From: Curtobacterium sp. MCPF17_002
GTDB taxonomy: Bacteria > Actinomycetota > Actinomycetes > Actinomycetales > Microbacteriaceae
Assembly (NCBI RefSeq): GCF_003234115.2
Contig: NZ_CP126251.1
Coordinates: forward strand, 744,001 to 808,000
Reading direction: 5' to 3'
Length of the DNA: 64,000 nt
How positions within the stretch are numbered: the stretch's first letter is position 1; each line of letters starts with the position of its first letter. This document shows positions 1 through 64,000 of the stretch, piece after piece. The notes below the pieces were generated by a model, which saw only the letters and a list, made by a program, of their open reading frames with translations, was not told where the DNA came from and searched no databases. The position numbers were made by a program, and so were the translations under genes.

Positions 1-365
1 TACGACAGGTCGGTCGGGTCCGACGGTCCACCGCTGTCGGCGGCGAGCACGCGCAGGCGGACGCGCCCGCGGAGTTCGTCGGGGCTGAGTTCCTCGACCG
101 GCGGTTCGCTGTACGCCTCGATCATCCGGTCGAAGTGCTCCGCGATGATGTCGGCCTGCACCGCCGGCGTCTCGCCGCGGACCTGCGAGGCGAGGTTCTC
201 GAGCAGGAACACCCGGCCGTCGGAGCCGATCAGGCGTGCCTCGTGCAGCTCACCCGCCGGCCCCTGGACCGTCGTCTCCATGCCGCGCTCGGCGAGGGCG
301 CGCTGCGCGAGCACGACGAGGCTCGGGGCCTCGACGTCGGGCTTCTTCCGTCCGAACCATCCCAT
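1..365 (-). CDS. Hypothetical protein, 3' end outside window
   Basis: The start is an ATG reading MGWFGRKKPDVEAPS, and 121 codons are visible before the window edge. The protein looks soluble and acidic, with segments such as LAQRALAERGMETTVQGP and EARLIGSDGRVFLLENLAS and no signal peptide or membrane helix. I do not recognise a family. It begins 14 nt after the phosphoglucomutase stop on the same strand, so it is probably co-transcribed with that gene. The C-terminus cannot be judged because the gene runs off the window. Confidence 0.6.
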   Translation of the reverse strand, partial: MGWFGRKKPDVEAPSLVVLAQRALAERGMETTVQGPAGELHEARLIGSDGRVFLLENLASQVRGETPAVQADIIAEHFDRMIEAYSEPPVEELSPDELRGRVRLRVLAADSGGPSDPTDLS

Positions 366-379
366 GCGCGAGGGCGGTG

Positions 380-1999
<1,620 letters not shown>

Positions 2000-2077
2000 G
2001 CGTCCATCCTGGCACCCCTGCCCCTCGGACGTTCCCGTCGTATGCGACATGTTGACGAACGGCGGTATGGTCGACGG

Positions 2078-2659
2078 ATGGGGGACACGATCCGCGCGGA
2101 CGCGGCGCTGCTCGACGCCGTGCAGGCGGGTGACGGCGCGACGCTGCACACCGCGCGCGGAGCGGTGGTGTCGTGGGCCGCGCTGCACCTGCTCGCCGCG
2201 CACGGCTTCCGGTGGGCGCCGGAACGCCCCGACGACGCCGACCGCGGACCGGGCGGCGCCCGGCTGCACGTCGACCTCACGATCGAGCACGAGGCCCGAC
2301 CCGATTCCTTGAGGATGGACATGGACATGGACATCAAATTCCTGAGAGCCCAAACACCAGTGATCTCCTCGATCTTGAGTGGCGCCTTTCACCAAGACTG
2401 GAAAGACGACTGGGACTCTGCGGAGGACGTTTGGCGAACCGCAATCGATCACGCACCCTCCCAGCAGATACCACAGCTCGACGCTGACTCAGCACTGCTG
2501 ATCGAACACTTGCACACCGATGCGGATGTGTTGAGATTCATCTCCGTGAACGCGTCCGGGTTCTCCCCACAGCTCGATGCCAACCAGGAACCCAGAGAGT
2601 GGCTCCGAATGCTCCGCGCGCGTGTGCAGGCGCGAATGAACCGTCTCGAAGGTCAGTGA
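2078..2659 (+). CDS. CdiI-type immunity protein with a foreign N-terminal segment
   Basis: The 193-residue frame starts at MGDTIRADAALLD. Residues 1-76 are GC-rich and Ala/Asp-rich and match nothing I know. From about residue 79 (MDMDMDIKFLRAQTP) the sequence changes to a contact-dependent growth inhibition immunity domain of the CdiI_2 type, with the motif SGAFHQDWKDDWDSAEDVW shared with the immunity domains downstream. GC content drops sharply at about 2305, at a triple ATGGAC repeat (2314-2331). This looks like an in-frame join of two unrelated gene pieces; alternatively translation starts at ATG 2314 and the upstream part is debris. The next gene follows within 25 nt. The immunity assignment is by motif, and the function is inferred. 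Confidence 0.6.
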   Translation: MGDTIRADAALLDAVQAGDGATLHTARGAVVSWAALHLLAAHGFRWAPERPDDADRGPGGARLHVDLTIEHEARPDSLRMDMDMDIKFLRAQTPVISSILSGAFHQDWKDDWDSAEDVWRTAIDHAPSQQIPQLDADSALLIEHLHTDADVLRFISVNASGFSPQLDANQEPREWLRMLRARVQARMNRLEGQ

Positions 2660-2681
2660 ACCGGTTCCGGCGGTAGACCGG

Positions 2682-2939
2682 TTGATCGCCAACACCTTGG
2701 ACTTCAACCACAAAGAAATCCAGGACTGGATCGATTCGAAGCGGCTGGGGCCGAAGGGCAAACAAACCGAGGCATTCGACTGGTCGGCCGATCAGGTCGT
2801 CGGCCGGAGATTCGTTGACGGTCGTGTTCCTCCGATCCGGGATGCGTCCGTCGTGCGAGTTGTTCTGAAGTTCGATCCCGATGGCGACCCTCCATACTCG
2901 ATTCTGACCAGTTACCCGCGAGAGGTGCTCCATGATTGA
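2682..2939 (+). CDS. Truncated RNase A-like (CdiA-CT type) toxin domain
   Basis: An 85-residue frame with a TTG start; the open frame extends back into the preceding gene. It matches the C-terminal part of bacterial RNase A-like toxin tips: a helix ending in DFNHKEIQDWIDS, then VVRVVLKFDPDG, and the terminal strand YSILTSYP. In the CdiA toxin of this family the catalytic Thr and Tyr lie in that last strand and are present here, but the N-terminal His/Arg region is missing. It is therefore probably inactive, a displaced toxin tip. It overlaps the following immunity gene by 8 nt, the usual toxin-then-immunity order. Family assignment is from memory of motifs. Confidence 0.5.
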   Translation: MIANTLDFNHKEIQDWIDSKRLGPKGKQTEAFDWSADQVVGRRFVDGRVPPIRDASVVRVVLKFDPDGDPPYSILTSYPREVLHD

Positions 2940-3306
2940 CGAGGATTTCTACCGAGATGTGGTCCGACGCGCACCGAAGATGACGTCGCTGCTCGGAGCG
3001 GAGTTCAACTTCGATTGGCGACTCGACTGGCCGGATGTGGAGGCGGTGCTCGTGCAAGACCTCGACGATGCTTCCCTGGCAGACAACGAAGAGCTGCGAA
3101 CGGAACTCGACTATCTCTTGAGCGTGCTTGGAACAGAGCCCTTGGCGGACGCCTTCTTCACGTACGTTGATTCGGGTCTCGATCCCCTCGCTGACACTGG
3201 TAGATCGGCCCGTTCATGGCTGATCGACGTTCGGGATCGTGCCCGGCGGAACGTCGTGTTGAAGGCAGAGTCCGAAGAGCACGGTCAGTTGGGTGGAGCG
3301 GTCTGA
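2932..3306 (+). CDS. CdiI_2-like immunity protein
   Basis: A 124-residue acidic protein (MIDEDFYRDVVRRAP) with the same architecture as the immunity domains on either side: a hydrophobic start, GAEFNFDWRLDWPDVEAV in place of the AxFHQDW motif, a helical middle and the terminal SARSWLIDVRDRARR. It overlaps the toxin remnant before it by 8 nt and the next fusion gene by 1 nt (TGATG), so translation is coupled. Expected role: binding and neutralising the RNase A-like toxin encoded just upstream or a related one delivered by a neighbour. GC content is lower than the surrounding chromosome, consistent with transfer. Confidence 0.55.
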   Translation: MIDEDFYRDVVRRAPKMTSLLGAEFNFDWRLDWPDVEAVLVQDLDDASLADNEELRTELDYLLSVLGTEPLADAFFTYVDSGLDPLADTGRSARSWLIDVRDRARRNVVLKAESEEHGQLGGAV

Positions 3307-3920
3307 TGGCTCACGCTGTCCGGACAGGGGAGTCCTACTTCCCGAACGTCGAACGAGCGAACGAAGCGGTGGCGTACGCGCTCGACTTCAACCACGAGCG
3401 CATCCGTCGATGGGTGGCGGCAGGGGCAGTCCGGCCGCTGCGGATCTACGCGGTGCAGGGTGGCGTCACTGGTCGCGGCAATCCCTTCTCGGAACCCCAA
3501 GACCTGGAAGGCGTGCGAGTCGTGCTGACGCGAGCGCCCGACAATCCGTCGGGCTACACCGTGTTCACCGCGTACCCCGCCGTCGCGAGCATCACCGCGC
3601 AGAACTTCCACGGCTTCGACGCATTCGTCGGGTCGTACTTCCACCAGGACTGGGCGGAGGAGCCGTACTCCGCCGAGCAGGCCCTGGAGGATCACGTCGC
3701 AGTTGCGTCGGACGAGGCACTGCGCATGCTCCTGGAGAACGTCCGCGACCTCGACGCGATTCTTCCGGACGAGGCTTCCCTCGCGGGTCGCCTGATCGAA
3801 CTCGACTGCAACTACGTCCCGGCTGAGGACGGCCTCGACGACCGTCAGTGGTTGCGGAGCGTCGGTGAGCGGCTGCATCGTCACCTCTCCGGGGCCGAGA
3901 ACGGGAACGACGGTGTCTGA
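3306..3920 (+). CDS. RNase A-like domain fused to CdiI_2 immunity domain
   Basis: The 204-residue protein has two parts. Residues 5-95 resemble a bacterial RNase A-like toxin tip without its first third (NEAVAYALDFNHERIRRW, GVRVVLTRAPDN, YTVFTAYP), so the catalytic His is absent. Residues 98-200 are a CdiI_2-like immunity domain (FDAFVGSYFHQDWAEEPYS, RLIELDCNYVPAEDG, RQWLRSVGERLHRHL). The start ATG at 3306 overlaps the preceding stop. A toxin remnant fused in frame to its own antidote is unusual: it may be a relic of tip exchange, or the dead toxin fold may now serve as a decoy or autoregulator. No signal peptide is seen. Confidence 0.6.
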   Translation: MAHAVRTGESYFPNVERANEAVAYALDFNHERIRRWVAAGAVRPLRIYAVQGGVTGRGNPFSEPQDLEGVRVVLTRAPDNPSGYTVFTAYPAVASITAQNFHGFDAFVGSYFHQDWAEEPYSAEQALEDHVAVASDEALRMLLENVRDLDAILPDEASLAGRLIELDCNYVPAEDGLDDRQWLRSVGERLHRHLSGAENGNDGV

Positions 3921-4965
3921 CGGCGTGACGGGGACATGGCAGCTACGGACAGGTGCGGCACGGTTCACCGTCGACGACGCGACCGTTCGCTCGTTCGCGC
4001 ATGCCGCCATCCACGCTGACGAAGCACGGTTCGACTCATGGTCGAGCCGGGGCATGGTGAAGCCGCTCCGTCTGACCTACCGACCCGAGCTCCTCGGTGC
4101 TGTCGGTGTCGGCACGCCGTTCGGGGAGGAGATCGGTCTCAATGCCGTTCGTGTGGTCCTGACGGTGAGCGCGGGCGACCCCTGGCAGCACACGGTGCAG
4201 GCGGTCTACCCGTCGCTCGACGTCGGTGCCGGCGGGCAGTTCCCGGCGCTCGACGACTTCGTGGGGGCCTACTGCAACCGGACGCGGACGGATGGCAACC
4301 TGTCGCCGGTCGAGGCGATGGCGCACTTCTCCACGCATGCGCGTCTTACGGAGGTCGATGCTCTGGCGAACGACGTCCGTGCCGTGCTCGAGCTCGATGA
4401 CGAGGCGCTCGCGGCCTGTCTGGTGGCCCTCGACTGCAACTACGACGCGGCTGAGGACAACTCCACGGATCGGTCGTGGCTCGGGTGGGTCCTGCGAAGC
4501 CTCGAGCGTGACGCGGTCGCACTCGCCCCGGTGCCGTCGGCGGTCGTCGGCGAAGCCGGATGGGTGCGGGACCCGAGGCCGATGCCCGGGGCGGACCCCG
4601 TGGTCGCCGTCAAGCGGTTCGTGGTGAACGCCGCATCGGTTGACGGTCGGGCGAGCCGTGCGGAGTTCTGGTGGGCTCGATTCCTCTGGGGCCTCGTCTG
4701 CGTGGTGCTGTTGGGGCTGGTCGGCGCCGTTCCCGACGAGATCCGCACGCCGGTCCTGATCGGTTTCCTCGCCTGGATCGCAGTCACCGCCATCCCCAAC
4801 ATCACGCTGCAAGTGAGACGTCTCCACGACACGGGGCGAAGCGGCTGGTCGATGCTGGTGCAACTCGCACCCGTCGTCGGCCCGTTCCTGCTGCTCGTGT
4901 GGAACGTGCAGGACAGCGAGCGCAGCGGAGCGCGGTTCGACCGTCCCGAGCGGAAGCGCGGCTGA
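3913..4965 (+). CDS. RNase A-like / CdiI_2 / DUF805 triple fusion membrane protein
   Basis: The GTG start at 3913 overlaps the upstream stop by 8 nt and gives 350 residues. Residues 8-100 resemble the truncated RNase A-like fold, but the strand reads HTVQAVYP, so the expected catalytic Thr is Ala. Residues 108-205 are CdiI-like (DDFVGAYCNRTRTDG, LVALDCNYDAAEDN, RSWLGWVLRSLER). Residues about 229-345 form a DUF805 domain (DGRASRAEFWWARFLW, several membrane helices, QVRRLHDTGRSGWSML). The fusion would hold an immunity domain at the cytoplasmic face of the membrane, where incoming toxins emerge; that role is inference. Last gene of the array, followed by a hairpin. Confidence 0.65.
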   Translation: MSDGVTGTWQLRTGAARFTVDDATVRSFAHAAIHADEARFDSWSSRGMVKPLRLTYRPELLGAVGVGTPFGEEIGLNAVRVVLTVSAGDPWQHTVQAVYPSLDVGAGGQFPALDDFVGAYCNRTRTDGNLSPVEAMAHFSTHARLTEVDALANDVRAVLELDDEALAACLVALDCNYDAAEDNSTDRSWLGWVLRSLERDAVALAPVPSAVVGEAGWVRDPRPMPGADPVVAVKRFVVNAASVDGRASRAEFWWARFLWGLVCVVLLGLVGAVPDEIRTPVLIGFLAWIAVTAIPNITLQVRRLHDTGRSGWSMLVQLAPVVGPFLLLVWNVQDSERSGARFDRPERKRG

Positions 4966-4970
4966 CAGGA

Positions 4971-5029
4971 GCGAGCGGCCGTCCAGCCCGGGGTGAAAGG
5001 GGGGAAACCCCGGGTGGACGACCGCTCGC
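4971..5029. terminator. Long hairpin between convergent genes
   Basis: An imperfect inverted repeat with arms GCGAGCGG...GTCCAGCCCGGGGT and its complement around a G-rich loop. It lies between the DUF805 fusion and the convergent small gene at 5049, so it can stop transcription from both sides. No U-tract is visible. Confidence 0.6.
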
Positions 5030-5048
5030 GGTCTGAGGGAACGGCGCG

Positions 5049-5294
5049 TCAGGCCGTGCGGAACGAGCCGGTCGCCGTGCGCAGCGATCCGGTCACGGTG
5101 CGCGTGGAGGACGTTGCGGTGCTCGGGCGCCGGAACTGCGTGTCGACGAACCGACCGAGTGCGCGGCCGATGCCGGTGCCGGTGTAGGTGCCGATCGGAC
5201 GCCACGCGGCGTTGACCGCGTAGCCGCCGAGCTCGTCGCGCGCTTCGAGGCCGGTCACGTAGGCGCCGCCCAGGGGGTTCTGACGGTTCTGCAT
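5049..5294 (-). CDS. Small hypothetical protein
   Basis: An 81-residue protein starting MQNRQNPLGGAYVTG behind a good ribosome site (GAGGAG). It contains ELGGYAVNAAWRPIGTYTGTG and a Thr/Arg/Ser-rich tail (STATSSTRTVTGSLRTATG). No hydrophobic helix or known domain is seen. It lies 121 nt downstream of the response regulator and may be its target or simply the last gene of the same unit. The gap between them (5295-5415) is relatively AT-rich, so it may have its own promoter. Confidence 0.6.
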   Translation of the reverse strand: MQNRQNPLGGAYVTGLEARDELGGYAVNAAWRPIGTYTGTGIGRALGRFVDTQFRRPSTATSSTRTVTGSLRTATGSFRTA

Positions 5295-5415
5295 GGGTGC
5301 TCCTCGTCGTCGTGCCGAGGGTCCCCGGTCACCAGGCCGGCGACCGCGACGCCGTCGGCTTGATGTTCCCAGCGTACCTCCTTCTTTTGCATCACACAAA
5401 ACAAGGTGGGGCAAT

Positions 5416-6009
5416 TCAGATCCATCCGCGGTCTGCGGCCACCGCCGCCGCTGAGACCCGGGAGTCGCAGTGCAGCTTCGTGATCGCGGACGACAGGTGG
5501 TTCCGCACCGTGCCGTGCGCGAGTGCGAGCGCACGGGCGATCTGCTTCGTCGCGAGGCCGTCGCGGGTGAGCCGGAGGACGTCGGCCTCCCGCGGAGTCA
5601 GCGGGCTCTCGTCCTCGGTGAGGGCGGCTGCGGCGAGTCCGGCGTCGACGTAGCGCTCGCCCGCGGCCACGCTGCGGATGATCGCCGCCAACCGCGCGGC
5701 GGGCGTCGACTTCGGCACGAACCCGCGGACGCCGACGGCGAGGGAGCGCTTGAGGGTCCCGGGACGCGCGTGACGGGTGACGATGACGGTGGGCATCGCG
5801 GACAGTGCACGCGCGGCCTCGATGCCGTCGAGCACGGGCATCTCGAGGTCGAGCAGCACGACGTCCGGTTGGTGGGTCAGCGCCGCGGTGACCGCCGATC
5901 GACCGTCCGCGACGTCGGCGACGACCTCGATGTCGGGCTCGAGACCCAGCAGGGCGACCAGGGCGCCACGGATGAGCTCCTCGTCGTCGGCGATGACGAT
6001 CCGGATCAT
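5416..6009 (-). CDS. LuxR/NarL-family response regulator
   Basis: A 197-residue two-domain regulator. The receiver domain (1-120) has the acidic pair ADDEE, phospho-acceptor Asp54 in VLLDLEMP, and the Thr/Lys switch residues (VTRHA, FVPKST). The C-terminal LuxR-type helix-turn-helix (about 135-195) reads SPLTPREADVLRLTRDGLAT. It overlaps the upstream kinase gene by 4 nt (ATGA), so the two are a cognate pair of the DesK/DesR type. The stimulus is unknown. The hydrolase at the head of the operon may be the output or part of the sensing. Confidence 0.92.
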   Translation of the reverse strand: MIRIVIADDEELIRGALVALLGLEPDIEVVADVADGRSAVTAALTHQPDVVLLDLEMPVLDGIEAARALSAMPTVIVTRHARPGTLKRSLAVGVRGFVPKSTPAARLAAIIRSVAAGERYVDAGLAAAALTEDESPLTPREADVLRLTRDGLATKQIARALALAHGTVRNHLSSAITKLHCDSRVSAAAVAADRGWI

Positions 6010-7205
6010 GCCGGAACCGCCGGCGACGGCGACGGCGACTTCGACGCTGCCGGCGCCGGCGCCCCGGCCGGGACCGGGATCCGGACGACGAGGGCGAACC
6101 GATCGCCCAGGCGGCGAGCATCGACCGTGCCACCGAGTGCCGACACGCGCTGCGTCAACCCCGCGATGCCGGTCCCGGCGTGGTGGTCGGACGCGCGTGC
6201 GGCGTCGTTCGTGACGGTCAGCTGGAAGGCATCCCCGACCCGCACGAGCTCGATCGCGGCAGTGCCCGCCCGGCTGTGCCGGAGCATGTTCGTCGCCGCC
6301 TCGCGGATCGCGACGGCGAACACCGCGCCGACCGCGTCCGGCATGCCGTCGGTCTCGATCCGTTCGGCGCAGTCGATGCCGGCGGAGCGGAGCACGGCTG
6401 CGGCGTTCCGGACCTCGACCGCGACGGTGACGGTCCGGTAGTCGTTGACCAGTGCACGGGTGTCCTCGAGCGCCGCCTTCGCCACCGATCGGATGTCGTC
6501 GAGTTCGGCACGAGCACGTTCGGGGTCGGCGACGAGCAGCCGCTCGGCGAGTTCGCTCTTCAACGCGATCACCTGCAGGTGGTGGCCCTGGATGTCGTGC
6601 AGGTCGGTGGCGAACCGCAGTCGTTCCTCGGCGACGGCGAGGTCGGACGCGGTGCGCCGAGCTGCCTCGAGGCGGAGGACCACCCGGTGGATCCAGACGA
6701 CACTGAGCGGCATCAGCGTGAACAGTGCGAGGGTGCCGACGAGGACCAGCTCCCCTGGTGGGGCGTCCGCATCGGCCCCGCCCACGAGCAGGACGATCGT
6801 GATGGCGAGCGTGACGACCCGCCCCCACCCGTGCAGGAGACACCCGAGGGTGCCGCCGGCGATGGCCATCGTGAACGCCCAGCCCGGTCCGTCCGACGAC
6901 GGGACGAGCGACACGACCCAGACGGCGACCGACGTCAGGACCAGAGCGAGCACGCTGGGGTGCAGGGGTGCCGCTTCCCTGGCGGGCCGGAGCAGGAGCG
7001 GGATCGCGGCCGACGCTGCCGCCACCGCGACGACGGTGAGCGCCACGAGGGCGGGGGTCCGCGCCGAGGCGGGACTGTCCGTGCCGACGAGCACCTGCAC
7101 GGCACCGCCCACCAGGACGACGGCCCAGAGCGACGTGATCGAGGACCAGCGCACCACCCGGACATCGGTGTCGGCGCGGGGCCGCGCGTGCCCGGGGTGC
7201 GTCAC
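6006..7205 (-). CDS. Sensor histidine kinase (HisKA_3 type)
   Basis: A 399-residue membrane kinase with a GTG start at 7205 overlapping the hydrolase stop by 4 nt. About six hydrophobic helices fill residues 20-170. The dimerisation/phospho-acceptor segment LHDIQGHHLQVIALKSELAE places the catalytic His near residue 203. The ATP-binding domain follows, with N-box REAATNMLRHSRAG and G-box GTGIAGLTQRVSALGG. There is no large extracytoplasmic domain, so the signal is probably sensed within the membrane, as in DesK. It is predicted to phosphorylate the regulator encoded immediately downstream. Confidence 0.92.
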   Translation of the reverse strand: MTHPGHARPRADTDVRVVRWSSITSLWAVVLVGGAVQVLVGTDSPASARTPALVALTVVAVAAASAAIPLLLRPAREAAPLHPSVLALVLTSVAVWVVSLVPSSDGPGWAFTMAIAGGTLGCLLHGWGRVVTLAITIVLLVGGADADAPPGELVLVGTLALFTLMPLSVVWIHRVVLRLEAARRTASDLAVAEERLRFATDLHDIQGHHLQVIALKSELAERLLVADPERARAELDDIRSVAKAALEDTRALVNDYRTVTVAVEVRNAAAVLRSAGIDCAERIETDGMPDAVGAVFAVAIREAATNMLRHSRAGTAAIELVRVGDAFQLTVTNDAARASDHHAGTGIAGLTQRVSALGGTVDARRLGDRFALVVRIPVPAGAPAPAASKSPSPSPAVPA

Positions 7206-8140
7206 TCGCCCAGGGTAGCGAGGGTGGCGACCGTGTCCCTGGCGATCCGCTCCGACAGCGTGTGGTGCAGGTAGTGGTCGCCGACGAGTCCGACGACCCG
7301 CCCGTGTTCGACGCTCGCGGCCTGGCGCTCGTGCAGCCGCACCCAGTTCGGCACCTGGTTGTCGTTCGTCCGGACGAACAGCAGGACGGGCAGGTCCGCC
7401 GGGAACGTCGAGTCCTCGACGGACCGGAAGTTCTCCGGCGCCCGTGCCATCTCGTCGATGATCGTGGGGGCGGCACCGTTCTTCGCGGAGAGGAGCTGCA
7501 TCTGCCGCTTCGTCGCCGCGCTGTACGCGGCGCCGTACGTGTCCGGCGTCGACGCGTTCGCCACGCGCAGCAGGCCGAGGCGGTCGAGCGCGACGATCGC
7601 GCCGGTCGGGATCGGGTCGTCCCAGGTCGACTGTCGCGGCACGCTGCTGTCGATGCCGACGAACGCCGTCACCTCGTCGCGGTACGACTCGACGTACGGC
7701 AGCGCGTAGACGCCGGCGACCGAGTGGCCCATCAGCACGTACCGGTCGACGCCGAGGTGGTGCAGTGCCTCGTGAACCTCGCGGGTGATGTTCGCGGCGG
7801 TGCGGGGGACGTCGGTCTGGTCGCTGAGCCCGGTGCCGAACGGTTCGACGGCGACCACCCGGTACGTCCGCACCAACTGGGCGATGAGCGGACCGAAGTC
7901 GAGTCCCGGGGCTGCCGTCCCGAGCCCCGGGAGGAGCACGACCGTCTCGGCACCGGATCCGCGGACGACGACGTTCATCTCCTTGCCGTCGACCGGTACC
8001 CGCTCGCCGTAGTCGGCGATCTCCGACGCCTCGGCCCGGGTCGCGACGACGTTGACGACGGACGTGGTCGCGAGGGCGAGCACGGGGACCGCCAGCAGGG
8101 AGCCGAGGGTGATCAGGGTGATGCGCAGGGACTTCCGCAT
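7202..8140 (-). CDS. Membrane-anchored alpha/beta hydrolase
   Basis: A 312-residue hydrolase. An N-terminal hydrophobic segment (residues 7-30) anchors or exports it, so the enzyme probably acts outside the membrane. The alpha/beta-hydrolase core shows the oxyanion loop LLPGLGTAAPG, the nucleophile elbow GHSVAG (Ser near 140) and the terminal His in GDHYLHHTLSE. The substrate cannot be predicted. It is the first gene of a three-gene operon with a histidine kinase and response regulator, each joined by a 4-nt overlap. Upstream lies a cluster of TGTCACG half-sites that may be its control region. Confidence 0.85.
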   Translation of the reverse strand: MRKSLRITLITLGSLLAVPVLALATTSVVNVVATRAEASEIADYGERVPVDGKEMNVVVRGSGAETVVLLPGLGTAAPGLDFGPLIAQLVRTYRVVAVEPFGTGLSDQTDVPRTAANITREVHEALHHLGVDRYVLMGHSVAGVYALPYVESYRDEVTAFVGIDSSVPRQSTWDDPIPTGAIVALDRLGLLRVANASTPDTYGAAYSAATKRQMQLLSAKNGAAPTIIDEMARAPENFRSVEDSTFPADLPVLLFVRTNDNQVPNWVRLHERQAASVEHGRVVGLVGDHYLHHTLSERIARDTVATLATLGE

Positions 8141-8230
8141 GGTGCTCGTTCCGGATCTGGCCGCGCGGCCGGGGTGCGCGGCGGCGTCCGATCAGTCAAG
8201 CGGCGGACGACCGCGAGCGGATGTGCCCGG

Positions 8231-8264
8231 ATGTCACGACCGGCCGTGACACATGTCACGGCCG
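8231..8264. promoter_or_regulatory. TGTCACG inverted half-sites
   Basis: Three half-sites (TGTCACG at 8232, CGTGACA at 8245, TGTCACG at 8254) form two overlapping dyads, the second with 11-nt arms. They lie about 95 nt upstream of the hydrolase start and about 35 nt after the methyltransferase stop. The site could bind the operon's own NarL-type regulator, or act as the terminator of the five-gene operon. Both readings are inference. Confidence 0.4.
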
Positions 8265-8298
8265 GAGCGGGGCGTCGACGACGAGATGCCGCCCCGCG

Positions 8299-8961
8299 TC
8301 AGGCGAGCAGCTCGCAGAACGTCCGTCCGCCCGTCGTCCAGCTCTGGCGCGCGATCAGTTCCGCACGCTCGGCGTGGTCGAGCAGTGCGTCGACGCCCAC
8401 CTCGGCCCAGGGGAACCCGGCGCTCTGGTGGCCGTCGGCGTCCACCACGCGAGCGGTGAAGGTGCGGTCGGCATCGCGGTCGACGTGCGTCTCGACGATG
8501 ACGCGGCCGCCGACACGGACGATGTTGCGGCACCGGGTCAGCAGCGCCGTCGGGTCGCCGCCGATGCCGATGTTGCCGTCGATGACGAGCGCGGTGTCCC
8601 AGTGGCCCTCGTCGGGGATCGGGTCGAACACGGACCCCTGCAGGGCGGTGCCGCCGGAGCGCCGGGCGATCGCCACGGCCTCGGCGGAGACGTCCACGCC
8701 GAGCGCCGGCAGGCCGAGCGTCCGGGCGGCGACGAGCATCCGGCCCGGGCCGCAGCCGATGTCGATCACGGGGCCGTCGGCACCGTCGAGGAGCGAGCGG
8801 TCCACCCGGTCGGCGGCCGCGCTCCACCGACCGACGTCGAGGGTGACCTCGGCGTCGGGTCGGTCCGGGTCCGTCAGGCGGATGCGGCCGTCGGTGCGGA
8901 GGGCCCGGGCGTAGGGCTCGCCGCCGCCGGCCCCGAACGAGACGGGTGCGTGCATGGTCAT
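8299..8961 (-). CDS. Class I SAM-dependent methyltransferase
   Basis: A 220-residue soluble enzyme (MTMHAPVSFGAGGGEPY). The SAM-binding core is clear: motif I VIDIGCGPGRMLVAA, an acidic second strand LGVDVSAEAV, ALQGSVFDPIPDEG, and ALVIDGNIGIGGDP in the post-I region. The acceptor is unknown. It is the last gene of a five-gene operon and overlaps the DUF2064 gene by 4 nt. The context (glycosyltransferases, epimerase, MTA phosphorylase) suggests modification of a glycan or lipid, with MTA phosphorylase perhaps only recycling a SAM by-product. Confidence 0.85.
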   Translation of the reverse strand: MTMHAPVSFGAGGGEPYARALRTDGRIRLTDPDRPDAEVTLDVGRWSAAADRVDRSLLDGADGPVIDIGCGPGRMLVAARTLGLPALGVDVSAEAVAIARRSGGTALQGSVFDPIPDEGHWDTALVIDGNIGIGGDPTALLTRCRNIVRVGGRVIVETHVDRDADRTFTARVVDADGHQSAGFPWAEVGVDALLDHAERAELIARQSWTTGGRTFCELLA

Positions 8962-9617
8962 CGGAGGCTCCCCACGGTCTCGGCGTGCAGGGCCGCGGCG
9001 AACCGCGAGTCCGGCACGAGGGCTGCGACGCGCTCGGCGTCGGGCACGGTGTCGACGTCGAGCAGGACCCCGAGGGTGCCCACGTCGAAGCCGGCGTCGG
9101 TCAGTCGGGCGCGCTGCACGGCGCCGGTGTCCTCGCGGGACATCGGTACGCCGCGGAGGTACGCGCCGTCCGGCTCGCGGAGGTACAGCGACCAGAAGCC
9201 GCCGTCCTCGGCGGGACCGAACCAGGCGTCGCGAGACGGGTCGTCGAACACCGGTGCGACGTCCGCCCGGCCGAACTGCGGCGTGTCCATCCCCACCAGC
9301 AGCGTCGGGCCGTCGACCGCGTCGAACAGGGCGCCGAGGCGTTCGTCGAGTCCGCCGGAGGTCTGGTGGACGACGTCGAAGCCCCCGGTGCCGTCGAGGT
9401 CCAGCGCACCCTCGGGCAGCGAGGACCCGTCGAAGAACAACACGCGCCGCGCAGCGGGCAGCGCGCGGACCGTCGCGAGCGTGTCCGCGAGGCTCGCAGC
9501 GGCGACGCGGGCAGCGCCCTCCGGCGTCAGCGCCGGCGTCAGCCGGGTCTTCACCTTGCCGGGCAGGCACTCCTTGGCGACCACCGCGACGGTGATGCCG
9601 GCGGTGTCGGCGCTCAC
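8958..9617 (-). CDS. DUF2064 (TIGR04282-type) nucleotidyltransferase/glycosyltransferase-like protein
   Basis: A 219-residue protein with a GTG start overlapping the upstream GT2 stop by 4 nt. The N-terminus AVVAKECLPGKVKTRL is the sugar-nucleotide-binding signature of the DUF2064 family, followed by LLVGMDTPQFGRADV and PAEDGGFWSLYLR, which carry the conserved acidic metal-binding residues. The fold is that of GT-A nucleotidyltransferases, but the reaction is not established for the family. It is conserved beside GT2 enzymes, as here. It probably prepares or transfers a sugar in the pathway of this operon. Confidence 0.82.
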   Translation of the reverse strand: MSADTAGITVAVVAKECLPGKVKTRLTPALTPEGAARVAAASLADTLATVRALPAARRVLFFDGSSLPEGALDLDGTGGFDVVHQTSGGLDERLGALFDAVDGPTLLVGMDTPQFGRADVAPVFDDPSRDAWFGPAEDGGFWSLYLREPDGAYLRGVPMSREDTGAVQRARLTDAGFDVGTLGVLLDVDTVPDAERVAALVPDSRFAAALHAETVGSLR

Positions 9618-10411
9618 GAGCGAGCGCCTTCGGTCGGTGCGCTGACCGTCGACCCGACCACCTCGGGGGTGGACCCGGCCGTGCGCCGGACGGGAGCCGG
9701 TGCGACGACGCGGCCCCGTGCCTCCAGGCCGGCGCCCTGTGTCTCGCGGCGGTAGGCGCGCAGCAGACGCGACATGTCCTTGATCGCGTTGACCGTGCCG
9801 CGGAGCGTGCCCGTCACCTTGCTGTCACCGATGCGCTGCGCGTACCCGATGTCGGACTCGTCGACGCGCCACCCGGCCGCGTGCGCGGCGAGGACCATCT
9901 CGAGCGGGTACCCGCTGCGGCGGTCCCGCAGGTCGAGGGAGACCAGGTCCTCGCGGCGCATCACGCGCATCGGGCCGAGGTCGCGGAGGCGGTACCCGGT
10001 CGCACGGTGCATGAGGACGGCGAGGACACGGTTCGCGAAGCGGGCGTGCGGTGCCCAGGCTCCCGGAGTGGTCGGGACACGGCGGCCGAGTGCGAGGTCG
10101 GTGTGGCCGGTCGCGACGCGTGCGACGAGCGGGACGAGTTCGGCGGGGTCCATCGAGGCGTCGGCGTCGCAGAAGGCGACGTACTCGGCGGTCGCGGCGG
10201 CGACACCGGCGGCGCAGGCCGAGCCGAATCCGCGCACCGGTTCGGTGACGACGAGTGCGCCGTGTGCCCGCGCGATGTCGGCCGAACCGTCGGTCGAGCC
10301 GTTGTCGACGACGATCGCGCGGTAGCCGGAGGGGAGGCGGCCGAGGACCGCGGGGAGTGCATCGGCCTCGTCGAGACAAGGGAGGATGACGTCGACGTTC
10401 ATGTCTGCCAT
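9614..10411 (-). CDS. Family 2 glycosyltransferase
   Basis: About 265 residues (MADMNVDVILPCLDEADAL; a start at the second Met, 10402, is possible). The GT-A core has VVDNGSTDGSADIA, the metal-binding motif CDADASMDP, and RRSGYPLEMVLAAHAAG, resembling dolichyl-phosphate-sugar synthases. There is no transmembrane domain. The C-terminal tail contains QGAGLEARGR, the translation of half of the dispersed GGACTGGAGGCGCGG-type element (about 9718-9733), followed by a Pro/Ala-rich stretch, suggesting the tail was extended by repeat DNA. It overlaps the DUF2064 gene by 4 nt. No strong ribosome site is seen. Confidence 0.85.
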   Translation of the reverse strand: MADMNVDVILPCLDEADALPAVLGRLPSGYRAIVVDNGSTDGSADIARAHGALVVTEPVRGFGSACAAGVAAATAEYVAFCDADASMDPAELVPLVARVATGHTDLALGRRVPTTPGAWAPHARFANRVLAVLMHRATGYRLRDLGPMRVMRREDLVSLDLRDRRSGYPLEMVLAAHAAGWRVDESDIGYAQRIGDSKVTGTLRGTVNAIKDMSRLLRAYRRETQGAGLEARGRVVAPAPVRRTAGSTPEVVGSTVSAPTEGARS

Positions 10412-10541
10412 TCGGTGCCGTCGGGCGGACCGACTGGTGTCGGGTCCTGCCGCGCGCGTCGCTCCGGGGAGGCGGTCGGTCTCGTCGGCCGGCTGTCGTT
10501 CCATGCCCTCGACACAACACGAAGCGGACTGTGGGGACGTC

Positions 10542-10589
10542 GGTCGCGTTGGTCGTGTTGGTCGTGTCGGTCGCGTCGTGTCGGTCGTG
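10542..10589. repeat. Imperfect 9-bp tandem repeat (GGTCGTGTT)
   Basis: About five degenerate units of GGTCGTGTT/GGTCGCGTC lie in the gap between the epimerase and glycosyltransferase genes, directly next to a 17-bp-arm dyad. Similar 9-bp repeats occur elsewhere in this window, both coding and non-coding. Confidence 0.6.
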
Positions 10590-10645
10590 AGATCGCACTT
10601 CGGCGGCTCACGTCGGCAGGGACGCGCGCCGAAGTGCGATCTCAC
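10587..10645. repeat. Perfect 17-bp-arm dyad
   Basis: The arms GTGAGATCGCACTTCGG (10587-10603) and its exact complement (10629-10645) are separated by 25 nt. It lies inside an operon gap, upstream of the GT2 gene. The arm-spacer-arm layout resembles the GCACAACGGAAGTCAC dyads at 33767 and 34108. It could be an RNA processing hairpin or a REP-like mobile palindrome. Confidence 0.7.
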
Positions 10646-10668
10646 GCACGGTGGGGTGGTCGGAAAGC

Positions 10669-10709
10669 GGACTGGAGGCGCGGGTCGTCTCGCCACGCGC
10701 CTCCCGTCC
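10669..10709 (-). terminator. GGACTGGAGGCGCG-family hairpin
   Basis: The left arm GGACTGGAGGCGCG pairs with CGCGCCTCCCGTCC. It lies 15 nt after the epimerase stop and is one of about ten copies of this element in the window, nearly all just behind gene ends. There is no U-tract. Here it would sit inside the operon, so it may reduce rather than stop readthrough. Confidence 0.6.
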
Positions 10710-10724
10710 GGTGCGGGACCCGGT

Positions 10725-11819
10725 CTACTGCCCCGGCTGCGGCTGCGGTGCCTGCACTGCGGCGCGCAGCGGGGCCGTCGCGAACTCGCGCATGCCGCGT
10801 TCGAAGTCCACCTCGGCGCGCCAACCGAGCTGGGCGGCGATCCGGTCCGACGACGCGGTGACGTGCCGGACGTCACCCAGGCGGTACTCGCCAGTCACGA
10901 CCGGCTGCGGACCGTCCGGCCCGGCGATCGCCCCCGCCATCTCGCCGATCGTGTGGACGACGCCGGACCCGACGTTGTACGCCCGGAAGGACTCCGACGG
11001 CAGGTCGGCGGTCGCGGCGATGGACGCGGCGTTCGCCCCGGCGACGTCGTCCACGTGCACGAAGTCGCGCCGCTGCCGGCCGTCCTCGAAGACCCGAGGG
11101 GCCTCACCGCGGGCCAGTGCCGAGCGGAACAGTGAGGCGACACCGGCGTAGGGGGTGTTCGCGGGCATGCCCGGACCGTAGACGTTGTGGTAGCGGAGGG
11201 CGACGGCACGGCCACCGGTGGCCCGCGCCCAGCTCGACGCGAGGTGCTCCTGTGCCACCTTCGTCTGCGCGTAGACGTTCCGTGGGTCGAGCGCTGCGGA
11301 CTCGTCGATCAGGCCGGGCACGAGCGGCTGGCCGTCGGGGCCGATCGGGTCGAAGCGTCCCTGGTCGAGGTCCTCGCGGCGGCGGGCCGGTGGACGGACG
11401 GGCTCGCCGTCGGCGGTCGTGTACGCCCCCTCGCCGTAGACGACCATCGAGCTCGCCACGACCAGGCGGCCGATGCCGTGCCGGTCCATCCCGGCGAGCA
11501 CGTGGGCGGTGCCGGCGTCGTTCGAGGAGACGTAGTCGGGGGCGTCCTGGAAGTCGACCCCGAGCCCCACCTTGGCGGCCTGGTGGCACACCACCTCGAC
11601 GCCGTCGAGGGCCGCGTCGAGTGCCACCCGGTCACGGACGTCACCGTGGACGAACTCGATGCCCTGCTGCTGGTGTGCGCGGACGATCTCGGCGGGGTCG
11701 CCGTGCACGTCGTCGCGGAGCGAGTCGAGCACGCGGACCTCGTGGCCGTCGGCGCGCGCGCGGCGGACGATCGCGGAGCCGATGAAGCCGGCGCCGCCGG
11801 TGACGAGGAGGCGGGTCAC
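10725..11819 (-). CDS. NAD-dependent sugar epimerase/dehydratase (extended SDR)
   Basis: A 364-residue enzyme with a GTG start overlapping the MTA phosphorylase stop by 4 nt. The Rossmann motif LLVTGGAGFIGSAI, an acidic residue after strand 2 (RVLDSL), the active-site pair in YAQTKVAQEHL, and the substrate-side YHNVYGPGMPANTPY mark it as a UDP- or dTDP-sugar epimerase/dehydratase. The precise sugar cannot be read from sequence. It probably supplies an activated sugar to the downstream glycosyltransferases. The gap to the GT2 gene is long (313 nt) and filled with repeats and hairpins. Confidence 0.88.
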   Translation of the reverse strand: MTRLLVTGGAGFIGSAIVRRARADGHEVRVLDSLRDDVHGDPAEIVRAHQQQGIEFVHGDVRDRVALDAALDGVEVVCHQAAKVGLGVDFQDAPDYVSSNDAGTAHVLAGMDRHGIGRLVVASSMVVYGEGAYTTADGEPVRPPARRREDLDQGRFDPIGPDGQPLVPGLIDESAALDPRNVYAQTKVAQEHLASSWARATGGRAVALRYHNVYGPGMPANTPYAGVASLFRSALARGEAPRVFEDGRQRRDFVHVDDVAGANAASIAATADLPSESFRAYNVGSGVVHTIGEMAGAIAGPDGPQPVVTGEYRLGDVRHVTASSDRIAAQLGWRAEVDFERGMREFATAPLRAAVQAPQPQPGQ

Positions 11820-12778
11820 GCGACGCTCCCGGGTGCCGGCGCGGTGGCGCTCGCCGTCGCGGGCGCGGCGTGCTTGCCGGTGGGCACGGCGGGGCTCGTC
11901 GTCGCCAGCGCTGCGGCGCTCGCCGCTGCGGGCACGAGTTCGCGCGGTGAGTAGTCGTCGGGGATCGCGGCGACGATGGAGCCGATGGCGCGGACGATCA
12001 CCTCGTTCGCACGGGCGAGGCGCTCCATCACGAGCGCGTGGGTGACCGGGGTCTCGGCGTCACCGCCGGCCTCGGCGGCGGCCGCGGCCTCGTCCTCGGT
12101 GGGCGCCAACCCGGCGTCGGCGTCGGTCACGAACGACAGGTTCACGGTGCCGATCCCGAGCTCGGCGGCGAGCGGGACCTCCGGCGTCATCGTCATGTTG
12201 ATGGTGTGGCCACCGGCCTCGCGAAGCCACACCGACTCGGCGCGGGTGGAGAACCGCGGCCCCTGGATCACGACGCAGGTGCCGGTCGGTCGGAACGGCA
12301 CGTCGAGCTGGCCGATCGCCGCGACGGCGACCCGGCGGAGCACCGGGTCGAACGGGTCCGCGAACGACAGGTGCTGCACGGCGTCCTCGAAGAACGTGTC
12401 CGCGCGACCCCAGGTCCGGTCGATGAGCTGGTCGGTGACGACGAACGTCCCCGGCGCGTAGTCCGGGTGCAGTCCGCCCACGGCGCTCGACGACACCACG
12501 GCCCGGACGCCGAGGGAACGCAGCGCCCACAGGTTCGCCCGGTGGTTGATGCGGTGCGGTGCGACGGAGTGCTCACGGCCGTGCCGGGTGAGGAACGCCA
12601 CCCGCTTGCCGGACATCGTCCCGATGCTGATCGGGCTCGACGTGGGTCCGAACGGGGTGTCGACGTCGACCTCGTCCGCGGTGCCGGCTTCGAACAGCTC
12701 GTAGAGCCCGGAACCCCCGATCACCCCGATGCCCACGGTCTCGTCCACAGCCCCGGTCGTGGTCACGTCGTTCTCCAC
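11816..12778 (-). CDS. mtnP: S-methyl-5'-thioadenosine phosphorylase
   Basis: It phosphorolyses methylthioadenosine to adenine and methylthioribose 1-phosphate. The 320-residue protein starts at a GTG preceded by GGAGG. Motifs are IGVIGGSGLYEL, the phosphate-binding TRHGREHSVAPHRIN, VIQGPRFSTRAES, and the base/ribose pocket NMTMTPE, followed by the catalytic-type Asp in FVTDADAG. An Ala/Pro-rich tail of about 45 residues (after RELVPAAAS) goes beyond the usual family length. It is the first gene of a coupled operon with an epimerase, and its start lies about 110 nt from that of divergent moeA. Confidence 0.93.
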   Translation of the reverse strand: MENDVTTTGAVDETVGIGVIGGSGLYELFEAGTADEVDVDTPFGPTSSPISIGTMSGKRVAFLTRHGREHSVAPHRINHRANLWALRSLGVRAVVSSSAVGGLHPDYAPGTFVVTDQLIDRTWGRADTFFEDAVQHLSFADPFDPVLRRVAVAAIGQLDVPFRPTGTCVVIQGPRFSTRAESVWLREAGGHTINMTMTPEVPLAAELGIGTVNLSFVTDADAGLAPTEDEAAAAAEAGGDAETPVTHALVMERLARANEVIVRAIGSIVAAIPDDYSPRELVPAAASAAALATTSPAVPTGKHAAPATASATAPAPGSVA

Positions 12779-12885
12779 AGGTCCTCCGAATGGTCGTCGG
12801 CGCGTTCTGCGCGCTGGTTACGCTACTGAGACCGCCCCGGGACCAACCGGGAGCGGGCACACTTCCCACCTGTTCGGAGGCCCCC

Positions 12886-14151
12886 GTGCGAACGATCGGT
12901 CAGCACCGAGACGAGATCGCCGCGCTCGTCGCGCCGGTCCTGTCCGGCATCGGGGTCGCCGAGCTGCAGGAACGCGAGATCGACGACCTCGCGACCGGAG
13001 CCGGCGCCGGACGGGGGCACCGGGTGCTCGGACGGGCCGTCGTCGCACCGGTTCCCCTCCCGCCGTTCGACAACAGCCAGATGGACGGCTTCGCCGTCCG
13101 TGCCGCCGACGCGGGGCGCGTGCTGCGGGTGGTCGCGCCGATCCCCGCCGGGGTGGTCCCGTCGCCACTCGTGACCGGCACCGCGGCACCGATCATGACC
13201 GGCGCGCGGATCCCGGACGGCGCCGACGCGGTGTTTCCGGTCGAGCGGACCGAGCCCGGTGCCTTCCCGGCGGCGCTCGGACTCACCGACGTCACCGTGC
13301 CGGACGACCTGGTCGCGGGGACGTTCGTGCGGGGGACCGGCACGGACCTGCCGCAGGGCGACGAACTCGCGCCCGTCGGCGCTCGTGTGACGCCGGCGCT
13401 CCTCGGGGCGCTCGCGTCGGCGGGGGTGACGACGGTCGAGATCGTCCGGCAGCTCCGGGCGCTGGTCGTGTCGACGGGTTCCGAGCTGCAGGGTGCGCGC
13501 GCGGATGCCGGCGCGGACCCCGGCGCCGGTGGCGGTTCGGCGATGATCGGCGATGCCAACGGGATCGCGCTGCGGGCGGCGCTCGCCGAGGTCGGGGCAG
13601 ATGCACGCACCGTCCGGGTGCCCGACGACGAGGCCGCGTTCCTCACCGCGCTCGACGACGCGGTGGGGGACTGGGCGGACCTCGTGCTCACGACCGGTGG
13701 CATCAGCGCCGGGGCGTACGAGGTCGTCCGGCAGGCGCTCGAGCCGCGCGGGCTCGCGGTGACCCCGGTCGCGATGCAGCCCGGCGGTCCCCAGGCGTTC
13801 GGCACGGTCACCATCGCCGGTCGTCCGGTGCCCGTCGTGTCCTTCCCGGGCAACCCGGTCTCCGCGCTCGTCTCGTTCGAGGTGTTCCTCCGTCCGGTGC
13901 TCGCGGCCGCCGCCGGGGCAGTCGACGACCGCACGGTGCTGGTGCTCCCCGCCGCCGAGGCCGCGACCTCGCCCGCGGGCAAGCACCAGGTCCGGCGTGG
14001 CCGGGTACAGGACGGCCACGTGCACTTCGTCGGCGGTCCGAGCTCCCACCTGCTCGCCCACTACGCCGCTGCCACACACCTGGTGCACGTGCCGGTCGGC
14101 ACCGACACCGTCGCACCCGGGGACCCGTTGACCGTCTGGAGACTCCGTTGA
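12886..14151 (+). CDS. moeA: Molybdopterin molybdenumtransferase
   Basis: MoeA inserts molybdate into adenylated molybdopterin. The start is GTG at 12886, five nt after GGAGG; the longer frame upstream covers the divergent promoter region. Over 421 residues it shows NSQMDGFAVRAAD, the domain III signature TGARIPDGADAVFPVE, TTGGISAGAYEVVR and PGNPVSALVSFEVFLRP. The length is typical. It is first in the operon moeA-moaC-mogA-moaE, in which every junction is a 4-nt stop/start overlap. Confidence 0.96.
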   Translation: MRTIGQHRDEIAALVAPVLSGIGVAELQEREIDDLATGAGAGRGHRVLGRAVVAPVPLPPFDNSQMDGFAVRAADAGRVLRVVAPIPAGVVPSPLVTGTAAPIMTGARIPDGADAVFPVERTEPGAFPAALGLTDVTVPDDLVAGTFVRGTGTDLPQGDELAPVGARVTPALLGALASAGVTTVEIVRQLRALVVSTGSELQGARADAGADPGAGGGSAMIGDANGIALRAALAEVGADARTVRVPDDEAAFLTALDDAVGDWADLVLTTGGISAGAYEVVRQALEPRGLAVTPVAMQPGGPQAFGTVTIAGRPVPVVSFPGNPVSALVSFEVFLRPVLAAAAGAVDDRTVLVLPAAEAATSPAGKHQVRRGRVQDGHVHFVGGPSSHLLAHYAAATHLVHVPVGTDTVAPGDPLTVWRLR

Positions 14152-14624
14152 CCGACCAGCACCTCACCCACGTCCGAGCCGACGGCAGCGCGCACATGGT
14201 GGACGTCTCCGAGAAGGACGTCACCGCACGCTCGGCGACCGCGACGGCGACCCTCGTCACCCGGCCGGACGTCGTCACCCGGATCCTCGACGGCTCACTG
14301 CCGAAGGGCGAGGTCATCGGCACGGCCCGCATCGCCGCGATCATGGCCGTGAAGAAGACCTCGGACCTCATCCCGCTGTGCCATCCGCTGCCGATCGCCG
14401 GCGTCGAGGTCGACATCACCGGCTCCGGGGACCGGGTGGTCGTCGAGGTCTCGGTGCGCACGACCTCACGGACGGGCGTCGAGATGGAGGCACTGACCGG
14501 CGCGAGCGTCGCCGCACTGACCGTCTACGACATGGTGAAGGCCGTCGACCGGACGGCATCGATCACGGACATCCGGGTGCTCGAGAAGCACGGCGGACGC
14601 TCCGGGGACTGGAGCAACCGATGA
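14148..14624 (+). CDS. moaC: Cyclic pyranopterin monophosphate synthase
   Basis: MoaC converts the MoaA product to cyclic pyranopterin monophosphate. The start is a TTG (14148) overlapping the moeA stop as TTGA; this gives 158 residues, the family length, and no ATG fits. Signature motifs are HMVDVSEKDVTARSA, the active-site LIPLCHPLPI, and MEALTGASVAALTVYDMVKA. MoaA, its partner enzyme, is not in the window. Confidence 0.96.
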   Translation: MTDQHLTHVRADGSAHMVDVSEKDVTARSATATATLVTRPDVVTRILDGSLPKGEVIGTARIAAIMAVKKTSDLIPLCHPLPIAGVEVDITGSGDRVVVEVSVRTTSRTGVEMEALTGASVAALTVYDMVKAVDRTASITDIRVLEKHGGRSGDWSNR

Positions 14625-15133
14625 CCACACAGCCGACCAGGGGACGAGCGGGCGTCGTCGTGGTGTCCACCCAGGCCGCGGCCGACCCCGCCCTCGACCG
14701 CACCGGGCCGGTCATCGCCGCCTGGCTGCGCGAGCACGACTTCACCGTGGCGGAGCCGATCATCGTGCCGGACGGCGGGCCGATCGAGGACACCGTCGCC
14801 GGTGAACTGGACGCCGACGCCCGCGTCGTCATCACCAGCGGGGGCACCGGCGTCACGCCGACCGACCGCACCCCCGAAGCCGTCTCGGCGCTCATCGACC
14901 TCGACCTGCCCGGCATCACCGAGGAGATCCGCCGTCGCGGACTCGCCGGAGCCGGACCGACAGCGCTCCTGAGTCGCGGGATCGCGGGCATCGCCGCCGG
15001 TGGCGCCCTGCTCGTGACACTGCCCGGTTCACGCGGTGGCGTCGCCGACGGGCTGGCCGTGCTCGACGGGCTGCTCGACCACGTGCTGGCGCAGGTGCAC
15101 GGCGAGGGCCACGCGCCGCGGAGCGCCTCGTGA
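14621..15133 (+). CDS. mogA: Molybdopterin adenylyltransferase-type protein (MogA/MoaB)
   Basis: The 170-residue protein is predicted to adenylylate molybdopterin before metal insertion by MoeA. It has the MoCF_biosynth signature: AGVVVVSTQAAA at the N-terminus, VITSGGTGVTPTDRTPEAV with the conserved GGTG loop and Asp, and LLVTLPGSRGGVADGL. The name MogA versus MoaB is uncertain, since actinobacterial members are annotated both ways. ATGA overlap with moaC. Confidence 0.92.
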   Translation: MTTQPTRGRAGVVVVSTQAAADPALDRTGPVIAAWLREHDFTVAEPIIVPDGGPIEDTVAGELDADARVVITSGGTGVTPTDRTPEAVSALIDLDLPGITEEIRRRGLAGAGPTALLSRGIAGIAAGGALLVTLPGSRGGVADGLAVLDGLLDHVLAQVHGEGHAPRSAS

Positions 15134-15573
15134 CGCGGCCGGCGGAGACCGACGGCCGCGTGGTGGTCGCCGACGTCGTCGACCGCTCGATCACCGTCGA
15201 CGAGGTCTCGGCCGTCGTCGCGACCGATCAGGACGGCGCGGTCGTCACCTTCGCCGGGGTCGTCCGCGACCACGACGGCGGCAAGGGCGTCAACGCGCTC
15301 GAGTACGAGCGGCACCCGAGCGCCGGGGACGTCATCGCCGAGGTCGCCCGCACCATCGCCGACGCGCACCCCGAAGTCCGCATCGCCGTGCTGCACCGTG
15401 TCGGAGCGCTCGGCATCGGGGACGTCGCGCTCGCCGCAGCGGTGTCGTCGCCGCACCGCGCCGAGGCGTTCGTTGCCTGCGGCGCGCTGATCGACCTCGT
15501 CAAGGAGCGCGTTCCGATCTGGAAGCACCAGCGGTTCACCGACGGCTCCGACGAGTGGGTCGCCGCTCTCTGA
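15130..15573 (+). CDS. moaE: Molybdopterin synthase catalytic subunit
   Basis: MoaE transfers sulfur from MoaD thiocarboxylate to form the dithiolene of molybdopterin. The 147-residue protein has FAGVVRDHDGGKGVNALEYE, the HRVG segment of the active site, and VPIWKHQRFTDGSDEWV, which carries the catalytic Lys. The GTG start overlaps mogA by 4 nt. MoaD is not encoded next to it and must lie elsewhere. Confidence 0.95.
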   Translation: MTRPAETDGRVVVADVVDRSITVDEVSAVVATDQDGAVVTFAGVVRDHDGGKGVNALEYERHPSAGDVIAEVARTIADAHPEVRIAVLHRVGALGIGDVALAAAVSSPHRAEAFVACGALIDLVKERVPIWKHQRFTDGSDEWVAAL

Positions 15574-15576
15574 CCG

Positions 15577-15606
15577 TTGCCCGATCGCAATGTTGCCCGA
15601 TCGCAA
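15577..15606. promoter_or_regulatory. Tandem TTGC(N6)GCAA dyads
   Basis: Two identical 14-nt dyads, TTGCCCGATCGCAA, start at 15577 and 15593 (period 16). They lie immediately after the moaE stop and about 60-90 nt upstream of the next gene, whose -10-like TAGACT is at 15652. Their identity and spacing suggest a paired operator. Confidence 0.5.
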
Positions 15607-15665
15607 CAACGGCACGCGTTCGGGGCGTAGCGGCGGTTCCAAGCCGATCCATAGACTCGCTGCTC

Positions 15666-16064
15666 ATGAGCGTGCTGCTGTACGGGGCCTCCATCGTCCT
15701 GTTGGTCTTCGCCCTGATCGACATCCTCACCAAGGGGGCCGACCAGGTGCGAGGCCTCCCGAAGGTCGCGTGGGTGTTCCTCGTGATCCTGGTGCCCGTC
15801 GTCGGCAGCATCGTGTGGTTCGCCGTCGGGCACGACTGGTCCCAGAGCGACCGGAACCACGGCCGCTACATCGAGCCGCGGCGCCACGAGGACGGGTACG
15901 CCACCCTCGGAGCCGCGCGCAACGCCCACGGCGAGAAGCGCATCACCGGCACGGAGCAGGAGCTCGCCGAACTCGAGCGTGAGATCGAGTACTGGGAGGC
16001 CCAGGCGCGACTGCGCCGTGCCAAGGAGGCCGCCGGCGACGGCGAGCCGACCCCGGGGAGCTGA
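15666..16064 (+). CDS. PLDc_N-domain small membrane protein
   Basis: 132 residues starting MSVLLYGASIVLLVF. Two N-terminal hydrophobic helices enclose the conserved loop LTKGADQVRGLPKVAWVFLV, and VPVVGSIVWFAVG completes the cardiolipin-synthase-type N-terminal domain (PLDc_N). The rest is a hydrophilic tail with an EQELAELEREIEYWEAQARL coiled coil. There is no phospholipase catalytic domain, so it is a stand-alone membrane anchor of unknown role. A -10-like TAGACT eight nt upstream of the ATG suggests a leaderless or near-leaderless transcript. The TTGC dyads upstream may control it. Confidence 0.75.
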   Translation: MSVLLYGASIVLLVFALIDILTKGADQVRGLPKVAWVFLVILVPVVGSIVWFAVGHDWSQSDRNHGRYIEPRRHEDGYATLGAARNAHGEKRITGTEQELAELEREIEYWEAQARLRRAKEAAGDGEPTPGS

Positions 16065-16125
16065 CCCGCGCCTCCAGGCCGGCGCGCGCGCACGGTGCGT
16101 GCGTACGGTGCGAGCTTCCGCGAAC

Positions 16126-16169
16126 GGTGCGAGGTCCTGCGCGTCCCACGGAGCACGGAACCTCGCACC
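16126..16169. repeat. GGTGCGAGGT inverted repeat in a gene gap
   Basis: The arms GGTGCGAGGT and ACCTCGCACC flank 24 nt in the 214-nt gap after the PLDc_N gene. It may terminate that transcript. The rest of the gap is a C/A-rich low-complexity stretch (16190-16255) with no other recognised signal. Confidence 0.5.
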
Positions 16170-16278
16170 AAAGGTGCGCACCCACCACCCGCTGGCCACC
16201 CGCACCCACGCGACCCGCACCGCACCCGCGCGCACCACCGCGCACCACGCACCCCGCCACGCCGCCTACCCTTGACGG

Positions 16279-18144
16279 GTGGCACATCTCCTCGGCGCCG
16301 AGAACCTCCATCTCGCGTTCCCCACCAAGGTCGTCTTCGACAGCGTCACCCTCGGCATCGACGAGGGTGACCGCATCGGCGTCGTCGGCCGGAACGGTGA
16401 CGGCAAGTCGACCCTCCTCGCCCTGCTGTCCCAGCGCCTCGAACCGGACGGCGGTCGGGTCACGCACCGTCGTGGGGTGACGATCGGGTACCTGGACCAA
16501 CGCGACATCCTGCCCGAGGGCGCGACCGTCGGCAGCACGGTGGTCGGCGACCTCCAGGAGCACGAATGGGCGGGCGACCCGAAGATCCGCGACATCATCG
16601 GCGGCCTCGTGTCGGACATCCCGTGGGACGTCAGCGTGGACGAGCTGTCGGGTGGTCAGCGTCGTCGTGTGGCGCTGGCGCGGCTGCTGGTCGGCGACTG
16701 GGACGTGCTGTTCCTCGACGAGCCCACGAACCACCTCGACGTCGAGGGCATCCAGTGGCTCGCGGAGCACATCACCCGCCGGTGGTCGCCGAACCAGGGC
16801 GGCCTCGTCGTCGTGACGCACGACCGGTGGTTCCTCGACGCGGTGTCGACCGACACGTGGGAGATCCACGACGGCGTCGTCGACCCGTTCGAGGGCGGCT
16901 ACGCGGCGTACATCCTGCAGCGCGTCGAGCGTGACCGGCAGGCCGCGGCGAGTGAGCAGCGCCGGCAGAACCTGGCCCGCAAGGAGCTCGCGTGGCTCCG
17001 CCGTGGCGCGCCGGCTCGCACGAGCAAGCCGAAGTTCCGCATCGACGCGGCGAACGCGCTCATCGACGACGTGCCGCCGATCCGTGACGCCGTCGCGCTC
17101 GCGAAGACGGCGACGGCGCGGCTCGGCAAGGACGTCGTCGACCTGCTCGACGTCAGCGTCTCGTTCGACGGCACCGAGATCCTCGACCGCATCGAGTGGC
17201 GGATCGCGCCGGGGGAGCGGACGGGCATCCTCGGCCCGAACGGCGCCGGCAAGTCGACCCTGCTCAACCTGGTGGCCGGTCGCCTCCAGCCGACGAGCGG
17301 GCGGGTGAAGACCGGCAAGACGGTGCAGGTGGCGGTGCTCGACCAGCAGCTCGCCGACCTGGCGCAGTTCGCGAACGACCGCGTCCGCGAGGTCGTCGCC
17401 CGCAAGAAGACCTCCTACGTGTCGGACGGCAAGGAGATGACGCCGTCGCAGCTGCTGGAGCGCCTCGGCTTCACGGCGGAGCAGCTGTCCACGCCGGTGA
17501 AGGACCTGTCCGGCGGGCAGAAGCGTCGCCTGCAGCTCATGCTCATCCTGCTCGACGAGCCGAACGTGCTCATCCTCGACGAGCCCACGAACGACCTCGA
17601 CACCGACATGCTCGCGGCGATGGAGGACCTCCTCGACACGTGGCCGGGCACCCTGCTGGTCGTCTCCCACGACCGGTACCTGCTCGAGCGCGTGACGGAC
17701 CAGCAGTACGCGGTGCTCGGCGGGCACCTCCGGCACCTGCCTGGCGGCGTCGACGAGTACATGCGGCTCCGGGCGGCCGGCACCGGTGGCGGGACCGCTT
17801 CAGCGGCTGCCGCCGCGACTGCCGGGAGGCCCGACACGGCAGGCGGGACCGGCTCGGCCAGTCCTGCGGCCGGGGCCGGTGCCTCCGCGTCCGGTTCCGG
17901 GTCTGCCGCGTCGTCGCTGTCCGGTGCCGAACGCCGTGCGGCCGAGAAGGAGATGTCGGCGCTCGACCGGAAGATCAGCAAGGTCGGGGCCGACCGGCAG
18001 AAGATGCTCGACGCGTTCGCCGCCCACGACCAGTCGGACTACGCGGGGCTCGGGGCGCTGCAGACGAAGCTCGGTGCGCTCGAGGCCGAGGTCGAGGAAC
18101 TCGAGGAGCGCTGGCTCGAGGTCGCGGAGCAGCTCGGCGTCTAG
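16279..18144 (+). CDS. ABC-F family ATPase (Uup-like)
   Basis: A 621-residue soluble protein with two ABC cassettes and no membrane domain, hence an ABC-F protein acting on ribosomes or RNA, not a transporter. Cassette 1: Walker A GRNGDGKST (about 38), signature LSGGQRRRVALA, Walker B VLFLDEPTNHLD. Cassette 2: GPNGAGKST (about 320), LSGGQKRRLQL, VLILDEPTNDLD. A linker between them contains ARKELAWLRRGAPARTSKPK, as in Uup. The C-terminal Gly/Ala/Ser-rich spacer leads to a coiled coil (KEMSALDRKISKVG). The start is GTG at 16279. Confidence 0.93.
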   Translation: MAHLLGAENLHLAFPTKVVFDSVTLGIDEGDRIGVVGRNGDGKSTLLALLSQRLEPDGGRVTHRRGVTIGYLDQRDILPEGATVGSTVVGDLQEHEWAGDPKIRDIIGGLVSDIPWDVSVDELSGGQRRRVALARLLVGDWDVLFLDEPTNHLDVEGIQWLAEHITRRWSPNQGGLVVVTHDRWFLDAVSTDTWEIHDGVVDPFEGGYAAYILQRVERDRQAAASEQRRQNLARKELAWLRRGAPARTSKPKFRIDAANALIDDVPPIRDAVALAKTATARLGKDVVDLLDVSVSFDGTEILDRIEWRIAPGERTGILGPNGAGKSTLLNLVAGRLQPTSGRVKTGKTVQVAVLDQQLADLAQFANDRVREVVARKKTSYVSDGKEMTPSQLLERLGFTAEQLSTPVKDLSGGQKRRLQLMLILLDEPNVLILDEPTNDLDTDMLAAMEDLLDTWPGTLLVVSHDRYLLERVTDQQYAVLGGHLRHLPGGVDEYMRLRAAGTGGGTASAAAAATAGRPDTAGGTGSASPAAGAGASASGSGSAASSLSGAERRAAEKEMSALDRKISKVGADRQKMLDAFAAHDQSDYAGLGALQTKLGALEAEVEELEERWLEVAEQLGV

Positions 18145-18161
18145 TCCGCGCACGATCGTTC

Positions 18162-18221
18162 GCACCCCCGTACGAACGTCGCGCCCTGTCATGACGGGGC
18201 GCGATGCTCGTATGGGGGTGC
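18162..18221. terminator. Bidirectional hairpin terminator
   Basis: A long, slightly imperfect inverted repeat (arms beginning GCACCCCCGTACGA and ending in its complement) fills the gap between the convergent ABC-F and VOC genes. The loop is TGTCATGA. The right arm runs up to the VOC stop codon. Confidence 0.75.
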
Positions 18222-18697
18222 TACTCGACGGACTCGGGGTCGACGTCGTCCTGGGACGCACTGTCCGGCGTCGCGTCGGCGGGGTCGCCGCCGCCGGGGT
18301 TCGCGACGACCTCCCACAGGTGGCCGTCCGGGTCCTGGAAGAAGCCGGAGTACATGCCCCACGGCCGCGTGTACGGCGCCGCGAGCATCGTCGCCCCGGC
18401 CGCTCGTGCCCGTTCGAGGAAGGCGTCGGCCGCCTCGCGGGAGTCCACGAAGTGCCCGATCGTGCTGCTCGGCGCGGTGGCCAACGGCGCGCCGGAGTCC
18501 TTCGCCATGTCCCCGCGGCCGTAGACGCTGACGATGAGGCCGTCGTCGAGCGTGAACATCGCCGTGGTGCCGCCGGCCGCGGTCTCCGTCGCGGGGTACT
18601 CGGTGCCGATCACCCCGCTGCCGTCGAGACCGAGCAGGGCGCGGTAGAAGTCCGCCGACCGTGCGACGTCGGCGACGGCGAGGGTGATCGCGTGCAT
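18221..18697 (-). CDS. VOC (glyoxalase/bleomycin resistance) family protein
   Basis: 158 residues (MHAITLAVADVARSADFYR) with the paired beta-alpha-beta modules of the vicinal oxygen chelate fold: an N-terminal FYRALLGLDG and C-terminal MYSGFFQDPDGHLWEVVANP. The Glu of LWEVV and His of the first strand are candidate metal ligands. The last 20 residues are an acidic tail. The gene starts 10 nt after the MarR regulator stop, so the two are co-transcribed and the regulator may control it. The substrate is unknown. Confidence 0.85.
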   Translation of the reverse strand: MHAITLAVADVARSADFYRALLGLDGSGVIGTEYPATETAAGGTTAMFTLDDGLIVSVYGRGDMAKDSGAPLATAPSSTIGHFVDSREAADAFLERARAAGATMLAAPYTRPWGMYSGFFQDPDGHLWEVVANPGGGDPADATPDSASQDDVDPESVE

Positions 18698-18707
18698 GCG
18701 CCGGAGA

Positions 18708-19202
18708 CTAGTCCCCGAGTCCTAGGATGAGTCGTCGGAGCAGGCCGGACAACTGGTCCTGCTCGGCGTCGGAGACCCCCGACAGGATGTCCCGCTCGGC
18801 GGCGAGCAGGTCCGCGATGGCGGAGTCCACGGCCGCGCGGCCCGCAGGAGTGAGCGACACGAGGATGCCCCGGCCGTCACGAGGGTCCGTGCGTCGTGCG
18901 ACGAGCCCGCGGGCGGCGAGCCGGTCCACCCGGTTCGTCATCGTCCCGCTCGACACCAGGGTCTGCTGCAGGAGCGTCTTCGGGCTGAGCTCGTACGGTT
19001 CACCCGCCCGCCGGAGTGCGGACAGGACGTCGAACTCCCACGGCTCGACGTCGCTCTCGTCGAACGCGGCGCGACGAGCACGGTCGAGGTGCCGCGCGAG
19101 TCGGTCCACCCGGGACAGCACCTCGAGCGGTCCGAAGTCCAGGTCGTCGCGTTCGCGTCCCCACGCGGCGACGATGCGATCGACCTCGTCCTCCTGCGGC
19201 AT
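18708..19202 (-). CDS. MarR-family transcriptional regulator
   Basis: 164 residues starting MPQEDEVDRIVAAWG behind a G-rich ribosome site. The winged helix shows LSPKTLLQQTLVSSGTMTNRV (recognition helix), DRLAARGLVARRTDP and DGRGILVSLTPAGRAAVDSA, the standard MarR wing and dimer helix. It precedes the VOC gene in the same unit and probably regulates both. The ligand is unknown. The upstream region towards the tRNA gene is short (81 nt). Confidence 0.92.
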   Translation of the reverse strand: MPQEDEVDRIVAAWGRERDDLDFGPLEVLSRVDRLARHLDRARRAAFDESDVEPWEFDVLSALRRAGEPYELSPKTLLQQTLVSSGTMTNRVDRLAARGLVARRTDPRDGRGILVSLTPAGRAAVDSAIADLLAAERDILSGVSDAEQDQLSGLLRRLILGLGD

Positions 19203-19283
19203 CCCCCCATCTTGGCGGAAGCGAGGGCTGCGCGGCCAGCCGCGTCGGCATGGGAGGATGGTCGGGCACTCCGCGGGGTGTGT

Positions 19284-19355
19284 TCCGCCTTGGTGTAATG
19301 GCAGCACGACGGCCTTTGGTGCCGTTAGGTCCGGGTTCGAATCCTGGAGGCGGAG
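19284..19355 (+). tRNA. tRNA-Gln (anticodon TTG)
   Basis: A 72-nt cloverleaf: acceptor TCCGCCT paired with AGGCGGA, D arm TGGTGTAATGGCAGCA, anticodon stem ACGGC/GCCGT around loop CTTTGGT, and T arm CCGGGTTCGAATCCTGG. The loop places TTG at positions 34-36. No CCA is encoded. Confidence 0.93.
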
Positions 19356-19383
19356 CGACGCCGGCACCGTGCTGCTCAGTCGA

Positions 19384-19710
19384 TCAGCACGGCGCCTCGT
19401 CCGGGTGGCCGCACTGGTCCTCGAAGTACTGGTGCGCCGCTTCGAGGGATCCGGTGTGCCGGTGCTCGTGGAGCGATGCCATCAGGGTGCAGTCGAACCC
19501 GTCGACCGTCCGCTCGATGAAGCCGAGCAGCATCTCCGGGTCACCCCAGACGGCCGTCGCGTCCACCACTCGCCAGCACCCCTGGTCCACCGGTTGCACG
19601 CGGACGTCCATCGGGTCGGTCGCCGCCAGCGCCCGCACCCGATCGGCGTGCACGAGCTGCTGCCACGCCGCCGAGACCAGGACCTGACTCGTCACCTGTT
19701 CGTGTCCCAT
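19384..19710 (-). CDS. Hypothetical protein
   Basis: 108 residues starting MGHEQVTSQVLVSAAWQQL behind an excellent ribosome site (AAGGAGG). It includes VDQGCWRVVDATAVWGDPEM and FIERTVDGFDCTLMASLHEH, ending HQYFEDQCGHPDEAPC. It is soluble with three cysteines, and I do not recognise a family. It ends 28 nt from the tRNA-Gln gene on the opposite strand. Confidence 0.75.
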   Translation of the reverse strand: MGHEQVTSQVLVSAAWQQLVHADRVRALAATDPMDVRVQPVDQGCWRVVDATAVWGDPEMLLGFIERTVDGFDCTLMASLHEHRHTGSLEAAHQYFEDQCGHPDEAPC

Positions 19711-19936
19711 GGCGCCTCCTTCGTCGATGCTGTGCACCACCGGGGACGGCAGTGCACGAGACAGTTTCAGTATCGACGGGACACATCGCGACGGAACAGA
19801 GGTTGACACCGTCGCCGCGTTCGCCGGATCATGCGCGCTGCCACCGCCCCCCGCGTGGTGGATCGGTGCGGAATCGCACGGGGCTAGCGTGGAGGTGTTC
19901 GTGACTGCAACGCGCTGATGGGAGACCGACGACCAC

Positions 19937-20899
19937 ATGACGCTGATGATGCTGCAGCAGGACACCGACGACGTGGACACCGTCAGCGCCGTGCTCGGGG
20001 GGATGTACCCGAAGGTGCGGCTGGACCCGCCGCGTGGCAAGGTCCGGTTCCAGGCGGACATCCGCGGCGACGAGCACCTCACCATCGCCCGCCTGTCGAT
20101 GGGGTTCCACGCCGAGGTCGTCGTCGAACCGGAGGGCGTCTTCACGTCGGCGACCCGTCTCGGCGGGCGCCTCCGGACGGTGCACGGCGACGGCGGGAAC
20201 GTCGGCGGGGTGATCTTCGGCCAGGAGGAGACGAGCGCCGAGTACGACGGCTCCGAGCTCCTCGTGGTGAACATGCCCGAGACGGCGCTCCTGCAGCGCG
20301 CGATCCGGGCCGAGGGTGCTGACAGCGGGACCCTCCGCCTCCGTGGACACCACCCCGTCGCCGAGCACGCCGATCTCTGGGCGAAGGCGGTGTCGCACGT
20401 GTACCAGAACGTGGTCCAGGTCGATTCCGTCTTCCAGAACGACCTGATCCGCGCCGCCGCGTTCGACTACCTGCTCGCGATCGCCGCCCGGGCGCTGCCG
20501 TTCGAGGTGGTCACGCGCGCGCTGGCCAGCACCGGTGCCGGAGCGGCGACGATCCGCCGTGCGATGGCGTACATCGACTCCCACCTGACCGAGGCGATCA
20601 CGATCGACGACGTCGCGGCTGCGGCCCGGGTGTCACCGCGTGGCCTCCAGGCGGCGTTCCGCCGCCAGCTCGACATGACCCCGATGACCTACCTGCGCCG
20701 CGCGCGTCTCGCCGAGGCGCACCAGGAACTCCTCGACGACGAGACGAAGACGATCGGGGCCGTCGCGGCGAAGTGGGGGTTCAGCAACCAGGGACGCTTC
20801 ACCCGGCTGCGCCGCGACATGTACGGCAGCGGCAGCGGCAGCGGCAGCGGCAGCGGCCGCGGAGACGGCAGCGGCGAGGGCAGCGGCGCGCAGCGCTGA
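19937..20899 (+). CDS. AraC-family transcriptional regulator
   Basis: 320 residues. The N-terminal half (1-200) is a beta-rich sensing domain of the AraC_binding_2 type, and the C-terminal part (about 205-300) carries the double helix-turn-helix: YIDSHLTEAITIDDVAAAAR, SPRGLQAAFRRQLDMTPM and GAVAAKWGFSNQGRFTRL. After the fold ends at RRDMYG there is a Gly-Ser tail of about 25 residues encoded by GGCAGC hexamer repeats, likely variable between strains. No obvious target gene adjoins it; the small membrane protein at 20914 is convergent. Confidence 0.9.
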   Translation: MTLMMLQQDTDDVDTVSAVLGGMYPKVRLDPPRGKVRFQADIRGDEHLTIARLSMGFHAEVVVEPEGVFTSATRLGGRLRTVHGDGGNVGGVIFGQEETSAEYDGSELLVVNMPETALLQRAIRAEGADSGTLRLRGHHPVAEHADLWAKAVSHVYQNVVQVDSVFQNDLIRAAAFDYLLAIAARALPFEVVTRALASTGAGAATIRRAMAYIDSHLTEAITIDDVAAAARVSPRGLQAAFRRQLDMTPMTYLRRARLAEAHQELLDDETKTIGAVAAKWGFSNQGRFTRLRRDMYGSGSGSGSGSGRGDGSGEGSGAQR

Positions 20900-20913
20900 C
20901 GCGACGGACCCCG

Positions 20914-21246
20914 TCAGCCGGTCGGCGCGGAGAACAGCACGACGAGCACGGCGACCAGGCCGACGACCACGATCCCGAGGTCGAGCACCGCGAGGGTGAC
21001 GAGCCGGGCACGACGCGGCCGCACGACGGCCCGGACCACGACCATCGCCACGAACAGGACGACCACGGCGACGAGGGCCGGCCACCCGACCGCCGGCGCG
21101 CGGATCGCCATGAGGACCATCACAGCCGCGACGAGCACGGCGGTGACCGCGCCCCACACGAGCCAGTTCGAGCCCGACGCCGTGCGGAGCGCGGGCTGGT
21201 CGCCGACACGCGTCGGGTCGGGTCGCGGGTTCTGCTGGTCGGACAC
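20914..21246 (-). CDS. Small three-helix membrane protein
   Basis: 110 residues with a GTG start (MSDQQNPRPDPTRV). After a polar N-terminus come three strongly hydrophobic helices (WGAVTAVLVAAVMVLMAI; WPALVAVVVLFVAMVVV; VTLAVLDLGIVVVGLVAVLV). There is no recognisable domain. It lies opposite the 9-bp minisatellite, which falls in its upstream region, and is divergent from the serine hydrolase. A much longer antisense frame reaching 24408 was not used. Confidence 0.7.
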   Translation of the reverse strand: MSDQQNPRPDPTRVGDQPALRTASGSNWLVWGAVTAVLVAAVMVLMAIRAPAVGWPALVAVVVLFVAMVVVRAVVRPRRARLVTLAVLDLGIVVVGLVAVLVVLFSAPTG

Positions 21247-21273
21247 GCTCGGCACGCTACGCGGCGGACGATC

Positions 21274-21336
21274 GCAGCCAGCGCAGCCAGCGCAGCCAGC
21301 GCAGCCAGCGCAGCCAGCGCAGCCAGCGCAGCCAGC
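21274..21336. repeat. Seven perfect GCAGCCAGC units
   Basis: Seven uninterrupted 9-bp units occupy the 120-nt gap between two divergent genes (starts at 21246 and 21367). The array ends 31 nt before the serine hydrolase start, so unit number would change promoter spacing. Confidence 0.95.
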
Positions 21337-21366
21337 GCGGACGACGATCCCGCGAGAGGATGGAGC

Positions 21367-22296
21367 GTGACCACCGCGACGACCATCCTCGACGCCATCG
21401 TCCAGCAAGTCGACGCGACCGGGTTCACCGCGCACGGCCTCCACGTGCGAAGCGGCGCAGAAACCGCCGAACACCACTGGACCCCCGACCTCCGCCGCGA
21501 GGTCCACTCCGTCGCCAAGGGCGTCTGCGTCCTCGCCACGGGCATCGCCGCCGACGACGGGCTCGTCGACGTCGACGTCCCGGTCGCGACGTACCTGCCC
21601 GGGTTCGTCACCGGACCGGGCGTGGAGGAGGTCACGCTCCGCCACCTGCTCACGATGACGAGCGGCATCGACATGCCGTGGTCCGCGACGGAGCGCACCG
21701 ACTGGCCCGACCTCGCCGCCGAGTTCCTCGGCCGCCCCTCCCGTGGCCGGGTCTTCCAGTACGCGAACGCCAGCACGTACACGGCGATGCGGGTCCTCGA
21801 GACCCGGGTGGGCGACGTCGGCGCGTTCGTCGCGGAACGGCTGTTCGCCCCGCTCGGCATCGAGGACGTCGACTGGCTCCGCTGCCCGAACGGGTACGTC
21901 GCCGCCGGTGAGGGCATCGCGCTCCGCACCGAGGAGATCGCCCGGATCGGTCGCCTCGTCCGTGACGGCGGGGTGGTCGACGGGCAGCGGATCGTGGGCA
22001 CCCGGTGGTGCGATGCGATGCACACCGACTGGGTGGAGCGGGAGGGCACGGAGCCCGGGTACGACCGGTACGAGATGGCCGGCTGGGGCGGCCCGGGGCG
22101 CCTGTGGCGGCTGCACGGCGCGTACGGTCAGATGCTCCTCTTCGACGGGGACACGGTGGTCACGGTGACGGCGGACGACCACTTCGGTGCGGACGCGCTG
22201 GCACGGTTCGTCGCGGACGAGCTGGCTCGGCAGCGCCCGGGTCACGCGGGTACGGCGGCGGAGCCGACGGCGGAACGGGCAGACGGACCGGCCTGA
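21367..22296 (+). CDS. Serine hydrolase of the beta-lactamase (class C) family
   Basis: 309 residues with a GTG start behind AGAGGA. The penicillin-binding fold motifs are VHSVAKGVC (SxxK near residue 55), the YxN-type YANASTYTAM, and LTMTSGIDMPWSATE. There is no signal peptide, so it acts in the cytosol, more like an esterase or peptidase than a resistance lactamase. Its promoter region holds the seven-unit minisatellite. A GGACTGGAGGC-family hairpin follows the stop by about 40 nt. Confidence 0.87.
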   Translation: MTTATTILDAIVQQVDATGFTAHGLHVRSGAETAEHHWTPDLRREVHSVAKGVCVLATGIAADDGLVDVDVPVATYLPGFVTGPGVEEVTLRHLLTMTSGIDMPWSATERTDWPDLAAEFLGRPSRGRVFQYANASTYTAMRVLETRVGDVGAFVAERLFAPLGIEDVDWLRCPNGYVAAGEGIALRTEEIARIGRLVRDGGVVDGQRIVGTRWCDAMHTDWVEREGTEPGYDRYEMAGWGGPGRLWRLHGAYGQMLLFDGDTVVTVTADDHFGADALARFVADELARQRPGHAGTAAEPTAERADGPA

Positions 22297-22337
22297 CCCG
22301 CCGGGCGCACGCCGGGCGGTCTCCCGCGCCCACCACC

Positions 22338-22379
22338 GGACTGGAGGCACGGTGCGGGCCCGCCCCGCGCCTCCCGTCC
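22338..22379 (+). terminator. GGACTGGAGGC-family hairpin
   Basis: The left arm GGACTGGAGGCACGGTGCGG pairs with CCGCGCCTCCCGTCC. It lies just after the serine hydrolase gene and before kup. Confidence 0.65.
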
Positions 22380-22497
22380 GACGGATGCGCACGACGCGAT
22401 CGCCGCTCCGCGCACGCATGTGCGCCACCTGCGAGCGCGGGCCTGCCGCCGGTGCGATGATGAGCGGCGGCCGTCGCCCGGACGGCCGGAGACGGAA

Positions 22498-24486
22498 GTG
22501 ACGAGCGTGAGCGAGACCCGCTCTGAGACCCCCGCGACGGAGCCCCCCGCGACCGAGCCCCCCGCGACCGAGACCACCGACGACGGTGGCCACGGCGCGG
22601 GCAAGGGCGTCGCCGTCCTGGCGCTCGCCGCGCTCGGTGTGGTGTTCGGGGACATCGGCACGAGCCCGCTGTACGCGCTGCGGACGGTGTTCACGATCGA
22701 CGACGGCCTGGTGAAGGCGAACCAGGAGGACGTCTACGGCGTCATCTCGATGATGTTCTGGAGCATCACGATCATCGTGTCGATCAAGTACGTCCTCGTG
22801 CTCATGCGGGCGGACAACGACGGCGAGGGCGGGGTGATGGCGCTCGCCGCACTCGCACGCCGCCTGTACGCGAAGCGCCGTGGCGGGGCGACGATCTTCC
22901 TCGTCATCGGGATCGTCGGCGTCTCGCTCTTCTACGGCGACTCGGTGATCACGCCGGCGGTGTCGGTGCTGTCCGCGGTCGAGGGGCTCGGCACCGCGGC
23001 GCCGTCGGTGGGGCACCTCGTCGTGCCGATCGCCGCGGTCATCCTGGTCGTGCTGTTCGCCGCGCAACGCTTCGGGACCGGCAGGGTCGGCAACCTGTTC
23101 GGCCCGGTCATGCTGCTCTGGTTCGTCGTCATCGCGGCCGCCGGGGTGCCGCACATCCTCGCGCACCCGGGGGTCCTGCAGGGGCTCTCGCCGACGTGGG
23201 CGATCGCGTTCACGTTCGCGCACCCGTACATCACGTTCGTCGCGATGGGCGCGGTGGTGCTGGTCATCACGGGCGCCGAGGCGCTCTACGCGGACATGGG
23301 GCACTTCGGTCGTCCGGCGATCCTCCGCGCGTGGTTCTTCGTGGTGTTCCCCGCGCTCGTCCTCAACTACCTCGGCCAGGCGTCGCTCGTGCTGAGCGAC
23401 CCGACCGCCGCGAAGGACCCGTTCTTCCTGCTGTTCCCGGACGGGTTGCGCCTCCCCGTCGTGCTGCTCGCGACCATCGCGACCGTGATCGCCAGCCAGG
23501 CCGTCATCTCCGGAGCGTTCTCGCTGACCCGGCAGGCGGTGCAGCTCGGCCTGCTGCCGCCGCTGACGATCCGGCAGACGTCCCGCCGCGAGAGCGGGCA
23601 GATCTACCTGCCCGCGGTGAACCTGCTGCTGTTCATCGGGGTGCTCGCGATCATGTTCGTGTTCCGGTCCTCGGCGGCCCTGGCCACCGCGTACGGGGTG
23701 TCCGTCACGGGGGCGCTCGTCGTGGACACGCTCCTGCTGCTGCTCGTCGTGCGACCCCTGTGGAAGTGGAAGACGTGGAAGCTGGTGGTCGCGGCCGTGG
23801 CGTTCGGCGGCCTCGAGCTCACCTTCCTCGCCGGCAACCTGTCGAAGGTCCTGCACGGCGGGTGGGTCCCGCTCCTCATCGCCCTCGCCGTGATCACGGT
23901 GATGACGACGTGGCGCCGCGGCCGTGCGCTCGTGCAGGAGGAACGGAAGGAACGCGAGGGCTCCCTCGCGGACTTCATCCAGCACGTCAACGAGCACCAC
24001 ATCCCACGGGTGCCCGGGGTCGCGGTGTTCCCGCACCCGAACAAGGAGACGACGCCGCTGGCGCTCCGCGCGAACGTGGAGCACAACCACGTCCTGCACC
24101 GCACCGTGCTCATCGTGTCCGTCCTCACCGCCAACGTTCCGCACGTCCCGCACGCGAAGGCGTTCTTCCGCGACGACCTGGGCTACGAGGACGACGGCAT
24201 CGACCACATCACCGTGAAGTTCGGGTTCTCCGACGACCAGGACCTGCCGCGGGCACTGCACGCCGCCTGCCTGGCCGAGGTGCTCGACATCGACCCGGAC
24301 GAGATGGAGCACGCGTCGTACTTCATCTCCCGCGGCGCGCTCCGGCCGATGCCGGGCAACCGCGGCATGGTGTCGTGGCGGAAGAAGCTCTTCGTCGGTC
24401 TCGCGCACAACGCCGCCGACCCCGCGGCACGGTTCGGGCTGCCCGCGCAGCGCACCGTGACCATGGGCAGCGACGTCGAGATCTGA
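22498..24486 (+). CDS. kup: Kup potassium uptake transporter
   Basis: A 662-residue membrane protein that imports K+ with protons. The GTG at 22498 is used as start; GTG 22507 is equally possible. The N-terminal tail has three PPATE units encoded by 15-bp repeats. The KUP signature ALGVVFGDIGTSPLYALR opens the first helix. About 12 hydrophobic helices follow to residue 450, including ITGAEALYADMGHFGR and NYLGQASLVL. The C-terminal soluble domain ends GLPAQRTVTMGSDVEI, as in the family. Confidence 0.96.
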   Translation: MTSVSETRSETPATEPPATEPPATETTDDGGHGAGKGVAVLALAALGVVFGDIGTSPLYALRTVFTIDDGLVKANQEDVYGVISMMFWSITIIVSIKYVLVLMRADNDGEGGVMALAALARRLYAKRRGGATIFLVIGIVGVSLFYGDSVITPAVSVLSAVEGLGTAAPSVGHLVVPIAAVILVVLFAAQRFGTGRVGNLFGPVMLLWFVVIAAAGVPHILAHPGVLQGLSPTWAIAFTFAHPYITFVAMGAVVLVITGAEALYADMGHFGRPAILRAWFFVVFPALVLNYLGQASLVLSDPTAAKDPFFLLFPDGLRLPVVLLATIATVIASQAVISGAFSLTRQAVQLGLLPPLTIRQTSRRESGQIYLPAVNLLLFIGVLAIMFVFRSSAALATAYGVSVTGALVVDTLLLLLVVRPLWKWKTWKLVVAAVAFGGLELTFLAGNLSKVLHGGWVPLLIALAVITVMTTWRRGRALVQEERKEREGSLADFIQHVNEHHIPRVPGVAVFPHPNKETTPLALRANVEHNHVLHRTVLIVSVLTANVPHVPHAKAFFRDDLGYEDDGIDHITVKFGFSDDQDLPRALHAACLAEVLDIDPDEMEHASYFISRGALRPMPGNRGMVSWRKKLFVGLAHNAADPAARFGLPAQRTVTMGSDVEI

Positions 24487-24508
24487 GGCTGGCGCTTACA
24501 CTGCCGAC

Positions 24509-24922
24509 ATGACCGAGGTCCCCGTCGTGCGTCCCGAGTGGGGCCGCTTCGCCCCCGACTCCGTCGAGCGCCTGATGCTCGACCACACCGGCGCGGCGTT
24601 CGGGCTGGTCCTCCGCCCCCGCACCGTCGTGCTCGACCGCGCCCGCGTCGAGGTCGAGGGCATCGACGAGGCGGACAGCGTCGTCGTCCAGCTCGTGGCG
24701 AACCAGGGCGCCTACAAGCCGGCCTGGCGCAACAAGGTGATGGCGGACCTGTTCAAGCTGCTGTGGCTGCGGCAGAGCATCCCCGGGTCTCCGCGGGCCG
24801 TGCTCGTCGTCGCGGAGCCCGCGGCCCGGGCGCTCGCCGGGTGGGTGGCGGTCGCCGCCGCCGACCTCGGGGTCGAGGTGCTCGTCTGGGACGGTGCCGC
24901 TGCCGTGCCCTCCACGCGCTGA
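24509..24922 (+). CDS. Hypothetical protein
   Basis: 137 residues starting MTEVPVVRPEWGRFAPD. It contains AAFGLVLRPRTVVLDRARVE, NQGAYKPAWRNKVMADLFKL and AVLVVAEPAARALAGWVA, an alternating strand/helix pattern that could be a small nuclease-like or Rossmann-type fold. No named family is recognised. A -10-like TACACT at 24497 leaves almost no leader, so the message is probably leaderless. It is not clearly tied to kup, which ends 22 nt upstream. Confidence 0.75.
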   Translation: MTEVPVVRPEWGRFAPDSVERLMLDHTGAAFGLVLRPRTVVLDRARVEVEGIDEADSVVVQLVANQGAYKPAWRNKVMADLFKLLWLRQSIPGSPRAVLVVAEPAARALAGWVAVAAADLGVEVLVWDGAAAVPSTR

Positions 24923-24990
24923 GCGGCCCCCTCGCGGACGCGTTCACACGTTCGCAACACATGTGGTCCGGCGCCGTAACACGGACGTCC

Positions 24991-24996
24991 TAGCCT
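24991..24996 (+). promoter_or_regulatory. Likely -10 box of the flavin/ABC locus
   Basis: TAGCCT lies about 110 nt upstream of the ABC ATPase start, in the only sizeable gap before the cluster (24923-25104). The predicted 5' leader is about 100 nt. It contains GC-rich paired segments but not the conserved blocks of an FMN riboswitch. Confidence 0.35.
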
Positions 24997-25104
24997 CGAC
25001 ACCAGCAGCGGATTTCCGCGTCGCAGACGAACCCGAACTCGCGACGCACGCTCTCCGCCATACGAGACCGAGCAGCGTGCTCGACGACGGTATGGAGGAT
25101 ACGG

Positions 25105-25932
25105 ATGACCACATCAGCGGTCCGGTTGGACGCCGTGCGCAAGGTGTACGGCAGCGGCCCCGGAGCCATGGTGGCGCTCGACGACGTCGAGCTCACGATC
25201 GAGCCCGGGCGGTTCGTCTCGCTCATCGGCCCGAGCGGATGCGGGAAGTCGACGCTGCTCCGACTCGTCGCGGGGCTCGAACCCGCCGACCACGGCGACG
25301 TCCGGGTGCACGGTGTCAGCCCGGCCGAGGCGTGCGCGGCGAAGCTCATCGGGCTCGTGCCGCAGACCCCCGCGCTGCTGCCCTGGCTGACCGTGCTGCA
25401 GAACGTCACCCTGGCCGGCCGGGTGAACCCCGGTGCCGGGCGACGACGCGCGGCCATCGACGACCTCGAGGAGCGCGCCACCGGCAACGGTCCGGACATG
25501 CGGGAGCTGCTCCGGATGGCGGGACTCGGCGAGGCGATGGAGAAGCTCCCCGCGCAGCTGTCCGGCGGGATGCAGCAGCGCGCCGCGATCGTGCGGGCGT
25601 TCGGGCTCCGGCCGGACGTGCTCCTCATGGACGAACCGTTCTCCGCGCTCGACGAGTTCACCCGCGAGAGCCTGCAGGACCAGCTCCTCGACCTCTGGGA
25701 CGAGCTGCGCACCACGGTGCTGTTCGTCACGCACTCGGTCTCCGAGGCCGTGCGGATGTCCGACACGGTCATCGTGATGGCCCCGAGCCCCGGCCGGATC
25801 GTCGACGTCATCGACATCGACCTGCCCCGGCCGCGCAACCAGCGCCTGTTCGAGGAACGGCGCTTCCACGAGTACGAGGACCTCGTCCGCACGCGGCTGC
25901 ACAGCGCGTGGCGGACGACGGACGCGGCCTGA
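25105..25932 (+). CDS. ABC transporter ATPase (nitrate/sulfonate/taurine type)
   Basis: 275 residues, start ATG behind GGAGG. Walker A is GPSGCGKST, the signature LSGGMQQRAAIVRA, and Walker B VLLMDEPFSALDEFTRE, then the switch His in FVTHSVSEAVRMSD. DEFTRE and the PSPGRIVDVIDIDLPRPR ending are typical of SsuB/TauB/NrtD importers. It energises uptake with the permease and lipoprotein encoded next. It is first in a nine-kilobase set of genes for flavin-dependent oxidation. Confidence 0.93.
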   Translation: MTTSAVRLDAVRKVYGSGPGAMVALDDVELTIEPGRFVSLIGPSGCGKSTLLRLVAGLEPADHGDVRVHGVSPAEACAAKLIGLVPQTPALLPWLTVLQNVTLAGRVNPGAGRRRAAIDDLEERATGNGPDMRELLRMAGLGEAMEKLPAQLSGGMQQRAAIVRAFGLRPDVLLMDEPFSALDEFTRESLQDQLLDLWDELRTTVLFVTHSVSEAVRMSDTVIVMAPSPGRIVDVIDIDLPRPRNQRLFEERRFHEYEDLVRTRLHSAWRTTDAA

Positions 25933-25945
25933 GGGAGACGGCACG

Positions 25946-26794
25946 ATGAGCGCGACCACGACGTCCACGTCCACCCCCGAAGCGATCGCCGCCACCGCCG
26001 AGGCCGAACGACGCACCATCCGCCGACCCGTCCCCGGATGGCTCCGGCCGTCCGTCTGGCTGCCCCTCGTCGTGATGCTCGCCGTCCTCGCGGTGCTCTG
26101 GCAGATCGGCGCCACCGCGATGCCGTACCTGCTGCCGCCGCTGCCCGCGGTGGGGGAGTCCCTCGCGACGCAGTTGCCCTACTACCTGCAGAACGCCGGC
26201 ATCACGCTGATCGAGTCCCTCGTCGGCCTCGGCATCGGGTTCGTCGCCGCGTTCGTCCTCGCGGTGCTGACGAGCGAGCTGGCGATCGTCCGCCGCGCGG
26301 TGATGCCGATCGCCATCGTCCTCAACGTGACCCCGCTCGTCGCGATCGCCCCGGCGCTCGTGGTGGCGTTCGGGTTCGGGCCGCTGCCGAAGCTCGTCAT
26401 CACGGCGCTCATCTGCTTCTTCCCGATCCTCATCAACACCGCGGCCGGACTCCGGTCGGTGCCGCAGCCGGTGCTGCAGGTGTACCGGACGATCAACGCC
26501 TCCCGCTTCGAGATGCTCGTCCACCTGCGGGTGCCGAACGCCCTGCCGTTCGTGTTCGCCGCGCTGCGGATCGTGTTCCCGCTGTCGATCATCGGCGCCG
26601 TCGTCGCGGAGCTCTCCGCCTCCGGGTCCACGGGCGGCCTCGGGACGGTGATCAGCACCGCGTCGTCGATGAACCAGCTCGCCGTGGTCTACGCGGCCAT
26701 CGCGATCCTCGCGGTGATGGGCGTCGTGCTGCTCGGACTCATCACGCTCGTCGAGCGACGCGTCCTGCACTGGCACCGCACCGCGAACGACTGA
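25946..26794 (+). CDS. ABC transporter permease (nitrate/sulfonate/taurine type)
   Basis: 282 residues with about six membrane helices and a Thr-rich cytoplasmic N-terminus. The EAA loop reads YRTINASRFEMLVHLRVPNALPFVF in two halves, the coupling segment to the ATPase. Two copies would form the pore for the substrate bound by the lipoprotein downstream. It starts 13 nt after the ATPase gene, so is translated from the same message. The 151-nt gap after it carries a half-copy of the GGCCTGGAGGC element. Confidence 0.92.
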   Translation: MSATTTSTSTPEAIAATAEAERRTIRRPVPGWLRPSVWLPLVVMLAVLAVLWQIGATAMPYLLPPLPAVGESLATQLPYYLQNAGITLIESLVGLGIGFVAAFVLAVLTSELAIVRRAVMPIAIVLNVTPLVAIAPALVVAFGFGPLPKLVITALICFFPILINTAAGLRSVPQPVLQVYRTINASRFEMLVHLRVPNALPFVFAALRIVFPLSIIGAVVAELSASGSTGGLGTVISTASSMNQLAVVYAAIAILAVMGVVLLGLITLVERRVLHWHRTAND

Positions 26795-26945
26795 CGCCCC
26801 TCCCTCCTTTCCTCCCTCCCCATCCGCGGACGTGACCCGCCCCGGAGACCTGTGTCGTGCCTCCAGGCCGTCACCCGCAGCACCATCTCGCAAGCGCACC
26901 CCGCACCCGCCCCTGCACCACCCATCCCTTCCCACAGGAGTGACC

Positions 26946-28052
26946 ATGCAGCACCGCACCAAGGCCGCACTCGCGGCCCTCGCCACCGCAGCCGTGGCCC
27001 TCGCGCTCACCGGATGCAGCGCCGGCTCGAGTGCCGGCGCCTCGTCCGAGGGCAAAGCGATCTCGTCCGAGCGCTGCCAGCAGAACAAGGACGCCGGGAA
27101 GATCACCTACCTGTCCGGCTACCAGTACCAGTCGTCGGCGTCGATCCTCGAGTACATCGCGGCCGACGAGCTCGGCTACTTCAAGGACCTCTGCCTCGAC
27201 GTGCAGCTCAAGCCGGGCTCCGGTGACACCGCGCAGAACACGAAGCTCCTCGCCAGCGGCCAGGCGACCGTCTCCGCCGTCGCCGAGCAGGACCTCATCC
27301 AGGCCCGTGCGAACGGCATCGACATCACCGGGATCTCGTCGTACTCGAACGCCGGACTCGACGTCCTCATGACGAACGGCGACATCACCGACCTCAAGCA
27401 GCTCGACGGCCAGGTCGTCGGGCACAAGGGCTACGTGCCCGCCGCGGTCGAGGCGATGATGGTGAAGGCCGGCGTCGACTGGGACTCCCTCAAGCTCGTG
27501 AAGGAGGGCTACGACCCCTCGGTCCTGCCCCGCAAGCAGAACGGGCTCGAGGCCCTCACCGGCTTCGTCTCGAACGAGCCGAACCTGCTCAAGGCCGCCG
27601 GTGACGACGTCACGGTGTGGCAGCCGGTCGACTACGACATCCCGGCGTCGCTCGGCGCGATGGCCGTGAACCCGGCGTTCGCGAAGGCACACCCCACCGC
27701 GGTCGAGGACGTCCTCCGCGCCGCGCTCCACGCCTACGACTTCTGCTCCTCGAGCGACGCGAAGGTGAAGCAGTGCGTCGGGTACGCCGCGAAGCTCTCC
27801 GGTGCGACCTACGACACCGCCCAGAACGCGAAGATCTGGACCACCGAGACGAAGGTCGTCGCGGACAACCCGACGCCCGGGCAGCCGCTCGGCGGCGTCG
27901 ACCCGGCGAACGTCACGAAGCTCGTCGACATGCTCCACGAGTTCGACATCGTCGACGACTCGGTCACTTCCGACGACGCGTCGAAGTGGTTCACGAACGA
28001 GTACGTCGACGCGGTGTACGACGGCGGGAAGCTCGTGTGGCCGGCGCCGTGA
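26946..28052 (+). CDS. ABC substrate-binding lipoprotein (NMT1/SsuA-like)
   Basis: 368 residues. The signal peptide ends in the lipobox LTGC with Cys24 as the lipid-modified residue. The mature protein resembles periplasmic binders for sulfonates, taurine or thiamine-pyrimidine precursors: LSGYQYQSSASILEYIAADE, LGYFKDLCLDVQL, KLLASGQATVSAVAEQDL, DLKQLDGQVVGHKGYVP. ATG 26946 lies six nt after CAGGAG. The ligand cannot be read directly; the context suggests a heteroaromatic or flavin-related compound. Confidence 0.88.
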   Translation: MQHRTKAALAALATAAVALALTGCSAGSSAGASSEGKAISSERCQQNKDAGKITYLSGYQYQSSASILEYIAADELGYFKDLCLDVQLKPGSGDTAQNTKLLASGQATVSAVAEQDLIQARANGIDITGISSYSNAGLDVLMTNGDITDLKQLDGQVVGHKGYVPAAVEAMMVKAGVDWDSLKLVKEGYDPSVLPRKQNGLEALTGFVSNEPNLLKAAGDDVTVWQPVDYDIPASLGAMAVNPAFAKAHPTAVEDVLRAALHAYDFCSSSDAKVKQCVGYAAKLSGATYDTAQNAKIWTTETKVVADNPTPGQPLGGVDPANVTKLVDMLHEFDIVDDSVTSDDASKWFTNEYVDAVYDGGKLVWPAP

Positions 28053-28102
28053 CCCCGGCACTGACCACCGACGGCGCAACGACGACGAGAGGCGAGGCCA
28101 CC

Positions 28103-29167
28103 ATGCCCGCGAAGGAGTACGGCATCTTCCTGCCGATCGGCAACGGCGGTTGGATGCTGTCGACCACGGCACCCCACCCCGAGGCCACCTACGCGTGGAA
28201 CCGCCGTGCGGCCGTCCACGCCGAGGAGATCGGGCTGGACTTCGTGATGTCGATGGCGAAGTGGCGCGGCTTCGGCGGCACCACCGACCACTGGGGTCGC
28301 TCGCTCGAGTCGATGACCATGATGGCCGGCATCGCCGAGGCCACCGAACGGGTGAAGATCTGGGCGACGATGCACGCCAACGTCCACAACCCCGCCGTCG
28401 CCGCGAAGATGTACACGACGCTGCAGGACATCTCCGGCGGCCGGGCCGGCATGAACATCGTCAACGGTGCCTACGCCGCCGAGTTCGAGCAGTTCGGGAT
28501 CTGGGACGCGGCCCTCAGCCACGCCGACCGGTACCGGATGACCGAGCTGTGGACCGAGGCCGTCACGCGCCTCTGGACCGAGGACAGCGTCACCATGCAC
28601 ACGCCGTACTTCGACCTCGACGCGTGCGAGTCCCGGCCGCACCCGTCGAGCCGACCGACGATCATCAGCGCCGGCAAGTCCGAGGCGGCGCGGGCGTTCC
28701 AGGCGAAGCACGCCGACGGGGCCTTCCTCGCCGCCGACAGCCTCGACGAGATGCGGGACCTGTCCCGTGACGTCCACGACCGTGCCGCCGCCGAGGGGCG
28801 CGAGTGCCGCACCTACTCGATGCTCACGGTCGTGCAGGACGAGACCGACGCGGCCGCGCAGCGGAAGGTCCGCGAGTGGGGTGTCGGCGTCGACCGCGAG
28901 GCCCTCGCGTCGATGCGGGCGTCGTGGGGTGTGCCCGCCGAGCAGGCCCGGGCGTGGGCGGACGGGGCCGCGGGTGAGGACGCGTTCCAGACGGCGTACG
29001 TCGCCGGGTCCGCCGAGACCGTGACGGAGCACATCGAGTACATCGTCGACCGTGGCGAGCTCGACGGACTCATGCTGATCTTCCCCGAGTACGACCAGGA
29101 CATGGTGCGGTTCGGGGAGTCGGTCCTGCCGGCGCTCCGGCAGCACGACGCGGCGGTGCTCCGATGA
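28103..29167 (+). CDS. RutA-like luciferase-family flavin monooxygenase
   Basis: 354 residues (ATG 28103; an in-frame GTG at 28049 would overlap the lipoprotein stop by 4 nt). The N-terminus MPAKEYGIFLPIGNGGWML closely follows RutA, the FMN-dependent pyrimidine oxygenase that opens the uracil ring. FVMSMAKWRGFGGTTDHWG, LQDISGGRAGMNIVNGAY and a Tyr/Asp-rich helix (HADRYRMTELWTEAV) also match. A likely reaction is oxidative opening of an amide ring in a heterocycle. It needs reduced FMN, which the flavin reductase at 33044 could supply. It overlaps the next gene as ATGA. Confidence 0.85.
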   Translation: MPAKEYGIFLPIGNGGWMLSTTAPHPEATYAWNRRAAVHAEEIGLDFVMSMAKWRGFGGTTDHWGRSLESMTMMAGIAEATERVKIWATMHANVHNPAVAAKMYTTLQDISGGRAGMNIVNGAYAAEFEQFGIWDAALSHADRYRMTELWTEAVTRLWTEDSVTMHTPYFDLDACESRPHPSSRPTIISAGKSEAARAFQAKHADGAFLAADSLDEMRDLSRDVHDRAAAEGRECRTYSMLTVVQDETDAAAQRKVREWGVGVDREALASMRASWGVPAEQARAWADGAAGEDAFQTAYVAGSAETVTEHIEYIVDRGELDGLMLIFPEYDQDMVRFGESVLPALRQHDAAVLR

Positions 29168-29955
29168 GCGGCGCGGCTCCGGCGGGCGCCGCCCCGGCGG
29201 GCGCGGCTCCGGCGGGCGCGGCCCCGGGGGGCGCGGCCCCGGCGGGCGGCGCGGCGCGCGATCCGCGTCTCGTCCGTCTGCAGGCCGGCGGTGCTCCGGC
29301 ACTCGTCGTCGTCGACGTCCAGCGTGACTTCGGTGAGCCGTCGCGGATCGCGCCGTACGGTCTCGACGACGCGGCGTCCGCCGCGGTCGACGCCGCGATC
29401 GACCGGATCGGCTCCCTCGTCGACGAGGCCCGAGCGGCCGGCGTCCCCGTCGTCTGGGTCGAACTCGGCAGCGACCCGGCCGCCCCGTGGCGGTCGAGCG
29501 CCTGGCTGCGCGGCGGCGACCCGGACGGGCCGATGGCCGAGGACGAACCGTGCGTGCTCGGCACCTCGGGTGCCGAGTGGTACCGGACGACGCCCGCCCC
29601 CGGCGAGACCCGCGTCGTCAAGCGCGGCTACAGCGGGTTCCTCGGGACCGACCTGGAGGCGCGACTCACCGCCGCCGGGATCGGCTGGCTGACCGTCGTG
29701 GGACTCACGAGCGAGTGCTGCGTCTTCGCGACCGCGCAGGACGCGATGCAGCTCGGTTGGCCGGTCGTCGTCCCACGGGACGCGACGGCGGCGTACGACG
29801 TCGACGTGCACGAGGCCGCGCTCACCATGATCGGGCTCAACGTCGGTGTCGTCACCGACGCCGACGAGACCGTGGACCTGTGGCACGCGGCAGCGACCGA
29901 CGGCGCGGCGGCGGCGGCCGGCACGGCCGGTCCGGCGGGGGTGGGTGCCCGATGA
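29164..29955 (+). CDS. Isochorismatase-family cysteine hydrolase (RutB-like)
   Basis: 263 residues. The catalytic triad is visible: Asp51 in VVVDVQRDFG, Lys near 151 in VVKRGYSGFLG, and Cys near 184 in GLTSECCVFATAQDAM. Members hydrolyse amides, ureido acids or N-carbamoyl compounds; RutB does so on the RutA product. Residues 2-31 are a low-complexity GAAPA repeat encoded by GC-rich near-identical units and unlikely to be folded. Overlaps of 4 nt with both flanking oxygenase genes imply coupled synthesis and one pathway. Confidence 0.87.
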   Translation: MSGAAPAGAAPAGAAPAGAAPGGAAPAGGAARDPRLVRLQAGGAPALVVVDVQRDFGEPSRIAPYGLDDAASAAVDAAIDRIGSLVDEARAAGVPVVWVELGSDPAAPWRSSAWLRGGDPDGPMAEDEPCVLGTSGAEWYRTTPAPGETRVVKRGYSGFLGTDLEARLTAAGIGWLTVVGLTSECCVFATAQDAMQLGWPVVVPRDATAAYDVDVHEAALTMIGLNVGVVTDADETVDLWHAAATDGAAAAAGTAGPAGVGAR

Positions 29956-31286
29956 GCGGCATGCACCTCGCCTACGACCTGTCCTTCACCCACACCGAGG
30001 GACGCTGGGCAGCCCCGGGCAGCTGGGTCGGGCAGGACTTCCCCGACGTCCGCATGTACATGGAGCTGGCCCGGACGGCCGAACGCGCCGGCGTCGACAT
30101 GCTGTTCTTCGGCGACGGGTCCGGCGTGCCGAGCACCTGGCGCGGCAGCATCGACCCCGCCGTCGAGTGGGGGATCCAGTGGCCGCGGCAGGACATGTCC
30201 CCGGTCATCGCGGCGATGTCGACCGTCACCGACCACATCGGGTTCGGCCTCACCTACTCGTCGACGTTCATGCACCCGTTCTACGTCGCGCGGCTGCTCA
30301 ACTCGCTCGACCACGTCACCGGCGGCCGGATGGCGTTCAACGTCGTCGCCTCGTCACGGGGTGCGGACGCCGCGAACTACGGCTCCGACCACCTCGTCGA
30401 CCACGACGCCCGGTACGAGCGGATGGAGGAGTTCATCGGCGTCTGCCGGGACCTCTGGGACTCCGTCGCGCCGGACGCCATCGTGCGCGACCGCACCACC
30501 GGGCGCTTCGCCGACCCCGCCGGCGTGCACCCGATCGACCACGACGGCCGGTTCTTCAAGGTCCGCGGACCGCTCGCGAGCGTCCCGAGCCCGCAGACCC
30601 ACCCGGTCGTCGTGCAGGCCGGCAACTCGCCCCGGGGGATCGCCGCGAGTGCGTCCTTCGCCGACCTGGTGTTCGGCTTCGGCGCGAGCCTCGCCGGGCA
30701 GCGCCGGCACCGGGACGCCCTCGACGCCGCACTCGTCGACACCGGACGGGACCCGGCAGCGGTCGGGATCCTCTGGGCCACGCAGGTGATCGTCGGCGGC
30801 ACCGACGCCGAGGCCACCGCACGACGCGACTCGCTGCTGTCGTTCTGGAACCGGGAGGCCGTCGGCACCTTCATCTCCCACAACGCCGGCTACGACTTCT
30901 CCACGCTGCCGGAGCGGTTCCGGCTCGGCGAGCTCCGCGACGAGATCGTCGCGGCGAACGCGAGCCCCGCGGGCCTCGTCGGCAGCCTCGTCGCCGAGTT
31001 CGGTGAGGAGCACTGCATGGACCGCGACGAGTTCTTCGAGCACGGTTGGCGTGCGGCGACCGGGCTCGACCACATGCTCGTCGGTGACGCCGCGGGCGTG
31101 GCGGACGCGCTCGAGGAGAACTTCGCGGCCACCGGCGGACGCGGCGGCTACATGCTCTCCAGCCCGCTCGGCATGCCCGCCGGGTTCGCCGACCTCAGCG
31201 AACTGCTCGTGCCGGAGCTCCGCGGGCGCGGTGCCCTCGCCCCGCGGTACCCGGGGACGACGCTCCGCCAGAACCTGGCGGTGTGA
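29952..31286 (+). CDS. LLM-class flavin monooxygenase (NtaA/DszA/RcaE type)
   Basis: 444 residues (MSGMHLAYDLSFTHTEGRW). The NtaA/SnaA/DszA branch of the luciferase superfamily is indicated by RTAERAGVDMLFFGDG, NSLDHVTGGRMAFNVVAS, DHDARYERMEEFIGVCRDLW and HPVVVQAGNSPRGIAAS. These are two-component enzymes that use FMNH2 from a separate reductase. The branch includes dibenzothiophene-sulfone, nitrilotriacetate and, as I recall, riboflavin-cleaving (RcaE) oxygenases. The flavokinase and flavin reductase in this operon make a flavin substrate plausible but unproven. Confidence 0.85.
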   Translation: MSGMHLAYDLSFTHTEGRWAAPGSWVGQDFPDVRMYMELARTAERAGVDMLFFGDGSGVPSTWRGSIDPAVEWGIQWPRQDMSPVIAAMSTVTDHIGFGLTYSSTFMHPFYVARLLNSLDHVTGGRMAFNVVASSRGADAANYGSDHLVDHDARYERMEEFIGVCRDLWDSVAPDAIVRDRTTGRFADPAGVHPIDHDGRFFKVRGPLASVPSPQTHPVVVQAGNSPRGIAASASFADLVFGFGASLAGQRRHRDALDAALVDTGRDPAAVGILWATQVIVGGTDAEATARRDSLLSFWNREAVGTFISHNAGYDFSTLPERFRLGELRDEIVAANASPAGLVGSLVAEFGEEHCMDRDEFFEHGWRAATGLDHMLVGDAAGVADALEENFAATGGRGGYMLSSPLGMPAGFADLSELLVPELRGRGALAPRYPGTTLRQNLAV

Positions 31287-31287
31287 G

Positions 31288-33000
31288 GTGACCCCGGCCC
31301 GTCGGTGGCTCGCGCTCGGCGGGCTCTGCCTCGGCTTCTTCATGCTGCTGCTCGACAGCACGATCGTGTCCGTGGCCCTGCCCGCCGTCGCCCGGGACCT
31401 GCACGCCGACGCGTCGACGTCGGTGTGGGTGAACAGCGCCTACCTGTTCGCCTTCGCCGTCCCGCTCCTCGTCGCCGGTCGGCTCGGCGACCGGTACGGG
31501 CACCGCCGGGTCTACCTGCTCGGGCTCGCCGTCTTCACCGTCGCCTCGGTCGGCTGCGCACTGGCACCCGGCATCGGTGCCCTCATCGCCTGGCGGGCCG
31601 TGCAGGGGGTCGGCGCCGCGCTGCTGACGCCGCAGTGCCTCACCGTCATCCGGTCGCTGTTCGACCCGCCGCGGCTGGCCGTCGCGCTCGCCGTCTGGAG
31701 TGCGGGCGGCGGGGCGGCGACGGTCGCGGGGCCGATCGTCGGCGGTGTCCTCGTCGAGGCGTGGGGCTGGCCGTCGGTGTTCCTCGTGAACGTGCCGGTC
31801 GGGATCGTCACCGCGATCGTCGTCCTCCGCTTCGTCCCGCTGTCCCGGCGCGTGCGGGTCCCGCTGCCGCTGCCCGCGGTCGTCGGGGTCACCGCCGGGG
31901 TGCTCGCCGTCGTCGTCGGGGTCCAGGGCACCGGGGACGGCGTCCTCGCCGAGCCGCTGCCCCGCATCGCGCTCGTGCTGCTCGGCGCCCTCGTCGTCGC
32001 CGCGGTGCTCGTCGTGCAGCGTCGGGCCGGCGACCGGGCCCTCGTGCCGCTCGGACTCTTCCGCGACCACGGCTTCGTCACCGGGTCCTGGGGTGCGGCG
32101 GCCGCGTCGTTCTGCGTCGGGTCGGCGCCGATCCCGCTCATGCTCGACCTGCAGCGCGGGCGCGGGCTCGGCGCGGGGGAGGCCGCCCTGGTCCTCGTCC
32201 CGATGGGCATCGCGTGCCTCGCCGCCGCCCCGTTCGTCGGGCGGCTCACGAACACGGCCGGACCCCGGGTCACGGCGACGGTCGGCGCCGTGCTCCTCGT
32301 CGTGTCCGTGGCGCTGACCGCGGTGCTCGTCGGGTCCGGCGCACCGCTCTGGACGGTCGCTGCGGCGTTCACGGGCTTCGGGTTCGCGAACGCCTTCGTC
32401 TGGTCGCCGTTCTCGCTCGCCGCGGTCCTGCACGGCGACCCCGCCACCATCGGTGCCGCCTCGAGCACCTTCAACACGGTCAAGCAGCTCGGCGCGGTGC
32501 TCGGCAGCACGGCCACCGCGGTCGTGCTCGCCGCGTCGACGGACGCGGTCGCGCTCGGGGTCCTGGCGGTCGCCGCGGTCGGCGCCGTGGTGGCGGCGGC
32601 GCTCCTGCCCGGGCGACCGCGGCCCACCGTGCTCACCGGCGCCGTGGTGCACGGAGCGGGCGTCGGGAACGGCCTCGGCTACCCGACCGCCAACCTGCTG
32701 CCCGACGACGGCGGTCGCGTGCCGGCCGACGGCGTCTACGTCGGGTCGCTCAGCGCGGCGACCTGGTCGGAGGCACGGCACGCCCTCGTGTCGATCGGCA
32801 GCAACAGCACCTTCCCCGACCGCCCGCGGACCGTCGAGGTCCACGTGCTCGACTTCGCCGGCGACCTCTACGGCACGCCCGTCGAACTCACCGTCGGGGC
32901 GCGGATCCGCCGCCAGCGCACCTTCTCCGGGCCGGACGCCCTCGTGGTCGCCATGCGCGACGACGAGCGCCGGGCCCGGGCCCTGCTCACCCGCCCCTGA
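31288..33000 (+). CDS. MFS transporter fused to a riboflavin kinase domain
   Basis: 570 residues with a GTG start 1 nt after the oxygenase stop. Residues 1-445 form a 14-helix-type MFS permease (LLLDSTIVSVALPAVARDL, AGRLGDRYGHRRVYLLG, NTVKQLGAVLGS). Residues 447-570 are a complete flavokinase domain: GAVVHGAGVGNGLGYPTANL with the PTAN metal site, DGVYVGSL, SIGSNSTFPD, and VEVHVLDFAGDLYG with the catalytic-type Glu. The usual FAD synthetase half of RibF is absent. The architecture suggests riboflavin is phosphorylated as it enters, trapping it as FMN. I know of no described protein of this form. Confidence 0.9.
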   Translation: MTPARRWLALGGLCLGFFMLLLDSTIVSVALPAVARDLHADASTSVWVNSAYLFAFAVPLLVAGRLGDRYGHRRVYLLGLAVFTVASVGCALAPGIGALIAWRAVQGVGAALLTPQCLTVIRSLFDPPRLAVALAVWSAGGGAATVAGPIVGGVLVEAWGWPSVFLVNVPVGIVTAIVVLRFVPLSRRVRVPLPLPAVVGVTAGVLAVVVGVQGTGDGVLAEPLPRIALVLLGALVVAAVLVVQRRAGDRALVPLGLFRDHGFVTGSWGAAAASFCVGSAPIPLMLDLQRGRGLGAGEAALVLVPMGIACLAAAPFVGRLTNTAGPRVTATVGAVLLVVSVALTAVLVGSGAPLWTVAAAFTGFGFANAFVWSPFSLAAVLHGDPATIGAASSTFNTVKQLGAVLGSTATAVVLAASTDAVALGVLAVAAVGAVVAAALLPGRPRPTVLTGAVVHGAGVGNGLGYPTANLLPDDGGRVPADGVYVGSLSAATWSEARHALVSIGSNSTFPDRPRTVEVHVLDFAGDLYGTPVELTVGARIRRQRTFSGPDALVVAMRDDERRARALLTRP

Positions 33001-33043
33001 CCGGGACGGCCGCGACGCGGTCCCACGACACGAGGAGTCCGAC

Positions 33044-33586
33044 ATGCACGACGCGTTCACCGACGACCCGCTCGACATCCGCGAGGCCGCGGCCGAGGTC
33101 CCCTCGGTCGTCGCCGCGATCGCCGCCCGCATCGACGGGGTGCCCGTCGTGATGGTCGCCACGTCCTTCACGGTCGGGGTCTCCCACGACCCGCCGCTCG
33201 TGTCGGTCGCGGTGCAGCACTCCTCCACCACGTGGCCGGACCTCGCCGCTGCCACCGTGCTCGGGCTCTCGGTCCTCGCCGACGTGCACGCGCCGCACAC
33301 CCGGCAGCTCGCGTCTCGGGACCGGGACCGGCGGCTCGACGGGATCGACCACGTCGCCACGGACAGTGGGGCGGTGTTCCTCACCGGGTCGCACACCTGG
33401 CTGGAGTGCACCGTCGAGGACACCCACCGGGCGGGCGACCACGACATCGTCGTGCTGCGGGTGCGCCGGCTTGCGCGCGACCCCGAGCGGGCGGCCCTCG
33501 TCTGGCACCGCCCAGCGCGCCCGGCGCGACCGGCGCGCGAGGCGCGCTCGGGCACGACGCGCACGGTGGTCGCGGCGCCGGCCTGA
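33044..33586 (+). CDS. Flavin reductase domain protein
   Basis: 180 residues, start ATG behind GAGGAG. The FMN-binding split-barrel core is seen in GVPVVMVATSFTVGVSHDPP, VSVAVQHSSTTWPDL, VLGLSVLADVHAPHTRQL and HTWLECTVEDTHRAGDHDIV. Such proteins reduce FMN with NAD(P)H and pass it to two-component oxygenases, here the two luciferase-family enzymes upstream. The last 25 residues are an Ala/Arg/Pro-rich tail outside the fold. It ends the operon; a GGACTGGAGGCGCGG hairpin follows about 50 nt later. Confidence 0.9.
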   Translation: MHDAFTDDPLDIREAAAEVPSVVAAIAARIDGVPVVMVATSFTVGVSHDPPLVSVAVQHSSTTWPDLAAATVLGLSVLADVHAPHTRQLASRDRDRRLDGIDHVATDSGAVFLTGSHTWLECTVEDTHRAGDHDIVVLRVRRLARDPERAALVWHRPARPARPAREARSGTTRTVVAAPA

Positions 33587-33636
33587 CGCGTCCACCCAGC
33601 CCGGCCTGCTGGCGGGTCTCGAAGACGTCACCCCCT

Positions 33637-33850
33637 GACGGACTGGAGGCGCGGTGCCGGCCCGCACCGCGCCTCCAGTCCGGACGTGGTCGCGACCACC
33701 GCACCGACGCAACGTGCGGTGCCGACCCGCCGTCCGGTGCCGGCCGCCGCGCTGTGCCGGGCCGCCGCACAACGGAAGTCACCTCGAACCGCCGCGTCCC
33801 ACGGTTCGGCGTGACTTCCGTTGTGCGCTGCGGCGCACGGCGCTCGCGCC
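33637..33850. repeat. Composite hairpin repeat, copy A
   Basis: A segment of about 210 nt holding a GGACTGGAGGCGCGG hairpin (33640-33681) and a long nested dyad: outer arms GCACAACGGAAGTCAC (33767-33782) and its complement (33811-33826), inner arms CGAACCG/CGGTTCG. A near-identical copy lies at 33995. Copy A carries about 20 extra nt in the middle. The 145 nt between the copies holds no recognised gene. Confidence 0.85.
33640..33681 (+). terminator. GGACTGGAGGCGCGG hairpin after flavin operon
   Basis: Perfect arms GGACTGGAGGCGCGGTGC and the complement around a short CGGCCC loop, 53 nt after the flavin reductase stop. Probably ends the nine-kilobase transcript. Confidence 0.75.
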
Positions 33851-33994
33851 GCGCCGCGGCGGCTTCGCGCAGCTCCGCGAGTGCGGCCAGCGCCTGCCCC
33901 GCGAGCGGTTCGCCGTCGTTCCGGCCCGAGCCGGACCACCGGTCGAAGCCCTGCTTGAGCACGTCACCCCGTGACGGACTGCACGTCATCCCGT

Positions 33995-34197
33995 GACGGA
34001 CTGGAGGCGCGGTACCGGCCCGCACCGCGCCTCCAGTCCGGACGTGGTCGCGACCACCGCACCGACGGAACGTCCGATGCCGGGCCGCCGCGCTGTGCCG
34101 ACCCGCCGCACAACGGAAGTCACCTCGAACCGCAGCGTCCCGCGGTTCGGCGTGACTTCCGTTGTGCGCTGCGGCGCACGGCGCTCGCACCGGGCCG
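33995..34197. repeat. Composite hairpin repeat, copy B
   Basis: A direct repeat of copy A with the same two hairpins (33998-34039, and outer arms 34108-34123 / 34152-34167). It runs up to the stop codon of the cation transporter gene on the minus strand. The two copies make this 610-nt gene gap unusually rich in secondary structure. Confidence 0.85.
33998..34039 (-). terminator. Second GGACTGGAGGCGCGG hairpin
   Basis: Same element as at 33640 with one change in the loop side (GGTACC for GGTGCC). It lies about 160 nt beyond the stop of the minus-strand cation transporter gene, so it can terminate that transcript. Confidence 0.6.
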
Positions 34198-35247
34198 TCA
34201 GTGGCGGGCGCTCGGCGCCGCGGTGACGGTGAACTCGTCGAGGTTGCGGAGCGCTTCGCGCGCGTGCTCGGCCGCGTGCGCGGCCGTGGCGCTCGCACCA
34301 CGCAGGTCGTCGCCGTCGACCTCGGCGGTCGCCGACCCGGTCAGGCGGTGTCCGACCCAGCGGAGTCGGACGTCCCGGACCGCGCGGACGCCGGCGGTGT
34401 CCTCGACGGCGTGCTCGAGACGGTGTACGAGCTCGGGGTCGACGGCGTCCATCAGGCGCGCACCGATGGACTTCACCGTGCCCCAGAGCAGGATCACGAT
34501 CGAGACCGCGATGAGGAGGCCGATGACCGGGTCCGCCAGCGGGAAGCCGAGCATGACACCGACGGCGCCGAGCACCACGGAGAGCGACGTGAAGCCGTCG
34601 AGACGCGCGTGCACGCCGTCGGCGACGAGGGCGGCCGAGCCGATGCGCTGCCCGACGCGGATGCGGTAGATCGCGACCGCCTCGTTGCCGGCGAAGCCGA
34701 TGACGCCGGCCGCGACGAGCAGCCACGGGTTCTCGATCGGACGGGGGTGCACGAAGCGGTCGATCGCCTCCCACCCCGCGACGACCGCGGAGAGGGCGAC
34801 GACGAACACGATGAACATGCCCGCCAGGTCCTCGGCGCGGCCGTAGCCGTACGTGTAGCGGCGGGTGGCGGCGCGGCGGCCGAGGACGAACGCGATCCAG
34901 AGCGGGACGGCGGTCAGGGCGTCGGCGAAGTTGTGGATTGTGTCGGCGAGCAGGGCGACGGACGACGTGAACACGACGAGGACGAGCTGCAGCACGGTGG
35001 TGCCGAGCAGGACGAACATGCTGATCTTGAGCGCGCGGACGCCGGCGGTGGAGGCCTCCATCGCGTCGTCGATCGAGTCGGCGGAGTCGTGGGTGTGCGG
35101 CACGAACAGGTCGTACAGGAAGCCCTTCACGCCGCCGTGGGGGTGGGCGTGCTCGTGGTCGTGCGTGTGCGTGTGCGCGTGGTCGTGGGCGTGCTCGTGC
35201 TCGTGCGGGTGGTCGTGGTCGTGGCCGGAGTGCGTGTGCGCGTTCAT
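34198..35247 (-). CDS. Cation diffusion facilitator (Zn/Cd efflux), His-rich
   Basis: 349 residues. The N-terminus holds about 19 His residues in the first 40 (HSGHDHDHPHEHEHAHDHAH), a metal-binding or sensing tail. Six membrane helices follow with the CDF transport sites HNFADAL (helix 2) and HARLDGFTSL (helix 5; the usual HxxxD motifs). The C-terminal domain (VRLRWVGHRLTGSATAEVDG) is the cytoplasmic metallochaperone-like fold. It overlaps the upstream ArsR-type sensor gene by 4 nt, so efflux is probably induced by metal through that sensor. Confidence 0.93.
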   Translation of the reverse strand: MNAHTHSGHDHDHPHEHEHAHDHAHTHTHDHEHAHPHGGVKGFLYDLFVPHTHDSADSIDDAMEASTAGVRALKISMFVLLGTTVLQLVLVVFTSSVALLADTIHNFADALTAVPLWIAFVLGRRAATRRYTYGYGRAEDLAGMFIVFVVALSAVVAGWEAIDRFVHPRPIENPWLLVAAGVIGFAGNEAVAIYRIRVGQRIGSAALVADGVHARLDGFTSLSVVLGAVGVMLGFPLADPVIGLLIAVSIVILLWGTVKSIGARLMDAVDPELVHRLEHAVEDTAGVRAVRDVRLRWVGHRLTGSATAEVDGDDLRGASATAAHAAEHAREALRNLDEFTVTAAPSARH

Positions 35248-35609
35248 GCGCTCGTGGCCGCTGTCCGGTGGTGGTGCGGCGCGTTGCCGACCGCGTGCTC
35301 GGCCTGCTTGACGGCGTCGACGACCAGCTCGGAGGCATGCTCGTCGGTGAGTCGGTAGAACACCGTCGTGCCCTCGCGCCGTGTCGAGACCATCCGCGCC
35401 AGCCGGAGCTTCGCGAGGTGCTGCGACACCGCGGCCGGGCTCTTGTCGACGACGTCGGCGAGGTGGTTCACGGACATCTCCTCGGCGTTCCGCAGCGCCA
35501 GGACGATCCGCACGCGGGTGGCGTCGGCGAGCATGGCGAAGACCTCCACCGCGAGTTCGACGTACTCCGACTCCGGGCTGAGCCCGCACATCTGCTTGTC
35601 TGCATGCAC
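35244..35609 (-). CDS. ArsR-family metal-responsive repressor
   Basis: 121 residues from GTG 35609 (MHADKQMCGLSPESEYVEL); a start at the internal Met (35591) would give 115. A -10-like CATAAT on the minus strand (35616-35621) just before the GTG suggests a leaderless message. The winged helix is AMLADATRVRIVLALRNAEE, VNHLADVVDKSPAAVSQHL, with the wing REGTTVFYRL. C-terminal HAVGNAPHHH and the N-terminal Cys/His may bind zinc or a related metal. Probably represses itself and the CDF exporter downstream. Confidence 0.9.
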   Translation of the reverse strand: MHADKQMCGLSPESEYVELAVEVFAMLADATRVRIVLALRNAEEMSVNHLADVVDKSPAAVSQHLAKLRLARMVSTRREGTTVFYRLTDEHASELVVDAVKQAEHAVGNAPHHHRTAATSA

Positions 35610-35616
35610 ACGCAGA
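35599..35616. promoter_or_regulatory. Putative ArsR operator
   Basis: TCTGC(N8)GCAGA overlaps the start and -10 region of the ArsR gene. The half GTCTGCATG recurs in the dyad at 37754, near the second sensor's locus. Confidence 0.4.
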
Positions 35617-35674
35617 TTATGCGACGCGCGGCCGGTGCACCGCAAGTACGCGCGTCAGCCGCAGTCGTGCGACG

Positions 35675-36457
35675 TCAGCAGCAGTCGCAGTCGTCGGTCT
35701 CGCGTTCACCCGTGAGGGCAGCGACGGGTTGCTTGCACGCGTCGCCACGCCACGCCTCCAGCCCCTCGCGGACGGCGAAGACGACCACGACGAGCCCGGC
35801 CACCGGGTCGGCCCACGTCCAACCGAACAGGGTGTTGAGCAGCAGGCCCACCAGGACCGCGGCGGACAGGTAGCTGCACACCAGCGTCTGCTTCGAGTCC
35901 GCGACGGCCGAAGCCGAGCCGAGTTCCGTGCCGGTGCGGCGCTCGAGCAGACTGAGGAACGGCATCACGGCGAGGCTCACGGCCGCGAGCACGATGCCGG
36001 CCGTGCTGTGCTCCGGTTCGCGGAGGCCGGTCAGCGTGAGCGCAGCGTCGACCGTGACGAAGAGCGCGAGTCCGAAGAAGGACACGGCGATGACCCGGAG
36101 CGCGGTGCGTTCGCGTGCCTCCGGGTCGCGGCCCGCGAACTGCCACGCGACGGCGGCGGCGGAGAGGACCTCGACGATCGAGTCCAGGCCGAAGCCGATG
36201 AGCGCGGTCGACGACGCCACCGATCCCGCGGCGATGGCGATGACGGCCTCGACCACGTTGTAGCTGATCGTGGCCGCGACGATCCACCGGATCCGACGCC
36301 GGAGCACGGCCCGGCGCGCAGTCGCAGTCGCGGCCGCGGGGGCGGTCGGGGTCGCAGCCGCAGCCACAGCCGCAGCCGCGGGGGCGGTCAGGGTTGCAGC
36401 CGCAGCCGCGGCCGTGTCGGTCGCGACGCGCGGTCGGGTCGGCGTCGTCTCGCTCAT
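35675..36457 (-). CDS. Cation efflux family transporter (CDF-like)
   Basis: 260 residues. An Ala/Thr-rich N-terminal stretch of about 45 residues, encoded by GC-rich repeats, precedes six helices of a cation efflux family domain: NVVEAVIAIAAG, IGFGLDSIVEVLSAAAVAW (metal-site helix) and SAVADSKQTLVCSYLSAAV. The ending TDDCDCC is a likely thiol metal site. There is no cytoplasmic C-terminal domain. It overlaps the CmtR-like repressor gene by 4 nt (ATGA), pointing to Cd/Pb or a similar soft metal as the cargo. Confidence 0.87.
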   Translation of the reverse strand: MSETTPTRPRVATDTAAAAAATLTAPAAAAVAAAATPTAPAAATATARRAVLRRRIRWIVAATISYNVVEAVIAIAAGSVASSTALIGFGLDSIVEVLSAAAVAWQFAGRDPEARERTALRVIAVSFFGLALFVTVDAALTLTGLREPEHSTAGIVLAAVSLAVMPFLSLLERRTGTELGSASAVADSKQTLVCSYLSAAVLVGLLLNTLFGWTWADPVAGLVVVVFAVREGLEAWRGDACKQPVAALTGERETDDCDCC

Positions 36458-36807
36458 GCGCCGGGTCCGCAGCAGAGCGGGACGTCACAGTCCTCGTCGG
36501 TGCAGCCGCTGCCGTCGTCGACCGCCAGGACCACGTCGACGAGGGACTCCAGCGCGCGGCTCAGGTGCGCGTCCGCGATCTCGTACCGGGTGCGACGGCC
36601 CTCGGGCACGGCGAGGACGATCCCGCAGCCGCGCAGGCAGGCGAGGTGGTTCGACACGTTCGTCCGGGTGAGTCCGAGTTCCGCCGCGAGCTCCGCCGGG
36701 TAGCCGGGGGAGTCGAGCAGGCGCAGCAGGAGGCGGGAGCGCGTCGGATCGGCGAGGGCGCGTCCGAGGCGGTTCATGACGTCGAGCCGGGGTGCGGCGG
36801 TCAGCAT
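36454..36807 (-). CDS. CmtR-like Cd/Pb-sensing ArsR repressor
   Basis: 117 residues with strong resemblance to mycobacterial CmtR: MLTAAPRLDVMNRLGRALAD, YPAELAAELGLTRTNVSNHL, and the metal-binding pair in CLRGCG within the recognition helix, the CmtR Cd/Pb site. The C-terminus is Cys-rich (GCTDEDCDVPLCCGPGA), which may supply further ligands. It is first in a two-gene unit with the CDF-like exporter and probably releases DNA when metal binds. Confidence 0.92.
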   Translation of the reverse strand: MLTAAPRLDVMNRLGRALADPTRSRLLLRLLDSPGYPAELAAELGLTRTNVSNHLACLRGCGIVLAVPEGRRTRYEIADAHLSRALESLVDVVLAVDDGSGCTDEDCDVPLCCGPGA

Positions 36808-36851
36808 GCGTCGACTGTACAGCCGAGGCTGACCTGTTGGAAGGTCTGCGG

Positions 36852-37730
36852 TCAGTGGTGCTGGCGACCGCGCAGCCGCGAGATCCCGAGCACGATCCCG
36901 ACGACGACGATGCCCAGCACGAAGCCGGCCAGCGCCGAGATCGCAGTGTCGACGATCCACGTGACGACCGGCCCGGCCGCCTCGATCGCGTGCTCGATCG
37001 CGTGCAGCAGGTCGTACGGGCCGCGCCAGAACGTCTCCGCGAGGTTCGCGATGACGAGGTGTCCACCGACCCAGAGCATGGCGACGGTGCCGACGATGCT
37101 GATCACCCGGAAGACGGCCGGCATCGCCCGGACGATGCGCGCACCGGTCCGACGGGTCCGACGGACGGGGTGCTTCATCATCTGCAGGCCGATGTCGTCG
37201 ACCTTCACGAGCAGGGCCACCGCGCCGTACACGAGCGCGGTCATGCCGAGCCCGATCAGCGCCAGGGCGCCCACCGTCGGCCAGAACCCGAGGTCCGTGT
37301 CGAGGCTCGCGAGCGCGATGAGCATGATCTCGGTGCTGAGGATGAGGTCGGTCCGGATCGCCCCGAACACGAGCTTCGGCTCGCTGGACGGCGCCGCCGA
37401 CTCGGCCTCGTGGTGGGTGCCGAACCACTCGATGACCTTCTCGGCGCCCTCGAAGCACAGGTAGGTGCCGCCGAGGACGAGGAGCCACGGCAACACCCAC
37501 GGCGCGAACGCGGTGAGCAGCAGCGCGATCGGGATGATGATGACGAACTTGTTGAACAGGCTGCCGAGGGCGATGCGCCACACGACGGGCAGCTCCCGCG
37601 CCGGCGCGAGCCCCTGCACGTACTGCGGGGTCACGGCGGCGTCGTCGATGACGACGCCGGCGGTCTTCGCGCTGGCCTTCAGGGCGGCGGCGAGGATGTC
37701 GTCCACCACGGCGAGCAACCCGACTGACAT
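36852..37730 (-). CDS. DUF808 membrane protein
   Basis: 292 residues starting MSVGLLAVVDDILAAALKAS behind GGAGGAAC. DUF808 (YedI-like) features are KTAGVVIDDAAVTPQYVQGL, VWRIALGSLFNKFVIIIP, and LVLGGTYLCFEGAEKVIEW, with about six to eight helices. The function of the family is not known. It lies upstream of the CmtR-like gene on the same strand but with a 44-nt gap containing that gene's own promoter region. Confidence 0.9.
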   Translation of the reverse strand: MSVGLLAVVDDILAAALKASAKTAGVVIDDAAVTPQYVQGLAPARELPVVWRIALGSLFNKFVIIIPIALLLTAFAPWVLPWLLVLGGTYLCFEGAEKVIEWFGTHHEAESAAPSSEPKLVFGAIRTDLILSTEIMLIALASLDTDLGFWPTVGALALIGLGMTALVYGAVALLVKVDDIGLQMMKHPVRRTRRTGARIVRAMPAVFRVISIVGTVAMLWVGGHLVIANLAETFWRGPYDLLHAIEHAIEAAGPVVTWIVDTAISALAGFVLGIVVVGIVLGISRLRGRQHH

Positions 37731-37753
37731 GACCGTTCCTCCACTCGTCACCT

Positions 37754-37769
37754 GTCTGCATGTACAGAC
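37754..37769. promoter_or_regulatory. GTCTG(N6)CAGAC dyad upstream of DUF808 gene
   Basis: A 16-nt dyad 24 nt before the DUF808 start. It shares GTCTGCATG with the dyad at the first ArsR gene, so one of the two metal sensors may control this gene. The link is inference. Confidence 0.4.
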
Positions 37770-37786
37770 CAGCGGCTCACAGACTA

Positions 37787-37830
37787 GGGCCTGGAGGCGC
37801 GGTGCCAGACCGCACCGTGCCTCCAGGCCC
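37787..37830 (-). terminator. GGCCTGGAGGCGCGG hairpin
   Basis: Arms GGGCCTGGAGGCGCGGTG and its near complement; about 70 nt beyond the acetyltransferase stop on the minus strand. Confidence 0.6.
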
Positions 37831-37902
37831 TGATGTGGCTCGCCCTGATGTGGACGGCCTGGATGCGGCGGTATCGGCTTGGCCGGCCGCGGCGACGCGA
37901 CC

Positions 37903-38454
37903 TCAGAGGTCGAGTCGGTTCCAGACCTGTTCGCCGCGGCCGTCGTCGGGTTCGGGGTGGGCGCGGGTGGCGGCGGGGTCGCGGACGAACCCGAGGCGCG
38001 CGGCGACGGCGAACGACGGCGCGTTCCAGGCGCGGATCGTCGCCCAGAGCCGGACGTACCCGGCTGTTCGCGCGGCGTCGACGACGGCGCGGGCCGCCTC
38101 GGTGGCGTGGCCGTGGCCGTGTGCTGCCTCGAGGAACTCGTAGGCGAGCTCCGGCTCGGCGGCGGTGGACCGGCCGACGACCAGCCCGCAGTACCCGAGC
38201 GCGGTGCCGGTAGCGGCGACCCGGACGGGGTGGAGCGGGAGCGGGGTGCCGACCGTCGCGGCCAGCGCTCGGACGGACGCTGCGGCGGACTCGGCTGTGG
38301 GCCGGCCCGACGTCCGGGGAGTCGGCGGTTCACCGCGACGGGCGGCTGCGGCGCTCCGTTCCGCGACGAGGTCGGCGTACCAACCGACGTCGTCCGTCAG
38401 CCAGCCGTCGAGGACGAGGCGGTCGGTCCGGAGCAACGACGGGAGCGGCCGCAT
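37903..38454 (-). CDS. GNAT-family N-acetyltransferase
   Basis: 183 residues (MRPLPSLLRTDRLVLDGWL). The RimJ/RimL-type start (LRTDRLVL), the acetyl-CoA loop in HGHGHATEAARAVVDAAR (a variant of Q/RxxGxG/A) and the C-terminal IRAWNAPSFAVAARLGFVRD are clear. The acceptor is unknown. Its ATG overlaps the stop of the VOC gene upstream by 1 nt. Confidence 0.87.
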   Translation of the reverse strand: MRPLPSLLRTDRLVLDGWLTDDVGWYADLVAERSAAAARRGEPPTPRTSGRPTAESAAASVRALAATVGTPLPLHPVRVAATGTALGYCGLVVGRSTAAEPELAYEFLEAAHGHGHATEAARAVVDAARTAGYVRLWATIRAWNAPSFAVAARLGFVRDPAATRAHPEPDDGRGEQVWNRLDL

Positions 38455-38891
38455 CAGTCCAGGCAGAACTCGTTGCCCTCGACGTCCTGCATCACGATGC
38501 ACGACTCGTTCACCGCGTCGGCCGTCATCCGCCGGAACTGCGTCGCGCCGAGGGCGATGAGCCGGTCGCTCTCGGCGTCGAGCGCCGCCAGGCGTTCGGC
38601 GCCGACGAGACCCGTGCCGACGCGCACGTCGAGGTGGACCCGGTTCTTCACGACCTTGCTCTCGGGCACCCGCTGGAAGAACAGTCGCGGACCGACGCCG
38701 TTCGGGTCCTGGCAGGCGAACGCCGAGCCCTGGTGCTCCGGCGGGAGCGAGTGGTCGAACGCCTCCCACGAGTCGAACCCCGGCGGTGGTGCCGGCACCA
38801 CGTACCCGAGCACCTCGCACCAGAACCGTGCCACCCGCTCGGGGTCCGCACAGTCGAACGTCACCTGCACCTGCCGCACCGTCGCCGCCAT
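38454..38891 (-). CDS. VOC family protein (glyoxalase-like)
   Basis: 145 residues with the glyoxalase-like_dom signature: VQVTFDCADPERVARFWCEV, LGYVVPAPPPGFDSWEAF, RLFFQRVPESKVVKNRVHLD and MQDVEGNEFCLD. The substrate is unknown. A leaderless promoter (TAGGGT on the minus strand, 38897-38902) lies just before the ATG. Forms a two-gene unit with the acetyltransferase. Confidence 0.88.
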   Translation of the reverse strand: MAATVRQVQVTFDCADPERVARFWCEVLGYVVPAPPPGFDSWEAFDHSLPPEHQGSAFACQDPNGVGPRLFFQRVPESKVVKNRVHLDVRVGTGLVGAERLAALDAESDRLIALGATQFRRMTADAVNESCIVMQDVEGNEFCLD

Positions 38892-38896
38892 GCCGT

Positions 38897-38936
38897 CACC
38901 CTAGGCTGAACGCCGCTGCCGTGTCGTCCGTATGCT
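38897..38936. promoter_or_regulatory. Divergent leaderless promoters
   Basis: Minus-strand TAGGGT (38897-38902) serves the VOC gene and plus-strand TATGCT (38931-38936) lies six nt before the ATG of the gene at 38943. Both place the transcription start at or next to the start codon. Confidence 0.45.
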
Positions 38937-38942
38937 CGCGGC

Positions 38943-39212
38943 ATGGCTGACTTCACCGCCGCGCAGGCCGCCGTCGTCCGGATCGAACGCTCCGAGGAGG
39001 GTCGCTGGGACCTCTCGGTGATCAGCGACGCCGGTGTCGCGATGGGGCACGGCGTGTACCTGTTCGACGCCGCGCACGACGACGCCGAGGACGAGCAGGC
39101 CGCTGCCGCGGACTTCCTGCGGCAGTACGGGTTCCGTTTCGAGCGCGAGGCGGTCGTGGGGGACGGGCCGGACGCGTACTGGGCGCCGCTGCTGCCGCTC
39201 GACGCGCGGTAG
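38943..39212 (+). CDS. Small hypothetical protein
   Basis: 89 residues (MADFTAAQAAVVRIERSEE): acidic and soluble, with WDLSVISDAGVAMGHGVYLF, DAAHDDAEDEQAAAADFLRQ and AYWAPLLPLDAR. No known family is recognised. Very likely leaderless. The 98 nt after it are an extreme GC stretch of GCGGGCGCTGGC-type repeats with no gene. Confidence 0.7.
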   Translation: MADFTAAQAAVVRIERSEEGRWDLSVISDAGVAMGHGVYLFDAAHDDAEDEQAAAADFLRQYGFRFEREAVVGDGPDAYWAPLLPLDAR

Positions 39213-39310
39213 CGCTGGCGGGCGCGGGCGCGGCGCTGGCGCGGGCGCGGGCGCAGGCGGCGCGGGCGCTGGCGCTCGGCGCGCTCGCGCGCGTGCCGGC
39301 GCCGCCACCG

Positions 39311-39724
39311 TCACTGCAGCGCCGAGGCCTCGAAACCGATGAGCCACGTGACGCCGAACGCGTCACGGACGATGCCGTCCCAATCGCCCCACGGCCGCTG
39401 CTGCAGCGGGTCCACGACGGCGCCGTCTGAGGCGAGGTCGTCGAACCACCGGCGCAGGACGTCCGGTTCCGCGGCGCCGAGCAGGGAGAAGAGGACCCCG
39501 GTCGCTCGGAACGGGGTCTCGCCGATGGCGGTGTCGGCGGCGAACAGCTGCAGGTCGCCGGCGAGTTGCCCGTGCGCGACCGCGTCGGCCGGGCCGTCCG
39601 TGCGGGAGAACTCGGCGAACGTCGCGATGCGCACCTCGCCGCCGAACACCCCCTGCCAACGCTCGAGCGCCTGGCGCGCGCTGCCGTCGAACTGGAAGTA
39701 GGGCGAGGGCCCGTTCAGGTTCAT
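39311..39724 (-). CDS. PhnB-like VOC protein
   Basis: 137 residues starting MNLNGPSPYFQFDGSARQAL. The PhnB/3-demethylubiquinone-methyltransferase-like fold is indicated by the ALERWQGVFGGEVRIATFAE opening, VAHGQLAGDLQLFAADT, and the ending QQRPWGDWDGIVRDAFGVTW. Proteins of this kind are often of unknown function. It stands alone between convergent or divergent neighbours. Confidence 0.85.
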   Translation of the reverse strand: MNLNGPSPYFQFDGSARQALERWQGVFGGEVRIATFAEFSRTDGPADAVAHGQLAGDLQLFAADTAIGETPFRATGVLFSLLGAAEPDVLRRWFDDLASDGAVVDPLQQRPWGDWDGIVRDAFGVTWLIGFEASALQ

Positions 39725-39790
39725 GCCCGGACGATACCGCCGAGGTGTCACGTCCACCAGGGTCGATCGGCCCTGCGGCCCCGCGGCCGC

Positions 39791-40369
39791 TCAGCCGAGC
39801 AGGTCGATCGCCCGGTCGACCGCGTCCTCCGGCCGCCCCTCGCCGTGGGTCGCCCACCAGGTGAGCGCCGCGTTCGTCGCAGCCGCCAGCGTGTTCGCCC
39901 GGACGACCACCGCGAGGTCGTCCACCGATCCGCCGTCCCGTTCCGCGATGAACCGCACGATCGCGTCGGTGAGCCTCGTGATCGTGGCGTCGCCGCCTCG
40001 CTGCAGGGACGGGTTCGACCGGATGACCCGGAGGCGGTGCCGGGTCACCTCGAGGGCCGCGTCCGGGAACGACGCGCCGACCCGGTACGCGGCACGGAGC
40101 GCGGTGGACGAGGGTTCGTCGGCCGGTCGTCCCCGCAGCGCCTCGGCGAACCGGGTGGCGAACTCGTCGAGGCCGCCCCACACGAGGGCTGCCTTGCTCG
40201 GGAACAGCCGGAACAGCGAGCGACGACTGATCCCGGCGGCCGCGGCGACGTCGTTCATCGACACCGTGTCGAACCCCTGCTCGTCGAAGAGTCGGAGCGC
40301 GACCAGGGACACGGCGTCCGGGTCGATGGTCCGCGGTCGTCCGGTCGGCCGGTCGCTCGTCGAGCTCAT
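39791..40369 (-). CDS. TetR-family regulator (MftR-like)
   Basis: 192 residues. The N-terminal helix-turn-helix is ALRLFDEQGFDTVSMNDVAA, AAGISRRSLFRLFPSKAALV. The rest is a typical ligand-binding domain (VRFIAERDGGSVDDLAVVVR) resembling MftR-type regulators. It is divergent from the SDR gene at 40438, with a shared promoter region containing a perfect GCACTGAGTGC palindrome, so it probably represses both itself and the dehydrogenase. Confidence 0.9.
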   Translation of the reverse strand: MSSTSDRPTGRPRTIDPDAVSLVALRLFDEQGFDTVSMNDVAAAAGISRRSLFRLFPSKAALVWGGLDEFATRFAEALRGRPADEPSSTALRAAYRVGASFPDAALEVTRHRLRVIRSNPSLQRGGDATITRLTDAIVRFIAERDGGSVDDLAVVVRANTLAAATNAALTWWATHGEGRPEDAVDRAIDLLG

Positions 40370-40381
40370 GGAGTCCTTTCG

Positions 40382-40398
40382 GCACTGAGTGCTATAAC
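40382..40398. promoter_or_regulatory. TetR operator with overlapping -10
   Basis: The 11-nt palindrome GCACTGAGTGC (40382-40392) abuts TATAAC (40393-40398), a good -10 on the plus strand towards the SDR gene. A related half-site CTCAGTGAG lies at 40421. Confidence 0.5.
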
Positions 40399-40437
40399 GA
40401 TCACGGCGCAGCGAGCGCCTCTCAGTGAGGAGACCAC

Positions 40438-41196
40438 ATGACCGACACCACCGCCGGACGGTTCGCCGGCAGGACCATCATCGTCACCGGAGCGGGTTCC
40501 GGGATCGGACGCGCCACGGCGACGCGCATCGCGAACGAGGGCGGCCGCGTGGTCGCGACCGACGTCGTCGCCGAGCGGCTCGACGTCCTGCGCGACGAAC
40601 TCGCCGGGCTCCAGGTCGAGACCGTGGTCGGCGACGTCGCCGCAGCGGAGACCATCGACGCGCTCATCGCCGCCGCCGGCGAGCGGATCGACGGCCTCGC
40701 CAACATCGCGGGGATCATGGACGCCTTCCTGCCGCCGAGCGAGGTGGACGACGCCACCTGGGATCGCGTGTTCAGCGTCAACGTGACCGGTCCGATGCGA
40801 CTCACCCGCGCCGTCCTGCCGGTCATGATCGCCGCCGGTCGGGGTGCCGTCGTGAACGTCGCATCCGAGGCTGCGCTCCGAGCCTCGGCGGCCGGCGCCG
40901 CGTACACGGCGTCGAAGCACGCGATCGCCGGGTTCACGAAGAGCGTCGCGTTCTTCCACGGACCGCAGGGCATCCGCGCCAACGCGGTCGCCCCGGGTGC
41001 GGTCGCCACGAACATCGATGCGCCGATGCGCAGTGAGTACGCCGCCGGTCGCGTCGGCCCGATCATGCAGGTCGCGATCCCGCCGGTCGCGCAGCCGGAG
41101 CAGCTCGCGGCCGCCATCACCTGGCTGCTCAGTGACGACTCCGCCAACGTGAACGGGGCGGTGCTGCCGAGCGACGGTGGTTGGTCCGTCGTCTGA
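40438..41196 (+). CDS. Short-chain dehydrogenase/reductase
   Basis: 252 residues with the classical SDR motifs: TGxxxGIG in TIIVTGAGSGIGRATA, the NAG-equivalent in ANIAGIMDAF, the catalytic Ser region VVNVASEAAL, and YTASKHAIAG. It probably oxidises a secondary alcohol with NAD(H). The substrate is unknown. Controlled by the divergent TetR. Followed by a perfect 50-nt palindrome. Confidence 0.92.
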   Translation: MTDTTAGRFAGRTIIVTGAGSGIGRATATRIANEGGRVVATDVVAERLDVLRDELAGLQVETVVGDVAAAETIDALIAAAGERIDGLANIAGIMDAFLPPSEVDDATWDRVFSVNVTGPMRLTRAVLPVMIAAGRGAVVNVASEAALRASAAGAAYTASKHAIAGFTKSVAFFHGPQGIRANAVAPGAVATNIDAPMRSEYAAGRVGPIMQVAIPPVAQPEQLAAAITWLLSDDSANVNGAVLPSDGGWSVV

Positions 41197-41210
41197 CCAG
41201 CGTCACCACC

Positions 41211-41260
41211 TGACGGACTGGAGGCGCGGTGCCAGCTGGCACCGCGCCTCCAGTCCGTCA
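41211..41260. terminator. Perfect 50-nt palindrome, GGACTGGAGGCGCGG family
   Basis: 25-nt arms beginning TGACGGACTGGAGGC and meeting at CCAGCTGG with no loop. It is 14 nt after the SDR stop. The 48-nt core is identical to the copy at 60663. Confidence 0.75.
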
Positions 41261-41306
41261 GTGGGTCGCGGTGACGTTCCTGCCCATCGCGCCCGGAATG
41301 GAAAGC

Positions 41307-41430
41307 GGAATCGCGCGTAGGGGGTCGGAATTTCCTGCCTCCGATGCGCGATTCGTCTCCCGATGCGCGGAGCGACCTCCTACGAGCGGAACGACCCCCT
41401 ACGAGCGGAACGACCCACTACGCGCGGAAG
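41307..41430. repeat. 19-bp palindromic/tandem repeat cluster, copy 1
   Basis: An inverted pair (GAATCGCGCGTAGGGGG... and its near complement around AATTT) is followed by tandem units of the type CCTACGAGCGGAACGACC. It occupies most of the gap between the palindrome at 41211 and the TetR gene at 41459. Related clusters lie at 50361 and 60738. Confidence 0.8.
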
Positions 41431-41458
41431 GGCCTTCGACGCGCAGGACGGCAGCGAG

Positions 41459-42031
41459 TCAGGCGCGGAGGACGGCGGCGACGGCGGCGACCACGACGGC
41501 GCGGCGTCGGGCAGCGCCGACCTCGTCCGTGAGGCGGGCGTACTCCGGGGTGGCCCCGCTCCAGAGCGCGGCGGTGTGGATCACGATGCCGAGGAGCTCG
41601 GCGGGAGAGAAGGTCGTCGGCAGCCGCCCGGCGTGCTGGGCCTCCTCGATCGCCCGGAGCTTCCCGGCGTTGCTCCGGACGACGGCGTCGATCGGCTGCT
41701 GGGAGTCGCCTCGCTCGAGGCGGTACCAGGTCGCCAAGCGCTGCACCCACGGGCGCCTGGCGTACGAGTCGTGCAGCCGCCCGGCGTACTCCGCGAGGTC
41801 GTCCGCGTCGATCGTCACCTCGTCGAGGGTCTCCGCCACCATGGCGTCGAAGACCGCGTCGAACAGGCCGTCCTTGCTGCCGAAGTAGTGGTAGATCTGC
41901 GCCTTGTTGCTCGCGGCGGCCGCGGCGATCCGGTCCACACGGGCACCGGCGATCCCGACCGCCGCGAACTCGTCACGAGCGGCGAGGAGGAGTCGGGCGC
42001 GGGTGGCATCGGCATCGCGGGGCATGGGCAC
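41459..42031 (-). CDS. TetR-family transcriptional regulator
   Basis: 190 residues from GTG 42031 (ATG 42025 is possible). The helix-turn-helix reads DEFAAVGIAGARVDRIAAAA, ASNKAQIYHYFGSKDGLFDA. A minus-strand -10-like TAGCAT (42038-42043) suggests a leaderless message. The dyad TCAACCGGATGGTTGA directly upstream is a probable operator shared with the divergent SDR gene. Confidence 0.9.
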   Translation of the reverse strand: MPMPRDADATRARLLLAARDEFAAVGIAGARVDRIAAAAASNKAQIYHYFGSKDGLFDAVFDAMVAETLDEVTIDADDLAEYAGRLHDSYARRPWVQRLATWYRLERGDSQQPIDAVVRSNAGKLRAIEEAQHAGRLPTTFSPAELLGIVIHTAALWSGATPEYARLTDEVGAARRRAVVVAAVAAVLRA

Positions 42032-42043
42032 GTCGTCATGCTA

Positions 42044-42059
42044 TCAACCGGATGGTTGA
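42044..42059. promoter_or_regulatory. TetR operator TCAACC(N4)GGTTGA
   Basis: A perfect 6-4-6 dyad adjoining the -10 of the TetR gene; a weaker match, GTCAACCAAACAGTC, lies at about 42092 close to the SDR start. Confidence 0.6.
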
Positions 42060-42119
42060 CAACGGGAGACGGCGGGTGTTCCATGAGCACTGTCAACCAA
42101 ACAGTCAGTTAGGAACTCC

Positions 42120-42992
42120 ATGTCAGTCATCCTCGTCACCGGTGCCGCACGCGGCCTCGGCCGATCGATCGTCACCGCGGCGCTCGCCGCCGGACACCAG
42201 GTCGTCGCCGGCGTCCGCGACCTCCACGCGCTCGACGACCTCACCGCCTCCGGCCGCACCGCACCGGGCGCCGCGCTCGTCTCCGTCGCCCTCGACGTCA
42301 CCGACGCCGACGCCGCGCGGGCAGCGGTCCAGACGGCGGTCGAACGGTTCGGCCGGCTCGACGTGCTCGTCAACAACGCCGGGTACGCGAACCTCGCCAG
42401 CATCGAGGACGCCGACCCCGACGACTTCCGGGCCCAGGTCGAGACCAACCTCTTCGGCGTCGTCACCCTCAGCCGGGAGGCCGTCCACGTCATGCGCGAA
42501 CAGGGCTCCGGGCACATCGTGCAGGTGTCCTCGGTCGGTGGCCGCATGTCCACCCCGGGCCTCGGTGCCTACCAGACCGCGAAGTGGGCCGTCGGCGGGT
42601 TCTCCTCCGTCCTCGCGAAGGAGGTCGCCCCCTTCGGCGTCCGCGTCACCGTCCTCGAACCGGGTGGGATGCGGACGGACTGGGCCGGTCCGTCGATGCG
42701 CGTCGCCCCGGTGCGTCCGGAGTACGAGTCGACCGTCGGGGTGTCCGCGCAGATGCACGGCGGCACGAGCATCGGCGCGAGCGACCCCGACCTCGTCGCC
42801 GGTCTGGTCCTGCGGGTCGTCGCGATGGCGGAACCGCCGCTCCGGCTGCTCGTCGGACCGGACGCGTTCGAGCACGGGACCGCAGCCGGCCGCGCGCTCC
42901 TCGCGGAGGACGAGCGTCACGAGGCGCTCAGCCGGTCGACGCAGGCCGCGGACGCGACGCCCGAGCAGCTCGACCCGCTGGCACACGCCTGA
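42120..42992 (+). CDS. Short-chain dehydrogenase/reductase
   Basis: 290 residues, start ATG behind AGGAACTCC. SDR motifs: VILVTGAARGLGRSIVTAAL, VLVNNAGYANLAS, VQVSSVGGRMS and YQTAKWAVGGFSS. The C-terminal region after GGMRTDWAGPSMR is longer than in classical SDRs, as in oxidoreductases acting on bulky substrates. Divergent from and probably repressed by the TetR at 41459. A long perfect hairpin follows. Confidence 0.92.
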   Translation: MSVILVTGAARGLGRSIVTAALAAGHQVVAGVRDLHALDDLTASGRTAPGAALVSVALDVTDADAARAAVQTAVERFGRLDVLVNNAGYANLASIEDADPDDFRAQVETNLFGVVTLSREAVHVMREQGSGHIVQVSSVGGRMSTPGLGAYQTAKWAVGGFSSVLAKEVAPFGVRVTVLEPGGMRTDWAGPSMRVAPVRPEYESTVGVSAQMHGGTSIGASDPDLVAGLVLRVVAMAEPPLRLLVGPDAFEHGTAAGRALLAEDERHEALSRSTQAADATPEQLDPLAHA

Positions 42993-43016
42993 GCCGGTCC
43001 GTCCGCGACCGCGGCA

Positions 43017-43062
43017 CACGACGACGGCGCACCCTGCTGCAGGGTGCGCCGTCGTCGTCGTG
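43017..43062. terminator. GC-rich hairpin between convergent genes
   Basis: Arms ACGACGACGGCGCACCCTG and complement with loop CTG, between the SDR gene and the surface protein gene that converges on it. This hairpin is not of the GGACTGGAGGC family. Confidence 0.8.
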
Positions 43063-43107
43063 GTGCGCGTCGCGGGACGCGTCGTTGCGCACCGCGACGC
43101 GGGTCGG

Positions 43108-44616
43108 TCAGCCGCGGTGCCGGCTCCGCCGGACGCTGCGGATGCCTCGGATCCCGAGGAGTGCCAGCCCGGCCGCGAGCAGGCCGGCAGCCCACCCGAT
43201 CGGCGCGGAGGTGTCCGCCCCGGTGTAGGCCAGCTGGTCCGCCGTGGCGACCGGTGTCGCCGTGGCGACCGGGTCGATCGTCCCGGAGACGATGGGCGTC
43301 TCCTGGATCACCACGGGGATCGCGGTGACGTCGGTCTCCGGCTCGGTCGGGGTCTCGGGCGTCGTCGGCGTCTCCGGGGTCGTCGGGGTGGCCGGCGTCG
43401 TGGGCGTCGTGGGCGTGGTGGGGGTGGTCGGCGTCGTGGGCGTCGTCGGCTCGGTCGGCGTCGTGGGGACGGGGACGACCTCGACCGTGAACTGCGTGGT
43501 GACGCAGCCGACGGTCAGGCTGATGACGTGCGGCGACGCGTGCGCGAAGGTGACGGTGAAGCCGGTCGCCGTCTTGACGATGACGTCGGAGTCGTAGTCC
43601 GAGGTGACCTCGGCGAGGTCGGTCACGTCGACACGGTTCCAGTTGGCGTCGAACGCCCAGGGCACGATCGTGACGGAGCCGCCCTCGTCGGCGCTGATCG
43701 GCCCCGGCGCGGTGGTGCCGTCCGGTGCCACCCAGGTGTACTCGTCGTCGGCGGCAGCGGGGACGCTGTACACGGCGGCGCCGAGGTGCTGGGTCTCGCC
43801 GGTCTCGACGGTGATCCGGATCCACTGGCTCGCCGAGCCGCAGTCGTTCGTCGCGGTCACCTGGGCGGTGAAGGTCCCGGCGATGGTCGGCGTGCCACCG
43901 AGGACGCCGTTCCGGAACCAGAGGCCGTCGGGCAGGTCGACGGGCGAGCCCTCGACCGTGGTCATCGTGTACTCGGCGTCGTCCGCGTGCTGGGCCCGGA
44001 GGTCGGCGTGGAAGCGGTGGCCGGCCTGCACGGCCGGGAGCACGACGGGGGAGTCCTGCGACGACGCCGTCGCGTAGGTCGGTGCCTGGTCACGGTCGTC
44101 GCCGTGGCCGGGCTTCCCCGGCTTGTGCGAGTCCGCCGGTGTGCTCGGCGTGGGGCTCGACGTCGGCGTGGAGGGTCGGCGCGACTCGGTCGGCGTGGAC
44201 GGCGTGGCCGTCTCGGACGCGGCGGGCGCCTCGCTGACGGCGGGGGTCTCGTCGGCACCCGTGGTGGTGGGTGCAGTCGGGGTCGCCGGTGCTGCGGGCA
44301 CAGCGGGTGCGGCGGCCTCCGGGGACGCTGCGGCCGCCGGTGTCGCCACGACGGACGGCGTGGCGGTCGGCGTCTTGGCGGGCGGTGCCGTCGTGGTCGG
44401 CGCGGCCGGGCTCGTCGTCGGCGTCGTCGCCTTCGTCGTGCTCGTGACGGCGGACGTGGACGCGTCGGCGGGTGCGGACGTCGACGTCGACGTCGCGGTC
44501 GACGTGGTCGCGCCGACGGCCATCGCGGGGACGATGCCGAAGGCGCTCGAGACCAGCACGGTGCCGGTCGCGGCGGTGATGAGGGCCGCGGTGCGGCAGC
44601 TCTGACGGTGCTTCAT
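43108..44616 (-). CDS. Sortase-anchored (LAYTG) surface protein
   Basis: 502 residues. A signal peptide (about 1-33, ending AMAVGA) leads to a Thr/Ser/Pro/Ala-rich stalk to about 185. A folded part contains a putative Ig-like (He_PIG) segment, LPDGLWFRNGVLGGTPTIAG. A second Pro-Thr stalk (TPTTPTTP, 9-bp DNA repeats) precedes LAYTG near residue 462, a hydrophobic helix and RRSRHRG: a class E sortase sorting signal. No sortase gene is in the window. A ligand-binding or adhesion role is inference. The 229 nt upstream of the start hold no recognised element. Confidence 0.85.
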   Translation of the reverse strand: MKHRQSCRTAALITAATGTVLVSSAFGIVPAMAVGATTSTATSTSTSAPADASTSAVTSTTKATTPTTSPAAPTTTAPPAKTPTATPSVVATPAAAASPEAAAPAVPAAPATPTAPTTTGADETPAVSEAPAASETATPSTPTESRRPSTPTSSPTPSTPADSHKPGKPGHGDDRDQAPTYATASSQDSPVVLPAVQAGHRFHADLRAQHADDAEYTMTTVEGSPVDLPDGLWFRNGVLGGTPTIAGTFTAQVTATNDCGSASQWIRITVETGETQHLGAAVYSVPAAADDEYTWVAPDGTTAPGPISADEGGSVTIVPWAFDANWNRVDVTDLAEVTSDYDSDVIVKTATGFTVTFAHASPHVISLTVGCVTTQFTVEVVPVPTTPTEPTTPTTPTTPTTPTTPTTPATPTTPETPTTPETPTEPETDVTAIPVVIQETPIVSGTIDPVATATPVATADQLAYTGADTSAPIGWAAGLLAAGLALLGIRGIRSVRRSRHRG

Positions 44617-44845
44617 CGGGTGGGGCTCCTCGACGTGCGTGCCGGCTGGTGACAGCCGGAGCCGGTCGTCGGGTACGACCGGTGCAACGGAGCGTAGGCA
44701 TGCTTGGAGGCGCCCAGGAGGAGTCCTGCGGGATGCCGAACGCGACCTGTGGGACCACGCAGCCCCGGGGTTTCCCGCAATCCCGCACCCGACGACGCGT
44801 CCGGCGTTGCGGGGCCGTGACGTGCCTCCAGGCCGCCGTCAGCGC

Positions 44846-45436
44846 TCAGACGGCGGCGAGTGCGCCCATCTCGCCGACGACGGTGCGGAGCCGCGCCGCG
44901 AGCTCGTCGGTGTCGCGCACGGTCTCGCGGTGCGCGACCTCGGTGAGCGCCGACATCACGAGCGCGACCGCGGTGCGGGCGGTCTGCTCGTCGGTGCGGG
45001 CGCCGACCGTGCTGAGGAGCGACTGCCGGGACTCGGCCATCCACTGCATGACCATCGGGGTCATCTCGGGCCGGAGTACGAGCAGTTCCTTCATGCGGCG
45101 GCGATCCTGCGACAGCGGCACGGTCCGGGCGACGAGTCCGCAGAGGTCGTCGACGAGCCTGCCGTCGGCGGTGGCGAACCACTCCGCGGCGGACGGCGGC
45201 ACCTCGACGGTGTCGAGGCCGAGCGCCGCGTGCGCCTTCGAGGTGAAGTAGTTGAAGAAGGTCCGCGGTGACACGTCGGCCCCGGAGCAGATCTGCTCCA
45301 CGGTGACCCCGTCGAGGCCGTGCGCCGACACGAGCGTGAGCGCTGCGTCGTGCAGTGCCTGCCGTGTCTGCTGCTTCTTCCGTTCGCGCAGCGTGCACGG
45401 CTCCGTCGCCGTGGTCGCTGCCGGAGTGGTGGTCAC
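44846..45436 (-). CDS. TetR-family transcriptional regulator
   Basis: 196 residues from GTG 45436 behind GGGAG. The helix-turn-helix is LVSAHGLDGVTVEQICSGAD, VSPRTFFNYFTSKAHAALGL. It lies 94 nt downstream of the MFS exporter gene on the same strand and is probably in the same transcript, so may regulate the exporter along with the divergent MarR. Confidence 0.9.
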   Translation of the reverse strand: MTTTPAATTATEPCTLRERKKQQTRQALHDAALTLVSAHGLDGVTVEQICSGADVSPRTFFNYFTSKAHAALGLDTVEVPPSAAEWFATADGRLVDDLCGLVARTVPLSQDRRRMKELLVLRPEMTPMVMQWMAESRQSLLSTVGARTDEQTARTAVALVMSALTEVAHRETVRDTDELAARLRTVVGEMGALAAV

Positions 45437-45530
45437 GAGGACTCCCTGTCTGCGGATGGTGCGGATGCGGATGGTGCTGGTTGGTGGGGCGCCCGCCCGG
45501 AAAGGGGGCACGGACGGACGCCCCGGTCGG

Positions 45531-47702
45531 TCACCGACGCTGGGTCGGAGTGGATCCGGTCATCGGACCGGTGAAGGAACCCGCCTCGGCGGCGGCCATG
45601 CCGGCGGATGCCTCGAGCTCCGCTTCGGCCTCGGCCGACCCCGCGGCGTCGGCACGCTCCTGCAGGGCGGAGCGCTGACGGAGCGGCGGCACCCGGAAGA
45701 ACCAGGTGAGGACGAACGCCAGCAGGATGACCCCGAGGCCGACCCAGTAGATCGTCACGGACGAGGCGTTGAAGCCCGCCATGAACGGCCGGGTGAGGCG
45801 GCTGTCGGCGCCGGTCAGGAACGAGGTGTCGTTCGTGCTCGTGGCGCTGTCGTTCTGGGTGCTGCCGTCGTCGATCTTCTTCGCGAGCTCCGGGGTGAGC
45901 TCCTGCACCCAGTACGAGCGCTGCGCGGCGTTCGACCAGTCGACGGACACGGTGTCGCCCTGCACGGAGGCGTGCGCCTGGACGGCCACGGCGTCGCGTG
46001 CGGCGGACTCCGCGGCCGGGGTGGCCGCGGTGACCTGCTGGGCGATGACCGACGGGGCGGCGGCTGCCGGGACCGTGCCGGCGGCGACCTGCTGCTGGAC
46101 GGCCGCGGTGACCTGCTCGGTGACCTGTGCGACGGCGGCCCGGTCGGCCTTCCCCACGGCGGCGTCGAGCTGGGACTGCACGGTCTTCGTCAGCGGGGTG
46201 ACGACGGGCGTCCAGATCTTGTCCATCGCGCCCTGGTTCGCCTTCGCGGTGGCGACGGTCGGGTTGAGCGCCGCGTCGAGCGCGGGGCCGAGGTCCTTCT
46301 CGTTCGCGGTGGCGTGCAGGATGTTCGCCGGCATCACCGAGAACAGGATGGAGAGCAGCACGGCGGTGCCGAGCGTTCCACCGATCTGGCGGAAGAACGT
46401 GGCCGACGACGTCGCGACGCCCATGTCCCGGGCCTCGACGGAGCCCTGCGAGGCCAGGGTCAGCGACTGCATGACCGAACCGAGGCCGAGACCGATGAGG
46501 AACATGCCGATCATCAGGAACCAGAGCGGCTTGTCGATCGTCATGAACGTCAGCACGACGTAGCCGACCGAGACCAGGCCCGTGCCGATGACCGGGAAGA
46601 TCCGGTAGCGGCCGACCCGGGCGACGATCTGACCCGAGGTGATCGACGCGATCATGAGGCCGCCGACGAGGGGCAGCGTCGCGAAGCCGGACTCCGTCGG
46701 GGTGAGGCCGACGACGATCTGCAGGTAGAGGGGGATGGTCAGCATGGCGCCGAACATCGCGAAGCCGACGAGGAACCCGATGACGGTCGCCATCGAGAAC
46801 GTGCCGGACCGGAACAGCTTCAGCGGGATGATCGCCGCGTCGCCCATCTTCGACTCGATGAGCAGCAGCCCGATCAGGCCGACGACACCGACGACGTAGC
46901 AGGCGATGGCGGCGGGGGAGCCCCAGCCCCAGGTGCGGCCCTGTTCGGCGACGAGGAGCAGCGGCACGAGGGTCACGATGACCGAGGTGGCGCCCCACCA
47001 GTCGACCTTCGGCTTCGCGGCGTCGGCCCCGTGCACCTTCGGCAGGTGCAGGAAGACGATCACCATGATGAGCGCGGCGATGCCGATCGGCACGTTGATG
47101 AGGAGCACCCAGCGCCAGCCGGTGATCCACAGGATCTCGGAGGTCCCGGCGAGCAGGCCGCCGATGAGCGGGCCGATCACGGAGGAGATGCCGAACACGG
47201 CGAGGAAGTAGCCCTGGTACTTGGCACGCTCACGCGGGGCGAGGATGTCGCCCATGATCGCGAGCGGCAGGGACATCAGCGCACCGGCGCCGATGCCCTG
47301 CACGGCGCGGAAGCCGGCGAGCATGAGCATCGAGGTCGACATCGACGACAGCACGGCGCCGAGGATGAACACCACGATGCCGAAGATGTAGAGCGGACGG
47401 CGGCCGAAGATGTCCGAGAGCTTGCCGTAGATCGGCGTCGCGATCGTCGAGGTGATGAGGTACGCGGTCGTCACCCACGCCTGCTGGTCGAGGCCGTGCA
47501 GGTCGTCACCGATCGTCCGGATCGCCGTGCCGAACACCGTCTGGCCGAGGGACGACAGGAACATGCCCGCCATCAGCCCGTAGATCACGAGGAGGATCTG
47601 GCGGTGGGTCATGAGCGGCTGCTGGCCGGGGGCGCCGGAGGCCGCGGTGGCCTCGGCAGCGTGCCGTCCGTGCTGCACCGTGACGGGTGCGGTGGCGGTC
47701 AT
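45531..47702 (-). CDS. DHA2-family (EmrB/QacA) multidrug exporter with large extra domain
   Basis: 723 residues; ATG 47702 follows AAGGAG. Fourteen helices of the drug:H+ antiporter-2 type, with YGKLSDIFGRRPLYIFG (motif A) and GFRAVQGIGAGALMSLPLAI (motif C-type). Between helices 13 and 14 (about residues 460-640) lies a hydrophilic, Ala/Gln/Thr-rich domain (VTAAVQQQVAAGTVPAAAAP) predicted to be extracytoplasmic, found in some actinobacterial DHA2 members. Induced probably through the divergent MarR. Cargo unknown. Confidence 0.92.
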   Translation of the reverse strand: MTATAPVTVQHGRHAAEATAASGAPGQQPLMTHRQILLVIYGLMAGMFLSSLGQTVFGTAIRTIGDDLHGLDQQAWVTTAYLITSTIATPIYGKLSDIFGRRPLYIFGIVVFILGAVLSSMSTSMLMLAGFRAVQGIGAGALMSLPLAIMGDILAPRERAKYQGYFLAVFGISSVIGPLIGGLLAGTSEILWITGWRWVLLINVPIGIAALIMVIVFLHLPKVHGADAAKPKVDWWGATSVIVTLVPLLLVAEQGRTWGWGSPAAIACYVVGVVGLIGLLLIESKMGDAAIIPLKLFRSGTFSMATVIGFLVGFAMFGAMLTIPLYLQIVVGLTPTESGFATLPLVGGLMIASITSGQIVARVGRYRIFPVIGTGLVSVGYVVLTFMTIDKPLWFLMIGMFLIGLGLGSVMQSLTLASQGSVEARDMGVATSSATFFRQIGGTLGTAVLLSILFSVMPANILHATANEKDLGPALDAALNPTVATAKANQGAMDKIWTPVVTPLTKTVQSQLDAAVGKADRAAVAQVTEQVTAAVQQQVAAGTVPAAAAPSVIAQQVTAATPAAESAARDAVAVQAHASVQGDTVSVDWSNAAQRSYWVQELTPELAKKIDDGSTQNDSATSTNDTSFLTGADSRLTRPFMAGFNASSVTIYWVGLGVILLAFVLTWFFRVPPLRQRSALQERADAAGSAEAEAELEASAGMAAAEAGSFTGPMTGSTPTQRR

Positions 47703-47755
47703 CGAACTCCTTTTTCGTGCTGTGTAACTTTGCAGACCGCGCAACGCTACATCTA

Positions 47756-47772
47756 TTGCTTCCAGCAAGCAA
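47756..47772. promoter_or_regulatory. MarR operator TTGCTT(N5)AAGCAA
   Basis: A perfect 6-5-6 dyad in the 96-nt gap between the divergent exporter and MarR genes. It overlaps the expected -35 of the MarR promoter, whose -10-like TACGCT (47787) lies six nt before the GTG start. Confidence 0.6.
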
Positions 47773-47798
47773 CTAAATGTGCGCGCTACGCTGACGGC

Positions 47799-48305
47799 GT
47801 GACCGACGCGCGGGACGACACGGGGCAGCACGATGCCGGACGGGACGACGCCGAGCGGCTCATGCGCGCCCAGCTCGACCGGCTGTGGGTCCGTCAGACC
47901 CTGCGGTCCTCGCTCATCGAGTCCCGCGGCGGTCTCGACCCCACCGCCCGCGTGATCCTGCGGGCCGTCGACCACGTCGGCGCCGTGCGCTCGATGGCCA
48001 TCGCCGACGCCACCGGTCTGTCCCGCCCGGTGATCAGCCGGCGGGTCGCGTCCCTCGTGGAGTCCGGGTACCTCGGCACCACGCCGGACCCCGCCGACGG
48101 TCGCGCCAGCCTCGTGTCGATCGCGCCGGCCGGGCGGAAGCTGCTCGACACGCTCGACGTCGCCGGGGCCGAGGTCTTCGACGACCTCACCGAGGCGTTC
48201 GCGACGGGGGAGCTGCACACGCTCGCCGGGCTCCTCGAGCGGCTCAACGACCGCGCCGACACGGTGCTCGGCATCGGCGCGACGGGCCGGGGCGACCCGG
48301 CCTGA
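47799..48305 (+). CDS. MarR-family transcriptional regulator
   Basis: 168 residues, GTG start, probably leaderless. The winged helix: VRSMAIADATGLSRPVISRR, VASLVESGYLGTTPDPADGR, ASLVSIAPAGRKLLDTLD. An acidic N-terminal stretch (DDTGQHDAGRDDAERL) precedes the fold. Divergent from the DHA2 exporter with a shared operator-like dyad, so it most likely represses drug efflux and its own gene. Confidence 0.9.
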   Translation: MTDARDDTGQHDAGRDDAERLMRAQLDRLWVRQTLRSSLIESRGGLDPTARVILRAVDHVGAVRSMAIADATGLSRPVISRRVASLVESGYLGTTPDPADGRASLVSIAPAGRKLLDTLDVAGAEVFDDLTEAFATGELHTLAGLLERLNDRADTVLGIGATGRGDPA

Positions 48306-48340
48306 GCGCGCGGCCGACGCCCCGCAGGTGACCAGGAGAC

Positions 48341-48382
48341 GGCCTGGAGGCGCGGTGCCGGCCCGCCCCGTTCCTCCCGTCC
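48341..48382 (+). terminator. Degenerate GGCCTGGAGGCGCGG hairpin
   Basis: The left arm GGCCTGGAGGCGCGGTGCC is intact, but the right arm reads CCCCGTTCCTCCCGTCC with mismatches. Lies 36 nt after the MarR stop. Confidence 0.5.
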
Positions 48383-48419
48383 GTCACTGCGAACGGCGTA
48401 TTCGAGATACCGTTTGCGC

Positions 48420-50243
48420 ATGAGCACGGACACCGCCACCACCACCGAGACCACCGACGAGGGGCCCGTGGTGACCTTCTCCGACCTCGGCCTGAGCGAC
48501 CCGGTGCTCAAGGCCGTCAAGGACATCGGCTACGAAACGCCCTCCGCCATCCAGGAGGCGACCATCCCGACGCTGCTCGCGGGGCGCGACGTCGTCGGCC
48601 TCGCGCAGACCGGAACCGGCAAGACCGCGGCGTTCGCGCTGCCGATCCTGTCCCGCATGGAGGCCGGCAGCAAGGTGCCGCAGGCCCTCGTCCTGTCCCC
48701 GACGCGCGAACTCGCACTGCAGGTCTGCGAGGCGTTCGAGCAGTTCGCCTCCCACATCAAGAACGTCCACGTCCTGCCGGTCTACGGCGGCCAGGCGTAC
48801 GGCGTGCAGCTGTCCGCCCTGCGTCGTGGCGTCGACGTCGTGGTCGGCACCCCCGGTCGCATCATGGACCACATCGCGAAGGGCACGCTCGACCTGTCCG
48901 CGCTGAAGTACCTCGTGCTCGACGAGGCCGACGAGATGCTCAAGATGGGCTTCGCCGAGGACGTCGAGACGATCCTCGCCGAGACCCCGGACGACAAGCA
49001 GGTCGCGCTGTTCTCGGCGACGATGCCGGCGCAGATCCGCCGCATCTCGCAGCAGTACCTCAACGACCCGGCCGAGATCACGGTCAAGACGAAGACGAAG
49101 ACCGCGGCGAACATCACGCAGCGGTACCTCATGGTGTCGTACCCGCAGAAGGTCGATGCGCTCACCCGCATCCTCGAGGTCGAGGACTTCGAGGGCATGA
49201 TCGTCTTCGTCCGCACGAAGAGCGAGACCGAGACGCTCGCCGAGAAGCTCCGTGCCCGCGGGTACGCCGCCGCCGCCATCAGCGGTGACGTCGCCCAGGC
49301 GCAGCGCGAGCGCACCGTGAACCAGCTGAAGTCCGGCAAGCTCGACATCCTCGTCGCCACCGACGTCGCCGCCCGTGGCCTCGACGTCGACCGCATCACG
49401 CACGTCGTGAACTTCGACATCCCCGTCGACATCGAGTCCTACGTGCACCGCATCGGCCGCACCGGTCGCGCCGGCCGCAAGGGTGACTCGATCAGCTTCG
49501 TCACGCCGCGCGAGCGTCGCCTGCTCTCGGCGATCGAGCGCCACACCAAGCAGCCGCTCACGCAGATGCAGCTCCCCACGATCGAGGACGTCAACGAGAC
49601 GCGCCTGACCCGCTTCGACGACGCCATCAGCGGCGCGCTCGAGCAGCAGGACCGGATCACCGCGTTCCGCGACATCATCGCGCACTACGTCGAGCACCAC
49701 GACGTCCCGGCCGACGACGTCGCCGCGGCACTCGCGGTCGTGGCGCAGGGCGAGTCGCCGCTGCTGCTCGACCCGGCGTCGGACGACCTCCGCAACCAGG
49801 TCGACCGCGACCAGCGCCGCGGTGACCGTCGTGACGACGACCGCGGCGGCCGTGAGGACCGCGGCGACCGTGCCGACCGTGGCGACCGCGGCCCCCGCCG
49901 CTCGCAGCCGATGACCGCCTACCGCATCGAGGTCGGCCGTCGCCACCGCGTCGAGCCGCGCCAGATCGTCGGCGCGCTGGCGAACGAGGGTGGCCTCCGC
50001 CGCGACGACTTCGGCGCGATCCGCATCCAGCCGGACTTCTCCATCGTGGAGCTCCCGGCGGACATGGACGGCGGCGTGCTCGACCGCCTGACGGACACCC
50101 GGATCAGCGGCAAGCTCATCGAGATCAAGCCGGACCGCCGGGGTGGTGGCGGCGGTGCACGTCGCTTCGACCGCGACGACCGTGGACCCCGTGCCCCGCG
50201 CGAGGACCGCGACGACCGCCCGGCGCGGAAGCCCCGCTACTGA
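48420..50243 (+). CDS. DEAD-box RNA helicase (CsdA/DeaD type)
   Basis: 607 residues. Q motif FSDLGLSDPVLKAVKDIGYE, motif I AQTGTGKTAAF (about 62), LVLDEADEMLKMGF (about 167), SATMP, HRIGRTGRAGR. After the core a charged spacer leads to a DbpA-type RNA-binding domain (YRIEVGRRHRVEPRQIVGAL, about 500-570) and an Arg/Gly/Asp-rich tail. It unwinds RNA in ribosome assembly or cold adaptation. The ATG lies close behind a GATACC box, so the leader is very short. Confidence 0.95.
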   Translation: MSTDTATTTETTDEGPVVTFSDLGLSDPVLKAVKDIGYETPSAIQEATIPTLLAGRDVVGLAQTGTGKTAAFALPILSRMEAGSKVPQALVLSPTRELALQVCEAFEQFASHIKNVHVLPVYGGQAYGVQLSALRRGVDVVVGTPGRIMDHIAKGTLDLSALKYLVLDEADEMLKMGFAEDVETILAETPDDKQVALFSATMPAQIRRISQQYLNDPAEITVKTKTKTAANITQRYLMVSYPQKVDALTRILEVEDFEGMIVFVRTKSETETLAEKLRARGYAAAAISGDVAQAQRERTVNQLKSGKLDILVATDVAARGLDVDRITHVVNFDIPVDIESYVHRIGRTGRAGRKGDSISFVTPRERRLLSAIERHTKQPLTQMQLPTIEDVNETRLTRFDDAISGALEQQDRITAFRDIIAHYVEHHDVPADDVAAALAVVAQGESPLLLDPASDDLRNQVDRDQRRGDRRDDDRGGREDRGDRADRGDRGPRRSQPMTAYRIEVGRRHRVEPRQIVGALANEGGLRRDDFGAIRIQPDFSIVELPADMDGGVLDRLTDTRISGKLIEIKPDRRGGGGGARRFDRDDRGPRAPREDRDDRPARKPRY

Positions 50244-50272
50244 GCGCTCGCTGACCCGAGCTGATCGCGTCC

Positions 50273-50314
50273 CGACGGGAGGCGCGGTGCCCACCGGCAC
50301 CGCGCCTCCCGTCG
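50273..50314 (+). terminator. GGGAGGCGCGGTGCC hairpin
   Basis: Perfect arms CGACGGGAGGCGCGGTGCC and complement, 29 nt after the helicase stop. A family variant with CGACGGG in place of GGACTGG. Confidence 0.75.
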
Positions 50315-50360
50315 TTGCGTCGCCTGCCCGGCCGCCCGCCTGTGCGGGTGTGGGGTGTGT

Positions 50361-50493
50361 GGGCTGTTTCGCGCGTAGAAGGCCGTTCCGCTCGTAGGAG
50401 GCAGTTCCGCGCATAGGAGGCAGCTTTTTCCTGCCTCCTATGCGCGATTCCGCTTCCCATTCCGGGCGTGATGGGCTGTTCCGCGCATGGGAG
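50361..50493. repeat. 19-bp palindromic/tandem repeat cluster, copy 2
   Basis: Tandem units such as TTCCGCTCGTAGGAGGCAG and TTCCGCGCATAGGAGGCAG run into a perfect hairpin with arms GCGCATAGGAGGCAG (50409-50423) and complement (50431-50445) around a T-rich loop, then further partial units. Same family as at 41307 and 60738, again directly after a gene-end hairpin. Confidence 0.8.
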
Positions 50494-50535
50494 ACCCTGC
50501 GCCACGCCACGCCATGCCGCCCCGCGCCGCCCCGC

Positions 50536-50640
50536 GCCGCCCCACCCCGCGCCGCCCCACCCCGCGCCGCCCCACCCCGCGCCGCCCCACCCCGCGCCGC
50601 CCCACCCCGCGCCGCCCCACCCCGCGCCGCCCCACCCCGC
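50536..50640. repeat. Seven 15-bp GC-rich tandem units
   Basis: Seven perfect copies of GCCGCCCCACCCCGC, with degenerate units on both sides (from 50511 to about 50670). It lies upstream of the secreted protein gene at 50809. Frames through it encode only simple repeats, so it is non-coding. Confidence 0.9.
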
Positions 50641-50808
50641 GCCGTCCCTCGCCGCGCCGCGCCGCACGCCCGCCGCAGCGCGTCCCCGTTGCGGGATGGC
50701 GCACCGTGGACCGCACGATCAGGGGAGAACGGGTCCGCCGAGCCCGGACGGTGATGGGATACCCGGAGCCGTGACGCAGGGATGCCACGGAGAAGACAGG
50801 GGACCATC

Positions 50809-52131
50809 GTGTACAGAGCAGCGCTCACCGTCGCAGCAGCGGCGGCGCTCGTCATCGGGGGCATCACGCCCGCCGTTGCCGCACCCCCGTCGAGACTCCC
50901 GGGAGTCCCGACCTCCGTCCAGGTCAGCGGGGCCGGAGACGGCGCCACCCTCACCTGGAACGCCCCGCGCACCGGAGCAGCCGTCACGGGCTGGAAGGTG
51001 ACGATCTCCCCGTCGCAGCGGCAGCCCGACCACGGCGTCGACCTGCTCCCCGCCGCCGCGCGGTCGGACCGCTTCGGCGACCTGATCGCCGGCACGCGGT
51101 ACGCCCTGACGGTTCGGGCGACCGGTGCGAAGGGCGCCGGTCCTGCCGTCCGGGTCGGCTACACCGCGCCCCGCTCGACCCGGGTCGCGCAGTCCCTCTT
51201 CGCGCTCGACGCCTCCGGCGCCCTGGTGCGGTTCCCGACCTCCGGCAGCGGCCGGACGACCACCGTCGCGGCGAAGGGCGCCGGGTTCACCGCTGACGAC
51301 ATCGGCGACGTGTTCGTGCCCTCCGCCGACCTGAAGTCGATCCTCCTGTACCCGTCCGGTGGCGGCGCGGCACGGACCCTCGCGACCGGCCTGCACCTGA
51401 CCGCCGACCTCCGATCGGACGTCGCCGGCAACCTCTACTGGGTCGACTCGGTGTCCGGCGCGATCACGAAGCTCCCGGTGACCGGCGGCAACCCGGTCGC
51501 CCTGCTCCCCTCGAGCCGGAACGCCTGGTCCGTCGGTCGCGACGGATCCGTCTCCGCCGTCACGGCGACGAGCACCGGCGGGACGGTCGTGACCGCGTCG
51601 CCCCGTGGCATCGTCAGCACCCGGACCATCACGGTGGCCGGCGGGATGTCGATCGGTACCTTCGCCGGGTTGCTCGCCGACGGCCGGGGCACGCTGTACC
51701 TCAGCTACCGCGCGTCCGGCGGCACGTTCTACCACTCGTGGTGGGCGCTGCCGGCGGGTTCGTCGTCGCTGACCTCTGTCGGTTCTCGCCTCGCCTACGC
51801 GTACAGCGCGACGAACAACGACTCGCTCGTCCTCGGGCAGAGTGCCGAGTGGTGCGCGGCGATCGCGGAGGGCGGCCCGAACGCCTGCACGGCGGACCAC
51901 ACGGTCACGCACCTGTGGGCCCGGAACGCCGACGGCACCACCCAAGAGGTGACGACGAGCGGCGTGGCAGCACAGTCGAACGGGCTGTGGATCGGCGCCG
52001 CGGACTCTGCGGGCGACCTCTTCGTCGACGCCGTGACCGGTGCGACGCCGGGGCTCTGGCGGGTACCCGCCGCCGGAGGCGCCGCGCAGCGGCTGTCGCC
52101 GGCGCAGTTCTCGCGGCTGCTCGTCATCTGA
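50809..52131 (+). CDS. Secreted FnIII / beta-propeller-like protein
   Basis: 440 residues from GTG 50809 behind AGGGGA. The signal peptide ends AVAAPP (about residue 28). A fibronectin type III domain follows (VPTSVQVSGAGDGATLTWNA ... YALTVRATGAKG). The remainder has repeated blade-like segments (SGALVRFPTSGSGRTTTVAA, DVAGNLYWVDSVSGAITKLP, DSAGDLFVDAVTGATPGLWR) of an NHL/SMP-30-type propeller. No catalytic residues stand out. A binding role outside the cell is inferred. Confidence 0.82.
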   Translation: MYRAALTVAAAAALVIGGITPAVAAPPSRLPGVPTSVQVSGAGDGATLTWNAPRTGAAVTGWKVTISPSQRQPDHGVDLLPAAARSDRFGDLIAGTRYALTVRATGAKGAGPAVRVGYTAPRSTRVAQSLFALDASGALVRFPTSGSGRTTTVAAKGAGFTADDIGDVFVPSADLKSILLYPSGGGAARTLATGLHLTADLRSDVAGNLYWVDSVSGAITKLPVTGGNPVALLPSSRNAWSVGRDGSVSAVTATSTGGTVVTASPRGIVSTRTITVAGGMSIGTFAGLLADGRGTLYLSYRASGGTFYHSWWALPAGSSSLTSVGSRLAYAYSATNNDSLVLGQSAEWCAAIAEGGPNACTADHTVTHLWARNADGTTQEVTTSGVAAQSNGLWIGAADSAGDLFVDAVTGATPGLWRVPAAGGAAQRLSPAQFSRLLVI

Positions 52132-52157
52132 CGCGAGCGTCTGACGCGACCACCTTC

Positions 52158-52199
52158 GGACTGGAGGCGCGGTGCGGGCCCGCACCGCGCCTCCAGTCC
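52158..52199. terminator. GGACTGGAGGCGCGG hairpin
   Basis: Perfect arms GGACTGGAGGCGCGGTGCGG and complement with almost no loop, 26 nt after the secreted protein gene and about 70 nt from the convergent HEPN gene. Confidence 0.75.
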
Positions 52200-52269
52200 G
52201 CGGTGAGCCCGTTCCACTGCCCGGCGTGCGTCGCGTGCGGAAAGCGTGCGCCCGACGGGGTGGGGCGGC

Positions 52270-52674
52270 TCAGCGGCGGAGCTGTTCGTCCATCCGTGCC
52301 ACCAGGCGCTCCAGCGCCGTCAGCAGCGTCTGGACCTGGGTGTCCGTGACCCGTGAGGCGGAGTACTGGAAGTTCGTCTTCTCGTCGAGCAGCCGCTTCA
52401 GCTGCAGGCCGGGCTGCCGGTCTGGACGGCATGCCGTGTCGACCAAGCGGCGGGCTTCCCCGTGGTCCTCGCCGGCGTGGCGCAGCCCGAGCAGGTGGCC
52501 GCAGATGGCGTCCGCCGCGGCGATCCCGCCGAGCACCGCGTTCGACCCGCTGACCTTCCGATCGGCGTGGTCGTCCGACGTCGCGAGGAGTCGAGCGGCG
52601 TCGAGGTAGGCGACCGCCTCGGCGCGCCTCGCCGCGACGTCGACGACGGACATCGAGCGTGTTCGCGGCGTCAT
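52270..52674 (-). CDS. HEPN-like partner of nucleotidyltransferase
   Basis: 134 residues, mostly helical: RRAEAVAYLDAARLLATSDD, LGGIAAADAICGHLLGLRHA, LKRLLDEKTNFQYSASRVTD, TLLTALERLVARMDEQL. The pattern suits the HEPN fold, and the gene overlaps a minimal-nucleotidyltransferase gene by 4 nt, the standard HEPN/MNT layout. The Rx4-6H RNase motif of toxic HEPN proteins is not obvious, but QYSASRV contains a Tyr that could be an AMPylation target. Toxin activity is uncertain. Confidence 0.65.
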   Translation of the reverse strand: MTPRTRSMSVVDVAARRAEAVAYLDAARLLATSDDHADRKVSGSNAVLGGIAAADAICGHLLGLRHAGEDHGEARRLVDTACRPDRQPGLQLKRLLDEKTNFQYSASRVTDTQVQTLLTALERLVARMDEQLRR

Positions 52675-53267
52675 GCGAGGAGGTGGCGGAGCTCGGTGCC
52701 GTACACCGTTCGCGCATCACGTCGCAGGGACTCCACGATGGGGTCGTCGGCGTCGACCGCAGCGTGGAGTTGCGCCCGGTCGAAGTCGAGGACGGCGCAC
52801 TCGTTACCGGTCCAGGCGTGCACGCGGTCACCGAGGTGGACGGCGAAGTCGGCAGCGGGGGTGCTGTCGGACACGATGACGAGGTCGAGGTCCGATTCGT
52901 CGCCCGCTGTTCCGCGTGCGACCGAGCCGAACACCGCGACCGACAGCAGATCGGCGCGTTCGTCGCGAACGAGCCCGACGATGCGACGCTCGAGTTCGGA
53001 CGACGCCTCGAGGGAGAGTGCGATCGCCGGCCACAGCAGGTGGTCGCGGTTCGCGCGGTAGACCGAGTGCTGGAGACCGCGGTCGACGTCGACCAGCCCG
53101 ATCCGCTCGAGTTTGTCGAGCGCGCGCTTGGTGGTCGTGTGCTGCGCTGCCCCGCTGAGTCGGGCCACCTGGCGTCCGGTCATCCCGGCGTCCGTCCGTG
53201 CGAGCACTCGGAGTGCCCCCGCCTGGGACTCGGCGAGGAGTGATGCGAGCGGTTCGGTCAACCTCAT
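52671..53267 (-). CDS. wHTH-nucleotidyltransferase (MNT) protein
   Basis: 198 residues. The N-terminal winged helix (residues 10-75: ARTDAGMTGRQVARLSGAAQ, HTTTKRALDKLERIGLVDVD) is fused to a minimal nucleotidyltransferase domain with the signature VAVFGSVARGTAGDESDLDL and a further acidic residue in CAVLDFDRAQ. MNT antitoxins of the MntA type AMPylate their HEPN partner. The DNA-binding part probably represses the operon through the nested palindrome just upstream. Confidence 0.85.
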   Translation of the reverse strand: MRLTEPLASLLAESQAGALRVLARTDAGMTGRQVARLSGAAQHTTTKRALDKLERIGLVDVDRGLQHSVYRANRDHLLWPAIALSLEASSELERRIVGLVRDERADLLSVAVFGSVARGTAGDESDLDLVIVSDSTPAADFAVHLGDRVHAWTGNECAVLDFDRAQLHAAVDADDPIVESLRRDARTVYGTELRHLLA

Positions 53268-53275
53268 GGTCGCAC

Positions 53276-53315
53276 TGTACACAAAAACGCACCAAGTGGT
53301 GCACAAATGTGTACA
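53276..53315. promoter_or_regulatory. Nested palindromic operator
   Basis: Outer arms TGTACACA / TGTGTACA and inner arms GCACCA / TGGTGC share the same centre (53295.5), nine nt upstream of the MNT gene start. A -10-like TACAGT on the minus strand overlaps the outer arm. Strong candidate for autoregulation by the winged-helix domain. Confidence 0.65.
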
Positions 53316-53366
53316 TCACGACGCCAGCGCCTCAGAGGGCGCCGACGGCGCAGCCCGGCGCCGCGC

Positions 53367-54296
53367 TCAGGCGCGCAGCCCCGCGACCGTCCGGCGGCAG
53401 ACCTCGTCCCACGGCGTCGGTTCGATGCCGAACCGCGCCCGGCTCTCGCTGTCGTCGATGACGTAGGGCGCCGTCCACTGGTAGCTCATGTCCGAGATCT
53501 CCCGCATCATCGGGGACACGAGTCCGAGAGCACGGAGCATGCCGGCGGGCAGCCGTCGCACCGTCACGGGAGGCTTCCCCGCCGAGGCGAGCATCTCCGT
53601 GACCACCTGCCGCTGCGACCGGGGCTCGTTGCTCGGCACCATCCAGGTGCGACCGTGGGAGCCGTGGTCGTCGGCGGCCGCGACGAGGGTCCGGGCGACG
53701 TCCAGTACCTCGGTGAAGCTGTGCGGCAGGTTGGTCCGCCCGATCATCGACACCGCCTTGCCCTGCAGCGCGGCCGGGAGCACGCGGGTGATGTGTCCGT
53801 TGGCGCCGGTCCCGGGGCCGACGTAGTCCGCGGCGCGGACCTCGACGGCGCGGATCCGCCCCGCCTCGTGGGCGGCGCGCGCGTCTGCCCAGAGCCGGGC
53901 GCGGAGGATGCCCTTGTGGTCGGTCGCGGCGTCCGGCAGGTCCGGGCGCATCGGGCCGTCGACGGGCCCGTACGGGTAGAGGTTGCCGGTGATCGCGTAG
54001 ACGGCACCGGTGCGCTCGGCGGTGGTGAGGAGCGACGTCGCGAGCGGCGGCCAGACCTGCTCCCACTGGGTGTAGTTCCCCGGGTTGGCGCAGTTGTACA
54101 GGGCGGTCGCGCCCTCGGTGACGCGGGTGAGCGCTGCTGCGTCGGAGGCGTCGAGCGCCACGTGCGTGACCCCGCGCAGCCCGGTGTCGCGGCCGGAACG
54201 GGTGGCGACGGTGACCCGGTCGCCGCGCTCGGCGAGGAGTTCGGCGATGTGCCGGCCCACCGGGCCGGCACCGATGACGACGTGGTGCTGGGACAT
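53367..54296 (-). CDS. NAD(P)-binding oxidoreductase/epimerase-like protein
   Basis: 309 residues starting MSQHHVVIGAGPVGRHIAEL. A Rossmann motif (VIGAGPVGRHIAEL), VTHVALDASDAAALTRVTEG and ALYNCANPGNYTQWEQVWPP resemble the atypical SDR/NmrA-like group. ITGNLYPYGPVDGPM and RAADYVGPGTGANGH follow at the substrate side. There is no standard YxxxK. Its promoter faces the TetR gene at 54433, and two GAGAGCACCGCTCTC-type dyads lie between them. Confidence 0.85.
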   Translation of the reverse strand: MSQHHVVIGAGPVGRHIAELLAERGDRVTVATRSGRDTGLRGVTHVALDASDAAALTRVTEGATALYNCANPGNYTQWEQVWPPLATSLLTTAERTGAVYAITGNLYPYGPVDGPMRPDLPDAATDHKGILRARLWADARAAHEAGRIRAVEVRAADYVGPGTGANGHITRVLPAALQGKAVSMIGRTNLPHSFTEVLDVARTLVAAADDHGSHGRTWMVPSNEPRSQRQVVTEMLASAGKPPVTVRRLPAGMLRALGLVSPMMREISDMSYQWTAPYVIDDSESRARFGIEPTPWDEVCRRTVAGLRA

Positions 54297-54331
54297 GGCT
54301 TCCTGCTTTCGTCGGGGTGGCGGTGGTCTGC

Positions 54332-54395
54332 GAGAGCACCGCTCTCTGGGACGAGCATGCACCGCTTCCGTCGCGATTGCAAGAGCACCGCTCTC
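54332..54395. promoter_or_regulatory. Two TetR operator copies (AGAGCACCGCTCT)
   Basis: Dyads at 54332-54346 (6-3-6) and 54381-54395 (one arm base changed), and a further half GCTCTCTCG at about 54409, in the gap between divergent NAD-binding and TetR genes. Confidence 0.6.
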
Positions 54396-54432
54396 ATTTG
54401 TGTGCACTGCTCTCTCGTGGCATGGTGGGGGC

Positions 54433-55290
54433 ATGGCACCGACGGCACGTGAGCTCGCACGACGGACCGTGCACGATGGCATCCTGGCCGCGGCGCGTGC
54501 CCGGTTGACGGCCGAGGGCCCGTCGCAGCTGAGCCTCCGCGCGGTCGCGCGGGACGTCGGGCTGGTGTCCTCAGCGGTGTACCGGTACTTCCCGAGCCGG
54601 GACGACCTGCTCACGGCGCTGCTCGTCGCCGACTACGACGAGCTCGGCGCAGCGGTCGAGGCCGCCGACGCCGCAGCGGGCACCGAACCCGGTCGCCGCT
54701 GGGTCGCCGCGTGCCGGGCGATCCGGACGTGGTCGGTCGCGCACCCGGGCGACTTCGCGCTGCTGTTCGGCTCACCGGTGCCCGGTTACGTCGCGCCGCG
54801 CGAGACGGTCGAGCCCGCCTCGCGGACGACGCTGACGCTGGTGCGGGTGGTCGCGGACGTGGTCGGTTCGGGCGGTTCGGTCGCGTCGGATGGTTCGGCC
54901 TGTGCGGTCGCGTCGGCCGGTTCGGCCGGGTCGGCCGTGTCGGCCGGGTCGGCCAGGTCGGCCGGGTCGGCCGGGTCGGCCGGGTCGGCCGGGTCAGCCG
55001 GGTCAGCCGTGTCGGACTGGAGGCGCGGATCGCCTTCCGCGCCCACGGCGGCCCCCGGGGCGGCCGGGTCGGCCGTCGCCGACGGGGTCGCCACCCTGCG
55101 CACGCTCGGCATCGAGCTGCCGGAGGAGGTCCTCGTCCGCACGCTGATGGCCTGGACGACGGTCTTCGGGACGATCTCGTTCGAGTTGTTCGGCCACTAC
55201 GCCGGCTCGGTGTCGGACGGAGCTGCGTACTTCGACCAGGTGATCGCGCGGTTGGCCGCCGACATCGGGTTCGCGGCGACGTTCGACTGA
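54433..55290 (+). CDS. TetR-family regulator with low-complexity insertion
   Basis: 285 residues. The helix-turn-helix is GPSQLSLRAVARDVGLVSSA, VYRYFPSRDDLLTALL, and the C-terminal domain is WHG-like (FALLFGSPVPGYVAPRETVE ... TTVFGTISFELFGHYAGSV). Between residues about 150 and 215 an insertion of AGSAGSA repeats is followed by SDWRRGSPSAP, the translation of a GGACTGGAGGCGCGG half-element. The insert lies within the ligand domain yet keeps the frame. Probably represses the divergent oxidoreductase. Confidence 0.87.
   Translation: MAPTARELARRTVHDGILAAARARLTAEGPSQLSLRAVARDVGLVSSAVYRYFPSRDDLLTALLVADYDELGAAVEAADAAAGTEPGRRWVAACRAIRTWSVAHPGDFALLFGSPVPGYVAPRETVEPASRTTLTLVRVVADVVGSGGSVASDGSACAVASAGSAGSAVSAGSARSAGSAGSAGSAGSAGSAVSDWRRGSPSAPTAAPGAAGSAVADGVATLRTLGIELPEEVLVRTLMAWTTVFGTISFELFGHYAGSVSDGAAYFDQVIARLAADIGFAATFD
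54911..55043. repeat. In-frame 9-bp array plus hairpin half-element
   Basis: About eleven units of TCGGCCGGG (some with TCAGCC) are followed at 55014 by GGACTGGAGGCGCGG and a short hairpin (GGCGCGGA / TCCGCGCC). All are inside the TetR coding sequence. Confidence 0.85.
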
Positions 55291-55309
55291 GGGCAGGTGC
55301 AGGTGCGGG

Positions 55310-55420
55310 TGCTTCGGCGTGAGTGGGCGTGCGCGGGCGTGCGTGCGGGCGCTCGGGCGCGCGGGTGCGTGCGGGCGTCTGCGCGTGCGTGCGGGCGTGT
55401 GCACGCGCGCCCGTTCGTCC
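55310..55420. repeat. G/T-C low-complexity stretch in a 340-nt gap
   Basis: Irregular GCGGGCGTGCGTGC repeats follow the TetR gene. The rest of the gap up to 55630 shows no gene or clear terminator; it must hold the promoter of the polysaccharide operon, which I cannot place. Confidence 0.6.
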
Positions 55421-55630
55421 GCGCTGCGCTGATGACGGGCGGGACTCGTCCCCAGATCGGGGCGTCCGGCTGACGATCGGCACCGACCTGCGGTAGACAG
55501 GTCCCTACGCCCTGGTCGTGCCCGACGACCCGAGCGGACGCCCGCAGCGTCGGCACCCGGAGCCGACGCCCGGACGGAACCAACCCTCGGGCGCACGCTG
55601 CGGCCGGGGCCGGGCGATCAGGAGGCACGC

Positions 55631-55678
55631 TTGCGACGCAGCACGTTCGGCGACCCCGCGTCCGGGGCCGCCCGGTGA
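55631..55678 (+). CDS. Possible 15-residue leader peptide
   Basis: TTG 55631 lies five nt after a perfect AGGAGG (55620-55625) and reads LRRSTFGDPASGAAR, ending in a TGA that overlaps the GTG start of the synthase gene. The synthase itself has no ribosome site, so it may depend on ribosomes finishing this leader. Inference from spacing only. Confidence 0.4.
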   Translation: MRRSTFGDPASGAAR

Positions 55679-57696
55679 CCGCGCTCGACGTCAGCCGCCA
55701 GGACCGCCGTCGTCTGACCACGGGTACCTCGCGTCGCCGGCTCGTCACGGTGCGGACGGTCGCGCTGCTCGCCTCGATCGCCGGCGTCAACTACGTGGGG
55801 TGGCGGTGGGCCGCGTCCGTGAACTGGCACTCGTGGTGGATCGCGGTGCCGCTCATCCTCGCCGAGACGTACAGCGTCATCGACTCGCTGCTCTTCGCGA
55901 TCGGGGCCTGGCGGCTGCGCGAGCGTGGCGAACCGCCCACGAAGCCGTCGTCGGACGTCACGGTCGACGTCTTCATCACCACGTACGACGAGCCGGTCGA
56001 GCTGGTCGTCCGGACAGCACAGGCGGCGAAGGCGATCGCGCACCCGCACGAGACCTGGATCCTCGACGACGGCAACCGCCCGGAGATGCGGGCTGCTGCC
56101 GAGTCGCTCGGCATCGGGATCATCACCCGCGGCGCGGACTGGGTCGACCGTCCCCGCCACGCCAAGGCCGGCAACCTCAACAACGCCCTCCTCGCCACCC
56201 GTGGCGAGTTCCTGCTCATCCTCGACGCCGACCAGGTGCCGGAACCGTCGATCCTCGACCGCACCCTCGGGTACTTCAAGGACCCGGAGATGGCGCTCGT
56301 GCAGACGCCGCAGTGGTTCGAGAACGTGCCGGACGCCGACCTGCTCGGCAGCCAGGCGCCGCTCTTCTACGGGCCGATCCAGCAGTCGAAGGACGGTTGG
56401 AACGCCGCGTTCTTCTGCGGGTCGAACGCGATCCTCCGGCGCGAAGCGCTCATGCAGCTCGGCGTCACCCGGTACGTGCGCGAGGTCGAGGCGTCGGTCG
56501 CTCGGACCATCAAGACCTCCAGGAAGCTCCTCTCCCGGGCCCGCGAGACGGAGACCGACGCGCGGGTGCTCGGCGCGCTCGACGAGGCCGAGGCGGTGGT
56601 CGACCGCGCACGCGACCAGGTGCAGCGCGGCGAACCGCTCGGCGACGTCACGTACGGGTTCCAGCGCGGCATCGACGCGATCTCCTTCCGGTTCGCCGCG
56701 TCCGACCTCGAGTCCGTGCGGAACGACCTGCAGGAACTCGCGGCGATGTCGACCGAGGCGGACACCTTCGCCGGGCTCGACGACGCCGCGCTCGACGTCC
56801 TCGGGCGACGGGATGCCTCACCGGTCGCCGCGATCGAGTCCATCGCGGTCCTCGCCCGCGCGCTCGACGTCAACCGCGACGACGAGGCCCAGCCGATCAT
56901 GCCGCTGGCGACGATCTCGGTGACCGAGGACATGGCGACGGCGATGCGCCTGCACGGCCTCGGGTGGAAGTCCGCGTACCACGACGAGATCCTCGCCAAG
57001 GGGCTCGCGCCGGAGGACCTGCCGACCATGCTCGTGCAGCGGCTCCGGTGGGCGCAGGGCACCATGCAGGTGTTCTTCCGTGAGAACCCGCTCGTGCAGA
57101 AGGGCCTGTCGTGGGGGCAGCGGCTCATGTACTTCTCGACGATGTGGAGCTACCTGTCCGGGTTCGCCGCCATCGTCTACATCGCGGCCCCGGTGCTCTG
57201 CCTGTCGTTCGGCGTGGTGCCGGTGCAGGCCTACAGCGTCGACTTCTTCGCTCGGCTCATCCCGTTCCTCGTCCTCAACCAGCTGCTGTTCTGGGTCGTC
57301 GCCGCCGGGAGACCGACGTGGCGCGGCCAGCAGTACTCGCTCGCGCTGTTCCCGGTCTGGATCGAGTCGGTCACGAGCGCGTTCGAGAACGTCTTCCGGG
57401 GCAAGCCGCTCGGGTTCCGTGTCACGCCCAAGGTCCGTGACACGTCCGAGCAGAAGCCGCGGTGGGACCTCGTCAAGCCGCAGCTCATCGCGATGGGCGC
57501 CCTCGTCGCGGCGCTGGTCCTCATCGGGATCCGCTACCTGACCGGGCAGGCGTCGGGCATCGCCCCGCTCGTGAACACCGCATGGGTGGTCTTCGACCTG
57601 TTCATCTTCAGCATCGTGATCCGGGCCGTGCGCTACCGCGGACCCGGCACGGTGCAGTCCGAGCACGAGTCGAGCACCGTCGGGGGACCCCTGTGA
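55675..57696 (+). CDS. Cellulose synthase-like (BcsA-type) membrane glycosyltransferase
   Basis: 673 residues, GTG start. Two N-terminal helices, then the GT2 core: WILDDGNRPEM (about 130), LLILDADQVPEP (about 183), the acceptor-site VTEDMATAMRLHGLGW (about 416) and QRLRWAQG (about 455), then four or more helices. Between residues 265 and 410 an extra helical region of about 150 residues (SRKLLSRARETETDARVLGA) separates the DxD part from the TED part, unlike BcsA. No PilZ domain is seen. It polymerises and extrudes a beta-glycan of unknown sugar. Confidence 0.92.
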   Translation: MTALDVSRQDRRRLTTGTSRRRLVTVRTVALLASIAGVNYVGWRWAASVNWHSWWIAVPLILAETYSVIDSLLFAIGAWRLRERGEPPTKPSSDVTVDVFITTYDEPVELVVRTAQAAKAIAHPHETWILDDGNRPEMRAAAESLGIGIITRGADWVDRPRHAKAGNLNNALLATRGEFLLILDADQVPEPSILDRTLGYFKDPEMALVQTPQWFENVPDADLLGSQAPLFYGPIQQSKDGWNAAFFCGSNAILRREALMQLGVTRYVREVEASVARTIKTSRKLLSRARETETDARVLGALDEAEAVVDRARDQVQRGEPLGDVTYGFQRGIDAISFRFAASDLESVRNDLQELAAMSTEADTFAGLDDAALDVLGRRDASPVAAIESIAVLARALDVNRDDEAQPIMPLATISVTEDMATAMRLHGLGWKSAYHDEILAKGLAPEDLPTMLVQRLRWAQGTMQVFFRENPLVQKGLSWGQRLMYFSTMWSYLSGFAAIVYIAAPVLCLSFGVVPVQAYSVDFFARLIPFLVLNQLLFWVVAAGRPTWRGQQYSLALFPVWIESVTSAFENVFRGKPLGFRVTPKVRDTSEQKPRWDLVKPQLIAMGALVAALVLIGIRYLTGQASGIAPLVNTAWVVFDLFIFSIVIRAVRYRGPGTVQSEHESSTVGGPL

Positions 57697-58106
57697 GCGC
57701 GGCCCGCACCGAGTTCGACGTCCCGGCCACCGTCGAGTCGCTCGACGTCGTGCAGGACCGCTTCGCCGTCTGGTGGGACGCCCTCGGGATCGACGACGTC
57801 CGGCTCCGGTTCGGCCTCGAGACGGCCCTCGCCGAGATCGCCGCGAACATCGTCGAGCACACCCGCCGCACCGATCGCGAGGCGGGCCGGGGCTACACCG
57901 TCGTGCTCGACGCCACCGCGGACGAGCTCGTGGCCGTGCTGACCGACAACGGCCGGCCGGCCGACGTGGACCTCCGAGCGGTCACGATGGCCGACGTCGA
58001 CGAGGAAAGCGGGCGCGGCCTCGCGCTCGCGATCGCCGCACTCGACCGACTCGAGCACCGGCACGAGGACGGGCACAACATCTGGACGCTGGCGTGCTCC
58101 CGGTGA
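57693..58106 (+). CDS. RsbW-like ATP-binding (HATPase_c_2) protein
   Basis: 137 residues; the GTG start overlaps the synthase stop by 4 nt. The anti-sigma-type kinase fold shows the N-box LETALAEIAANIVEHTRR, LTDNGRPADVDLRAV and a Gly-rich box EESGRGLALAIAALD. Such proteins bind or phosphorylate partner-switch proteins. No anti-anti-sigma gene is adjacent. Its place between synthase and acyltransferase suggests it tunes polysaccharide output post-translationally, which is inference. Confidence 0.88.
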   Translation: MSAARTEFDVPATVESLDVVQDRFAVWWDALGIDDVRLRFGLETALAEIAANIVEHTRRTDREAGRGYTVVLDATADELVAVLTDNGRPADVDLRAVTMADVDEESGRGLALAIAALDRLEHRHEDGHNIWTLACSR

Positions 58107-60652
58107 GCCGTCTGGGGGCTCGGGCGGTCGCGTTCCTCGTCGTCCTCGGCACGCTGCTGCTCGGTGGCGCCCTGCCGGCGTCGGCGGCGCAGGCGTCGGC
58201 CGCGCAGGCGTCCACGGTGCAGGCGTCCGCGGTGCAGGCCCGATCGGTCGCCGCACTCCAGCCGTCCGACGGCACCACGTGGTTCGGTCCGGACATCGAC
58301 TGGGGCGACGACGCTCCCGATGGGTACGCCGGTCGGCTCGGTGCGACCCCGTCGATGTACGGCGTGGAGATCCAGTACCCGCTCGACCGCTCCGCACGGA
58401 AGGAGTTCCTCCGCGCCACCCGGGCGGCCGCGGCACAGGGAGCGGTCCTCGTCGTGAGCCTCGAGCCGGACCGGTCGCTCCGGTCCCTCGACGCCGCCGA
58501 CGCCCGTGCCGCGAACGACCTCCTGGAGCAGGTCCACAGCCAGTACGACACCCAGGTGCTCGTCCGGTTCGCGCCGCAGATGAACGGCACGTGGGTGCGG
58601 TGGGGGCAGCAGCCGACGCAGTACGTGCGGGCGTTCCGTGCGCTCGCCGGTGCCGTGCACGCCGGCAGTTCCGACGCCCGCATGGTGTGGTCGCCGTCGT
58701 ACGGAGCGGGCTACCCGTTCGGCGAGTCCGCCGGTCGACTGCGGGACCTGTCGGCAACGGATGTTGCGAAGCTCGACACGAACGGCGACGGGCAGCTCAC
58801 CGCGGCCGACGACCCGTACGAGCCGTACTGGCCGGGGGACTCCTCGGTGGACTGGGTCGGCCTGTCGATGTACTCCTTCGGCAAGGGCAAGGCGACCGAG
58901 GCCGCCGGCCGGGACGTCCCCCTCACCCGGAACGACGTGCCCGAGGCCGGCGAGGTGGCCGCACGGTTCGACGAGACCTGGGGCTACGAGGAGCAGCAGC
59001 CGGAGAACTTCTACGACCGCTTCGCGGCGGCCGACGACCGCCCGATGCTGCTCGACACCGGGGCGTTGTACGACCACTCGCTCCGGGGCGACGCCGAGCT
59101 CTCGGTGAAGCAGGGCTGGTGGCGGCAGGTGATCGCCGCGGTCGCCGACCGGCCGCTGATCCGCGGCGTGACCTTCCTCGAGACGAACCGCCGCGAGCCC
59201 GAGGCCGCGGGCCGCGTCGCCGACTGGCGCGACACGGCCGTACCGGGCATCGCGGGCTCGTTCCGTACCGATCTCGAGCGCTCCGGGGACTTCGCGTTCG
59301 GTCCGGTCACCGACCGTGTGACGCCGCAGGAGGGCGCCGCCGCGACCGCCCAGCAGTACGACACCGGCGGCGACCAGATGGCCTGGATCGTCTGGTGCGC
59401 GGTCGGGCTCGCCGTCGTCTTCCTGCTGAGCGGGCTCTTCGGTCGGCTGCTCCCGAGCTGGCGGTACCCGGACGACGGCAAACCGGGGCGCGACCTGCGC
59501 CTCGACCTGTTCCGCGGCTTCATCATCCTCGCCGTGGTCATCACCCACATCGAGATCGGCGGCCCGTACTCGTACATCACGCTGCACGCCGTCGGCGCGA
59601 TCACCGGCGCGGAGATGTTCGTGTTCCTGTCCGGCATGGTCCTCGGCATGACGTACCCGTTCGCGATCAAGAAGTTCGGCGAGTGGGCGGCGGCGATCGG
59701 GGCGTGGAAGCGTGCGCGGAAGCAGTACCTCGTCACGCTGGGGGTGATCCTGGTCGTCTTCGCGCTGAGCTTCGTGCCGTTCCTCGACACCGATGCGATC
59801 ACGACCTTCACGGACCGCGGCACCGGCACGGGTGGCGTCGGAGCCGAGGGGCGCGTGTACGACCTCTACCCGAACGCGATGCAGCTGCTGGCGTACCCGC
59901 CGCCGTGGTACGCGATCCGGCAGTTCCTGCTGCTCGAGATGGGCCCGTGGCCGTTCAACATCATGGGGCTCTTCGTGGTGCTGAGCCTCTTCATCCCGGC
60001 GTTCATGTGGGTGATCCGCCGCGGGTTCTGGTGGGCGCTGCTCGTCGTCAGCTGGGCGCTCTACGTGTACCAGGCGGTCAACCCGGAGTTCCGGCCGCTC
60101 AACTCGCAGTTCGAGTCGGTGTTCCCGCTCCTCACCTGGCAGGTGGTCTTCACGCACGGCCTGGTGCTCGGGTACTACCGACGGCAGATCATCGGTGCGC
60201 TCACCGGACGGCTCGGCAAGGTGCTCGTCGGGGTCGGCATCGGCGGGTACGCACTGTTCCTGGTGTACGTCTGGGCCGGCAACCAGTTCGGGTTCACGCC
60301 AGCGCCGTTCCCCGCGTCGATGTACGACGACCTGTACAACACGGCGTACCAGCGCGTCGACCTGCAGTGGGGGCGCCTGGTCGACATCGCGTTCTTCGCG
60401 ATCGTGTCGTACGCGATCCTCACGGTGTTCTGGAAGCCGATCTCGAAGGCCATCGGCTGGCTCTGGATCCCGATCGGGCAGGCGAGTCTCTACGTGTTCG
60501 TCTGGCAGGTGTTCTTCGCGCTCGCGATCGCGTCGATCCCGGGCCTCGACTGGGGCAACGTCTGGATCGGCTTCGCCACCCACACCCTGCTGATCCTGCT
60601 CGCGTGGTACATGGTGCGGAAGAAGTTCCTCTTCTCGATCATCCCGCGCTGA
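58103..60652 (+). CDS. GH26-like domain fused to OpgC-type acyltransferase
   Basis: 849 residues, GTG start overlapping the upstream gene by 4 nt. After a signal/anchor helix (10-30), residues about 55-390 resemble glycoside hydrolase family 26 (beta-mannanase): LVRFAPQMNGTWVRWGQQP sits where GH26 has its HEMNG acid/base, here with Gln, and PMLLDTGALY has Asp at the nucleophile position, so activity is doubtful. DTNGDGQLTAADDP is an EF-hand-like loop. From about 430 a membrane domain of ten or so helices matches OpgC (RLDLFRGFIILAVVITHIEI). Predicted to modify or handle the exported glycan. Confidence 0.88.
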   Translation: MSRLGARAVAFLVVLGTLLLGGALPASAAQASAAQASTVQASAVQARSVAALQPSDGTTWFGPDIDWGDDAPDGYAGRLGATPSMYGVEIQYPLDRSARKEFLRATRAAAAQGAVLVVSLEPDRSLRSLDAADARAANDLLEQVHSQYDTQVLVRFAPQMNGTWVRWGQQPTQYVRAFRALAGAVHAGSSDARMVWSPSYGAGYPFGESAGRLRDLSATDVAKLDTNGDGQLTAADDPYEPYWPGDSSVDWVGLSMYSFGKGKATEAAGRDVPLTRNDVPEAGEVAARFDETWGYEEQQPENFYDRFAAADDRPMLLDTGALYDHSLRGDAELSVKQGWWRQVIAAVADRPLIRGVTFLETNRREPEAAGRVADWRDTAVPGIAGSFRTDLERSGDFAFGPVTDRVTPQEGAAATAQQYDTGGDQMAWIVWCAVGLAVVFLLSGLFGRLLPSWRYPDDGKPGRDLRLDLFRGFIILAVVITHIEIGGPYSYITLHAVGAITGAEMFVFLSGMVLGMTYPFAIKKFGEWAAAIGAWKRARKQYLVTLGVILVVFALSFVPFLDTDAITTFTDRGTGTGGVGAEGRVYDLYPNAMQLLAYPPPWYAIRQFLLLEMGPWPFNIMGLFVVLSLFIPAFMWVIRRGFWWALLVVSWALYVYQAVNPEFRPLNSQFESVFPLLTWQVVFTHGLVLGYYRRQIIGALTGRLGKVLVGVGIGGYALFLVYVWAGNQFGFTPAPFPASMYDDLYNTAYQRVDLQWGRLVDIAFFAIVSYAILTVFWKPISKAIGWLWIPIGQASLYVFVWQVFFALAIASIPGLDWGNVWIGFATHTLLILLAWYMVRKKFLFSIIPR

Positions 60653-60662
60653 CGCGCTGGCA

Positions 60663-60710
60663 GACGGACTGGAGGCGCGGTGCCAGCTGGCACCGCGCCT
60701 CCAGTCCGTC
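60663..60710. terminator. Perfect 48-nt palindrome, GGACTGGAGGCGCGG family
   Basis: Identical to the core of the palindrome at 41211. Ten nt after the polysaccharide operon. Confidence 0.75.
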
Positions 60711-60737
60711 CCTGCGTACGTTCCGACCCATCGCACC

Positions 60738-60880
60738 CGCAGTAGGAAGCCGAATCGCTCGTAGGAGGCAGGAAATTCCTGCACCCTACGAGCGAAACGG
60801 CACCCTACGAGCGGAACAGCACCCTACGAGCGAAACGACCTCCTAGGAGCGGAACAGCACCCTAGGAGCGGAACGGCACC
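60738..60880. repeat. 19-bp palindromic/tandem repeat cluster, copy 3
   Basis: An inverted pair (TCGCTCGTAGGAGGCAGG and near complement around AAATT) leads into five tandem 19-bp units starting at 60782, 60801, 60820, 60839 and 60858 (CACCCTACGAGCGGAACAG type). The last unit lies inside the oxidoreductase gene and supplies its TAG stop. Confidence 0.9.
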
Positions 60881-61971
60881 GGCGCCGTCGCCAGCGCACC
60901 CCGCACCGACTCCCACGAGGTGAGCCGCTCGCGGATCCCGGGGTCCTGCTCGTGTGCCACGGCGGTCGCGTGCGCCTGCTCGAGGACCTCGTCGATGACG
61001 ATGCGCCGCCCGGACCGTGCCGAGGCGATCGCCGCGTCCACCATGGTGAGGCTCATCACGTTGCCGTGCACCTCGCCGTCCGGCGTCCCACCGGACCGCA
61101 CGGCGTGCACGAACGCGGCCAGCGACCCGGCGATCTCGTTGCCGACGCTCGGCGCGGCCTCGGGGCTCCCGGGGGTGCCGTCGAGGTCGCTCGACGGGTC
61201 GTGGTCGCCGTCCCACAGTGCCGTGCCGGCAGCGCCGGATGCGCGCCAGTCGCCGTTCCACGAGGTCTCCGCACCCGGCGCGCACCACGACCCGTCGTAG
61301 ACGTAGCGGACGTCGTCCTCGAACGTGAAGACGGCTGCGGCCGCCGCGTCCCCGCGGTACCAGGACCACGACGGGTTCCACGACTCGCAGTACACCGAGA
61401 CGGGGTCCCGCTCCAGCACGTACCGGGCGGAGTCGAACGCGTGGATCGCCATGTCGAGCAGGAGGACGTCGTCCATCTCCTCGCGGAAACCGCCGAAGTG
61501 CGGGGCCTTCGCGAAGCGGGTGCTCAGCCCGCCGACGGCACCGAGACCGCGGACGTGCTGCCGGAACGCGACCAGGTGGTCGTTGTACCGGCGCGACTGC
61601 GACACCATGAACAGCCTGCCGGTGGCCTCGGCGGCGGCCGCGAGGGAGAGCGCCTCGGCGACGGTCTGCGCGGCGGGCTTCTCGCCGAGGACGGGGAGTC
61701 CGGCGCGGAGGGCCTCGAGCGTCACCGGGTGATGGGCCACGGGCACGGTGATGTCGAGCACCGCCTCGGCCCCGGTGTCGGCGATGAGCGCCGTCAGGTC
61801 GCTACCGACCGGGATCGACGGGTCGCCCGCGACGGCTGCTCCGGCCCGGGCGGCGTCGAGGTCGAGGTCGACGATGCCGACGAGCTCGACGTCCGGGTCT
61901 GCGGCGACGGTGCCGAGCCAGGCCCGGCCCATCCCGCCGGCGCCGACCTGGACGACGCGCAACGGCGTCAC
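60862..61971 (-). CDS. Gfo/Idh/MocA-family sugar oxidoreductase
   Basis: 369 residues, GTG start overlapping the ThuA gene by 4 nt. The NAD-binding motif VVQVGAGGMGRAWLGTVA, the signature GLPVLGEKPAAQTVAEAL with the catalytic Lys, and DDVLLLDMAIHAFDSARYVL are typical. It probably oxidises a sugar or inositol imported by the ABC system encoded upstream. The C-terminal residues VPFRS and the stop codon come from a unit of the 19-bp repeat, so the ancestral C-terminus may have been altered. Confidence 0.92.
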   Translation of the reverse strand: MTPLRVVQVGAGGMGRAWLGTVAADPDVELVGIVDLDLDAARAGAAVAGDPSIPVGSDLTALIADTGAEAVLDITVPVAHHPVTLEALRAGLPVLGEKPAAQTVAEALSLAAAAEATGRLFMVSQSRRYNDHLVAFRQHVRGLGAVGGLSTRFAKAPHFGGFREEMDDVLLLDMAIHAFDSARYVLERDPVSVYCESWNPSWSWYRGDAAAAAVFTFEDDVRYVYDGSWCAPGAETSWNGDWRASGAAGTALWDGDHDPSSDLDGTPGSPEAAPSVGNEIAGSLAAFVHAVRSGGTPDGEVHGNVMSLTMVDAAIASARSGRRIVIDEVLEQAHATAVAHEQDPGIRERLTSWESVRGALATAPVPFRS

Positions 61972-62804
61972 GCCTGCGCCCCTTCGTGCTCGGGTGCGGC
62001 CGGCTCCTCGGCGGACGCCGCCGCTTCCTCGACCGGCGCGTCGTCGAAGGGGCCGCGGTAGTGCTGCCCGTCGAAGTACTCGCCGAGCTCGTAGCGGCGG
62101 AGCGTCGGGATCTCCCGCTCACGCTCCGGCCGTGCCCACTCGGTGGCGTTCGCGATCACGCGGCGGACGTCCTTGTGGTGGTACACGGGGAAGTCCTGGT
62201 CGCCGGGGGAGAAGTAGAAGATCTTCCCGAGGCCGCGACGGTAGGTCATGCCGCTCCGGAACACCTCGCCACCCGTGAAGCCCGAGATGAACACGAGCTC
62301 GTCGGGGGTGGGGACGTCGAAGTACTCGCCGTACATCTCCTGCTCGGGGATGACGATCGGGTTCGGGACGCCGCGGGTGATGGGGTGCTGCGGGTTCACG
62401 GTCCAGACGAGTTCCTGGTCGTGCTCGCTGCGCCAGCGGAGCGTGCAGGTGGTGCCCATGAGCTTGCCGAAGATCTTCGACCAGTGGCCGGAGTGCAGGA
62501 CGACGAGCCCCATGCCGGACAGCACGTGCTTGTGCACCCGGTCGACCACGGCGTCGTCGACGTCCTGGTGCGCGGCGTGCCCCCACCAGGTGAGGACGTC
62601 GGTCTCGGCGAGGACCTCGTCGGTGAGGCCGTGTTCGGGTTCCTGCATCGTCGCGGTGCGGACGACGGCGTCCGGCAGGTTCTCGCGGATGCCGTCCGCG
62701 ACGGCGCCGTGCATGCCGTCGGGGTAGCGCTCCGCGACGTGCTGCTCGACCTGCTCGTGGACGTTCTCGCCCCAGACGGTGATGCGCAGGGGGGTGGTGG
62801 TCAT
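61968..62804 (-). CDS. ThuA-domain protein
   Basis: 278 residues (MTTTPLRITVWGENVHEQVE). The ThuA (trehalose utilisation) fold: VLTWWGHAAHQDVDDAVVDR, GLVVLHSGHWSKIFGKLMG, PEQEMYGEYFDVPTPDELV and GLGKIFYFSPGDQDFPVYHH. ThuA proteins help oxidise disaccharides such as trehalose to 3-keto forms together with a Gfo/Idh enzyme (ThuB), matching the downstream gene. An acidic Ala/Glu-rich tail ends the protein. It is 47 nt downstream of the permease gene. Confidence 0.92.
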   Translation of the reverse strand: MTTTPLRITVWGENVHEQVEQHVAERYPDGMHGAVADGIRENLPDAVVRTATMQEPEHGLTDEVLAETDVLTWWGHAAHQDVDDAVVDRVHKHVLSGMGLVVLHSGHWSKIFGKLMGTTCTLRWRSEHDQELVWTVNPQHPITRGVPNPIVIPEQEMYGEYFDVPTPDELVFISGFTGGEVFRSGMTYRRGLGKIFYFSPGDQDFPVYHHKDVRRVIANATEWARPEREREIPTLRRYELGEYFDGQHYRGPFDDAPVEEAAASAEEPAAPEHEGAQA

Positions 62805-62851
62805 GGTGTGCCTTTCGGACTGTGGTGTGTGGTGGCGTCGGTCCGGGGTCG

Positions 62852-63739
62852 TCACTTGACGGCCCCGCCGAGGGCACCCGCGGAGATGTACTTCTGGGCG
62901 AAGATCAGCAGGACCGCCGCCGGCAGCGATGCGAGGACCGAGGTCGCCATGACGGGCCCCCAGTCGGTGACGTTCGAGCCGATGTAGTTGTAGATGCCGA
63001 GCGTGATCGGTCGGACCGCGGGTGTCGACGTCAGGGTCAGCGCGATGAGGAAGTCACCCCAAGCGCCGAGGAACGTGAACAGCGCCGCGGTGACGATCGC
63101 GTTCCGGCTGATGGGGACGACGATCGACACGAACGCCCGGAAGTCGCTGGCGCCGTCGACGAGGGCGGCCTCAACCAGGCTCGGTGGGATGGACTCCATG
63201 AAGGCCCGCATGAGCAGGATGGCGAAGGGCACCTGGACCGCGCTGTCCGCCAGGATCAGGCCGATGTAGCTGTTGAGCAGCCCGACGTTGTTGAACAACG
63301 TGTAGAGCGCGTTCGCGATCACGATCGCCGGGATCATCTGGGTGATGAGCAGCACGAGCAGGAACACCCGCGTGCCCCGCATCCGGAACCGTGCGAGCCC
63401 GTAGGCGGCCGGGGTCGCGACGGCGAGCGTGAGCACGACCGTCCCGAGGCCGATGATCATGCTGGACACGAAGTTCTGCCCCTGCTGCGCGAACGCCGCC
63501 TGGTACCCGGCGAACGTCGGGCTCCACGGGAACCACGTCGCCGTGGCTGCCCCGGACGTGGCCTGGAGGCTGGTGTTGACCATCCAGTAGACCGGGAACA
63601 CCATGATCGCCAGGAAGACGATGCCGAGGATCGTGAACGGGATGCCCTTGACGGTGCGCGGACGCCGCGGCCGTGCACTGCGCTCGGTCGTGATCGCGCG
63701 GGTCGCGGTGACGGTCTGGTTCGCGAGTCCGACGCTCAT
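62852..63739 (-). CDS. Sugar ABC transporter permease (MalG-like)
   Basis: 295 residues starting MSVGLANQTVTATRAITTER. Six helices of a CUT1 inner-membrane permease with the EAA motif VEAALVDGASDFRAFVSIVV and the terminal AQKYISAGALGGAVK, the usual MalG ending. It pairs with the permease encoded upstream, with which it overlaps by 4 nt. Cargo is probably a di- or oligosaccharide processed by ThuA and the oxidoreductase. Confidence 0.93.
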   Translation of the reverse strand: MSVGLANQTVTATRAITTERSARPRRPRTVKGIPFTILGIVFLAIMVFPVYWMVNTSLQATSGAATATWFPWSPTFAGYQAAFAQQGQNFVSSMIIGLGTVVLTLAVATPAAYGLARFRMRGTRVFLLVLLITQMIPAIVIANALYTLFNNVGLLNSYIGLILADSAVQVPFAILLMRAFMESIPPSLVEAALVDGASDFRAFVSIVVPISRNAIVTAALFTFLGAWGDFLIALTLTSTPAVRPITLGIYNYIGSNVTDWGPVMATSVLASLPAAVLLIFAQKYISAGALGGAVK

Positions 63740-64000
63740 TCGTCGACCGCCTTCCGGGAGAGCGCGATGTAGACCATCGCGAAGACGAACGAGACGACGA
63801 TGAGCACGTTGCTGACCGCGGCTCCGATGCCGAACTGGAAGTTGATGAACGACTGGTGGTAGGCGTTCGTCGCCAGGGTCTGGGTCGAGTTCGCCGGGCC
63901 GCCGCCGGTCAGGCCGAGGATGATGTCCACGACCTTCAGCGTGTAGACGACCCCGAGCACGATCACGACGCTGACCACCGACCGGATGCTCGGCCACGTG
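63736..64000 (-). CDS. Sugar ABC transporter permease (MalF-like), 5' end outside window
   Basis: The last 87 residues are visible: VVYTLKVVDIILGLTGGGPA, NSTQTLATNAYHQSFINFQF and a final helix ending ALSRKAVDE. GGPANSTQTL is the typical MalF-type C-terminal loop. The substrate-binding protein and the rest of the operon must lie beyond 64000. Confidence 0.9.
   Translation of the reverse strand, partial: TWPSIRSVVSVVIVLGVVYTLKVVDIILGLTGGGPANSTQTLATNAYHQSFINFQFGIGAAVSNVLIVVSFVFAMVYIALSRKAVDE

Follow-up and report, generated by a model that had tools for sequence, protein, structure and literature searches.

A conserved actinobacterial operon that joins an rca-type importer to RutA-like and NtaA/DszA-type oxygenases, a candidate for flavin breakdown

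Positions 25105 to 33586 of the window (the whole 64,000-nt stretch of DNA that was analyzed) hold eight genes, all on the + strand, in one tightly packed operon. From comparisons of the encoded proteins, we propose that the genes may scavenge nitrogen through the catabolism of a flavin or of a close flavin-like (pyrimidine-fused) compound, a reading to which we give slightly less than an even chance. Whatever the substrate, the genes appear to encode a conserved three-enzyme pathway, and a largely surface-level literature search found no description of such a pathway or of an operon of this make-up.

A sequence-only reading of this DNA had described a single run of genes for an importer, oxygenases, a hydrolase, a kinase, and a reductase, and had interpreted it as a flavin-catabolic locus. 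The genes and their Pfam domains were confirmed: an ABC ATPase, a BPD permease, an NMT1 binding protein, two Bac_luciferase proteins, an isochorismatase, MFS_1 and Flavokinase in a single frame, and Flavin_Reduct. The interpretation was partly supported, by the kinship of the importer and reductase to those of rca loci and by the intact motifs and the recurrence of the kinase; the large oxygenase, however, does not fall in the RcaE clade. ATGA overlaps join the RutA-like gene to the hydrolase gene (29164-29167) and the hydrolase gene to the DszA-like gene (29952-29955). The locus is not a chance assembly, because its six core genes occur together in 58 of 80 loci, the best-ranked among 207 related ones; in this count, loci without the hydrolase or the large oxygenase were scored as misses even at contig ends.

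Importer, kinase, and reductase

The operon resembles the rca locus of the Microbacterium maritypicum type, whose genes reportedly include a riboflavin kinase, a flavin reductase, and a flavin-dependent riboflavin-cleaving enzyme. The two share a related ABC importer, a flavin reductase, a riboflavin kinase (separate in rca), and an NtaA/DmoA-family FMN oxygenase. Unlike the rca locus, the operon is without an RcaE ortholog, has neither PfkB nor PadR among the eight proteins scanned, and carries in addition enzymes resembling RutA and RutB as well as a transporter of the MFS type.

The importer consists of an ATPase (25105..25932; PF00005), a permease (25946..26794; PF00528), and a substrate-binding lipoprotein of the NMT1/THI5 type (26946..28052; PF09084), to which the rca-locus binding protein is nearest. 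It had been called SsuABC-type, an assignment that we rejected; the binding-protein profile matched ThiY, which binds a thiamin pyrimidine, at 1e-25 but SsuA at only 5e-5. Of the solved relatives, ThiY ranks first for the rca binding protein as well as for the operon's. Across 11 genomes, the same profile gave 287 to 309 bits with four rca-locus proteins, while none of the 13 other non-operon matches exceeded 67.5 bits. A permease search of 11 genomes returned six orthologs, then four rca permeases (219 to 238 bits) and a Herbiconiux variant (182 bits), with the rest at 136 bits or less. The ATPase is 53% identical to that of one rca locus (L192) versus 42 to 44% to six other ATPases. A reverse search with an rca profile covered 296 genomes of the class and gave 184 to 251 bits for 13 operon-type proteins and 304 to 319 bits for two stand-alone importers; among the matches listed, all others scored 79 bits or less. 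Eleven of the 13 lie close to a RutA-like gene, and the other two, in G335, are on an 11-kb contig without one. In a binding-protein tree, built without L202, L205, and any known RibY, the operon, rca, and Herbiconiux proteins split off (100/99) from six other binding proteins.

By score and by tree, then, the importer belongs with the rca-type ABC importers, and by sequence its permease and binding protein are nearest to the rca importer, all other importers lying far behind. On the best reading, it is a candidate importer for riboflavin, lumichrome, or another compound of the flavin type. Its binding protein is only 31 to 34% identical to the rca counterparts and the rca branch of the tree is long, so binding specificity may have shifted. 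An rca-type importer was present in all 11 Microbacteriaceae RcaE loci and also on an annotated Maritalea plasmid; among 13 RcaE loci, the match was missing from one, on a Streptomyces plasmid (L209). Importers of this family also stand alone in two genomes, G405 and G415. In G405, ribBA-ribH lies ∼6 kb upstream of the importer and on its strand, but the two are separated by hisG, infC, rpmI, rplT, and further housekeeping genes, and we therefore count the link as weak.

The transporter-tethered riboflavin kinase and the flavin reductase of the sequence-only reading were also confirmed: a gene at 31288..33000 encodes a DHA2-type MFS transporter fused in a single frame to a riboflavin kinase (PF07690 and PF01687), and the last gene (33044..33586) encodes a flavin reductase (PF01613). 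The kinase domain scored 101.5 bits against a cutoff of 19.6, and its PTAN and N-x-TF sequences, which we take to be riboflavin kinase motifs, are intact. The fusion recurs in related loci, and in L100 a relative of the reductase is fused to the MFS-kinase in one frame. The kinase is an optional part, found in 20 of the best 80 loci and missing from 60. In a tree from which two fragments (L187 and L188) and five near copies (L067, L069, L072, L122, and L037) were left out, 19 operon kinases formed one clade (98/94); their kinship to the rca kinases was weak (73/85). The reductase is 42% identical to that of L192. Kinase and reductase are thus both shared with rca, yet only 5 and 6 of the 11 RcaE loci show them.

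Enzymes of the flavin reductase family make FMNH2, and we consider that the reductase and the kinase mainly supply FMNH2 for the FMN oxygenases. In the Bacillus ytmI-type operon, which serves sulfur salvage, the RibR flavokinase likewise lies beside an FMN oxygenase and supplies cofactor, but the importer and the enzymes differ from those described here. The lack of a ribokinase had been read as the mark of a distinct version of the rca system. There is indeed no PfkB protein among the eight, but this says little because 5 of the 11 RcaE loci also lack one (in L192, one of the 6 with PfkB, it was identified by Pfam). More than one flavokinase match occurred in 15 of 299 Microbacteriaceae genomes, four of which are operon carriers with the fusion. 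Extra kinases were analyzed in nine genomes, excluding the low-quality G094 and G176; their 10 loci comprised five of rca type, one near an NtaA-family oxygenase run (L191), and four that were neither (L184, L185, L190, and L193). No FMN riboswitch was found in the window, in seven rca or operon loci, or in L210-L212; one each was found elsewhere in the genomes G000, G182, G195, G405, and G415.

The two oxygenases and the hydrolase

The smaller oxygenase (28103..29167) is RutA-like, as had been suggested, with RutA its best solved relative (1e-55) and SfnG ranking next. It falls in its own specificity group: its score against TIGR03612, the RutA equivalog, was 241.2 bits, below the cutoff of 498.3, and another protein of the host (L183) is more closely related to RutA. 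In RutA, Thr105 and Asn134 belong to the oxygen pocket and Trp139 and Glu292 to the si-side. By our own mapping of RutA numbering onto the window protein, Thr105 and Asn134 are kept as T89 and N118, which did not vary in either of two alignments, of 27 and of 21 sequences. The Trp139 position is Ala, which is what a larger substrate might need; the window group and its proteobacterial relatives have Ala or Ser at this site, and annotated RutA and L183 have Trp. The Glu292 site fell in a gap in one alignment and opposite Ala in another, and is Gln in an annotated RutA.

The hydrolase (29164..29955; PF00857) is a RutB/biuret-hydrolase-like cysteine hydrolase of the isochorismatase family. The description of it as RutB-like stands for its family and for its D51, K153, and C186, presumably the Asp-Lys-Cys catalytic triad of isochorismatase-like amidohydrolases, which together with YSGF were invariant in 20 sequences. 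It does not extend to RutB itself, since the score against TIGR03614 was 59.1 bits (cutoff, 377.95). The N-terminal residues are of low complexity, and the actual start may lie later. A RutA/RutB-type pair would fit the opening of a flavin's uracil-like ring. The operon resembles the Rut pathway (RutA, RutB, and RutF) in having a RutA-type oxygenase with the same oxygen-pocket residues, a RutB-type hydrolase, and a flavin reductase; it differs in falling below the RutA and RutB cutoffs, in the loss of Trp139, in an ABC importer that replaces RutG, and in having no RutC, RutD, or RutE among its eight proteins.

The large oxygenase (29952..31286) scored 356.5 bits against TIGR03860 (NtaA/DmoA, DszA family; cutoff, 279.7). 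It had been described as DszA/RcaE-like, and the first half was right: it matched DszA at 9e-63, and DszA, LadA, and a dimethylsulfide oxygenase are its best solved relatives. With RcaE the match was 6e-41, whereas the two true orthologs that were tested scored 751 and 825 bits against 5w48 (RcaE of the other compared loci was at least 67% identical to that of L192), and in a tree the enzyme formed a clade of its own, apart from RcaE. We therefore rejected orthology to RcaE, and a search of the genome itself at 1e-100 gave no RcaE match. The distance from DszA and SsuD rests on search scores because the tree contained neither sequence.

A DszA-like enzyme could still play RcaE's role in an rca-like locus, taking the ribityl group off first and leaving lumichrome for the RutA/RutB pair. 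The rca-like importer, reductase, and kinase are consistent with this, as is the broad family that the large oxygenase shares with RcaE. However, the two form separate clades, and some loci have the importer and the RutA-like gene without a large oxygenase nearby, an arrangement suggesting that the RutA-like enzyme acts first; we regard this substitution as improbable. Scavenging of an organosulfur compound (a sulfone or a sulfonate) is even harder to credit. The DszA-type relatives of the large oxygenase and the rank of SfnG after RutA point toward it, but the binding protein is far from SsuA, the SsuD and SfnG cutoffs were missed (79.6 versus 518.2 bits for SsuD), and the hydrolase is of the carbamoyl type. 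A sulfur-starvation signature was also rejected; Cys plus Met was not reduced in four core proteins (means of 2.4 to 4.7%, versus 2.1% in 1152 neighboring proteins). Placement of both oxygenases in alkanesulfonate or sulfone clades, which the sequence-only reading had named as evidence against flavins, was not obtained, the small one being RutA-like and the large one nearest to DszA by search.

Proteobacterial relatives of the locus carry an MFS transporter or lack an importer altogether, and in place of the large oxygenase they have a protein that is peptidase-like or hypothetical; a Paenibacillus relative retains the importer but has a peptidase-like protein. The RutA-like group thus need not act on flavins. 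The same enzymology may serve another pyrimidine-type or N-heterocyclic substrate (a pterin, a thiamin-pyrimidine breakdown product, or a plant alkaloid), with the kinase and reductase just keeping FMNH2 available. This we consider possible but doubtful. It would agree with the ThiY resemblance of both binding proteins, with the M20 peptidase genes, or SRPBCC and formamidase genes, beside distant relatives, with a RutR-like regulator in the Paenibacillus locus, and with the many loci that lack the kinase. What speaks against it is the importer, which in the genomes searched ranks far nearer to its rca counterparts than to any others.

A possible ring-first pathway

If the substrate is a flavin, the rca-type importer would, judging from its kinship, take it up. 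The reductase would generate FMNH2, and the kinase, where present, would convert riboflavin to FMN for both oxygenases. With its oxygen-pocket residues kept and Trp139 lost, the RutA-like enzyme could use an N5-oxygen flavin adduct to cleave an amide of the pyrimidinedione ring, and the RutB-like hydrolase, its triad kept, would strip the carbamoyl group to CO2 and ammonia. The NtaA/DszA-type enzyme may then oxidize the leftover product, perhaps removing a side chain or carboxylate, and the MFS transporter would export the remainder or import riboflavin. With the ring attacked before the side chain, the pathway would be closer to the route of Pseudomonas RF than to RcaE. That ring-first breakdown of flavin was reportedly described in 1958, and to our knowledge its enzymes were never identified.

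It is conceivable, although we would not call it likely, that Streptomyces, Curtobacterium, Leifsonia, Actinoplanes, and others have a further aerobic pathway of flavin degradation, made up of rca-type import of riboflavin or lumichrome, RutA-type oxidative opening of the pyrimidine ring, and then the action of a carbamoyl hydrolase of the RutB type and an oxygenase of the NtaA type. If so, a flavin cofactor would be cutting a flavin substrate, and genes would be supplied for a ring-first route like that of Pseudomonas RF. The lum pathway of Nocardioides simplex (PMC12746152) also removes a flavin-type pyrimidine ring and includes a urea-hydrolyzing step, LumI. It comprises 25 genes and opens the ring hydrolytically after P450 oxidation; in contrast, Pfam found no P450, Rieske, or xanthine-oxidase domain in the operon's eight proteins.

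Few gene sets are known for the breakdown of vitamin B2. PMC12746152 presents lumichrome as both a plant signal and a quorum signal and states that no strain is known with RcaE beside lumichrome genes. If the operon degrades flavins, it would add a new reaction to the RutA-type flavoenzymes and a new control on riboflavin and lumichrome, and flavin breakdown would gain a further route whose genes had not been linked to it before.

Distribution of the operon and an accompanying protein

The operon was found in Streptomyces, Curtobacterium, Leifsonia, and Actinoplanes, among others, and extends to many other actinobacterial families. Gene calls in the fetched loci came from a simple codon-usage script, which makes the gene starts approximate, and some frames, L103 for example, may be artifacts. 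Among the 299 Microbacteriaceae genomes the operon was somewhat commoner than RcaE (20 and 11 genomes, respectively). The triad of RutA-like, hydrolase, and DszA-like genes was kept in 19 of 26 Microbacteriaceae loci inspected; the other 7 are of a second type without this hydrolase. One genome (G195) has both an rca locus and the operon, which suggests that the substrates of the two may differ. The operon is compact and common to soil and plant bacteria.

A small conserved protein of 137 amino acids (c8; 24509..24922, + strand), absent from the gene list of the sequence-only reading, is encoded immediately upstream and usually accompanies the operon, as a neighbor or as its first gene. It was near the operon in 65 of the 80 related loci and in 53 of the 58 core operons. 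No Pfam profile matched it. The top Foldseek match of its AlphaFold model (pLDDT, 92) was XisH, at an E value of 1.7e-3 (none was at 0.001 or better), and its fold is predicted to resemble that of a PD-(D/E)XK nuclease.

A conserved operon

The window segment 25105-33586 (+ strand) carries eight genes in head-to-tail order. Their Pfam-type domains are an ABC ATPase, a permease, an NMT1 binding protein, two luciferase-like oxygenases, an isochorismatase-family hydrolase, an MFS domain and a flavokinase in one frame, and a flavin reductase; the run of genes that had been proposed from the sequence alone, tethered kinase included, is thus present. ATGA overlaps join the genes for the RutA-like oxygenase (28103), the hydrolase (29164), and the DszA-like large oxygenase (29952), here called the triad. 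The host genome is a single 3.82 Mb contig with another flavokinase match at 2.19 Mb.

The operon is real and conserved. Large-oxygenase orthologs (E value of 1e-100 or better) occur in 21 of 299 Microbacteriaceae genomes, 20 of which have the window type, and the RutA-like protein is 97% identical to its Curtobacterium relatives. Among the 19 other window-type loci (L037-L055), the triad is found in all 19, the importer lies directly 5' of it in 15, and the MFS-kinase fusion is found in 3. A second operon type (L056-L062, n = 7) has an asparaginase-like protein (7/7) and a GntR regulator (6/7), and the annotated gene set on an Agrobacterium vitis plasmid is similar to it. Outside the Microbacteriaceae, the best 80 of 207 related loci were from Streptomyces, Actinoplanes, Nonomuraea, Saccharothrix, Nocardiopsis, Paenibacillus, and others. 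By fixed distance and identity limits, which undercount at contig ends, 58 of these 80 have all six core genes (three importer genes, both oxygenases, and the hydrolase) together; singly, the complete importer is found in 71, the hydrolase in 67, the large oxygenase in 61, and a flavin reductase in 55. No description of an operon of this makeup was found in the literature searched.

Directly behind the operon, at 33625-34197, are two direct repeats (121 nt at 90% and 115 nt at 95%), each containing near-perfect inverted arms. These are perhaps REP/BIME-type elements.

Oxygenases and hydrolase

The large oxygenase exceeds the NtaA/DmoA subfamily cutoff. Searches against solved structures rank DszA, LadA, and DmoA highest; RcaE, the riboflavin lyase of the riboflavin catabolic (rca) locus, comes ninth in each of the two lists. 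When true RcaE proteins were included in a tree, the large oxygenase fell into a separate clade jointly with the second operon type (100/100). Of the "DszA/RcaE-like" label in the sequence-only reading, the DszA half stood, and RcaE identity is ruled out by the clade and the ranking. No RcaE ortholog was found in the host genome at 1e-100. In Herbiconiux (L043, L046, and L050; L048 is cut short), the triad lies beside a divergent cluster. This cluster has a binding-protein variant and an oxygenase placed by the tree as sister to RcaE (94/99; 37% identity); by our reading it also has alcohol-dehydrogenase-like and LacI-like proteins.

The RutA-like assignment of the 28103 product held in part. 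RutA is its best solved relative (1e-55), but its score of 241 bits is far from the RutA cutoff of 498. According to an excerpt of PMC10005588, RutA has Thr105 and Asn134 in the wall of its oxygen pocket, with Trp139 and Glu292 flanking the substrate side. We placed these numbers on the solved RutA chain with an offset of 18, at which all four letters agree. The Thr105 and Asn134 equivalents are retained in all 21 aligned proteins. Trp139 is replaced by Ala or Ser in the window group (Ala in the window protein) and the proteobacterial relatives and by Ser in a more distant Rhizobium protein; Trp is retained by the second operon type, by an annotated RutA, and at L183, a second RutA-type locus in the host genome. 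At the Glu292 position the window protein falls in a gap in one alignment and has Ala in another; the annotated RutA itself has Gln there, so the position says little. Because Thr and Asn are kept and Trp139 is replaced, we read this enzyme as probably sharing RutA's oxygen chemistry and having more room in its substrate pocket. RutA, DszA, and HcbA1 reportedly work through oxygen adducts at flavin N5 (excerpt of PMC7662398).

The L183 gene (about 3.216 Mb) is 59% identical to annotated RutA, closer than the window protein. Around it are a different ABC importer, a carbon-nitrogen hydrolase, an amidase, an isochorismatase-type hydrolase, and flavin reductases.

Across 20 sequences the hydrolase retains Asp51, Lys153, Cys186, and a YSGF element. 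The solved structures that match it best include several unassigned cysteine hydrolases and three enzymes that act on carbamoyl groups, N-carbamoylsarcosine amidase, biuret hydrolase, and RutB; nicotinamidases and isochorismatases rank lower. The start of the gene (29164-29270) encodes a GAAPA-type low-complexity stretch, absent from relatives in the 20-sequence alignment; a misplaced start or an expanding repeat is the likely reason.

Importer and its relatives at rca loci

The importer is, on sequence comparison, the main new evidence. It had been called SsuABC type, a label that did not survive: the binding-protein profile matches ThiY, which binds a formyl-aminopyrimidine, at 1e-25, against no better than 5e-5 for SsuA. 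We found rca-type loci by searching the Microbacteriaceae for additional riboflavin kinases. This gave five loci with the order binding protein, ATPase, permease, oxygenase, and a kinase nearby; our reference, L192, has a PfkB kinase and PadR in addition. The two oxygenases from these loci that were compared with solved structures match RcaE (5w48) at 751 and 825 bits. RcaE orthologs (at least 67% identity) are present in 11 of 299 Microbacteriaceae genomes, with the importer in 11/11, PfkB in 6/11, flavin reductase in 6/11, and an extra flavokinase in 5/11. On a Maritalea plasmid the whole rca set is publicly annotated, with both ribokinase and riboflavin kinase; on a Streptomyces plasmid RcaE is accompanied by reductase and kinase, and the importer search there gave no match. 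Over all RcaE loci (L186-L189, L192, L194-L199, L208, and L209), the importer is missing only from L209, and kinase, reductase, and ribokinase are variable.

The window-type binding-protein profile gave 24 matches in 11 genomes: six operon orthologs, one Herbiconiux variant (406 bits), four rca binding proteins (287 to 309 bits), and 13 others at most 67.5 bits. Conversely, an rca profile run against 296 genomes of the class found 13 operon-type binding proteins (184 to 251 bits), 11 of which lie near a RutA-like gene, and two stand-alone importers (304 to 319 bits, one stop inside each match); the remaining matches listed were all ≤79 bits. The permease ranking agrees (operon, then rca). In the binding-protein tree, operon, rca, and Herbiconiux proteins grouped against six others (100/99), and the Paenibacillus protein branched outermost; because the program flagged long branches in the outgroup, the finer branching is uncertain. 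Identities to L192 are 53% (ATPase), 47% (permease), 32% (binding protein), and 42% (reductase). Kinship at 32% identity does not prove a common ligand. Of 88 positions constant in the operon binding proteins, 43 are constant in rca too, and the mean match in five other binding proteins is 29%; this is no more than suggestive of a ligand shared with rca. RibY belongs to the NMT1 type, and RibZ is an MFS protein. The RibXY system and RibZ are among the transporters known to carry riboflavin (excerpt of PMC4418817).

Proposed flavin degradation, probable cofactor supply, and c8

The third ring of a flavin is a uracil-like pyrimidinedione, and RutB-like enzymes take off the carbamoyl group left by a ring cut. 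By chemical reasoning, the RutA-like enzyme would open this ring and the hydrolase would then remove the carbamoyl group. RutA cleaves pyrimidinedione-type rings between N3 and C4 (excerpt of PMC10005588). Several Nocardiopsis and Actinacidiphila loci have the importer and RutA-like gene with neither hydrolase nor large oxygenase nearby, which suggests that the RutA-like step may come first. In the lumichrome (lum) pathway the same ring is opened by hydrolysis (LumH), whereas RutA-type cleavage is proposed here; LumI then hydrolyzes the urea part (excerpt of PMC12746152). In a Pseudomonas RF route described in the same excerpt, the ring is lost first and the side chain afterwards, by enzymes given there as not known. 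Membership tests place the operon outside both the rca loci and the rut operons; it resembles the former in importer and cofactor supply and the latter in its putative ring-opening enzymes.

Several findings speak against flavin as the substrate. No FMN riboswitch was found in the window or in the rca and operon loci searched. In Proteobacteria, relatives of the RutA-like and hydrolase genes lie, without this importer, next to a flavin reductase and a protein that is M20-peptidase-like or hypothetical, and others adjoin SRPBCC and formamidase genes. Paenibacillus retains the importer, with a peptidase-like protein replacing the large oxygenase, and one genome (G195) has both an rca locus and the operon. 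Flavin degradation is nevertheless the best single reading, held tentatively.

The presence of the kinase does not establish riboflavin as the substrate: the gene is found in 20 of the best 80 of 207 related loci and absent from 60, and likewise absent from 6 of 11 RcaE loci. All 19 operon kinases included in the tree fall into a single clade (98/94), adjoined with weak support (73/85) by the rca kinases. Fusion to a DHA2-type MFS protein occurs in many loci; elsewhere the kinase lies behind another MFS gene (four Actinoplanes relatives) or directly behind the RutA-like gene or hydrolase (two Amycolatopsis). In Actinosynnema, a single 788-residue frame (L100:13070-15436) holds MFS, riboflavin kinase, and flavin reductase. 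This joining with MFS and reductase points to a probable role in FMN and FMNH2 supply. In another Microbacteriaceae genome (L191), a stand-alone riboflavin kinase is one gene from a run of five NtaA/DszA-family oxygenases.

Upstream of the operon is c8 (24509-24922, + strand), a small gene found near the operon in 65 of the best 80 of 207 loci and matching no Pfam family. Its structure is predicted with high confidence (pLDDT 92), and because the nearest solved folds include XisH, Cdn1, McrBC, and cap-snatching endonucleases (best E value, 1.7e-3), we read the predicted fold as PD-(D/E)XK nuclease-like. Gln61, Arg74, Lys83, Trp86, and Trp112 do not vary across 33 sequences; one guess is a DNA-binding regulator. 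At one related locus (L103) c8 and riboflavin kinase appear in one called frame, perhaps an artifact of gene calling, and the gene travels with the FMN oxygenase operon across the Actinomycetota.
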